Part shown: piece by piece, positions 1 to 34,520 of the stretch
Numbering within the stretch: position 1 is the stretch's first letter
Layout: each line of letters starts with the position of its first letter
Source of the DNA: an unicellular cyanobacterium SU3
GTDB taxonomy: Bacteria > Cyanobacteriota > Cyanobacteriia > Cyanobacteriales > Microcystaceae
Length of the DNA: 34,520 bases
NCBI GenBank assembly: GCA_002172675.1
Contig: NETF01000199.1
Coordinates: forward strand, 1-34,520
Reading direction: 5' to 3'
The notes under the pieces: generated by a model
Database searches by the model: none
What the model was told of the DNA's origin: nothing
What the model saw: the letters and a program-made list of their open reading frames with translations, nothing else
Translations under genes and position numbers: made by a program

Positions 1-171
1 TTAAGTCCAATCTTCTATTATATAAAACAAACTTATGTTTAAGGAGGTTTTTTGGGCTGTTTCAACGTAAATTGGCGATCGCAGATTAACGTTTCGCCTC
101 TCTGAAACTGAGTTTGTGATCTACTGAGTTTAAACAAAGGTATCTTGTGAGTCTAAAAAATACTTTAGTTC

Positions 172-201
172 TTGTCAGGAAACTAATTGACCAGCTATAA
201 T
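172..201 (+). promoter_or_regulatory. Candidate sigma-70-type promoter of lipA
   Basis: TTGTCA (172-177) is followed after 18 bases by a perfect TATAAT (196-201). This would start transcription near 208, about 38 bases before the lipA ATG. The match is by eye only. Confidence 0.45.
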
Positions 202-245
202 AAAAAATAGACAATTAATGGTGATTTATATTAATCTTATAGGTA

Positions 246-1145
246 ATGGCTAAAAGTTCTCTGAAAAATGATATTAATATTACTCCAATTCCCTCATGGT
301 TAAAACGTCCTATCGGAAAAGCTAGTGAACTTTCTACCGTTCAAAAAATTATAAAAACCCGTAATATTCATACGATTTGTGAAGAAGGCCGCTGTCCCAA
401 TCGCGGAGAATGTTACAGTAAGAAAACAGCAACATTTCTATTAATGGGTCCAACTTGTACCCGTTCTTGTGCCTTTTGCCAAGTAGATAAAGGTCATGCA
501 CCCATGACTTTAGATCCTGAAGAACCCCAAAAAGTGGCAGAATCGGTTAAATTATTAGGACTAACCTACGTTGTCCTTACCTCCGTTGCACGGGATGATT
601 TAGAAGACGGTGGAGCGCAATGGTTCGTTAAAACCATGAAAGCTATTCGTAACCTTAACCCCACCACGGACATCGAAGTATTGACCCCAGACTTTTGGGG
701 AGGAAAAGAAGGTCAAAAAAGTCAAAAAGAACGAATTAAGACCGTTGTTACCGCAAAACCAGCTTGCTACAACCATAATGTTGAAACGGTGCAGCGTTTA
801 CAAAGTCCTGTGAGACGAGGAGCAAAATATGAGCGATCGCTTGATGTACTACGATGGGTCAAAGAAATAGACCCAACCATTCCCACAAAATCAGGGTTAA
901 TGTTAGGTCACGGGGAAACAGAAGCTGAAATTATTGCTACGTTAACAGATTTAAGAACAATAAACTGCGATCGCCTGACCCTAGGACAATATATGCGTCC
1001 TTCTTTAGCTCATCTTCCGGTACAAAAATATTGGACTCCTGAAGAATTTGAAAAATTGGGAGAAATCGCTCGTTCTCTGGGTTTTGACCATGTTCGTTCG
1101 GGGCCTTTGGTTCGGAGTTCTTATCATGCAGGAGAAGAGAATTAA
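246..1145 (+). CDS. lipA: Lipoyl synthase (radical SAM)
   Basis: LipA inserts two sulfurs into protein-bound octanoyl groups, making the lipoyl cofactor of 2-oxoacid dehydrogenases and the glycine cleavage system. Both iron-sulfur motifs are intact. The auxiliary cluster motif C-X4-C-X5-C is at C45, C50 and C56, and the radical SAM motif C-X3-C-X2-C is at C71, C75 and C78. The C-terminal RSSYHA supplies the conserved RSSY serine ligand. The length of 299 residues is normal for the family. The ATG start has only a weak AGGT just upstream, but the N-terminus ([10 protein letters not shown]) looks like a proper family start. A good promoter lies 45-75 bases upstream. No lipB is nearby, and the next gene is unrelated. 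Confidence 0.96.
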
Positions 1146-1227
1146 GAAAATCGTATCAAAAAGGCCAGTTCGAGTAGAAATGGAGTCTTACAATAAGAAG
1201 TGATAGAGAATCTGAAGATAAGGTGCT

Positions 1228-1818
1228 ATGCTCTCACAAATTGTGCGTCCTTTAGTTAATACACAAATTCGTCTTTTAGCTAACTCCCAAACCACTCAAA
1301 CCACTCTAGTCGAAACCATTGCTCGTTGGTTAGGTTATATTGGGGTTGATGCTCAAGTAACTCAGTTATGTCCTGAGAGCGATCGCATCCATGTAGCTTT
1401 AAGAGTGGGTAAACCCGATTCTTGTGAGGATCAAGACTGGTATCGTATTTTAAATAATTTGCGATCATCTGATCACAATAACAATAATGGTTTAAAATCT
1501 TCAGATAACTTTCATGAGTCTCATCAGCTACAAATTGCAAGATTATTAGCTTATTTAATCCAAGTCAGTGATCCCCAACAAGATATGACTTGGCCAGAAA
1601 TTAAAAATCAATTAGTTGCTTTGAATCTTGATGATTCTATGTTATCGGGTATTAAATCTGCTCTAAAAGTCCCTCAATCTCCCGATTTATTAAATAGTGT
1701 TGATCCCGATGTCGCTGCTGTAACGTTTCCCATTGCTGTTAAAATTGCTTGGTTTGATCAAGAAATTAATTCCCACGAAAATCACGCACTTTCTACTTTA
1801 TTAAGTGCGATGAAATAG
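1228..1818 (+). CDS. Conserved-looking hypothetical protein, 196 aa
   Basis: I do not recognise this family. The ATG has AAGG four bases upstream. The protein is soluble, with no signal peptide or membrane segment. A low-complexity Asn/Ser-rich linker near residues 80-95 separates an N-terminal half from a helical C-terminal half. The last 35 residues (AVTFPIAVKIAWFDQEINSHE and onward) vaguely resemble the acidic helical end of TerB-like proteins, but this is a weak impression. It lies 82 bases after lipA on the same strand and converges on the dacB-like gene with a 6-base gap. The antisense frame at 1280-1540 is its shadow. Confidence 0.7.
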   Translation: MLSQIVRPLVNTQIRLLANSQTTQTTLVETIARWLGYIGVDAQVTQLCPESDRIHVALRVGKPDSCEDQDWYRILNNLRSSDHNNNNGLKSSDNFHESHQLQIARLLAYLIQVSDPQQDMTWPEIKNQLVALNLDDSMLSGIKSALKVPQSPDLLNSVDPDVAAVTFPIAVKIAWFDQEINSHENHALSTLLSAMK

Positions 1819-1824
1819 CCTTTA

Positions 1825-3306
1825 TTAACACTGTTTAAGATGTCCTAAATTGATAACAATTTGGTCAATAATATTTCTTAATTCTGATGCGGCTAAGTCT
1901 GATTGATTCACCATAATACTAAAAGCTAATTGTTCATAATTCATGGGTTCAATATAACCTGATAAAGAAGATGAACCCGATAATGTTCCTGTTTTTGCTT
2001 GTACTTTTCCTTCTATAACTGTATCTTTAAAGCGATTTTTTAAGGTTCCATTAATCCCCCCAACTGCTAAAGAATCACGATAAATTTTAGCTTCTGGGGT
2101 TTGCATCATTAAGGTGAGTAAATTAACTAATGCTTCGGGAGTTACTAAGTTATGACGAGATAAACCTGAACCATCTTTTAAGTAATATAAATCCGAATCT
2201 AATCCTAATTGAGTGAGAATGGCTTTGAGATTCTCAATAGCACTGTTTTCTATTGTTTCATCTACTAAAAGATTGAGCAAGCTTTCTGCATATAGATTAT
2301 TACTTTCTTGATTCGCTTTTGTAATAATTTCTTGCAAAGGATTTGAGCTAATTTCCATTATCTTGCTTAAATTACCTATTTCACTATCCCCATTAATCAC
2401 CTCAGAATTAACAATATTTATACCTTCTTTTTCTAAATAAAATTTTAGATTCTCTAAAAAATATTTTCCTGGGTTAACCACTGCTATTCCGAAAGGATCG
2501 GGATCAGAATTGCTTGCTAAACTTCCAGTAATGGTTAATAAAGGTGTCCCAAAATTGCGATTGATTGAAACAGAATAAGGACTATTTTCTTCACCTGTTA
2601 TGGTTTGATTGTTAACAGTCCATTGTTGTGCTGCAATGGGATCAGACCATTCTATTGTTAATTTTTCTCCCAATTTTTGAGGATTTAAGGTTAAAATAAC
2701 AGCATTTTCATTAAGGATTAAATTATTAGCTGATGTGGCATAATAAAACTGAATATCTTCCCATTCCCAGGTAGGATTGATAGTTTTTTTGTTAAAAGAA
2801 TTATCTTCTACAATTAAATTATAAATGCGTTGAATTCCCTTTATTTTTAATTGTTGTGCTAAATTTTCTAATTGTTCACTATTTAACGTTGGATCAGCTT
2901 TTCCTACCACTTTTAACACCGTTAAATTAGGAGATGATCCCGAACCATAAATAGGAGTTTTTATTTGATAATTAGCGTCATATTCAATCAATGCTGCTGC
3001 TGTGGTTAATAGTTTAACATTAGAAGCAGGAATAAAATATTTTTGGGAATTTAATTCATATATTGTGCTTTGATTATCTATTGTTTTGACCAAAACTCCC
3101 CAATGCGATCGCCTTAATTCTTCGTTTTTTAAAATATTATCTATTTTTTGTTTTAAATCAGTTTCACAAACTGACATATTTTCTATATTACTATTTATAT
3201 CAGAATTGATTTCATTGGCTTTCAAGGGTAGAGACAATGTAACAATCAAGGATAAAATTAACCCAGATATTCTTATATTTTTCAAATTTAGATAATAAAA
3301 ATTCAT
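1825..3306 (-). CDS. dacB: D-Ala-D-Ala carboxypeptidase/endopeptidase, PBP4 (S13) family
   Basis: A penicillin-binding protein of the DacB/PBP4 type, which trims or cleaves peptidoglycan peptide cross-links in the periplasm. An N-terminal hydrophobic stretch (about residues 11-29) ending near LKA-NEI fits a signal peptide. All three active-site motifs are present in order: SxxK at S95-K98 (SNVK), SxN at S335-N337 (SNN) and KTG at 438-440. The wide gap between motifs 1 and 2 accommodates the extra domains typical of PBP4. The length of 493 residues is normal. The ATG follows an AGGAG three bases away, which is close spacing. It stands alone on the minus strand. Confidence 0.92.
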   Translation of the reverse strand: MNFYYLNLKNIRISGLILSLIVTLSLPLKANEINSDINSNIENMSVCETDLKQKIDNILKNEELRRSHWGVLVKTIDNQSTIYELNSQKYFIPASNVKLLTTAAALIEYDANYQIKTPIYGSGSSPNLTVLKVVGKADPTLNSEQLENLAQQLKIKGIQRIYNLIVEDNSFNKKTINPTWEWEDIQFYYATSANNLILNENAVILTLNPQKLGEKLTIEWSDPIAAQQWTVNNQTITGEENSPYSVSINRNFGTPLLTITGSLASNSDPDPFGIAVVNPGKYFLENLKFYLEKEGINIVNSEVINGDSEIGNLSKIMEISSNPLQEIITKANQESNNLYAESLLNLLVDETIENSAIENLKAILTQLGLDSDLYYLKDGSGLSRHNLVTPEALVNLLTLMMQTPEAKIYRDSLAVGGINGTLKNRFKDTVIEGKVQAKTGTLSGSSSLSGYIEPMNYEQLAFSIMVNQSDLAASELRNIIDQIVINLGHLKQC

Positions 3307-3420
3307 TCACTCCTCTTAAAATTTTAGATTGGGTTTAGTATAATAAAGAGTTTTCTCTCGTTTTTAAACAAAGATGATTTTTCCGAGGGTTGCGGATTAA
3401 TAATTGTTAAAAATAGTCCT

Positions 3421-3684
3421 TTGATTTCTGAACAATTGTTGAGTCTGAAACCTGGAGACTATTGCTCTATTTACATTGGGACTCAAACCCCAATTTATGG
3501 GGAGATTGTCTGGTTTAAAGAGTTATGGGAATTACATATATTAATGATTAATTATCTCCAATCATCCCAATCATTGTTAAAGATAGAAGTATTAGGAAAT
3601 GTTGTCGGATTGTTATTCGCATCTAATTTTTGCCGTAAGTCTTGTAACTTTTTGGACCGAAAAATCGGTTCTTCTACTAACTGA
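3421..3684 (+). CDS. Doubtful small ORF, possible gene remnant
   Basis: This frame opens with TTG and runs 87 codons. The first 45 residues (LSLKPGDYCSIYIGTQTP and onward) look protein-like. The last 44 codons run antisense to the end of the FAD oxidoreductase gene and look like noise. The 5' part, about 3421-3550, could be the remnant of a small gene truncated when the neighbouring gene end arrived. There is no convincing ribosome binding site. Treat as unproven. Confidence 0.2.
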   Translation: MISEQLLSLKPGDYCSIYIGTQTPIYGEIVWFKELWELHILMINYLQSSQSLLKIEVLGNVVGLLFASNFCRKSCNFLDRKIGSSTN

Positions 3685-5591
3685 TAGGGTAAAATTTGTT
3701 CATCAATAGCAAACGCTGCAGTGGTTCCGGCGGCTGCACCAGATGACCATTCAAACGAGTGTACCCGATAAGCAGCAGCAGCAATATGACTCACGGCGAT
3801 ACTCTTACCTGTCACGAGTAAATTATCGATATTTTGGGGTAACATAGCTCGCAAAGGCACTTGGAAAGGATAAGCTTGACCTTGACCCATTCTTTCCCCT
3901 TTGCGCTCCGTATTCCCTGGTTTTTCGGCAGGATATTCTGTCATACAGGGATGAAAATCAATAGCGTAATGGCCAATTCCTATAGAGTCAGGATAAATGG
4001 TTGATCGCTTGCGTCGAGTCACTTGTTCAGGAGAAGCATCCCCACTGAGGATTTTAAACCCTTCTAACCCGGCTAAAGCACCGTGTAAGCGACGATAGGT
4101 ATCAGGAGAAAGAGTCTTTTTATAATAATCATCTTGATAGTTGCGACGAGAAATATCAATTTCATTAACCATAAACCCGTCTTCGTAAATAAAAGATTCC
4201 CGACCAATAATGCGCCTTGCTTCGCGCATATAGGGGTATTTCGATAACCCGTGAACCGTTCCCATGGGAGAGTCTAAACCGCTTAAATAAACATGATAAG
4301 GGTTTGGCGTTTTCACTCCATCTCCTAACTGGGAGTCAGTGGTTCCCACCACTAACCAATAGAAGTAACCAATGGAGTGTTCTTCCCCTTTCCGTAGGGT
4401 TTCTGTGCGTAACCCCCCCATCCAGTTGCCGGGTTCGAGTTGACCCATTTCTTCTAGTTGTCGACGGGTATAAATGAGGTTATCTCTAGACGTACCGGGA
4501 CGATAATCATTCCCCCAAGTCCAGTTTTGCATGGAAATGTCTCCAGGGGTAGGAACGGTGAAAGTAAGACCACCAAAGGTCTTTTGCTCACCCTCCTGAG
4601 GACTCCAAATACGACGATAAGTATAGACTAAATCAAAATCCGCTAACCGTTCGAGTTCGTAACTATAATAAGGTGAGTATTGAAGGTAAAAGTCAGGTAA
4701 TTCATAGGTTTGGCGATCTTCGGTGGTTTCCATTGCAAAGGTGTAAGTAAATCCTTGAGTACAATAGGGATCACCAGTTGCACTGGATGAAGAGGGTTCT
4801 AAGTAAGAACGGGGATCGATACCTAAACGGTAGGGAACATCAGCTAAAGCAATAATTTCCCCGGTTTCTGTGGCTTCGATAACATACCAGTTAGAGGGTT
4901 CAGGTTTATCGTGAGGTTCAGGAATAAATCTGATAATCGTTTTATCGAATAACTCAGAATCTTCGTAGGTGTAAGCATCCTCAATGGTTCGGGATAGGGG
5001 ATAGGTATTTAATGGAGGTGCGCCTTCTTGGGGGGTGTGTTGAATAGCGATCGCACTCATGATCTGTTTTCCGGTTCCCCCGTTAGGATTTTTTTCGATG
5101 GTTAAGTCTTTGATCACCGTTGAGGGGAACCAGTTAAGTTGTCCTCTACCTTTTTTGGCTGCATCTTCTAACATGGCCTTGAGGATTGTATGACCATCTT
5201 CTGGAAGAAAACAAGATTCACTTACCCAACAGTCTCCGGGGTTAAGTTCCCCGTAATAGTCTTTAATACGTTCACGTAATTCTAGATAACCCCGTGGATA
5301 GATTAACTGCGATCGCTGCGTAGGACGCTCATCTAAGGCCGAAGTTCCTTGAGCCGAGAGTTGTCCCCCAACCCAATCAGTAATTTCGGTCAAACATACA
5401 GTTTTCCCGGCTAATAATCCCTCATAAGCGGCCGCAGTTCCTGCGAGTCCGCCACCCACCACCAACAACTCACATTCTACGGTTTTGTCTGGGTTACGGG
5501 GAGGATTAGCTAGGGTTAAAGGAGTGATTACTTGCCACATCACTAAAGTTAAAGGAAGGGTTGAAAAATAGCGACGGATACGATTGAACAT
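3552..5591 (-). CDS. Secreted or membrane-anchored FAD-dependent oxidoreductase
   Basis: A 679-residue flavoprotein of the FAD_oxidored family. A signal-like hydrophobic segment (about residues 13-28, ending LTLA-NPP) suggests export to the periplasm or thylakoid lumen. The dinucleotide-binding motif VVGGGLAGTAAA lies at about residues 44-55 with an acidic residue closing the following strand. Near the C-terminus the segment NIDNLLVTGKSIAVSHIAAAAYR is broken here only for naming; it is the second FAD-contact region typical of this family. The substrate is unknown; distant relatives are annotated as xanthan-lyase-like. It is monocistronic, with 108 bases separating it from pdxJ. Confidence 0.88.
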   Translation of the reverse strand: MFNRIRRYFSTLPLTLVMWQVITPLTLANPPRNPDKTVECELLVVGGGLAGTAAAYEGLLAGKTVCLTEITDWVGGQLSAQGTSALDERPTQRSQLIYPRGYLELRERIKDYYGELNPGDCWVSESCFLPEDGHTILKAMLEDAAKKGRGQLNWFPSTVIKDLTIEKNPNGGTGKQIMSAIAIQHTPQEGAPPLNTYPLSRTIEDAYTYEDSELFDKTIIRFIPEPHDKPEPSNWYVIEATETGEIIALADVPYRLGIDPRSYLEPSSSSATGDPYCTQGFTYTFAMETTEDRQTYELPDFYLQYSPYYSYELERLADFDLVYTYRRIWSPQEGEQKTFGGLTFTVPTPGDISMQNWTWGNDYRPGTSRDNLIYTRRQLEEMGQLEPGNWMGGLRTETLRKGEEHSIGYFYWLVVGTTDSQLGDGVKTPNPYHVYLSGLDSPMGTVHGLSKYPYMREARRIIGRESFIYEDGFMVNEIDISRRNYQDDYYKKTLSPDTYRRLHGALAGLEGFKILSGDASPEQVTRRKRSTIYPDSIGIGHYAIDFHPCMTEYPAEKPGNTERKGERMGQGQAYPFQVPLRAMLPQNIDNLLVTGKSIAVSHIAAAAYRVHSFEWSSGAAAGTTAAFAIDEQILPYQLVEEPIFRSKKLQDLRQKLDANNNPTTFPNTSIFNNDWDDWR

Positions 5592-5699
5592 AATCTATGA
5601 GGAAGGGTTATCTAAATGATGAAGTAGCCTTGTTTCTACTTATAGAATGAATTGGCTTATTTGGGGTTCCCTAATAGCAGTTTTCAAAGGAATTTTAGA

Positions 5700-6422
5700 T
5701 CACAATTCTCCTCTCATAGCGAGTTTCATCTCTCTAACCGCCCTTTCCATCCCCACTAATACAGCACGACTAACAATGGTATGGCCAATATTTAATTCTT
5801 CCATTCCTGGTAAACAAGCCACAGGATAAACATTAATATAAGTCAAACCATGACCTGCATTCACCCGTAACCCTAAGTCAATAGCTTGCTCACAGCCTAT
5901 TTTCAATGTATCTAATTCTTTTTGACGGATATCTGCATTGGGTGCATCGGCATATTTTCCCGTATGCAGTTCAATAAACTTCGCTTGAGTATCAGCTGAG
6001 GCTTTAATTTGTGCCTCATCTGCATCGATAAAGAGGCTCACAGGGATATTTGCACTTTGGACGCGATCTACCACGTTTCTTAATTTTTCGAGGCTTCTAA
6101 CGATATCTAAGCCTCCCTCTGTGGTTACTTCTTCCCGTTTCTCTGGCACGAGGGTAACGTAGTCCGGTTGAATATCTAGGGCAATGGCTACCATTTCCTC
6201 AGTGGCGGCCATTTCTAAGTTGAGATGGGTGCGAACGGTTTCTCTGAGTAAGCGGATATCTCGATCTTGTATGTGGCGGCGATCTTCCCTTAAATGCGCT
6301 GTAATGCCGTTTGCCCCTCCTAACTCTGCTAAAACAGCAGCAGCGACGGGATCGGGTTCTACGGTTCGTCTGGCTTGACGAATGGTGGCAACGTGATCAA
6401 TATTAACACCCAACGTGAGCAA
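5700..6422 (-). CDS. pdxJ: Pyridoxine 5'-phosphate synthase
   Basis: PdxJ condenses 1-deoxyxylulose 5-phosphate with 3-amino-2-oxopropyl phosphate to form pyridoxine 5'-phosphate. Family hallmarks run from the N-terminus: [16 protein letters not shown], then [34 protein letters not shown] and [11 protein letters not shown] near residue 195. The 240-residue length is normal. The start is an unusual TTG at 6422. It is supported by AGGAG eight bases upstream and because it gives the usual [10 protein letters not shown] beginning. No other pyridoxal genes are adjacent. Confidence 0.95.
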
Positions 6423-6508
6423 TTTTGTGTCTCCTTTTGTTTTAAATCTCTTCTAATTTATCAAAAAAAACTAATGTTTTGTAACAATATTTTGAGGTAA
6501 TTGCAGTT

Positions 6509-7117
6509 TCATTCTGCTGCTTGAAAAATTGCATCAGTGGTTAATTCTAGTTCAGGAAAAATACTCGATTTTAAGCGATCGCCTATAACATATCTTTCCA
6601 TCTGATATTCCCCTTCAATTAACTGACAAATAGTAATGGTTGGTTGCTTCGGTTTACCAATATAACGAACTGCCCCTAAAGCGCGATAATCAACAATCCA
6701 ATATTCAACAATTCCCATTGCTTCATACTCAACAAATTTATGTCCATAATCATCTCGCCAGTTGGTACTAACCACTTCAATGACCAAAGGAACCGTATTA
6801 CCATTTTGAATCACCGACGATTTTTCCCAAAGAGGTTCCTCTTTGATGTATTTTTGATTAATAACTGCTACATCCAGTAAGTATCCAGAACGAGAGGCAA
6901 GGGGTTTCAGCAGACAGTTTTTAGGAATAGAATAGGACAGATTTTGTTTACGAATTTCTAAGTTTAATTCAGCAATCAGAAAACCACTAATATCTTCATG
7001 GGAACCAGTAGGAAGCATTTCAACTATTATCCCTTCAATTAATTCATAGCTTTTCCCGTTGTCTGGATACCATTCTATAAATTCCTCAAAACTTATCGGT
7101 TTGATTTGCGGTGTCAT
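6509..7117 (-). CDS. Uma2 family (DUF820) putative restriction-endonuclease-fold protein
   Basis: A PD-(D/E)XK-fold protein of the very large Uma2 family abundant in cyanobacteria; its biological role is not established. Features include FEEFIEWYP and YELIEGIIVEM near the N-terminus. The core VIEVVSTNWRDD is followed by K and Y positions and then VEYWIVDY, the usual Uma2 signature. The length of about 202 residues is typical. GTG at 7120 and ATG at 7117 are adjacent possible starts, with GAGGG upstream; I prefer the ATG. It is 86 bases from pdxJ and is probably its own unit. Confidence 0.87.
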   Translation of the reverse strand: MTPQIKPISFEEFIEWYPDNGKSYELIEGIIVEMLPTGSHEDISGFLIAELNLEIRKQNLSYSIPKNCLLKPLASRSGYLLDVAVINQKYIKEEPLWEKSSVIQNGNTVPLVIEVVSTNWRDDYGHKFVEYEAMGIVEYWIVDYRALGAVRYIGKPKQPTITICQLIEGEYQMERYVIGDRLKSSIFPELELTTDAIFQAAE

Positions 7118-7186
7118 CACGATTTTAAATCCCTCGGAGACATTTCTATCATTTAACTTCTATATTAAGTCTTTCATCTAGTAAGA

Positions 7187-7876
7187 TTAACCAAATAAGT
7201 TATATTTTAAAATGCAATAAATCGCTCGAAATCCATCTTTCCAGCCGATTTTTTTACCTTCTTTATAAGTTCTACCATAATAAGAAATACCAACTTCATA
7301 AATACGACATCCCATTTTAACCACTTTTGCTGTAATTTCTGGTTCAAATCCAAAACGACTTTCTTTAATTTTAATCGATTGAATCACTTCTCGTTTAAAA
7401 GCTTTATAACAGGTTTCCATATCCGTTAAATTAATATTAGTCAACATATTGGATAAAGTGGTTAAAAACTTATTACCTACCATGTGCCAATAATAAACAA
7501 CTCTGTGGGGACGACTTCCCTGAAAACGAGAACCAAAAACCACATCTGCTTTGCCTTTTACAATAGGTTCTATCATTAAAGGATACTCTTGGGGATCATA
7601 TTCTAAATCAGCATCTTGGATAATAACAATATCCCCAGTTACTGCTGCAAAACCGGTTCTTAATGCCGCCCCTTTTCCCTTATTTTTATGATGATAAATA
7701 ACTTGATCCACTTCACATTCTAGCTTAGATTGCAAAAGTTCTCTCGTTCCATCCGTAGAACAATCATCTACTATAACAATCTCACAATTTTTCACAGGAG
7801 ATGCTTTAACCGCTTCAATAACTTGACCAATAGTACCAATTTCATTAAAACAGGGAATAACAACAGATAATTTCAT
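7187..7876 (-). CDS. Family 2 glycosyltransferase (DPM1-like)
   Basis: A GT-A fold family 2 glycosyltransferase, 229 residues with no membrane anchor. It starts with [10 protein letters not shown]. It then has VDDCSTDGT, where the Asp pair binds the nucleotide sugar, and [11 protein letters not shown], the metal-binding DxD region. [11 protein letters not shown] and the region around ETCYKAFKR resemble dolichyl- or undecaprenyl-phosphate glycosyltransferases. The sugar donor and acceptor cannot be told from the sequence. It lies 66 bases downstream of the Uma2 gene and is probably transcribed alone. Confidence 0.9.
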
Positions 7877-8170
7877 TTTCTAGACTTCCCACACACCACA
7901 ATTGAGCAATTTTCTTATTCCCAAGACTATAACAATATCAACTCGGATATGTCAATTGAGAAAATTTAAGCTAACGAAACCAAGAGACAATCATTAAGTA
8001 TAAATAGTTCCTCTGCTTATACTTTTTTATTTTTCATAAGAATTAATATTTAAGCTACTGTACGATTCAAGTTTTGTAAGGTGGGCAAAATTTTTTCATT
8101 TATAGGTAGTTGAAACAAGTTGTTTATTTGTTCACCCTATGGGTTTCATCTTTTCTATGATAATCAATCT
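7877..8170. other. AT-rich intergenic region, no gene seen
   Basis: About 290 bases between the glycosyltransferase start and the methyltransferase stop. I see no open frame of note, no RNA gene and no clear terminator, only AT-rich sequence. It probably holds the glycosyltransferase promoter at its left end. Confidence 0.5.
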
Positions 8171-10168
8171 TTATGTTATCTCCTTGGATTTTAATTCATA
8201 GCCTTCTAAAATCAAATTATTTTCTTTTAAACAGTCTAACCATCCTAACAAACGATTAACTTTGCGATAATCCTCTAATAATCCTAATTCTTGTTCTTTT
8301 TCGGTTAATTGTTTAAAGGTATTATATAAAGGATAATCAGGAGACACTAAACTATCTTTATAATGTAAAATCGGGGGATTATCATCTTCTGCATAGTCAG
8401 AATAATTAACCCGTAAATTACTTAATTGTATTTGCATTCGACTGTGTAGCGTAGGATGGGGATTATTATCAAAATCGGGATAAAATAGATAAGTAATTTT
8501 AGGAATACGCCAAGAAAATTGGATAACATTGGCCTCTTCTAATCTTCCCACGGTACGACTAGCGCAACCTTCATATAAGCGTAATAAAGGTTCTAAATTT
8601 TCTAAAACACTAATATGAACAAGTAAGGAATTTTTCAGTTTTCTGCCAATAGTTTGCTTTTGGCAAAGTTGGGCAATAATTTCTAAATTTCCTACCTGAT
8701 ATAACATAGCATCAGCCATGATACAAGCACTATTATAACTACCAAATAATGACTTAATATCTTGTTTAACTTCTGGGGATAATTCCCGCATTTTTGGACG
8801 ACGATCAAATTGACTTAAAGCCAAATATAATAATAAATCTTGACGACGTTTTTCTGTAATCATATCCCAATCATCTTCTTGAGTAACTTGTAAAATAACT
8901 TTAAATGCTTGACGAAAACTTCTAAATTCTTCTTTTAATTGCGCTTCATTTTTTAATTCTCCTTTGGCTGGTAATCGTCCTCGTTCGGTGTAAAATTCCA
9001 TTAAGGGTTGTAAGAGGTATTCATAGTCTTCAAATCGTCTTACCTTGGTGATTAATCTAGGGGTTTTTGCTCTAGAATGAAAGCGAGAGGCGCGGAATTT
9101 TTGTGCCTCTAGTTCATCTCGAAAAACTAAATAAATACCTAATCCAATGGGGATCGAATCAACTTCTAAAACTTGATCAATATAAAATTTTAGTTCTTCT
9201 TGTTCATAATACTTTTGAAAGGTATTGCGATTGGTAATGATCCCATCTCCATAACCAATAACCCCTCTATCTCTATCATCTATTAAAACCTGGGCAGAAA
9301 CAATTAAAATTTTATTAGTTAATTCCCAAGCATTGACTAACGCTTCACGTCTTTCATTGATATCTTCGATAACATTAATAACATAACCCAAGTTAACAAT
9401 ATCAGCGATCGCTTTTTGATTATGGGGACAATAATAAGGGTCCCATCCTTTACTTTTATACCCTGCTTCGGCAATTCTTTCGACATCCCCCCCGTAACCA
9501 CATCCATAGTCAAAAAAGGTAGTTTCTTCATCAAATAATAATAAGTCTAATGCTAAACGAACGGGACGAGATAAGGTATTTCTAACAATAGCTGCTTTAT
9601 GTCTTTCGATTTGAATACTAACGGTTTCTTTCGGAAAAATAGGACAATGACAAGCTAAATAATGATCTTCAAAAATAATCCGTTTACGGTTTAATCTTTT
9701 TTCCCATTCTTGTTTAGTTCCAATGGGTACATTTAAAGTTAATAATTCTAATTTTTCCTCCATATTAGTTAAATGGGCAAACATTTCATAATTAGGATAA
9801 TCAGGAGTAATAAAGGTTTCTTTTCTATGAAGAATAGGAGGATTTTTTTTCTTTTTATAGTCCCAATAATTAACTTGTTCTGTATCTAGATTAACAACAA
9901 TACTTAAAGTCAATGCCGGATGAGGATTACTATCAAATTCTGGATAAAATAAATAAGAAATAATGGGTTTATCTGTATTGAATTTTATAATCGTTGCCCT
10001 TTCCACATCTTTCGTTAATCTGGCTTTTTTCTCGTATTCTCGTAAGACTACATTAAGAGAATTAATGGCACTAACATGAACATATAAAGCCGTTGGTAAC
10101 TGTTTACCAATAGAACTGTTTTTACAACAAGCAATAATTTCGCTAAAATAATCAGTGGTTAGGAACAT
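8171..10168 (-). CDS. DNA phosphorothioation-associated putative methyltransferase with duplicated flanking domain
   Basis: The centre matches the putative methyltransferase family found beside dnd (DNA sulfur modification) genes. Numbered from the ATG at 10168, it has IERHKAAIVRNTLSRPVRLALD, split here only as a landmark near 186-208. The SAM-binding FFDYGCGYGGD is at 218-228, GWDPYY at 241-246, and LGYVINVIEDINER follows. Strikingly, residues 8-143 and 495-631 are copies of one domain: YLFYPEFDSNPHP matches YLFYPDFDNNPHP, and NPPILH and PDYP recur in order. The enzyme therefore sits between two paralogous domains. An in-frame TTG at 10201 would add 11 residues and overlap the upstream Uma2 gene. 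The ATG lies 13 bases after that gene's stop, so the two are probably co-transcribed. The target base is unknown. Confidence 0.82.
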   Translation of the reverse strand: MFLTTDYFSEIIACCKNSSIGKQLPTALYVHVSAINSLNVVLREYEKKARLTKDVERATIIKFNTDKPIISYLFYPEFDSNPHPALTLSIVVNLDTEQVNYWDYKKKKNPPILHRKETFITPDYPNYEMFAHLTNMEEKLELLTLNVPIGTKQEWEKRLNRKRIIFEDHYLACHCPIFPKETVSIQIERHKAAIVRNTLSRPVRLALDLLLFDEETTFFDYGCGYGGDVERIAEAGYKSKGWDPYYCPHNQKAIADIVNLGYVINVIEDINERREALVNAWELTNKILIVSAQVLIDDRDRGVIGYGDGIITNRNTFQKYYEQEELKFYIDQVLEVDSIPIGLGIYLVFRDELEAQKFRASRFHSRAKTPRLITKVRRFEDYEYLLQPLMEFYTERGRLPAKGELKNEAQLKEEFRSFRQAFKVILQVTQEDDWDMITEKRRQDLLLYLALSQFDRRPKMRELSPEVKQDIKSLFGSYNSACIMADAMLYQVGNLEIIAQLCQKQTIGRKLKNSLLVHISVLENLEPLLRLYEGCASRTVGRLEEANVIQFSWRIPKITYLFYPDFDNNPHPTLHSRMQIQLSNLRVNYSDYAEDDNPPILHYKDSLVSPDYPLYNTFKQLTEKEQELGLLEDYRKVNRLLGWLDCLKENNLILEGYELKSKEIT

Positions 10169-10181
10169 AATAGTGGTTAAT

Positions 10182-10892
10182 CTATTCAGATAAATCTCCA
10201 AACTGTTGACGATATTTCTCTAACATAGATTCCATTTCAGATAACTTCTGTTTTTCTTGTTGTAATTCAATTTCTTTTTGTTGTAACTCGGCTTCTTTCT
10301 GTTTCAAAGCTGCGGCTAACTCTTCAGGAATTAATAATTTTTCTCCTGTATCTTCTCGATAAAAACAAATTAATTGACCTTCGACTTTTAACTGTAACTG
10401 TAACGGTTCGCTGCGGTTATCTTCAATGATTTCATAAAGATTATTTCTTAAACGATAACCTTTTAATTTTTCATGAATCCATTCCCCTTTAGGATCAAAT
10501 AACCAATATTCCTTAACCCCTAATTGTTCATATAATGTCTTTTTAAATTCTTGATCTTGACTTTTTGTCCCTGGAGAAGTCATCTCAAAAATAACTTGAG
10601 GAACCGCTTTTTCTTCCCATATTTTATAATTGTCCCTCCCCCCTGGTTCTACATTAAAAATCACCATAACATCAGGGGCAACTCGCATTCTTGGAAGTCC
10701 CTGACTATAATACATAAATTGATTAGCTAATACCGTCGCTTGTTGTCCCGATAAATACTGTTTGAGGACTTCTAACGTGGTTAAAATAGCATACAAATGA
10801 ATATAAGTTTCTGCCACAGGTTCACCATCTGAACTGGGATAAATAATATCAGTTTTAGAAACTGCTTCTAACATAAACTGTACACTCTTCAT
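10182..10892 (-). CDS. Uma2 family protein with C-terminal coiled coil
   Basis: A Uma2/DUF820 PD-(D/E)XK-fold protein of 236 residues. The core is visible as VIFEMTSPGTKSQDQEFKK, followed by LYEQLGVKEYWLFDPKGEW. Residues about 190-230 are a Gln/Glu/Lys heptad stretch (LKQKEAELQQKEIELQQEK) that should form a coiled coil, a common extension in this family. The ATG at 10892 lacks a strong ribosome binding site; an internal ATG at 10874 is possible. It stops just ahead of the methyltransferase start, suggesting one transcript. Whether it has nuclease activity against modified or unmodified DNA is speculation. Confidence 0.87.
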   Translation of the reverse strand: MKSVQFMLEAVSKTDIIYPSSDGEPVAETYIHLYAILTTLEVLKQYLSGQQATVLANQFMYYSQGLPRMRVAPDVMVIFNVEPGGRDNYKIWEEKAVPQVIFEMTSPGTKSQDQEFKKTLYEQLGVKEYWLFDPKGEWIHEKLKGYRLRNNLYEIIEDNRSEPLQLQLKVEGQLICFYREDTGEKLLIPEELAAALKQKEAELQQKEIELQQEKQKLSEMESMLEKYRQQFGDLSE

Positions 10893-11007
10893 TCAGTTTT
10901 TTGTTGTCTTCTTAACATTGTACGCAAAGATGCTCAATTTGGAGTAGTCAGGGATAGCTAAATCTTCTACAATTAGATTTAGTTACAAAACTTCACACAT
11001 TGAAAAT

Positions 11008-11298
11008 ATGGCCATGAATGATCGTAAAAAACGTATTCTCGAACACTTAAAACAAAGTACAGACGGAACTCACTATATTTCCCCAAAAAAGACCTCTAAA
11101 CCCACACCAACCCCTCCTCCTATTCCTGAACCCACGCCGGAACCAAAACCAGTGGCAAAACCCAGTCTCAAACAGGAACGTAAGCAAAAAATTATGAATC
11201 ATGTAAACACCAGTAGCCAAAACTTTGGTAGTTTCTCTCTAAAAGATGATAATAAGAAAAAGAAAATTGAGGAGCATATTCGCAAAAGTTTAAGTTAA
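11008..11298 (+). CDS. Small basic protein with three repeats and a Pro-rich linker, 96 aa
   Basis: I do not recognise it. It has three copies of a short helical motif with consensus [RK]-K-x-[RK]-I-x-x-H-[LVI], at residues 6-14 (RKKRILEHL), 58-66 (RKQKIMNHV) and 83-91. A Pro/Glu/Lys-rich stretch (about 27-53) separates the first from the second. It is basic, soluble and signal-free. It is divergent from the Uma2 gene (115 bases between starts) and converges on the DndD-like ATPase gene, sharing a hairpin at the junction. The repeats suggest a multivalent binding protein, but there is no direct evidence. Confidence 0.75.
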   Translation: MAMNDRKKRILEHLKQSTDGTHYISPKKTSKPTPTPPPIPEPTPEPKPVAKPSLKQERKQKIMNHVNTSSQNFGSFSLKDDNKKKKIEEHIRKSLS

Positions 11299-11306
11299 TA
11301 ACCTTT

Positions 11307-11334
11307 GTAGAGATAATTGATTAATTATCTCTAC
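11307..11334. terminator. Bidirectional hairpin at convergent gene ends
   Basis: A perfect 12-base stem (GTAGAGATAATT paired with AATTATCTCTAC) with loop GATT sits 9 bases past the 96-aa gene stop. It overlaps the last codons of the ATPase gene. No long U-tract follows on either strand, so it may act as a folded end or weak terminator. Confidence 0.55.
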
Positions 11335-13390
11335 CAACATCTATAATTTCTGTGTATTCAAATTCATTCGGACTTTGTTTAACTAAAGGATAATCAACAC
11401 CATTAAGCAAAATACTATCTTGTTTACAGTCAGGTTTAGGAGAATAATAAACCAAAACATATTCTTTGCCAATGTAATCTTTTGTTTCTCCTTGAACTTC
11501 ACCGCGCCATTGTGTTTTTGTGACTAAAATAATTAATTGATTGGCTAATTTAGGAATTGATTTTGCTACTTGTCTACGATAAATTTCATCTAAACTACCA
11601 AAGGGAGAGTCCATAACAATAGGAAAGGTACTACTATCGGGTCCCATCAAAGTATTTTTATGACTCCACTTTCTCACACTATCAATAATTCCTCCAATGA
11701 AAGAAAGACTTAAAATTTGATTTTCTCCCGTTGAAGCTGCAACAGGAACCGCTATTCCTGATGTATTTTCAATTAGGTTTAACTCATAATTTGAGGTTAA
11801 GCGAGGAATATAAGGGGTAAAAGAGATAGCAGTAAAAATAGCTTGAACTCGTTTTTCTAATGAGAGACGAAACTGTTTTTCTAGACGACTTCTAACTTCA
11901 AGAAGTCTGTCCCTTGCTTCTGTAGATGCGTCCTTTCTCCGTTTAGCTAATATTTGCTTTTCTTCTTTTTGTTTCTGTTTAGTAATCTCTTTATCTAAGG
12001 TTTCTAATTGTTTTTCTAAGCTAGTTAATTGGTGTTGAATTCCTCCTTGTTCTAATTGTAATTCTCGGATTGTTTGATTAATTTTATCTAAATGTTCTTG
12101 TAACTTTTTGATGTCTTCATCAGGATAATTCCGAAACTTTTGATTAATCTCATCTAGTTCTATTTCAACTCTTGATAATTCTAGTCTAGCTTGTTCGAGT
12201 TTAGCTTGTTTTTCGTCTACATTTTCCCAAAAACTAATAACTTTTTCTTCCATCTCATGCACTTGAGATTCTAAGCGGATAGCAGATTCTTCTATGGCTG
12301 CTATTCCTGCTTTATCCATCCATTGTTTAACTTGTTGGTAATAATTATTTCCTTCAATTAATTTTTGACCACAAATACAGGTTTGGCGGTTTAATAATTG
12401 TTGTACAAATTGTTTTTTAATCCCACTAGGTAACTCTCCTTTTTGTCGTAAATCAGTAATAATGGTGTTAAATTTAGGAATAATATTACTCAAAAAGTTT
12501 AAGTAACCTTGACTTGATATTAACTGTTTAATTTGTTGTTTTAATTCTCTTATCTCATTTTTTAATTTAGCTTCTTGTTTATCAAGTTTTATTTTTAGAT
12601 TCTTTAACTGCTCATTACTACTTAAATTTATTAACTTATCTGATATTTCTTTGTGCTGTAGTTCTTGATTATTTAGAGTTTCTACAATCGTTTTCTTTTT
12701 ATCTTGTAAACTTTCTATTTTTTGTTCTAGTTTTGTTTTTTCTTTCAGCTTTTTTTTGATGTTAATATCTCCAATGGCTTTAAGTTCTTCTTCTAAGATT
12801 TTTTCTGCTTTTTTAAGATGATCAATAGAACGATCTAATACTTTTACCCCTAACAGTTCTTTTGTATCTTCAGCAATACGACTTTTATCATTACTCCGAA
12901 AAATATGGTCAATATGTTCCCCATCAAAAAAGAAATATTGATGTAAACTTTTGGGTAAAATACGGTTAATAATTTCATCTGGTTGTTGCGTCGGTGGATA
13001 CCATCGACCATCCTCTTCTGCTACCAACATAAATAATTGATTTTTGCTGTATTGAATTGTACCATTTTGATCTAAACAAGCATAACATTTTCGTTTAACT
13101 TGATAATGTTTATATTCATGTTCAAAATAAATTTCTACCCAACAATCTACCGCGTTTCCTATATCAGCTTGCATAATTGCTCGCTTATTAATTAACAATT
13201 CAGGCGAGGTAAACGCAGCCGTAAACTCTTCGTAGAAAACCCAAGTAAACGCATTTAATAACGTTGTTTTTCCTGAACCATTGTTACCATGAATAATCGT
13301 TGTGTTTTCTTCCCCAGAAGCCAGGCTTATTTCTGGAGTTTGACCATAAAATTGTCTAAAATTGCATAATTTAATCGATAATAATTTCAT
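11321..13390 (-). CDS. DndD-like Rad50/SMC-type ATPase
   Basis: A 689-residue ABC-type ATPase with the layout of DndD proteins of DNA phosphorothioation systems. The N-terminus FRQFYGQTPEISL leads to Walker A GNNGSGKT at 35-42, and YFFFDGEHID (152-161) is typical of the DndD group. Long coiled coils (about 185-290 and 365-480) flank a C-x-C turn, CICG at 338-341, a reduced version of the Rad50 zinc hook. The signature STGENQ (553-558) and Walker B FPIVMDSPFGSLDE (589-602) complete the site. Its ATG overlaps the stop of the upstream 57-aa gene (ATGA). DndB, DndC and DndE are not in this window, so it may serve another nucleic-acid or defence role. Confidence 0.82.
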   Translation of the reverse strand: MKLLSIKLCNFRQFYGQTPEISLASGEENTTIIHGNNGSGKTTLLNAFTWVFYEEFTAAFTSPELLINKRAIMQADIGNAVDCWVEIYFEHEYKHYQVKRKCYACLDQNGTIQYSKNQLFMLVAEEDGRWYPPTQQPDEIINRILPKSLHQYFFFDGEHIDHIFRSNDKSRIAEDTKELLGVKVLDRSIDHLKKAEKILEEELKAIGDINIKKKLKEKTKLEQKIESLQDKKKTIVETLNNQELQHKEISDKLINLSSNEQLKNLKIKLDKQEAKLKNEIRELKQQIKQLISSQGYLNFLSNIIPKFNTIITDLRQKGELPSGIKKQFVQQLLNRQTCICGQKLIEGNNYYQQVKQWMDKAGIAAIEESAIRLESQVHEMEEKVISFWENVDEKQAKLEQARLELSRVEIELDEINQKFRNYPDEDIKKLQEHLDKINQTIRELQLEQGGIQHQLTSLEKQLETLDKEITKQKQKEEKQILAKRRKDASTEARDRLLEVRSRLEKQFRLSLEKRVQAIFTAISFTPYIPRLTSNYELNLIENTSGIAVPVAASTGENQILSLSFIGGIIDSVRKWSHKNTLMGPDSSTFPIVMDSPFGSLDEIYRRQVAKSIPKLANQLIILVTKTQWRGEVQGETKDYIGKEYVLVYYSPKPDCKQDSILLNGVDYPLVKQSPNEFEYTEIIDVGRDN

Positions 13391-13560
13391 TGAATGACTT
13401 CTTTAATAATTTGAACAATATCATCATTAATATTTCGAGGCGATCGCTGAGATAACTTACTTTTTTCTAAGGATAAAACTCGTTCAATAATCTGAGAGAT
13501 TTCTGGGGATGCAGAGGTAATAGGTTCTTGAACTTGACTAACATTAACTTCTTCATTCAT
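13387..13560 (-). CDS. Small hypothetical protein coupled to the DndD-like ATPase, 57 aa
   Basis: The frame opens at 13641, but the ATG at 13560 is preferred. It is preceded by AGGA at eight bases and removes a hydrophobic leader that looks untranslated. The product (MNEEVNVSQVQEPI and onward) is acidic then basic, with two predicted helices and no known motif. Its TGA overlaps the ATG of the ATPase by four bases (ATGA), so translation is probably coupled and the two proteins may work together. I cannot assign a function. Confidence 0.65.
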   Translation of the reverse strand: MNEEVNVSQVQEPITSASPEISQIIERVLSLEKSKLSQRSPRNINDDIVQIIKEVIQ

Positions 13561-13769
13561 TAAGCTTTTCCTGTGAGATTGTTCAATTATAACCAGTTTA
13601 AATAAATTGTAAACATAATCAATTATCCTATTTCTTTTCAAAGCATAATTCTTAAGATTATTTTAAAATTCACCATTTCCTCACAATTAAAGACAATTTT
13701 AACCACCTTCTTGTCCTATAATACTTTTGAGCAGAGTATTATTACATAGCAGATAAGGCATAGATATCC

Positions 13770-15275
13770 ATGACATTTTATCAGAGAGCCAGTGGGATTT
13801 TATTGCACCCAACCTCTTTACCCAGTCGTTTTGGGATTGGTGACTTGGGAGAAGGCCCCTATCGCTTCATCGACTTTTTAGTAGCCACTGGGCAAACCCT
13901 CTGGCAAGTATTACCCTTAGGACCCACAGGATATGGCAATTCTCCTTATCTTTCTTACTCTGCCTTTGCAGGGAACCCTTTATTGATTAGTCCTGATATT
14001 CTATATGGAGATGGCTTAGTCACTCAAGCAGAGTTAGAGGCTTATCCTGATCTCCCCGATGACTATGTTGATTATGACTTAGTGGTTAAGCATAAATTAC
14101 CTTTACTGAAAAAAGCGAGTGACACCTTTAAAAATGGTAATTTTCATGAACTAAGAGGAGAATTTGAGCAATTTTGCTCCCGTCATAGCTATTGGTTAGA
14201 CGATTATGCTTTATTCATGGCTATCCATGACGATAACCCCAAAAAAGGATGGCATCAATGGGATAAAGACATTGCCAAGCGCGAACCTCAAGCGTTAGAT
14301 GCGTATCGGGCCAAATATGCAGACGACGTTTTTTATCATAAGTTCGTTCAATTTGAATTTGTTCGTCAATGGAAACGGGTCAAAAAATATGCAAATGATC
14401 GCAACGTAAAAATCTTTGGTGATATTCCCATTTATGTCGCCTATGATGGGGCTGATGTTTGGTCTCACTCAGATATCTTCTGTATTGACCCAGAAACCCT
14501 GGAAATAGACGTTATGGCCGGAGTTCCCCCAGACTATTTTAGTTCTACAGGACAATTATGGGGCAATCCCGTTTATAACTGGCAAAAAGTCCAAGAAAAT
14601 GACTTTAGTTGGTGGATAGAACGGATCAAAAGCACCTTAGAATATTACGATGTGGTCAGAATCGACCATTTCCGAGGGTTTGAAGGCTACTGGGCCGTTC
14701 CCAAAGGAGAAACCACCGCCATGAACGGACAATGGTTAAAAGCCCCAGGAGATGCCTTTTTTGCCCGTCTCAAAGAAGTGTTAGGAACCTTACCCATCGT
14801 GGCCGAAGATTTAGGGGTGATTACCCCAGAAGTAGAAGCTTTACGAGATAAGTATGAGTTTCCTGGAATGAAGTTATTACACTTCGCCTTTGACTCCGAT
14901 CGCGCTAATCCTTTCTTACCCTACAATTATTACAATCGTAACTGTGTCGCTTACACCGGAACCCACGACAACAACACAACCGTCGGCTGGTTTGCTGAAC
15001 GCAACTTAGAAGAAAAAGCAAGAGTGACAGACTATTTAGGGGGTATCTCTGATAAAGGGATTCACTGGAGTTTAATTGGTTGTGCAATGGGTTCAGTGGC
15101 CAATCAAGCCGTTTTTCCCCTACAAGATATTTTAGGTTTAGAAAGTAATTCCCGTATGAATACCCCAGGGTTAGCTGCGGGTAACTGGACATGGCGGTAT
15201 CGTCCCGAAATGTTAACCCCTGAAGTCACGGACTATTTACGCTATATGACCGAATTATATGGTCGACTACCTTGA
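13770..15275 (+). CDS. malQ: 4-alpha-glucanotransferase (amylomaltase)
   Basis: A GH77 enzyme that transfers alpha-1,4-glucan segments during glycogen and maltodextrin turnover in the cytosol. Its 501 residues match the short amylomaltase form. The catalytic trio is intact: nucleophile D299 in VRIDHFRGF, acid/base E346 in VAEDLG and D400 in THDNNT. The N-terminal GILLHPTSLPSRFGIGDLG and QVLPLGPTGYGNSPY are the acceptor-site motifs. The ATG start has no strong ribosome binding site, as is common in cyanobacteria. It is divergent from the 57-aa/ATPase pair and is followed by a heptamer tandem repeat. Confidence 0.96.
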   Translation: MTFYQRASGILLHPTSLPSRFGIGDLGEGPYRFIDFLVATGQTLWQVLPLGPTGYGNSPYLSYSAFAGNPLLISPDILYGDGLVTQAELEAYPDLPDDYVDYDLVVKHKLPLLKKASDTFKNGNFHELRGEFEQFCSRHSYWLDDYALFMAIHDDNPKKGWHQWDKDIAKREPQALDAYRAKYADDVFYHKFVQFEFVRQWKRVKKYANDRNVKIFGDIPIYVAYDGADVWSHSDIFCIDPETLEIDVMAGVPPDYFSSTGQLWGNPVYNWQKVQENDFSWWIERIKSTLEYYDVVRIDHFRGFEGYWAVPKGETTAMNGQWLKAPGDAFFARLKEVLGTLPIVAEDLGVITPEVEALRDKYEFPGMKLLHFAFDSDRANPFLPYNYYNRNCVAYTGTHDNNTTVGWFAERNLEEKARVTDYLGGISDKGIHWSLIGCAMGSVANQAVFPLQDILGLESNSRMNTPGLAAGNWTWRYRPEMLTPEVTDYLRYMTELYGRLP

Positions 15276-15276
15276 T

Positions 15277-15321
15277 TAGGGGGTAGGGTGTAGGGGGTAG
15301 GGGGTAGGGTGTAGGGTGTAG
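15277..15321. repeat. Heptamer tandem repeat (STRR-like)
   Basis: Six consecutive heptamers of consensus TAGGGKG, ending in a partial TAG, directly after the malQ stop. Such short tandem repeats are common in cyanobacterial intergenic DNA. Copy number often differs between strains. Confidence 0.85.
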
Positions 15322-15329
15322 TTTATTGG

Positions 15330-16469
15330 TTAGGCGTTTAAGATGTCAGCTGTGGCTAAATCGAAGTAAAAGGTACTACCCTGGTCTAACTCTGAGTCAA
15401 CCCCTAGATGTCCACCATGTTGCTCAACAATTCGCTGACAGAGTGCCAAACCAATACCACTCCCCTCAACCCTTGTTTTACCGACTCGGGAGAATAGCTT
15501 AAAAATTTCAGACTGATCTTCTGATGGAATTCCAGGCCCATTATCAATGATTTGAAAGTAATAGCGATCGGCCCGTAACTCACTCATAACCATGACCCTA
15601 GGTGCTGTCGTCCCATTATGGATGATGGCGTTTTTAATTAAATTACTGACCAATTTCTCCAATAAATCTGCGTTACCTTGGACAACGGGTAGATGATTCC
15701 AATTAACCGACGCTTGGTGAACATCAATGATAGTTTGCAATTTATTCATCGCTTCTTCCATAACGAGATTCATATCCGTCGGCTCAAAGATAAGATTTTG
15801 TCGGGATTCAAGCTTGCTAAATTCTAATAGGGTAGTCAGGGTTTTGTTCATTTTGTGGGAAGTCCGCAGGCCCATCTCTACGATTGTTTGTTGCTGGTTT
15901 TCTAAAGGACTTCGTTCAAGTAAATCCAAGCTACCTGTCACCACATTGAGTGGGTTGCGTAGCTCATGAGCTACCACATGGCTAAAATTTTCTAGGGCTT
16001 GATTACTCTGGTGAAGTTGCGAGAGGGTGTCCCGTAGTTCAAACTGACGCTGACGATTGTTCAGACAAGTCCGCACAGTTGAATTAAACTCGCGACGCTT
16101 GAGTGGAATTTCTAGTAAAGTAATACTGCGCTGATGGCAGGTAGACTCGAACATACTCATGGAGCTTGAAAAATGGCGACAGTTCTTGAGCAAAAAAATG
16201 ACAGGAATATCAGACCATTTGGGCTGCTCATTTAAGCAGTCCACCAACTTTTCAAAATTGTGATCGAGGGATAACATCTCTTCGGTAATAATCACCAACC
16301 CAATTTCTGCTCGAATGGCAGTTACCACTGTTTCTATAGAGTCCGTCTCGAGCCAGGACTGTCCTTGGGTTTCGAGAAACTGCCCCATAACCTCAGCATT
16401 CTGTCTTAGTCGGGTTGCAATGACAATAGTGTCTGAAGAAAGCTCTTGAGTATCAGCACGTTTGTTCAT
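15330..16469 (-). CDS. Histidine kinase with degenerate receiver-like N-terminus, partner of the KaiC-like gene
   Basis: A 379-residue cytosolic sensor kinase. Residues about 12-135 form a receiver-like fold without a clear phospho-acceptor Asp; TEEMLSLDH and QPKWSDIPVIFLL are typical of kinases coded beside KaiC-like genes. A short coiled linker leads to the HisKA domain, with H168 in HVVAHELRNPL as the predicted phosphorylated residue. The HATPase domain has an N box (NLIKNAIIHN), a G1 box (DNGPGIP) and a G2 box (GSGIGLALCQ). No transmembrane or PAS domain is seen. Its ATG overlaps the original KaiC-like stop by four bases (ATGA), so it was translated together with that gene and probably reads its output. 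No response regulator is adjacent. Confidence 0.9.
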   Translation of the reverse strand: MNKRADTQELSSDTIVIATRLRQNAEVMGQFLETQGQSWLETDSIETVVTAIRAEIGLVIITEEMLSLDHNFEKLVDCLNEQPKWSDIPVIFLLKNCRHFSSSMSMFESTCHQRSITLLEIPLKRREFNSTVRTCLNNRQRQFELRDTLSQLHQSNQALENFSHVVAHELRNPLNVVTGSLDLLERSPLENQQQTIVEMGLRTSHKMNKTLTTLLEFSKLESRQNLIFEPTDMNLVMEEAMNKLQTIIDVHQASVNWNHLPVVQGNADLLEKLVSNLIKNAIIHNGTTAPRVMVMSELRADRYYFQIIDNGPGIPSEDQSEIFKLFSRVGKTRVEGSGIGLALCQRIVEQHGGHLGVDSELDQGSTFYFDLATADILNA

Positions 16470-16708
16470 AATGGGTCTTCGTTTTTGAGTTCGCCAAGAT
16501 AGCTAGGAATACCTGAAAGTATTCCCGAAAATTCTTCGAGGGGTTCACCAATACTAACGCCAGTTTCATCTAAATACACTTCGCGAATTTGCTTTTCGTG
16601 TCCACCGTAACGTTTTTTATACACGCCGATCGCTCGATGCAGCGCACCCCGTGCTTCAAAATGCCGTAGCAACAGCACTGCGTCAGCCATGTAGCTGATA
16701 TCGATCTC
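16466..16708 (-). pseudogene. C-terminal part of the KaiC-like gene beyond an in-frame TAG
   Basis: Right after the TAG at 16711-16709 the same frame continues with EIDISYMADAVLLLRHFEA and on to EPLEEFSGIL. This is the usual C-terminal tail of KaiC-family proteins, ending at 16466. The 80 sense codons plus the 423 upstream give about 504 residues including the stop position, the normal length for the family. An ATG at 16690 could restart translation, but it lies inside the conserved SYxAD motif and is an unlikely natural start. The piece is therefore a severed end, unless the amber codon is read through. Confidence 0.8.
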
Positions 16709-17980
16709 CTATTTTAGCCGATTACCGATGATCCCATGTTGCGCCACGACTAATATTGTCAAAACATTCTGCTGGTTTAGGGTGATCAATAAGTCATGTA
16801 GTTGAGTAATGAACTGATTATTGCTCGGCATAAAATTGGCATAACCCGTCAAGCTATCAATAAAGACAACCTTTGCTCCCCATTCGTTGACCTCTTTGCT
16901 AATCAGATAGGTGAATTTTCCTGGACTGCTGTTGCTTAGCCCTAATTCACGAATCCGAATTTTGTCTGAATAGTTTGACGGATCTAAGTTGATTTGCAGT
17001 CCTCGCGATCGCTCTAAAAAGGTAGTTGCCAACTCATCAAAGAGAAAGACACTAGCTTTGCCTCCTTGACGGATAAAGTTATGAACAAACAAGCTGCCAA
17101 GGGTTGTCTTTCCCGTCCCTGACGGCCCCATAATCAAGCAGGAAGTACCTGTTAATAAAGATCCGCCAAGAAGTTTGTCAAAGGATTCGACTCCGCTCGA
17201 AATAGGCTGATGAGATACCTGGTAGGAACTATAAATATCGATTAAGAAGTCACAAGACTGATTAGGAAGGGGATAAACCTTCATACCCTGATCAGTAATC
17301 TCCATATCGTGAATTCCTGAATGAAAACCACTACCTCGCATTTTGGACAGTTGTATATGGCGGTATTCTTGGCCGTAATTGGTCGTCAATTTAGATAGGG
17401 TAATAATGCCGTGGACAATGGAGACCAGTTCGTGATCCCCAGAGACAACCTCTTGAACATTGGTCAATAGTACGGTGATGTTGCGGTTACACAGATAGTC
17501 TTGGAGCAGTAGTAAGTTACGCCGATAAACAATGATGTCGTGGGCAAGTATTCGCAGATAGGAAATACCGTCGAACAACACTCGTTGAGGCTGCACTGCT
17601 TCAATAACCTGTGTAAAGTGAGTCATCGTCTCTTCTAGCTCGATCTCAGACGTATCAAAAACGGTCTGTTGTTGTCCAACAGTCGTCTCAATCGCTTGTG
17701 CAGTGGTAAATTCTTCAAAAATCATACCCCTCGTATCAGTACCTACTGACGCGGCCATCTGCTCCAGACTTTCTAGGCGTTGACATAGGGTAATACACAA
17801 AACCTTTTCCCCTGCCTGCACCCCTGCTTCGAGAAAATTGAGTCCTAAAATGGTTTTTCCTGTGCCGGGCGCACCATTGACAAGGTAAATTTCTCCTTCA
17901 GGCAAACCACCATGAGTTATTTCGTCTAGCCCCGAAATGCCAGTTGAGGCTCTTCTTAGCTCGTTGTTAGCGTTTTCCAT
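16709..17980 (-). CDS. KaiC-like double-domain ATPase, ended early by TAG
   Basis: A RecA-fold, KaiC-family protein with two ATPase domains. The first has Walker A GAPGTGKT at 36-43; the second has GPSGTGKT at 285-292 and Walker B VVFIDSL at 371-377. In KaiC the catalytic glutamates follow strand 2. Here the first domain reads TLCQ (64-67) at that place, with no Glu, while the second keeps DE (315-316). The first domain may thus be a poor ATPase. The frame ends at 423 with TAG although the rest of domain 2 follows in frame. No kaiA or kaiB is nearby, so it is a KaiC-like paralogue and not the core clock gene. It forms an operon with the histidine kinase. Confidence 0.85.
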   Translation of the reverse strand: MENANNELRRASTGISGLDEITHGGLPEGEIYLVNGAPGTGKTILGLNFLEAGVQAGEKVLCITLCQRLESLEQMAASVGTDTRGMIFEEFTTAQAIETTVGQQQTVFDTSEIELEETMTHFTQVIEAVQPQRVLFDGISYLRILAHDIIVYRRNLLLLQDYLCNRNITVLLTNVQEVVSGDHELVSIVHGIITLSKLTTNYGQEYRHIQLSKMRGSGFHSGIHDMEITDQGMKVYPLPNQSCDFLIDIYSSYQVSHQPISSGVESFDKLLGGSLLTGTSCLIMGPSGTGKTTLGSLFVHNFIRQGGKASVFLFDELATTFLERSRGLQINLDPSNYSDKIRIRELGLSNSSPGKFTYLISKEVNEWGAKVVFIDSLTGYANFMPSNNQFITQLHDLLITLNQQNVLTILVVAQHGIIGNRLK

Positions 17981-18312
17981 AAATCAATTGTGGTTTTGTA
18001 TCAAATAAACTTTGAAATACTTAGGAGTTTACTATCGTATCCATTTAGGATTTAATGATCAGTTTATTTTCTTGATTAAGTTTAGCGTAGTTTTTTGGCT
18101 GGGCTAGGCCTCATCCTACTTGGTCGCTGAATAAATTAATAGTTTTTTAACTTAAATTAATTATTTTTTCTGGTGCAAGCTGTCATATATAGTTAATTCA
18201 AACAGAAATGAGACAAAACCTACTACTCTATTGTTAGTAGAGTGAGCAAGACTTGTACTGAGCCTGTCGAAGTATGCTCACACTCGGTGTGTCTCAAACT
18301 TATTTGAAACGA
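17981..18312. other. Intergenic region with possible small inverted-repeat element
   Basis: About 330 bases between the kaiC-like start and the lpxC stop, with no supported gene. The right third (about 18195-18310) has a 7-base inverted pair, GTGAGCA and TGCTCAC. These flank a segment containing ACTGAGCCTGTCGAAGTA, a sequence type that recurs in many bacterial intergenic regions. It may be a small non-autonomous element or a terminator for lpxC. Confidence 0.35.
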
Positions 18313-19119
18313 CTACAATTTTTTTGCCAGTTGAACATGAAGGTTATGACTGGCTTTATAGGCTAAAAAATGGGCTTGGGGGATGGTTCCCAATAAACTT
18401 AGATCCCCAATTAAATCTAAGAGTTTATGGCGTACTGGTTCATTTTCAAACCGTAACGGAGGATTCACCCAACCTGTGCGATCGCAGACTAAGGCATTGT
18501 CTAAACTGCCCCCTTTAATTAATCCTGCTTGTTTCAACTGTTCGATTTGATCAGCAAAACCGAAAGTCCTCGCCGGGGCAATAAAGTCTTGAAAGGGTTC
18601 TTTTTTAGGATTCCAACTCACCCATTGATTGGCGATCGCTTCATAGGGAAAATCGATACCATAGCTAAAGCGAATTTCTGGGGCAGGAATAGCAGCCACA
18701 AACGCATCACCATCCCTAACCCATACTGGTTCCTCGATAGGGCTTCCTAGTGCCATTTCCGAGGGATTCAGACCCGATTTAAGGATAGCATCTACCCAAT
18801 TTTTGGCTGAGCCATCTAATAAGGGAACTTCTGGCCCATCGATTTCAATACAAGCGTTTTCGATACCACATCCGGTTAACGCAGCGAGTAAATGCTCTAC
18901 GGTGCGAACTGTTGCACCATTGGCCATTAATTCTGTGGATAATAAAGTTTGATGCACTGCGGAAACGTCAGCCGGAATGATGGGTTTTTCGGGTAAGTCA
19001 ACGCGAATAAAATAACGCCCTTGTTTTGTTTCGGTGGGTAATATGGTTACGTTTGTTTCAATTCCAGAATGTAAACCAATTCCTGAGACAGTAAATCCTT
19101 TTTCGATAGTTGATGTCAT
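18313..19119 (-). CDS. lpxC: UDP-3-O-acyl-N-acetylglucosamine deacetylase
   Basis: LpxC is a zinc enzyme catalysing the committed step of lipid A synthesis in the cytosol. Zinc ligands are visible at H76 (VEHLLAAL), H231 and D235 ([12 protein letters not shown]). Other signatures are [21 protein letters not shown] and ARTFGF. I chose the ATG at 19119 because AGGG precedes it by six bases and the family starts right there. The frame stays open to 19182, but the extra 21 residues look untranslated. The product is 268 residues, at the short end of the family. No other lpx or fab genes are adjacent. Confidence 0.95.
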
Positions 19120-19230
19120 GTTTTTCCCTCTAGCACCACATAAGTATTTAATATACTTTAACTTAAGGGACAAGATAGGCAAGTCGTTATTATCATATAT
19201 GATCTCTATTTATTTTTCTCTAAGAGTCAA

Positions 19231-19653
19231 TTAATCAACCCAATTTTCTACTAATAAATTAGGAAACTGTCTAAAGTGTCGAAGATTCCTTGTTACTAAT
19301 ACGGCTTTATTAGCTAAGGCTATACTAGCAATTAACATATCGGCTCTACCAATTTTACGCAATTTAGAAACCGTTTTTAAATGTTCAAATTGATTGGCAG
19401 AATTTTCATCAATTAATATAATAGGAAGTTGATTAAGTAAGGTTTCTGAATGAGAAAAAAGCTCTTGTGCTTTTATTAAATCTTGTCCTGAAGAAGCTTT
19501 AAGTAAATAATCTATCCGTCCTCTCAAAATTTCTACTTTGGTGATAATAGTAATAGCTATTTCTTCATTTTGTAAGCTTTCTAATCGATTAATAACGTTA
19601 GTATTACCTGCATGAAGATGGGTTAAGGTATCTGTATCAAGAAGATACGTCAT
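19231..19653 (-). CDS. PIN-domain ribonuclease toxin (VapC type)
   Basis: A 140-residue PIN domain. The first acidic residue is D6 in YLLDTDTLTHL, the second is the E of TKVEILRG, and the third is D in GRADMLIASIAL. TRNLRHFRQFP at the end is the typical VapC tail. VapC toxins cleave RNA (often tRNA) and are neutralised by the neighbouring antitoxin. The ATG at 19653 lies inside the end of the 60-aa upstream gene (17-base overlap), as in many toxin-antitoxin pairs. The active-site residues look intact, so it is probably functional. Confidence 0.9.
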   Translation of the reverse strand: MTYLLDTDTLTHLHAGNTNVINRLESLQNEEIAITIITKVEILRGRIDYLLKASSGQDLIKAQELFSHSETLLNQLPIILIDENSANQFEHLKTVSKLRKIGRADMLIASIALANKAVLVTRNLRHFRQFPNLLVENWVD

Positions 19654-19819
19654 CGTCAGTTTCAGAACGTCCCCTTGCTTGATAAATATCGTTTCTTAAT
19701 TCAGACAGAGAACTATCATCACTAAATGCACCTGCTTGTTGTAAAAAGAGAGTTTTACTATCTTGTTTAGCAGTGTCCACTGTTTTCCTGTCTTGTTCTG
19801 GTTTTGGAGTGACTGTCAT
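19637..19819 (-). CDS. Putative antitoxin of the PIN toxin, 60 aa
   Basis: A 60-residue hydrophilic protein with a good ribosome binding site (AGGAAAAAGT before the ATG). Its end overlaps the PIN toxin start by 17 bases in another frame. It has no recognised DNA-binding motif; LSELRNDIYQARGR could be the toxin-binding helix and the N-terminus looks disordered. The antitoxin call rests on position and size only. Confidence 0.65.
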   Translation of the reverse strand: MTVTPKPEQDRKTVDTAKQDSKTLFLQQAGAFSDDSSLSELRNDIYQARGRSETDDDVSS

Positions 19820-19967
19820 ACTTTTTCCTGATTATTTATTAATATTTTATCGTATACATCAACAAGAATAATTTTAGATATATTAGCTTATTCATCCCAT
19901 ACACCACAAAATTAATGATTATTAAGTTTCATCTTGATCAAATCAATAAACCATAAATTAAGTGCGA

Positions 19968-20228
19968 CTATAATTGCTCTCGTTCTCTTAAAATATAATC
20001 AATTTCCTTAATTGCTATTCTTTGTCTAATTTCAAATTCTGTTGGCTGATTGTTACATTGATATGCAGTTATAAAAGGTAATACAATTCCTGAAATAATG
20101 ACTAATATAATATATGAGTTTATATCTCCTCCAAAATTATAATAGATATATACGCAAACTCCTACTACTATAGATATAGTAATTAAAAACAAGGAGATTT
20201 TACTTTTTTTATTTAGTTCATTGTTCAA
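19968..20228 (-). CDS. Small membrane protein frame, probable 3' part of a split gene
   Basis: This frame has two hydrophobic segments, about residues 11-29 and 37-55. A charged C-terminal tail follows (EFEIRQRIAIKEIDYILRE). The only available start is TTG at 20228, whose last bases overlap the TGA of the upstream 47-codon frame. The frame is also open upstream of that TTG through KKLL, so it joins the preceding frame by a -1 shift. The join falls at an A AAA AAC heptamer. I read it as the membrane half of a 133-residue protein that is either recoded or broken by a one-base change. The family is unknown. Confidence 0.6.
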   Translation of the reverse strand: MNNELNKKSKISLFLITISIVVGVCVYIYYNFGGDINSYIILVIISGIVLPFITAYQCNNQPTEFEIRQRIAIKEIDYILREREQL

Positions 20229-20368
20229 TAGTTTTTTCGATGTGACCTTTCTGCATATAATTCATCATCTGTACATTGTTCTAATAGTTTAGGAGTATGA
20301 TTAAAACTATTATTTATATTAATACTATGACCAATATTTACATGATCACCAAGATTAAAATTTTGCAT
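20225..20368 (-). CDS. 47-aa frame with Asn/His/Gly-rich start, 5' part of a split gene
   Basis: The ATG at 20368 has AAGGA eight bases upstream. The peptide begins MQNFNLGDHVNIGHSININ, then has an acidic helix (LLEQCTDDELYAERSHRK). It stops at TGA directly after an A6C run. The Asn/Ile/Gly-rich start resembles short beta-type leaders seen on some small bacterial membrane proteins, but I cannot name the family. It most likely belongs with the following membrane frame. Confidence 0.6.
   Translation of the reverse strand: MQNFNLGDHVNIGHSININNSFNHTPKLLEQCTDDELYAERSHRKNY
20231..20237 (-). promoter_or_regulatory. Candidate -1 ribosomal frameshift site A AAA AAC
   Basis: In the zero frame the codons read CGA AAA AAC TAT TGA. 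Slippage by -1 on A AAA AAC would continue as CTA TTG AAC into the membrane-protein frame. This fits the X XXY YYZ rule. No strong downstream stem is obvious by eye, so a simple indel in an A-run is an equally good explanation. Confidence 0.4.
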
Positions 20369-20396
20369 ATCAACTATCCTTGTAACTTACATTAAT

Positions 20397-20576
20397 TCAA
20401 CTGTTTACAGAGTTTTCTAGACGTTTTCTGCGTTGGCGTAAAATTTCAGCGTTTGCAATTCCTAAAATCTCTTCAATTTCTATGCCAAAAAGGTCTAATT
20501 GTTTTTGTACTTTTTGTAAATTTTTGACACTTTCTTGTCTGGATTTTTCATCAGGAATAGAAGAAGATTCATTCAT
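20397..20576 (-). CDS. Small helical hypothetical protein, 59 aa
   Basis: The ATG at 20576 overlaps the stop of the upstream gene (TAATG). GGAG lies six bases before it, so I prefer it to the TTG at 20588. The product is charged and helical (VKNLQKVQKQLDLFGIEIE and onward) and ends in an Arg/Lys-rich helix. It is not recognised. It is tightly coupled with the 113-aa gene and lies 28 bases before the split membrane gene, giving a small-protein cassette. Confidence 0.65.
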   Translation of the reverse strand: MNESSSIPDEKSRQESVKNLQKVQKQLDLFGIEIEEILGIANAEILRQRRKRLENSVNS

Positions 20577-20917
20577 TATAAACTCCAATTTTTTTTAACT
20601 TCTTGAATACTAGCTTCAGCAGAATCAATAGTTGCTTGTCCTCTTTCAACGGTCTTTACTAGTAAATTTACCATATCTTCTGGAGGTCGTGGCTGAATTT
20701 CTAGAATCCTTAATAATAGCTTGTTAAGTCCATTATAACGCTCGGTTAGTTTTTCTCTAACATTCTGAAGTTCATCAAGTTCTGGTATGGTTTCTGTTGT
20801 TTCACCGTATCTTTCTAAGATTGTCCATTCTGTAGCGGATGCTTCGTCTATTTGGTTAGCTAACTGTTGCAGGAGACTAAAAATATTGTTTTGGACTTCA
20901 TTGGGAAGTTTTGCCAT
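20576..20917 (-). CDS. Helical hypothetical protein, 113 aa
   Basis: The first gene of a tight minus-strand cassette. It is acidic and all-helical by appearance, with a likely coiled coil (IPELDELQNVREKLTERY) and a Pro turn (IQPRPPEDM) before a C-terminal amphipathic helix. There are no catalytic motifs, signal peptide or membrane segment. Translation of the next gene is coupled by TAATG. The role is unknown; the toxin-antitoxin neighbours suggest a conflict-related function, but that is inference. Confidence 0.65.
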   Translation of the reverse strand: MAKLPNEVQNNIFSLLQQLANQIDEASATEWTILERYGETTETIPELDELQNVREKLTERYNGLNKLLLRILEIQPRPPEDMVNLLVKTVERGQATIDSAEASIQEVKKNWSL

Positions 20918-21005
20918 GATGTTTGTTTAGTTTAAAGTCCATAATAATTATATCTTACTCGAAGGTGATCGCTTATTCATTAAATACACCATCAATTTAC
21001 CGTTA

Positions 21006-21027
21006 TTGGGTTTTTTCCTTAACCCAA
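21006..21027. terminator. Short hairpin in intergenic DNA
   Basis: TTGGGTT and AACCCAA can pair around an 8-base T/C-rich loop. It lies between the 113-aa gene promoter side and the disrupted gene remnant, and could end the transcript arriving from the right. The stem is short. Confidence 0.35.
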
Positions 21028-21074
21028 CCTACAAGATAAGCGATCGCAAAAGGAATTCCTTCGAGATAGCACTT

Positions 21075-21233
21075 CTAACAATCTATTTCAGTCTCAATAG
21101 TAATCATTTTTTCTAAAATTAATTCTATCTGTTCTAAAAATGCTCGATTTTCCGAAAGATTAACAACATTATCTTTATATTCAATTGCGATAAATTCATT
21201 TAAGTAATCTCTTTGTGAAACTTCCCATACAAT
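21075..21233 (-). pseudogene. Gene remnant on the far side of the IS630 insertion
   Basis: A 52-codon open frame without a start, ending in TAG, begins exactly at the insertion-sequence boundary. It reads IVWEVSQRDYLNEFIAIEY and then NVVNLSENRAFLEQIELIL. It looks like the C-terminal part of the gene cut by the element. When the element and one TA are removed, however, this frame is one base out of register with the upstream part. A later indel or a different original gene end is needed. Confidence 0.5.
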
Positions 21234-21293
21234 AAGCTGTTAAGCATTCAAATGACGTATAATAGAAACAGGAAAAAACGAAAATACTAAAAT

Positions 21294-21713
21294 ATGCCAG
21301 CTAAAGGATATCTGAAGCCGGAGCAAAAGGAAAAATTACAGAAAGCTCTAAAAGAGGAAGAAAATGCTGAAATCAGGGAACGGATTTTAATCCTACTGCT
21401 GTTAGATGATGGAAAAACGCAGGAAGCGATAGCCAATTTTTTGGGGTGTGGAAAAAAGAAAGTATCTTATTGGTGCGTTCACGGAGATGCGGACAATCTG
21501 GAAAGCTTAAAAGACAAGAGAATGGAAGGGAATCATAAAAAAGCCACTCCAGAGTATATAGAATTATTGTTAGAAATAGTTGAGAAAGATCCAAAAGAGT
21601 TAGGCTATGAATTTGGAAGATGGACAGGAAAAAGATTAGCAACTTATTTAGAAGACAAGACAGGAATACAATTAAGTAGCTCACAAATTAAAAGAATATA
21701 TAAGAATTATTAA
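21294..21713 (+). CDS. IS630 transposase, N-terminal (HTH) part
   Basis: A 139-residue frame with the winged-helix/HTH half of an IS630 transposase. The first HTH lies in ILLLLDDGKTQEAIANFLG and onward to GKKKVSYWC; a second DNA-binding region is near ELGYEFGRWTGKRLATYLE. It stops with TAA in the linker before the first catalytic Asp, so alone it is not an active enzyme. The frame of the catalytic half is +1 relative to this one. The two are open together over 21676-21710, around a TTATTAAAAAG run, where recoding or an indel could join them. Confidence 0.88.
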   Translation: MPAKGYLKPEQKEKLQKALKEEENAEIRERILILLLLDDGKTQEAIANFLGCGKKKVSYWCVHGDADNLESLKDKRMEGNHKKATPEYIELLLEIVEKDPKELGYEFGRWTGKRLATYLEDKTGIQLSSSQIKRIYKNY

Positions 21714-22305
21714 AAAGACTCGAGAAAAACTACAGCTATGGTTTTGGGACGAAAGTGGATTCAGTTTAAGAGTGACAAGAAGAAAAAACTGGAGTAAAAA
21801 AGGAACAAGAAAAAGAGTGAGAGGGGATAGAAGAAATGGGCGGGTTAATGTGATGGGAGGGTTAAGATATTCAGATAAGAAGAGATGGGTAGAATTTATT
21901 AAAAAAGGCGATTCAGAAAATTTTTATCAAGTCATGAAAGGGTTTTATAAAGAGTTAGTGAATGAGTGGGTAGAGAAAGGAAATAAAGGTGAAGATTTCA
22001 AGGAAAAAGGACAAAAAATTGTCATTATTTTAGATAATGCTAGCTTTCATAAAAAAGAAGTAATATTAAAGAAAATAGAAGAAGAAATGCCGAATATACA
22101 CTTAGAATTTCTTCCTGAATATAGTCCAGATTATAATTTAATTGAATTAGTTTGGCATTCATCAAAAGAGTATATTGCTAACCGTCTTTTTAAATCAATT
22201 GAAGAGTTGGAGTTTTTGTTGCATCGACTCTTAAATGAAGGAGAACTCGTTATTAAATGGAATCGTAAACTTAAAAATAAAGGGAATTCTGTTAAAGCGG
22301 TTTAA
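21676..22305 (+). CDS. IS630 transposase, C-terminal DDE part
   Basis: This is the catalytic RNase-H-fold half. The triad is complete: D in LWFWDESGFSL, D in IVIILDNASFHKK and E in PDYNLIELVWHSS. The frame has no ATG. A GTG at 21772 is the first conventional start, but it lies after the first catalytic Asp (codon 21748-21750). A functional enzyme therefore needs fusion with the upstream frame by a +1 shift in the overlap. This is either a programmed event or a mutation that has silenced the copy. Confidence 0.85.
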   Translation, partial: VAHKLKEYIRIIKKTREKLQLWFWDESGFSLRVTRRKNWSKKGTRKRVRGDRRNGRVNVMGGLRYSDKKRWVEFIKKGDSENFYQVMKGFYKELVNEWVEKGNKGEDFKEKGQKIVIILDNASFHKKEVILKKIEEEMPNIHLEFLPEYSPDYNLIELVWHSSKEYIANRLFKSIEELEFLLHRLLNEGELVIKWNRKLKNKGNSVKAV

Positions 22306-22309
22306 ATGC

Positions 22310-22654
22310 TTAACAGCTTATTTGATTTTCTAAACAATTATCTACATATTGATAAACTTTTTGGGGTCTTGTATCATTAGCGAAATAAGCTTTTATCGTT
22401 GGTAGAACTGCTTGACTCATAATCATAGCCATCCATAGATAATGAAAATGTAAAGAGTCAAACTTATTATTCTCAAAAGCATTTAAAATTTTGATATAAA
22501 CTTCTTCTATGCTACTTGTATCTTCAGCAGATTCTTCATAAAGTTCTTCATAAGAACGATGCCAAGTTTCAGCCAATAAGTCATAAAGTGATAAAGGAAT
22601 TTTATAATGCTCAGATATCTGAAAGGTTTGATAATGAGATAAAGCTGTTTGCAT
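22310..22654 (-). pseudogene. Putative immunity gene truncated by the IS630 element
   Basis: The ATG at 22654 has GGAG eight bases upstream. The frame is also open to a TTG at 22690, inside the deaminase gene end. The product (MQTALSHYQTFQISEHYKI and onward) is helical and acidic, with no motif I know. It loses its native end after VDNCLENQI; the last two residues and the stop come from the insertion-sequence terminal repeat. It lies 15 bases downstream of the deaminase-type toxin fragment, the usual place for an immunity gene, which is the sole basis for the functional suggestion. Confidence 0.6.
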
Positions 22655-22668
22655 CTTGTTTTCTCCAA

Positions 22669-23094
22669 TTAAGGATAGGGATAATCCCAATATATCTCTA
22701 TACTAATTTTAGGATATTTGGCTTTAAATTGCTGAATAATTTCTTGACAGCTTTCACAGGGTTTACGTTCAGTGTACAGATATAATTTTCCTTCTCTGAA
22801 ACTAACATCAAAACTGTCTAAAGTATCAGCGATCGCAGATAAGGCTTTATATTCAGCATCAGTATCCATTATACGTCCAGAAAAAGAATCAACAATAGGC
22901 TTAAACTGACCTCCTTGTGATTTAGATTGAGGAATAGTAACTGGACTTTTTGCTCTAGAGGTTGCACCAATGCTACAAGAAACGCCATCATTAAGATGAA
23001 CTTCAATTACAGAAATATCACCTTTCAGAAATGGCTTTTTTAAGTAGAAATTACGGATGATTTGAGCATCATTCTGTAACCTACTTTTAGAGAT
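22669..23094 (-). pseudogene. C-terminal deaminase-type toxin domain, N-terminally truncated
   Basis: An open frame of 141 codons with no start codon before an ATG at 22869, mid-domain. It carries nucleic-acid-deaminase hallmarks: DAEYKAL (residues 79-85) at the H/C-x-E position, with Glu as proton shuttle and Asp where His is usual. LYTERKPCESCQ follows, with the zinc cysteines at C113 and C116. This arrangement (D-x-E, then ERxPCxSC, then QFKxKYP) matches bacterial polymorphic-toxin deaminases. Just upstream another frame reads PPEAQKSVNLLEYELLNL then stop, so a frameshift near 23095 probably severed the toxin's N-terminal part. No trafficking domain remains. Confidence 0.72.
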
Positions 23095-23193
23095 TTAATA
23101 ACTCATATTCTAAAAGATTAACACTTTTTTGAGCTTCTGGAGGGTTAACTGATTATAGCAAGCGATCGCTTATGGATTACCCCTTGGATAAAG

Positions 23194-23649
23194 TTACTTA
23201 GTTGATGTAAACTGGACAAGATTTTTCATTTGTTGCTCATTTTTTATTGTATTCTCTGGCAATATATATAAATCTATATCTATTTCTGCATTAATTTGAT
23301 GACTTTTATTAATAATTTCTTGATCTAAATGAATTGATGGAACTTCTCCATCAGTATAAATTACACAACTAATTTCTGTATCATATTTATGACTAATTTC
23401 TTGCACCCTATCCCAAACAGGTTGTAATTGTTCAAGTAATGATTTTATATGAGCTTCAAGGTCATTATCTTTACTTAAATTAGACTTAAGAACCCATCCA
23501 TTATGTTTTCTTTTTATAGTACCTTTTGGATGAATAAGATCCCCGATTTTCCAAGTTTTTGTAGGAATAATACCCAATTTATCAGTAATATCTTGAGGAT
23601 CAAAATCTAATCCTGTTATAGTCAAAGATGCTGAAATTTCAAACGGCAT
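23194..23649 (-). CDS. DUF4279 protein, likely immunity protein
   Basis: A 151-residue protein with the DUF4279 pattern: ASLTITGLDFDPQDITDKLG, then IPTKTWKIGD, NGWVLKS and a C-terminal EIDIDLYIL. DUF4279 proteins are often encoded beside polymorphic-toxin C-termini and are regarded as immunity proteins. Here it follows the toxin-33-like fragment by 20 bases on the same strand. The ATG has AGGA about seven bases upstream. It appears intact. Confidence 0.82.
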   Translation of the reverse strand: MPFEISASLTITGLDFDPQDITDKLGIIPTKTWKIGDLIHPKGTIKRKHNGWVLKSNLSKDNDLEAHIKSLLEQLQPVWDRVQEISHKYDTEISCVIYTDGEVPSIHLDQEIINKSHQINAEIDIDLYILPENTIKNEQQMKNLVQFTSTK

Positions 23650-23669
23650 TTTGATGTCCTAAAAATTAA

Positions 23670-23885
23670 CTAAAAATCATTAAGATTGAGTCCTGTTGCT
23701 TCACCTAACCCTGTTCCTCCTTTTAGCTTAATATAGATGTTGCCTTGTTCGTCTTTATATAAGTCTTTTTTAGAGGCATTTTTGCCTCCTTTGAGGTCGT
23801 GAATATCTACACCACTTTGCTTAAGTTTAGCAATTTCATAAGGAGTCAATAATTTATCTTGTCTCCAATTGCGACTAGATGTCAT
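23670..23885 (-). CDS. Polymorphic toxin type 33-like C-terminal module, 71 aa
   Basis: The whole frame is one small toxin-tip module: WRQDKLLTPYEIAKLKQSG, then VDIHDLKGGKNASKKDLYKD, GNIYIKLKGGTG and GEATGLNLNDF. This is the pattern of the toxin-33 domain normally found at the very end of large RHS or similar secreted proteins. Here it is an orphan without any delivery domain. The frame is open only eight codons further upstream (GIWYYNV). The ATG lacks a good ribosome binding site. It may be a stand-alone remnant or recombination cassette kept with its DUF4279 immunity gene. Confidence 0.75.
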   Translation of the reverse strand: MTSSRNWRQDKLLTPYEIAKLKQSGVDIHDLKGGKNASKKDLYKDEQGNIYIKLKGGTGLGEATGLNLNDF

Positions 23886-23913
23886 TACATTGTAATACCA
23901 GATCCCTTATAAA

Positions 23914-24225
23914 TTATGGATTCCCTCCTGGAAAAGCAGTAATAACAAAACGAATAACAGTCCCAATAACTGCCGTTCCTAAAATACCAATACCAATTAA
24001 TGTCCATATTTGTGCTTTGGTTGACCCTTTTAATTCTTTCATATCTTCTTTTAATGTACTCACATCAGATTCTAATCTTGCTTGTCCTACCTCTATTTTA
24101 GTAAGTCTCTCGTCTATTTTTTCTAGTTTTTTATTCGTTTCCTTGCGAAAATCATTCAGATTTTCATCGATACGATCTAGAATTTTACTGAGGTCTGTTG
24201 TTACTTGTATTGGTGTATTTGCCAT
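23914..24225 (-). CDS. Coiled-coil protein with C-terminal membrane anchor, 103 aa
   Basis: Residues about 10-70 are a continuous heptad-rich helix (ILDRIDENLNDFRKETNKK, then KIDERLTKIEVGQARL). One transmembrane segment (about 72-95, TLIGIGILGTAVIGTVIRF) follows, with a short tail. This is a tail-anchored coiled-coil layout like small XhlA-type or DUF-type phage and cyanobacterial proteins; the function is unknown. A clear paralogue lies at 26422-26751, with chlD between them. It is 23 bases downstream of chlD and may be in its transcript. Confidence 0.75.
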   Translation of the reverse strand: MANTPIQVTTDLSKILDRIDENLNDFRKETNKKLEKIDERLTKIEVGQARLESDVSTLKEDMKELKGSTKAQIWTLIGIGILGTAVIGTVIRFVITAFPGGNP

Positions 24226-24248
24226 AATTTTATTTTCCCTATTTCTTT

Positions 24249-26267
24249 CTATTTTAAATCAGCGATCGCTCCTCTAGCCATCTGTGCGATCGCTTGATCT
24301 GTTGCCCTGGGTAACTGGTAATAAGTCCCTCCGGCGGTTTGGGCCATCTCCTTACCAAACCCAGTAGAAACGAATTTTTTCTCGGTATCTATCATCAATA
24401 ACTTAATACCTAAACCCCGAATTTTTCCAGCAATATCTAACAATTCTTGTTTAATATCGGGCTTTTCTCCTTCGGGTATGGGTTCCCCTAACGACTTGGC
24501 TAAAGGAATATTTCCCCGTCCATCGGTTATTGCAACTATCACCACTTGACCAATATCCCCGGACATCTTTGCATTCATCCCCACATGAACCGCTTGGGTT
24601 AACCCATGTGCTAAGGGTGAACCACCGCCACAAGGCAAGGTTTCTAAGCGTTTACGGGCTAAAGAAATAGAACGGGTAGGAGGTAACAATACGTCTGCTT
24701 GTTCCCCTCTGAAGGGTATTAACGCCACTTGGTCCCTGTTTTCATAAGCTTCTGTCAAGAGACGCATCACTGCACCTTTAGCCGACTGCATTCGGTTCAA
24801 GGCCATAGACCCTGAAGCGTCCACTACAAAGACGATTAAAGCCCCTGCTTTCCTTGCTAAACGTTTAGAACGTATATCCCCCTGTTCTACAATTACATTG
24901 CGTCCAGGATGCCTTAAACGGCGGGATTTTTGATAAGGCGCAGCAGCCCGTAACGTTGCATCCACGGCAATACGTCTCACTTTCCCTTTGGGTAACATGG
25001 GTTTAACGTAGCGTCCGCGATCATCGGAAAAGATAATACTACGACTCCCTGACTTACCTTGATTTTGAGCCATCTGTGCAAAATACAGCACACTGGGATC
25101 TAGGATCACCCCCTCAATATCAAAAACGAACTCTTCAGGAATACCGGGGGGTTCTTGTTCTGGTTCTTCGTTGTTGTCTTCTTCCTCTTCTTGTTCTTCT
25201 TGATCTTGGTTTGACTGATCTTGAGGTTGCTGTGGTGGGGGAGGAGGAGGAGGTTGGGGCGCGTCTTCTGGGGGTGGTTGCATCATGGTAGAACGAGGGA
25301 CGATCACCAGTTCTACTGCCCGTCTCAGATCGTCTGAATTGATAGTATTTCGTCCATCTAGGGCGGCTGAAGCTTTGGCAACTCTTACAGCAAAAAGTTC
25401 GGCGCGATGGCCTTCTACCCCTCCTCTGATAGCCTCCTCGACTAAATATTGAATCTGATCAGGGGTGATAACAACTTCTTTTAACCATTCTCTGGCTAAG
25501 ATAATTTGGGTTTTAATATCGTCTATTTCGTCGTCATATTGAGCAAGAAAAGTCTGGGGAGAGTTAGCATAGTCTAGGGCTTGGTTTACGGCTTGAACTC
25601 GTTGATCTAAGGCTAAAACACCATCTGCTGATAAGGCGATCGCAATTCTATCGAGTAAATGCCGTCTTAAAGGCCCTTCTTCGGGGTTATAAGTAGCAAT
25701 GAGAATGGGTTGACAGGGATGTTGGAAACTGATCCCTTCTCGTTCTATTTGGTTTCTACCGTCGGTTAATACGCTTAACAGTTGGTTGGATATTTGATCG
25801 TCTAATAGGTTAATTTCATCAACATATAACACCCCTCTATGTGCCTGTGCCAATAACCCAGGTTGAAAGATGGCTTCTCCTTGTTTAACGGACTCTTCTA
25901 CATCTACCGAACCTAACAGTCGATCTTCTGTGACACCGATGGGAACTTGTATAAAAGGGGCGGGGACTATTTCTGTAGGGATGTCTTGAGGGGCAGTGTT
26001 TAAATATTCTTCTTGCGTGTTATTGTCCCATTCACTGGGTTTGTTGCGATCGCAGTTAAAGGGATTATCTTCTATTCTTTCAATAGGGGGCAAAAGGGCG
26101 TGTATTCCCCTAGCAAGCACTGATTTTGCGGTGCCTCGTCTTCCTGCAATGACCACACCCCCTAAACCTGGGTCTACTGCTGCTAATAATAAGGCGAGTT
26201 TGATGGCTTCTTGGCCAACAACGGCAGTTAAGGGAAAGTTTAACGGGGTTGCAGTGAGGGTAGGCAT
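24249..26267 (-). CDS. chlD: Magnesium chelatase subunit D
   Basis: ChlD is the AAA+/VWA subunit of Mg-chelatase, which inserts magnesium into protoporphyrin IX for chlorophyll. The N-terminal AAA+ module has a Walker-A-like GRRGTAKS (42-49), Walker [12 protein letters not shown] (146-156) and [15 protein letters not shown] linker of Pro then Glu/Asp/Gln (about 330-376) is typical of ChlD. The C-terminal VWA domain has the MIDAS motif DASGS (483-487). The 672-residue length is normal and it looks intact. It is flanked on both sides by related coiled-coil membrane genes, with no other chl genes in view. Confidence 0.97.
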
Positions 26268-26370
26268 TCGAGAATGTTTTGAACTATTAATGCCAATGTA
26301 TCATGAACCCTGATCGTAAATATACTGTTATGAGGGTTTAATACTATGAAACCCTTCACTCAATTCATAT

Positions 26371-26390
26371 AACCTGTTATGACCTGTTAT
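26371..26390. repeat. Tandem pair of the ACCTGTTAT motif
   Basis: AACCTGTTAT is followed directly by GACCTGTTAT, between the chlD start and the paralogous coiled-coil gene stop. This is one of six sites of the motif in a 2.4-kb stretch. Confidence 0.7.
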
Positions 26391-26421
26391 ATATTTCAAA
26401 CATAAACTATAACACTAGGGT

Positions 26422-26751
26422 TTACTGAAAAATGTTAGGGACTAATCGAGCTATCAAAGTCAAGAAAGCGGTTGTTACAGCGACAATAATAGGAATAATC
26501 AAAGATTTAACTCCCTTTAAGTCAGATACTTCCTTAACCAAGATTTCTTGAGTGTTTTCTACTTTTTCTAGTCGCTTATCTATACCATTAACTTTCTCAG
26601 TCAACTTTGCTTGTCCTACTTCTAAGTGGGTGAGACGTTCGTTAATCTTGTCAAATTTCTGATTAACTTCTTTATGATTACTATCTAGTTTGTCCTCAAT
26701 GCGTTTGAGAATTTCTGCAGTAGGATAAGTAACGGTAGACGGTTCATTCAT
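26422..26751 (-). CDS. Coiled-coil protein with C-terminal membrane anchor, 109 aa
   Basis: A paralogue of the 103-aa protein at 23914-24225: KINERLTHLEVGQAKL here matches KIDERLTKIEVGQARL there, with the same order of coiled coil (about 12-78) and one C-terminal membrane segment (about 83-106). The N-terminus (MNEPSTVTYPTAEILKRIE) differs. The function is unknown. Its start side faces the repeat cluster upstream of the second toxin-antitoxin pair. Confidence 0.75.
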   Translation of the reverse strand: MNEPSTVTYPTAEILKRIEDKLDSNHKEVNQKFDKINERLTHLEVGQAKLTEKVNGIDKRLEKVENTQEILVKEVSDLKGVKSLIIPIIVAVTTAFLTLIARLVPNIFQ

Positions 26752-26804
26752 GAGTTAAGCTTCGATGGTGACCTGCTTTTATTTTATATGTATTGATTGA
26801 GTCG

Positions 26805-27202
26805 TTGCAGGAGTTAACGACTTCTGGGACTGTATTTTACAGTTCGGTGGTGAACATTTGTATTATTTAAGAGGACTAATAAGCTAACCTGTTATAGATG
26901 TTCGAGTTTAAACTCTAGCACTAGGGTTTTGTGAGGCGATCGCTACTGTAACCGTTACTTACTTCTGAGATTGTATTTTACAGTTCGGTGGTGAACGTTT
27001 GTATTAGTTGGCAGGAGTAAAAAAGTAACCTGTTATAACCTGTTATATTGATTGGGATTAAAACTATAGATGCTCAGGTTTTTAGTAGGCGATCACTGTT
27101 ATAAGAGTTAGCTACTTTCGGGATTGTATTTTACAGTTCGTTGGTGAACGTTTGTATTAATTAGAAAGTGTAACAAGCTAACCTGTTATAATATGTTATA
27201 AA
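26805..27202. repeat. Three imperfect long repeats upstream of the toxin-antitoxin pair
   Basis: Three copies of a unit about 140-150 bases long. Each contains TGTATTTTACAGTTCG (starting at 26831, 26972 and 27125), then GGTGAAC, TTTGTATTA and, about 30 bases on, AACCTGTTATA. The first copy contains the dyad ACTGTA-TTT-TACAGT; the others have one mismatch (ATTGTA). The last copy ends at the ribosome binding site of the antitoxin gene. The dyads could be operators; the array could equally be a non-coding repeat family. Confidence 0.8.
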
Positions 27203-27218
27203 TTTTGGAGAAATAACG

Positions 27219-27455
27219 ATGAACTTTAATGTGTATATTGAAGACAAATTAGGGAAGAAATTACAGCAAGTTTGTCAAGTGACTGGAAAAAAGCGAAACG
27301 CTGTTATTCGTGAAGCACTCGAATCCTGGTTATCCCAACAGCAATTACTAACTTGGTCGAAATTAATTGATAATTTTGAAGGAGATAAGAAGATTGTTCC
27401 TTTTGAATCTTATCGTTCCGAATTACATCCTCCCACAGAAGAAGACTTAATCTGA
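27219..27455 (+). CDS. Ribbon-helix-helix (CopG-type) antitoxin
   Basis: A 78-residue protein. The N-terminal strand MNFNVYIEDKLGKKLQQ and the following helices (TGKKRNAVIREALESWL) are a ribbon-helix-helix DNA-binding fold. The C-terminal tail (FESYRSELHPPTEEDLI) should bind the toxin. GGAG precedes the ATG by eight bases. Its TGA overlaps the toxin ATG by one base. As an RHH antitoxin it probably represses its own promoter, and the repeat array directly upstream is the obvious place for its operators. Confidence 0.87.
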   Translation: MNFNVYIEDKLGKKLQQVCQVTGKKRNAVIREALESWLSQQQLLTWSKLIDNFEGDKKIVPFESYRSELHPPTEEDLI

Positions 27456-27859
27456 TGACTTATCTCTTAGATACCTGTACCGTCAGTGACTTTGTTAGAG
27501 GAGAATTTAACACACTACGATATATCAAGTTAATGACTCCCAGTGATGTCTTTATTTCTTCAATTACCTTGATGGAAATAAACTATGGAATGCTCCTTAA
27601 TCCAGAACGCACTACTAAAATTCGTCCTGTAATCGAGGATTTTTTAGATAGTATTACCATTTTACCTTTTACTGACACTGAAGCCACCGAAGCTGCAAAA
27701 ATTCGCACGATACTCAAAGCACAAGGTACTTCTATGGATGCTTATGATTTGTTAATTGCAGCCACAGCAAAAGTACATTATCTTACTGTTGCAACCTCCA
27801 ATATCAAAGAATTCGAGCAAGTCCCAGAATTGAATGTTGTCAACTGGAGAGGAAAGTAG
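27455..27859 (+). CDS. PIN-domain ribonuclease toxin (VapC type)
   Basis: A 134-residue PIN domain. The catalytic acids are visible: D6 in YLLDTCTVSDF, E in SITLMEINYGML, and D in SMDAYDLLIAATA. The tail TSNIKEFEQVPELNVVNW is typical of VapC. It is translationally coupled to the RHH antitoxin (TGATG). It is not a close copy of the PIN toxin at 19231-19653, so the two pairs look independent. Confidence 0.92.
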   Translation: MTYLLDTCTVSDFVRGEFNTLRYIKLMTPSDVFISSITLMEINYGMLLNPERTTKIRPVIEDFLDSITILPFTDTEATEAAKIRTILKAQGTSMDAYDLLIAATAKVHYLTVATSNIKEFEQVPELNVVNWRGK

Positions 27860-27890
27860 GTAAGAAATGCTATGTTTACTGCTGGTTTTT

Positions 27891-27914
27891 ATAACAGGTT
27901 ATAATCTGTTATAA
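27891..27914. repeat. Inverted ACCTGTTAT-type repeat after the toxin gene
   Basis: ATAACAGG then TTATAATCTGTTAT forms an inverted pair of the motif that is direct elsewhere. It sits about 30 bases after the toxin stop and could fold into a hairpin. Confidence 0.6.
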
Positions 27915-28038
27915 CTATTCGGTTTTTGGTAAGCGCACCGAAAAGTGGCTCTCTCCTTTCTTTGATCGCTGATATGAGTTCTAGATAAACCCATGGGATA
28001 AATGTACCTACGGGTTACTTATGTAACCACACAGTTGA

Positions 28039-28479
28039 CTACAGGGAAAAACGACGATTACTATGATCGAAGAGTTCAAAAACTTGACGAGAAAAAGACT
28101 TAAATTTTTCTGCGATATCCTTAGCCGGTTGATAGTTCCCTTCTAATTGCCAATTGTCCACCGTTGACAACCGCCATGCCTGTCCCTGATGATTAAAAGC
28201 AGTGATTTCTAACCCGATCAACCGTTGGGTTTTATCAACAGGATCTTTGTGAAACCTAATTTGTACCAACATACTGCGACCTTGATAGCGAGGACTCCAC
28301 CCAGGTAAATGAAAGCCAATATCAATGGAGTTAGGATCAACTCCTTCGAGGGTATCGGGATCATTATTCCAGGGTTTGAGATCGGCTTTAGCATCAGGAA
28401 AATGGGTTTTAAATAAATGAACGATAGATGCAATTTTTGTTGATATCTCCAAACCTTGGGCTTTTTCTGATGCGTTCAT
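28039..28479 (-). CDS. Hypothetical soluble protein, 146 aa
   Basis: Not recognised. It has a strong start (AGGAGG nine bases before the ATG at 28479). An N-terminal helix (residues 4-28) leads to a region with SIDIGFHLPGWSPRYQGRSM and a later GLEITAFNHQGQAWRLST, suggesting a mixed alpha/beta domain with several Trp and Arg residues. It has no signal peptide or membrane segment. It stands alone on the minus strand between the toxin-antitoxin pair and the Rieske oxygenase. The antisense frame at 28218-28433 is a shadow. Confidence 0.78.
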   Translation of the reverse strand: MNASEKAQGLEISTKIASIVHLFKTHFPDAKADLKPWNNDPDTLEGVDPNSIDIGFHLPGWSPRYQGRSMLVQIRFHKDPVDKTQRLIGLEITAFNHQGQAWRLSTVDNWQLEGNYQPAKDIAEKFKSFSRQVFELFDHSNRRFSL

Positions 28480-28772
28480 TTTTAGTATCCTCCTCTTTAT
28501 TGGTCAAGAATGCCCCAATTTAGGCATTATGCTTTACTCTATGACAGTATTTTAGTCAGTTTTTCCATTACACAAGATAGCAAACTTGACAGTTTCTTGT
28601 AATTTTTAGTTTAATCAATACTTTTTTTCGTTTTCAGCAAGGCAAATAAACGATGATTATGCACAAGTCAGGAATCGAGAGGTTTTACTGGACAAAAATC
28701 GACTCACGACTCGTCACTCCTCACGTCTTACTAAAAATATTTTTGCAAGAGGTCTATTGTTCTTAGATATAC

Positions 28773-28792
28773 AACCTGTTATAACCTGTTAT
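28773..28792. repeat. Tandem pair of the ACCTGTTAT motif
   Basis: AACCTGTTAT is repeated twice without a break, directly before the stop of the Rieske gene. It is the rightmost site of the motif cluster. Confidence 0.7.
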
Positions 28793-28799
28793 CTATCGG

Positions 28800-29849
28800 T
28801 TAACTTCTCCAGCGTAAGATTCTCGGTTCCACAGGATTGTTAAAAGGTCGATTTTCAGCTTGAGCTTTTTGATATTCTTGTTTAAGACGAAAATACCATT
28901 TCGCTTGGGTATCGGCATCATCAATTAACATTAGAGGAGGATCATAAGCTAACCCTTCTTGTTGTTGAATGACCACATCCCGATCTTGTGCCAAGAATCT
29001 GCGGGTTAAAAGACTTAATAACGGTTTAAACAGTCCCATCCAGGGAATTGTCCAGTAAATACTCTGAAAAGCGATACACTCTGTTTCATCAATGGGAGTA
29101 ATAGTGGTTAATAAACAAGCAGAATAGCGATCGCCTCTTAGTATTTCTGTTCTGACACTGGGCAACTCAAAGACAATCTCAATCGAGACTTTATTCCCCA
29201 AAATTTTATAAGGTCGCGCACTGACTGGCATTTCATAGGGAACAAGACGAAACCCCAAAGGAACGGGTTCATATCGCTTTTCTTTAACCCGAAACTTACG
29301 AGGGCCACTTCGCCACCACCAGGAACTATGAACATAGGGGCCGTGTGCCGGGTCCATCAGTCCGATAATAGCATGGTCGATATGACAAGCAAAATGGATG
29401 GTTTCGGAGATACCTGGGGACACTTTACCGAAGTCTGGGATAGTAGGAACCGGAGGAATATTAGAAGCATCAAGTTCTTTTTTGCTATCTTCAGCAAAAT
29501 AAACCCAGATATTTCCTTGCACTTCTCGACAGGGATAAGTGGGAACTCGAATACGACTAATATCTAAGTCATCATATTCAGTCAAAGAAGGAATTTCTCG
29601 ACAACGACCATCTTTGCTGCTAAATTTCCAACCATGATAACAGCAACAAACGTCTTTTCCATCCATCCATCCGTATTGTAGAGGAATGCCTCGATGGGGA
29701 CAAATATCACGCATGGCAAATACTTCCCCGTCTTCGTGTCGTCCCACTAGAACCGGTTCGCCTAGCATTTTCTTATGCACCATTTTACCTGGTTTGAGTT
29801 CTTTCCCAGGTAAGGCAACATACCAACAGTTACGCAATAGGGTGGTCAT
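28800..29849 (-). CDS. Rieske non-heme iron oxygenase (PaO/Lls1-like)
   Basis: A 349-residue ring-hydroxylating-type oxygenase. The Rieske cluster motif is C50-x-H52 (CPHRG) and C69-x2-H72 (CCYHGW). The mononuclear iron site is in DPAHGPYVH, with H169 and H174 as ligands. The layout fits the pheophorbide a oxygenase/VanA-like group, which in cyanobacteria includes chlorophyll-breakdown-type and carotenoid- or sterol-active enzymes. The substrate cannot be decided. GGAGGG lies ten bases before the ATG. There is no C-terminal transmembrane helix. No reductase gene is adjacent, so it probably uses ferredoxin. Confidence 0.9.
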   Translation of the reverse strand: MTTLLRNCWYVALPGKELKPGKMVHKKMLGEPVLVGRHEDGEVFAMRDICPHRGIPLQYGWMDGKDVCCCYHGWKFSSKDGRCREIPSLTEYDDLDISRIRVPTYPCREVQGNIWVYFAEDSKKELDASNIPPVPTIPDFGKVSPGISETIHFACHIDHAIIGLMDPAHGPYVHSSWWWRSGPRKFRVKEKRYEPVPLGFRLVPYEMPVSARPYKILGNKVSIEIVFELPSVRTEILRGDRYSACLLTTITPIDETECIAFQSIYWTIPWMGLFKPLLSLLTRRFLAQDRDVVIQQQEGLAYDPPLMLIDDADTQAKWYFRLKQEYQKAQAENRPFNNPVEPRILRWRS

Positions 29850-30165
29850 GGTGCAGTTTCCCTCCTTTCAAGCTAGTTGACGTCAGACCCCAGATTTTGT
29901 GCCAGTCAACAGAGTCAGATTGCATTTTATCCTAACATTTTCAGGATTTCACTATCACTAGCCAAGATTTATGTCTATGGATAATGTCTATTGTATAATT
30001 AATAACAGCATTTTTATTGTTCAGAAGAAATTGAAACGTTGAAACATAAATAGCTGAAGAAAGCTTAAAATAAACAGTCTTTAAAAAACAAATCCTCTCC
30101 TAACTGTTAAGAGTAACAAAAGTTCGAGGAAACAGTATCTTTCTGTTTCTTGTTACCTTTAAGAA
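29850..30165. other. AT-rich intergenic region, no gene seen
   Basis: About 315 bases upstream of the Rieske gene. It should contain that gene's promoter, but I see no clear promoter match, RNA gene or open frame. It ends at the decayed duplicate described next. Confidence 0.45.
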
Positions 30166-30169
30166 AGTA

Positions 30170-30340
30170 AATATCATTGATATCAATTAAAAATCGTAAT
30201 TCTATTTTCAACAATCTCAAATTTTTATAAATTTCTGTTTTGACTGATCAAATTAAAGCGATCTCGAAGAGATCCGCTAGACTTCGTCCCTCTTCGAGTC
30301 CGCGGTGCGCGTTACAATCTAAATCATCTAATCTCACAAT
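30170..30340 (-). pseudogene. Decayed partial duplicate of the 137-aa gene
   Basis: Read on the minus strand this gives VRLDDLDCNAHRGLEEGRS and onward to ALI, a TGA stop, then SVKTEIYKNLRLLKIEL. It parallels the intact neighbour, which has R where this copy has TGA (VIRSAQTEIHKNLRLLRTEL). Beyond, near 30172, AAATATCATTGAT matches the sequence at the end of the neighbour, so about 100 bases between are deleted. It is a broken copy of part of that gene. Confidence 0.75.
30258..30337. repeat. 80-bp repeat, copy A (palindrome-bearing)
   Basis: Identical over 80 bases to copy B at 30809-30888. It contains CTCGAAGAG and its complement CTCTTCGAG, 18 bases apart, so it can form a hairpin. The flanks are clearly more diverged than the repeat itself. 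Confidence 0.9.
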
Positions 30341-30350
30341 GATATTACTT

Positions 30351-30566
30351 TTAAAATATTTGGTTAAAGATAAATGAACCTACTAATCCGAAGCTTAAAA
30401 ATAAGAGCAAAAAGCCTACAGCTGCTGAGACAATATTCATTGTTCCATAACCAACAATTAAAAGAAGCAAACTTAATCCTAACATTCCTCCCATTGGTAG
30501 GACATAAATAAACAGCACTATGTTAAAAAATGTAAAATCTCTTAATTCCTCCTGACTCCCCCTCAT
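30351..30566 (-). CDS. Small membrane protein, 71 aa
   Basis: It has two hydrophobic segments (about residues 14-38 and 43-68) with few charged residues and a short charged N-terminus (MRGSQEELRDF). It has no known motif. It lies between the decayed duplicate and the 137-aa gene, 61 bases after the latter's stop, so co-transcription is possible. Whether it is expressed cannot be judged. Confidence 0.55.
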   Translation of the reverse strand: MRGSQEELRDFTFFNIVLFIYVLPMGGMLGLSLLLLIVGYGTMNIVSAAVGFLLLFLSFGLVGSFIFNQIF

Positions 30567-30627
30567 CGTTAACTTTAAATACGTCCGACTACTTAGTCAT
30601 TTCAAATTATTGATTATTCAGCAAATA

Positions 30628-31041
30628 TCATTGATCTAACTGACTAATAATTCCCTGAGAATATCCAATTAAGTCCTTAATCTTTTCTTGTACCTTTTGT
30701 AATCTTCTTTCTGTGGTTTGAGCTTGACGAGAAGTGGTTAAAAATAGTAATTCCGTTCTTAATAATCTTAAATTTTTGTGAATTTCTGTTTGGGCTGATC
30801 GAATCACGGCGATCTCGAAGAGATCCGCTAGACTTCGTCCCTCTTCGAGTCCGCGGTGCGCGTTACAATCTAAATCATCTAATCTCACGCTGAGAATCTG
30901 ATGCTGAAAAATTGCTTGTACCTCCTCGTACATCGATTTTATGGTTATCATATCTATATCCTTAGCCAGTATCTGCTTTTGGAGTTCTAAAAGCTTATCT
31001 AAAAGCTCTTGATAAGACTGATGATAAAATTTCAGTAACAT
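30628..31041 (-). CDS. Helical protein, PatD-like candidate, with in-frame palindromic insert
   Basis: A 137-residue, mainly helical protein. The ends, YHQSYQELLDKLLELQKQI and then TEIHKNLRLLRTELLFLTTSRQ with TTERRLQKVQEKI, recall the heterocyst-frequency protein PatD and its relatives in non-heterocystous species. That match is from memory and unsure. The middle, DCNAHRGLEEGRSLADLFEI, is encoded by the 80-bp repeat and looks like an in-frame insertion in a loop or helix junction. The ATG at 31041 lacks a strong ribosome binding site. A broken copy follows downstream at 30170-30340. Confidence 0.7.
   Translation of the reverse strand: MLLKFYHQSYQELLDKLLELQKQILAKDIDMITIKSMYEEVQAIFQHQILSVRLDDLDCNAHRGLEEGRSLADLFEIAVIRSAQTEIHKNLRLLRTELLFLTTSRQAQTTERRLQKVQEKIKDLIGYSQGIISQLDQ
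30809..30888. repeat. 80-bp repeat, copy B, inside the 137-aa gene
   Basis: Identical to copy A. CTCGAAGAG (30814-30822) and CTCTTCGAG (30841-30849) form the hairpin arms. It keeps the reading frame of the host gene open. Confidence 0.9.
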
Positions 31042-31314
31042 AGGACACCATATTGCGTTAGAATTTGTAAATAAATATTAAACTTTCTGAGTGACTTTAA
31101 CTACTCTCAATCTATCCTTAAACTGAAATTATTAAAAGAAGTCCTCGCTTTTGAGAAGGAGGACAAAGCTGATGGTAAAAAAAAGTAGGATAGGACAAAG
31201 CCAATGGTTTTTAGCCCTAAACTTTTTCCATCAGAGAAGAATCAGCGTTTGAATACTTATATTTACCGTTTTCTTATCCAAACTCATTCCTTCTATACCT
31301 AGCCTGATCCTCCT
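31042..31314. other. Divergent intergenic region upstream of the rel gene
   Basis: About 270 bases that should hold promoters for the rel gene and the 137-aa gene. A direct repeat is visible: GGACAAAGCTGATGG near 31161 and GGACAAAGCCAATGG near 31193, 32 bases apart (three helical turns). This could be a regulator site. Nothing else is supported. Confidence 0.35.
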
Positions 31315-33549
31315 ATGAACGCAGTTACCTTCCCTGACAGTAAACCCCTAGATATCGCCCTTCCCGACTGGTTAAACGAATGTCTGATTTCCCATCAATC
31401 AGACCAAAATAATCAGGATATAGACTTAATTTGTCGTGCCTTTAATTTTGCTTATCAACTCCACGAAGGACAAACCCGTAAGTCAGGAGAACCGTATATT
31501 GCCCATCCCGTAGCAGTTGCCGGTATTCTTCGGGACTTAGGGGGAGACAAAGCCATGATTGCAGCAGGTTTTCTTCACGACGTAGTAGAAGATACAAATG
31601 TCACAGTCGAAGAAATAGAAGAGATGTTCGGTCAAGAAGTCGCCCTGTTAGTAGAAGGAGTGACCAAACTCTCAAAATTTAACTTTTCTAACAAAACAGA
31701 ACAACAGGCCGAAAACTTCCGACGAATGTTTTTAGCCATGGCCAGAGATATTCGCGTCATTGTGGTCAAATTAGCTGACCGCCTCCACAATATGCGAACC
31801 CTAGAACCCCTTAGACCGGAAAAACAAAGACGGATTGCCAGAGAAACCAAAGAAATATTTGCCCCATTAGCCAACCGTCTAGGAATTTGGCGCGTTAAAT
31901 GGGAATTAGAAGACTTATCCTTTAAATACTTAGAACCGGAAGACTATCGAGAAATTCAAAATTTCGTCTCAGAAAAACGAATTGATCGAGAAACTCGCAT
32001 CGAAACCGTTAAAAATACCCTCCAAAAACGACTCGATGACATGGAAATTCAAGTCCTAGAATTACAAGGACGACCTAAGCATCTCTATGGTATTTATTTC
32101 AAAATGCAGCGTCAGAATAAGGGATTTCATGAAATCTACGATCTGGCTGCGTTGAGAATCATTGTTAAAACCAATGAAGAATGTTATCGAGCCCTAGCCG
32201 TGGTTCATGATGTCTTTAAACCGATGCCAGGCCGCTTTAAAGATTACATTGGACTACCGAAACCCAACCGTTATCAATCCTTACACACCACCGTTGTTGG
32301 GTTAAATGGTCGCCCCCTAGAAATACAAATTCGGACCCTAGAAATGCACCATATTGCTGAATATGGGATTGCGGCACACTGGAAATATAAAGAAACAGGG
32401 GGATCGAATCATACCCACTTTTCTAACGAAGATGAAAAATTTACTTGGTTACGGCAACTCCTCGACTGGCAAAGTGACCTCAAAGATGATCAAGAATATG
32501 TAGACAATCTCAAAGAAAATCTATTTGACGATGATGTTTATGTCTTTACCCCCAACGGAGACGTGATCGCTTTATCGAGAGGGGCAACCCCCGTAGATTT
32601 TGCCTATCGCATCCACACCGAAGTGGGAAACCACATGAAAGGGGCGAGAATTAACGGTAAATGGTCTGTTCTTGACCAACCCCTACATAACGGGGATATT
32701 GTCGAAATTATCACCCAAAAGAACTGCCATCCGAGTATAGACTGGTTAAACTTTGTAGTGACTCCTACGGCCCGCAATCGTATTCGTCAATGGTTTAAGC
32801 GATCGCGTCGGGATGAAAACATGGCTAGAGGCAAAGAACTCTTAGAAAAAGAATTAGGGAAAAATGGCTTTGAAGCCTTATTAAAGTCTCAACCCATGCA
32901 AACCGTGGCCGAAAAATGTAATTATCAGTCAGTTGATGATTTATTAGCCGGGTTGGGTTATGGCGGTATTACCCTTAACCAAGTGGTTAACCGTGTGCGA
33001 GAAGTGACCGTTACAAACCAAAAACAAGAGGTGTCAGAGGTCAACTTACCCAGTGCATCTCCTTCTCCTTCGTGTCCCACCAAACCCAATAAATCGCCCA
33101 TATTAGGGGTAGAAGGGTTGGTTTATCATATTGCAGGATGTTGTAAACCCTTACCCGGCGATCCCATTATTGGCGTGGTAACACGGGGAAAACGAGGCAT
33201 TTCTATCCATGCTCAAAATTGTTCTAATCTTGAGAATGTTGCAGGAGAGCAATTTATTCCGGTGCGTTGGAATACGGTCGATAGTAAAGGATGTGTTACG
33301 ACTTATCCGGTGGATGTACAAATTGAAGCCCTCGATCGCGTTGGGGTTCTCAAAGATATTTTATTACGGGTGAGTGATCATCATGTGAATGTTTGCAACG
33401 CAGGGGTAAAAACCGGACGCAACAAACCAGCCATTATTAATTTACGGATCGAAATCCGCGATCGCCAACAATTGGACTATCTTGTTAATAGTATCAATAA
33501 TATGAGTGACGTTCTCCATATTCATCGCGTTAATGGGGTCGATTTTTAG
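31315..33549 (+). CDS. relA: Bifunctional (p)ppGpp synthetase/hydrolase, RelA/SpoT family
   Basis: A long Rel enzyme of 744 residues that makes and degrades the stringent-response alarmone. The hydrolase HD domain is intact: H64 in AHPVAV, HD at 88-89 and ED at 92-93 in FLHDVVEDT. The synthetase domain shows YDLAALRIIV and GRFKDYIGLPKPNRYQSLHT (about 305-325). A TGS domain (VYVFTPNGDVIALSRGATP, about 405-465) and a C-terminal ACT domain (about 670-744) are the regulatory half. HIAGCCKPLPGD is the usual conserved Cys region. Both activities look functional. The ATG at 31315 has no clear ribosome binding site. As typical in cyanobacteria it is probably the single long Rel; the symbol could equally be given as rel or spoT. 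Confidence 0.96.
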   Translation: MNAVTFPDSKPLDIALPDWLNECLISHQSDQNNQDIDLICRAFNFAYQLHEGQTRKSGEPYIAHPVAVAGILRDLGGDKAMIAAGFLHDVVEDTNVTVEEIEEMFGQEVALLVEGVTKLSKFNFSNKTEQQAENFRRMFLAMARDIRVIVVKLADRLHNMRTLEPLRPEKQRRIARETKEIFAPLANRLGIWRVKWELEDLSFKYLEPEDYREIQNFVSEKRIDRETRIETVKNTLQKRLDDMEIQVLELQGRPKHLYGIYFKMQRQNKGFHEIYDLAALRIIVKTNEECYRALAVVHDVFKPMPGRFKDYIGLPKPNRYQSLHTTVVGLNGRPLEIQIRTLEMHHIAEYGIAAHWKYKETGGSNHTHFSNEDEKFTWLRQLLDWQSDLKDDQEYVDNLKENLFDDDVYVFTPNGDVIALSRGATPVDFAYRIHTEVGNHMKGARINGKWSVLDQPLHNGDIVEIITQKNCHPSIDWLNFVVTPTARNRIRQWFKRSRRDENMARGKELLEKELGKNGFEALLKSQPMQTVAEKCNYQSVDDLLAGLGYGGITLNQVVNRVREVTVTNQKQEVSEVNLPSASPSPSCPTKPNKSPILGVEGLVYHIAGCCKPLPGDPIIGVVTRGKRGISIHAQNCSNLENVAGEQFIPVRWNTVDSKGCVTTYPVDVQIEALDRVGVLKDILLRVSDHHVNVCNAGVKTGRNKPAIINLRIEIRDRQQLDYLVNSINNMSDVLHIHRVNGVDF

Positions 33550-33720
33550 CCAGGATTTTAAGGACAGAAGAGGACACCAATGATCATACAGATAAGAGAA
33601 AATTGGGTCATTCTTCTGTTATCGAATTCTTTACTGACATCTTGCACCAGTACATAAAAACTCAATAAGTATAGACAAGTAATCAATGCGCGAATAAGTT
33701 AGCATCAAAATGAAATACTT

Positions 33721-33747
33721 TTGCCTATTGCCTGTTTGCCTCTTGCC
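33721..33747. repeat. Heptamer-type tandem repeat (TTGCCTN)
   Basis: TTGCCTA, TTGCCTG, an extra T, TTGCCTC and TTGCC follow each other. This is a short tandem repeat of the kind common between cyanobacterial genes, merging into the palindrome to its right. Confidence 0.75.
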
Positions 33748-33776
33748 TTTTAAACTAGCTAGTTTAAAAGGCAAGA
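33741..33776. repeat. Perfect 36-base palindrome
   Basis: TCTTGCCTTTTAAACTAG is followed immediately by its exact reverse complement, with no spacer. It lies 190 bases after the rel stop and 100 before rnhA. A T-run follows about 12 bases later (33789-33796). It could act as a terminator-like hairpin or be a small palindromic repeat element. Confidence 0.9.
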
Positions 33777-33875
33777 TGTGAGTTTAGGTCTTTTTTTCCC
33801 TAATTATTTCTGATACTGCTATAGTGACGGTGAATTGTATCTTTCGTTTTGGAATTAAAGACAATCTAGTAAGCG

Positions 33876-34340
33876 ATGAAAAAAGTACAAATTTACACAG
33901 ATGGGGCCTGTTCAGGTAATCCCGGAAAAGGGGGTTATGGGATTATTTTAGTCTATAACGAACACCGAAAAGAACTATCAGGAGGGTATCGCCTAACGAC
34001 TAATAATCGCATGGAAATGATGGCTGCTATCATTGGTTTAGAAGCCCTAAAAATGCCTTGTGACGTGACATTATACACAGACTCCCGTTACTTAGTTGAT
34101 GCTATTACTAAAGGATGGGCAAAAAAATGGCAAGCTAACGGTTGGAAAAGGAATAACAAAGAAAGCGCGAAAAATCCTGATTTATGGCAAAAACTGTTAG
34201 ATTTATGTGAGGCTCATGCAGTAAACTTTGTCTGGGTGAAAGGTCACGCAGGCCACCCGGAAAATGAACGATGCGATCGCTTAGCTGTCACAGCAGCCCA
34301 ACAATTAGAACTTGCCATTGATGAAGTATATGAATTTTGA
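33876..34340 (+). CDS. rnhA: Ribonuclease HI
   Basis: RNase HI degrades the RNA strand of RNA-DNA hybrids, including R-loops and primers. The four catalytic acids are at D9 ([11 protein letters not shown]), E47 (NNRMEMMA), D69 (YTDSRY) and D134 (NERCDRLA). H124 in [10 protein letters not shown] is the conserved loop His. The 154-residue length and the basic handle region ([15 protein letters not shown]) match the bacterial enzyme. It is followed after about 55 bases by the end of a group II intron on the opposite strand. Confidence 0.97.
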
Positions 34341-34395
34341 GGACAAGTGAATCTTGGAAAGTAGGAAGCAGGAAAAGTATTGTTCCTTCTTTTAG

Positions 34396-34520
34396 GTTGA
34401 GTCGAAGGAGGGTATTATCCCTCGCTCCTCTCGTTTAGATCCGAGCGTGCAAGTTTCCCTGCACTCGGCTCCCGACAAATTAGGCTTTTCCAGCCTTGCC
34501 CATGTGGATGTAATGGTGAC
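34396..34520 (-). mobile_element. 3' end of a group II intron (runs off the window)
   Basis: On the minus strand the sequence ends with a canonical domain V followed by a domain-VI-like stem. The stem (about 34400-34433) pairs GAGGG with CCCTC around ATAATA. The exact 3' splice site cannot be fixed, only placed near 34396-34400. The rest of the ribozyme, and any reverse transcriptase/maturase, must lie beyond the right edge. No intron-encoded protein is in view. Confidence 0.8.
34438..34471 (-). ncRNA. Group II intron domain V
   Basis: Exactly 34 bases on the minus strand. They begin GAGCCGAGTGCA, have GAAA as the tetraloop and end GCACGCTCGGATC. This matches the standard domain V hairpin (GAGCCG, GAAA loop, CGGTTC-like end), the catalytic metal-binding core of the ribozyme. 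Confidence 0.85.

Follow-up and report, generated by a model that had tools for sequence, protein, structure and literature searches.

Unequal copies of a repeated domain in a phosphorothioation-associated putative methyltransferase of cyanobacteria and other bacteria

The locus and its repeated domain

The window analysed here is the whole of a 34,520-nucleotide stretch of DNA from the unicellular cyanobacterium SU3 (assembly GCA_002172675.1, contig NETF01000199.1). Four of its genes stand in the order PbeB-like, PbeC, Uma2 and methyltransferase (MTase; Table 1), the last of which is the subject of this article. In the list of open reading frames of the window the MTase frame occupies positions 8171-10201 on the minus strand and extends to a TTG at 10201; the likely start is the ATG at 10168, which lies 13 bp past the Uma2 stop codon.

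Table 1. Coordinates of the genes, domains and motifs discussed in the text (positions in the window)
Feature	Position	Strand	Remarks
MTase (TIGR04096)	8171..10168	-	665 aa from ATG at 10168; 854 bits to TIGR04096
N copy of the repeated domain	9740..10141	-	residues 10-143 of the ATG form
Site-A core motif NPPILHRKE	9818..9844	-	residues 109-117
Class I SAM methyltransferase core	9053..9613	-	residues 186-372; without canonical DNA base-MTase catalytic motif
SAM motif I FDYGCGYGGD	9485..9514	-	residues 219-228
HNH_repeat (PF18780)-like region, weak	8714..8812	-	E 1.9e-4, 22.2 bits, below the cut-off of 26
C copy of the repeated domain	8276..8683	-	residues 496-631
Site-B helix LLRLYEGCASRTVGR	8543..8587	-	residues 528-542
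NPPILHYKD, C-copy counterpart of the site-A motif	8354..8380	-	residues 597-605
Uma2 protein, directly upstream of MTase	10182..10892	-	Pfam PF05685, E 4.9e-18
PbeC ABC ATPase (CxC-clade, DndD-like)	11321..13390	-	PADLOC PDLC02753, 984 bits
Small PbeB-like ORF (by position and similarity)	13387..13641	-	overlaps the PbeC start

The protein matches the NCBIfam model TIGR04096 (dnd_rel_methyl, "DNA phosphorothioation-associated putative methyltransferase") with 854.2 bits against a curated cut-off of 150, and the match covers model positions 1-476 of 478. The first-pass annotation of the window, which was made from the letters alone, had assigned the protein to a methyltransferase family linked to phosphorothioation (PT), and this assignment is borne out. 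The N-terminal copy of the repeated domain on its own scores 156 bits against positions 304-476 of the same model.

The same annotation had described residues of about 8-143 and 495-631 as homologous, with several shared sequences in the same order and the SAM site DYGCGYGGD between them, and our comparison confirms each of these points. When residues 1-170 were compared by BLASTP with residues 481-676 (both ranges numbered from the TTG), 62 of 136 aligned residues were identical (46%; E 4e-40 for the pair), and the local alignment score of 303 stands far above those of 1000 shuffles (mean 31, maximum 58), which rules out a chance repeat. The sequences YLFYPEFDSNPHP/YLFYPDFDNNPHP, NPPILH and PDYP recur in the same order in both copies, and the FDYGCGYGGD motif sits between the copies. 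The two are not interchangeable in detail, i.e., where the N copy has NPPILHRKE the C copy has NPPILHYKD, a difference that recurs systematically among relatives.

The N copy matched no Pfam family (best E 0.087), and a profile search of the PDB with the N domain gave no convincing relative, the best E of 0.0075 belonging to a stretch of an amino-acid decarboxylase; the whole MTase searched in the same way gave mostly SAM folds with a best E of 0.022. Among the open reading frames of the fetched loci there were no stand-alone copies of the domain except for two pieces of interrupted MTase genes.

Different conserved sites in the two copies

Matches to TIGR04096 over the cut-off were found in 83 of 292 cyanobacterial genomes. 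The cyanobacterial set compared here consists of 84 loci (the window included) from 82 of these 83 genomes; the remaining one, G159, carries the MTase in fragments and contributed none. Two copies of the domain are present in 65 of the 84 proteins and one copy in 19, which rules out that the repeat is private to the window protein. For the non-cyanobacterial set we took the 80 best among at least 554 relatives, and 78 of these 80 loci match the two-copy query over at least 600 residues.

Two groups of residues, picked after inspecting the cyanobacterial alignment, were scored in each copy. Site A consists of K22, Y29, K62, S89, N109, R115, E117 and G150, and site B of the R, C, G and R of the LRLYEGCASRTxGR helix. 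Of the 8 site-A residues, the N copy of the 65 two-copy proteins from cyanobacteria retains on average 7.94 (range 7-8) versus 2.85 in the C copy (range 0-6), while the mean for site B is 0.32 of 4 in the N copy versus 3.94 of 4 in the C copy. The motif HRK[ED] is present in all 65 N copies, and the full NPP[ILV]LHRKE is found in 3 of the 65 C copies. Overall divergence is equal, with a mean pairwise identity of 0.535 among the N copies and 0.536 among the C copies. Columns conserved at 95% or more number 41 in N and 18 in C (38 versus 15 with 35 representatives), and only 7 are common to both.

For the one-copy form, 17 of the 19 cyanobacterial proteins were compared, and two were excluded, one (L045) being without an intact N copy and having a degenerate C copy and the other (L054) having an N-terminal part that could not be read as the domain. 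The 17 intact proteins keep both sites, with 8.0 of 8 residues at site A and 3.88 of 4 at site B; they resemble one another (mean identity 0.73) and consequently weigh less than 17 independent cases. Two actinobacterial one-copy proteins have 7 of 8 site-A residues each, together with 4 of 4 site-B residues in one (L060) and 2 of 4 in the other (L061).

The same division extends beyond the cyanobacteria. We aligned 69 other members, namely 66 proteins from named non-cyanobacterial genome records and 3 from viral contigs. This alignment drops 13 of the 82 reference rows: three partial sequences (L112, L117, L135), the ParB fusion L148 and, for brevity, nine full-length sequences (L083, L086, L087, L092, L103, L109, L113, L120, L125); the interrupted L105 and L131 lie outside the 82 rows. 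Across the N copies of the 69 members there is no variation at six of the eight site-A positions; of the other two, position 62 holds K in 62 members and R in 7, and S89 is retained in 67. L529, R530 and Y532 are each present in 68 of the C copies and G541 in 66, but only 39 keep C535, and 67 have D or E at the place of R542; two of the site-B residues, C48 and R54, thus do not hold generally beyond the cyanobacterial alignment.

The conserved residues show the duplicated domain to consist of two non-equivalent modules, the N copy holding site A and the C copy holding site B. The simplest reading would be that one two-site domain was duplicated and that each copy retained one site. The first-pass annotation had suggested that two copies recognise a two-fold or two-site DNA target. 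Since the residues conserved in one copy differ from those conserved in the other, in cyanobacterial and other members alike, the result argues against two equal half-site readers; the suggestion is left unsupported, and we reject the reading as two equivalent DNA readers.

The timing of the duplication can be partly read from the trees, both of which are unrooted. In the domain tree the one-copy members are placed between the N and C clades, with the C copies of proteobacteria on a long branch; the core tree places the one-copy members from cyanobacteria among the two-copy forms. All 38 N copies sampled from cyanobacterial and other members lie on one side of a branch with 99/95 support, so that the duplication predates the split of cyanobacterial and other members unless the gene later crossed phyla; a later transfer of the two-copy gene between phyla would group the N copies equally well.

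Phosphorothioation genes and the Uma2 neighbour

The first-pass annotation placed the family next to PT genes, and the genome counts agree. Judged by matches over curated cut-offs in the 292 cyanobacterial genomes, 72 of the 73 genomes with DndC also have the MTase (the exception is G233), and 72 of the 83 genomes with the MTase have DndC. Fisher's test, which ignores relatedness, gives p 3e-55 for this phylum sample, and p 8e-6, with the same disregard of relatedness, within the window's own order (71 genomes with both, 5 with MTase only, 1 with DndC only and 6 with neither). The SU3 genome itself carries DndC and DndD on a contig other than that of the MTase (C165:16190 and C165:18521). High-scoring PbeC gives the same picture (72 genomes with both, 11 with MTase only, 1 with PbeC only); this overlap matches that of DndC, and therefore co-occurrence alone cannot separate the two.

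Other PT genes are present in 8 of the 11 MTase genomes that are without DndC. SspD occurs in three (G004, G076, G133), sub-cut-off DndC-like genes (E 1e-37 to 1e-39) lie beside the MTase in G011, G060 and G170, and SspB and SspC sequences, partly in pieces, lie near it in G093 and G280; searches for DndC and other PT genes found none in G070 and G016, and the eleventh genome is G159, with its fragmented MTase gene. The two forms of the gene also keep different company. Within the cyanobacterial flanks (about 10 kb per side or less), dnd genes accompany 17 of all 19 one-copy genes, whether or not these are intact, and the 65 two-copy genes divide into 7 with dnd genes, 5 with ssp genes and 53 with neither. 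One genome (G197) carries both forms: its two-copy gene (L167) has sspB and sspC as neighbours, and its one-copy gene (L168) has dndBCDE.

In the non-cyanobacterial set (the best 80 among at least 554 relatives), dnd or ssp modification genes flank 60 loci within 10 kb (counting L136, which has a weak SspC match only), and any PT-related gene is found in the flanks of 65 of these best 80. Eight of the 20 loci without flanking dnd or ssp genes sit on pieces shorter than 7.4 kb. A genome-wide search for 11 of the 20 found DndC or SspD elsewhere in 10, and neither in the genome of L130. The flank and genome counts together tie the MTase to both PT chemistries, Dnd and Ssp. To our knowledge, established PT hosts, Salmonella Cerro 87 among them, function without the MTase gene, a point against the accessory role proposed below.

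The gene adjacent to the MTase in the window encodes a Uma2 protein, and the first-pass annotation had proposed the two as a modification-plus-nuclease pair. Among the 84 cyanobacterial loci, 9 have a Uma2 gene no more than 300 bp from the MTase, and these 9 fall into roughly four clades. The Uma2 gene is upstream in 2 (the window and G105), downstream and codirectional in 6 (five genomes of one genus and G213) and convergent in 1 (G091). Any Uma2 was found in only 1 of the 80 non-cyanobacterial loci, as searched with our own profile, which was built on Uma2 proteins of cyanobacteria and may overlook distant members. Such genes are common in the SU3 genome, with 88 matches or about 1 per 64 kb. 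The linkage is thus absent from most relatives, though not from all of them, given that G105, the nearest relative examined, keeps the order PbeC-Uma2-MTase. The proposed pair finds no support in these counts, and a conserved Uma2 partnership is rejected.

PbeC offers another context for the Uma2 gene. In 14 of the 30 highest-scoring PbeC loci, PbeC is followed within 300 bp by a codirectional Uma2; all 14 belong to one genome family (f5, six genera), so that few independent events are involved. Uma2 is also close downstream of PbeC in two other families (L046 in f10, and L050 in f22, where PbeC is in pieces), and in G105 it lies some 420 bp downstream. The Uma2 gene is more plausibly regarded as belonging with PbeC or as part of the genomic background than as a partner of the MTase. 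We give hardly any credence to the combined proposal of two equivalent DNA-binding copies that read a two-fold or two-site target and a Uma2 protein that acts as the cognate nuclease of a restriction-modification pair. The domain is indeed duplicated and Uma2 is directly upstream in the window and in G105, but the uneven retention of site A in the two copies, the lack of Uma2 near most relatives and the abundance of Uma2 genes in the genome largely contradict it.

Proposed function and comparison with known systems

The SAM motif I, DYG[CS]GxGxD, is present in all 84 cyanobacterial proteins, the window's included. The motif [DNS]PP[FYW] of classical DNA amino-methyltransferases (N6-A or N4-C) was found in none of the 84 proteins and the motif PC[QN] of DNA C5-cytosine methyltransferases in none of the 84 cores, again including those of the window. 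The general Pfam family Methyltransf_23 is matched at E <= 0.1 by 69 of 70 members, the exception being the window protein. On predicted viral contigs short relatives of the core occur in other contexts. The core is fused to a ParB domain in L149, where a PAPS reductase gene comes next (L150 has a match of the same length), it lies between ParB-like and N6_N4 DNA methylase domains in L148, and a DndB homologue is nearby in L152 and L153. As contextual evidence, these arrangements favour DNA as the substrate.

We propose that the MTase could be an accessory SAM methyltransferase of PT systems that acts on DNA by non-canonical chemistry, a reading for and against which we see the chances as evenly balanced; that the methyl acceptor is DNA would be about equally probable as that it is something else. 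The N and C modules would direct the MTase to DNA that bears PT or to the PT machinery itself. The basic and polar residues of site A (K22, Y29, H31, K62, S89, N109, H114, R115, K116, E117) may form a ligand or catalytic pocket that perhaps binds the (thio)phosphate backbone, and site B may serve as an interface. Methylation of DNA by the core would follow a chemistry unlike that of the classical amino- or C5-methyltransferases, and in SU3 the MTase would act in trans with dndC and dndD on the other contig.

A distinctly less probable alternative, which still deserves serious weighing, is that the MTase acts on an RNA, a small molecule or one of the proteins of the PT machinery, whose methylation would regulate PT modification or the defence output, with the twin domains as protein-interaction modules. 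The likeness of the core to a general class I family without the motifs of DNA base methyltransferases is consistent with this alternative, as is the fact that the family accompanies two differing PT machineries, Dnd and Ssp, and that in three loci (L115, L138, L143) it lies beside FGH-type restriction genes with no PT-modification genes in the flank. Against it, the viral fusions to ParB and DNA methylase domains suggest DNA modification.

Another target would be the phosphorothioate itself, whose S- or O-methylation would create a composite sulfur-methyl mark on the backbone or remove a negative charge. That the MTase is present in nearly every DndC genome of the cyanobacterial sample, and that the base-methyltransferase motif is missing, are both compatible with such chemistry, and a basic, polar site A would suit a phosphate; yet the literature searched held no precedent. 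S- or O-methyl phosphorothioate triesters may be labile, which also counts against the idea, and we regard it as quite improbable.

An MTase homologue occurs on plasmid pSYSM of Synechocystis 6803, a strain in which five methylated sites have been assigned to cognate enzymes, in a paper that does not name pSYSM (PMC6560206). No SspD was found on pSYSM, the SspC ORF of the strain has 570 aa versus 1172, and the PT operon looks incomplete. Presumably none of the five cognate methylases is the pSYSM gene; because the operon looks incomplete, this methylome is weak counter-evidence to the proposed DNA methylation.

The MTase family is one previously known by name only. The literature searched contained neither the number TIGR04096 nor experiments on any of its members, and the MTase is absent from the methyltransferase and methylase passages of a 2024 reappraisal (PMC10853773) and of the SspFGH paper (PMC8092258). 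As far as that literature shows, it is new that the two-copy architecture is the usual one in the sets examined, that two conserved sites are shared out between the N and C copies, that the MTase co-occurs almost obligately with DndC in the cyanobacterial sample and is associated with both Dnd and Ssp, and that its core is found in fusions on viral contigs. PT has been studied as DndABCDE or SspABCD with a restriction module, and the MTase goes with both. The modification is described as occupying a small part of the available sites and nevertheless serving as a recognition tag (PMC8053081); if the MTase marks DNA, it could bear on this old puzzle of how sparse PT acts as a tag. The division of sites between the copies supplies exact residues for testing such a role. 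More speculatively, and we think this unlikely, PT bacteria including nearly all dnd cyanobacteria may carry a further methyl mark that has so far escaped detection, written by the MTase at the PT linkage or next to it; site A would then be a PT reader within the writer, and the duplication would have freed the two functions of the ancestral domain to specialise.

Three known systems can be compared with the locus and its protein. PbeABCD is the CxC-ABC ATPase system (PMC6459918, PMC10853773), and the window resembles it in having PbeC two genes upstream of the MTase and a small PbeB-like ORF before PbeC. This ORF is 49-74% identical over 54-63 aa to the ORFs that precede PbeC in four other loci (L039, L238, L246, L247), and PbeC scores 143 bits against the DndD model, which is below the cut-off. 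The window locus differs in being without PbeA (the HKD nuclease-SF2 helicase). A 340-aa piece of a PbeC-neighbouring helicase, used as the query, found no PbeA homologue on the window's contig and matched on C173 and, more weakly, on C180 and C203. For PbeD, the DndE cognate, the queries were canonical DndE sequences, which had no match in the window. Neither the PbeABCD account in PMC10853773 nor the methylase and methyltransferase passages of that paper name the MTase. The phage ParB-DNA methylase proteins of phrog_498 are matched by the viral proteins of L148 and L149, both of which hold a TIGR04096-like core, whereas the window protein has no PHROG match and, in Pfam, neither a ParB nor an N6_N4 methylase domain. 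The remaining comparison is within the family. The cyanobacterial one-copy, Dnd-linked members (483-528 aa, e.g., L057, L161 and L168) have the same core and domain with both sites conserved and differ from the window protein in that the N copy is absent; likewise, the TIGR04096 model of 478 positions corresponds to the same SAM core and C-terminal domain, i.e., the MTase with one domain copy, to which the window protein adds a further copy at its N terminus.

Phosphorothioation-related genes in the host genome

The genes related to phosphorothioation (PT) in the host, unicellular cyanobacterium SU3, are dispersed over three contigs of an assembly that consists of 208 contigs (listed in the table below). 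A short open reading frame (ORF) convergent with PbeC has a counterpart at the same position in the nearest relative examined (G105, which retains PbeC, Uma2 and the methyltransferase), with 64% identity, and a PHROG search with this ORF returned no match. Elsewhere in the window, a histidine kinase gene adjoins a KaiC-like double-ATPase gene, which is unrelated to the methyltransferase finding.

Coordinates and locations of the features discussed
Feature	Location	Coordinates	Strand
dndC and dndD	host contig C165		
PbeA homologue	host contig C173		
PbeC and methyltransferase	host contig C199 (window)		
PbeC and Uma2	window	10182-13390	
96-aa ORF, small, basic, proline-rich	window	11008-11298	+
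Histidine kinase and KaiC-like genes	window	15330-17980	
TIGR04096-like core, predicted viral contig	L148	106-2016	
TIGR04096-like core, predicted viral contig	L149	9488-10687	
TIGR04096-like core, predicted viral contig	L152	9950-10465	
56-aa hypothetical protein, Picosynechococcus plasmid	L063	606-776	

Relatives of the methyltransferase on a plasmid, on predicted viral contigs and in longer proteins

On plasmid pSYSM of Synechocystis 6803 (L035), the neighbourhood of a methyltransferase homologue includes sspB, a short sspC ORF and, adjoining, a LAGLIDADG gene; SspD was not found on this plasmid. As a separate observation, PLSDB labels the Picosynechococcus plasmid protein as ACT-82 beta-lactamase with 100% identity, which is likely a false call because the protein is only 56 aa long.

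Minimal TIGR04096-like cores are also present on predicted viral contigs, where they are fused to ParB, flanked by ParB on one side and an N6_N4 DNA methylase on the other, or stand on their own in the vicinity of a DndB homologue; in L149 the core region is followed by a PAPS reductase gene.

Of the 70 rows in the family alignment, 12 measure at least 790 aa and carry an additional C-terminal region. In L038, L062 and L143 this region includes a HAAHELN...ACDF stretch, and we take the region to be reminiscent of M15-type peptidases. The exact ACDF was not found in the other 11 long rows of the alignment, and a Pfam search with two long members (L129 and L133) gave no match besides the methyltransferase.

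Uma2 downstream of PbeC

Among the 30 highest-scoring cyanobacterial loci of the PbeC (CxC) ATPase, Uma2 is codirectional and less than 300 bp downstream in 14, all of which belong to one family of genomes (f5). Judging by their first residues, the PbeC-adjacent Uma2 proteins of L219 and L246 look like different Uma2 subtypes. Possibly, Uma2 serves as an alternative nuclease of PbeABCD systems.
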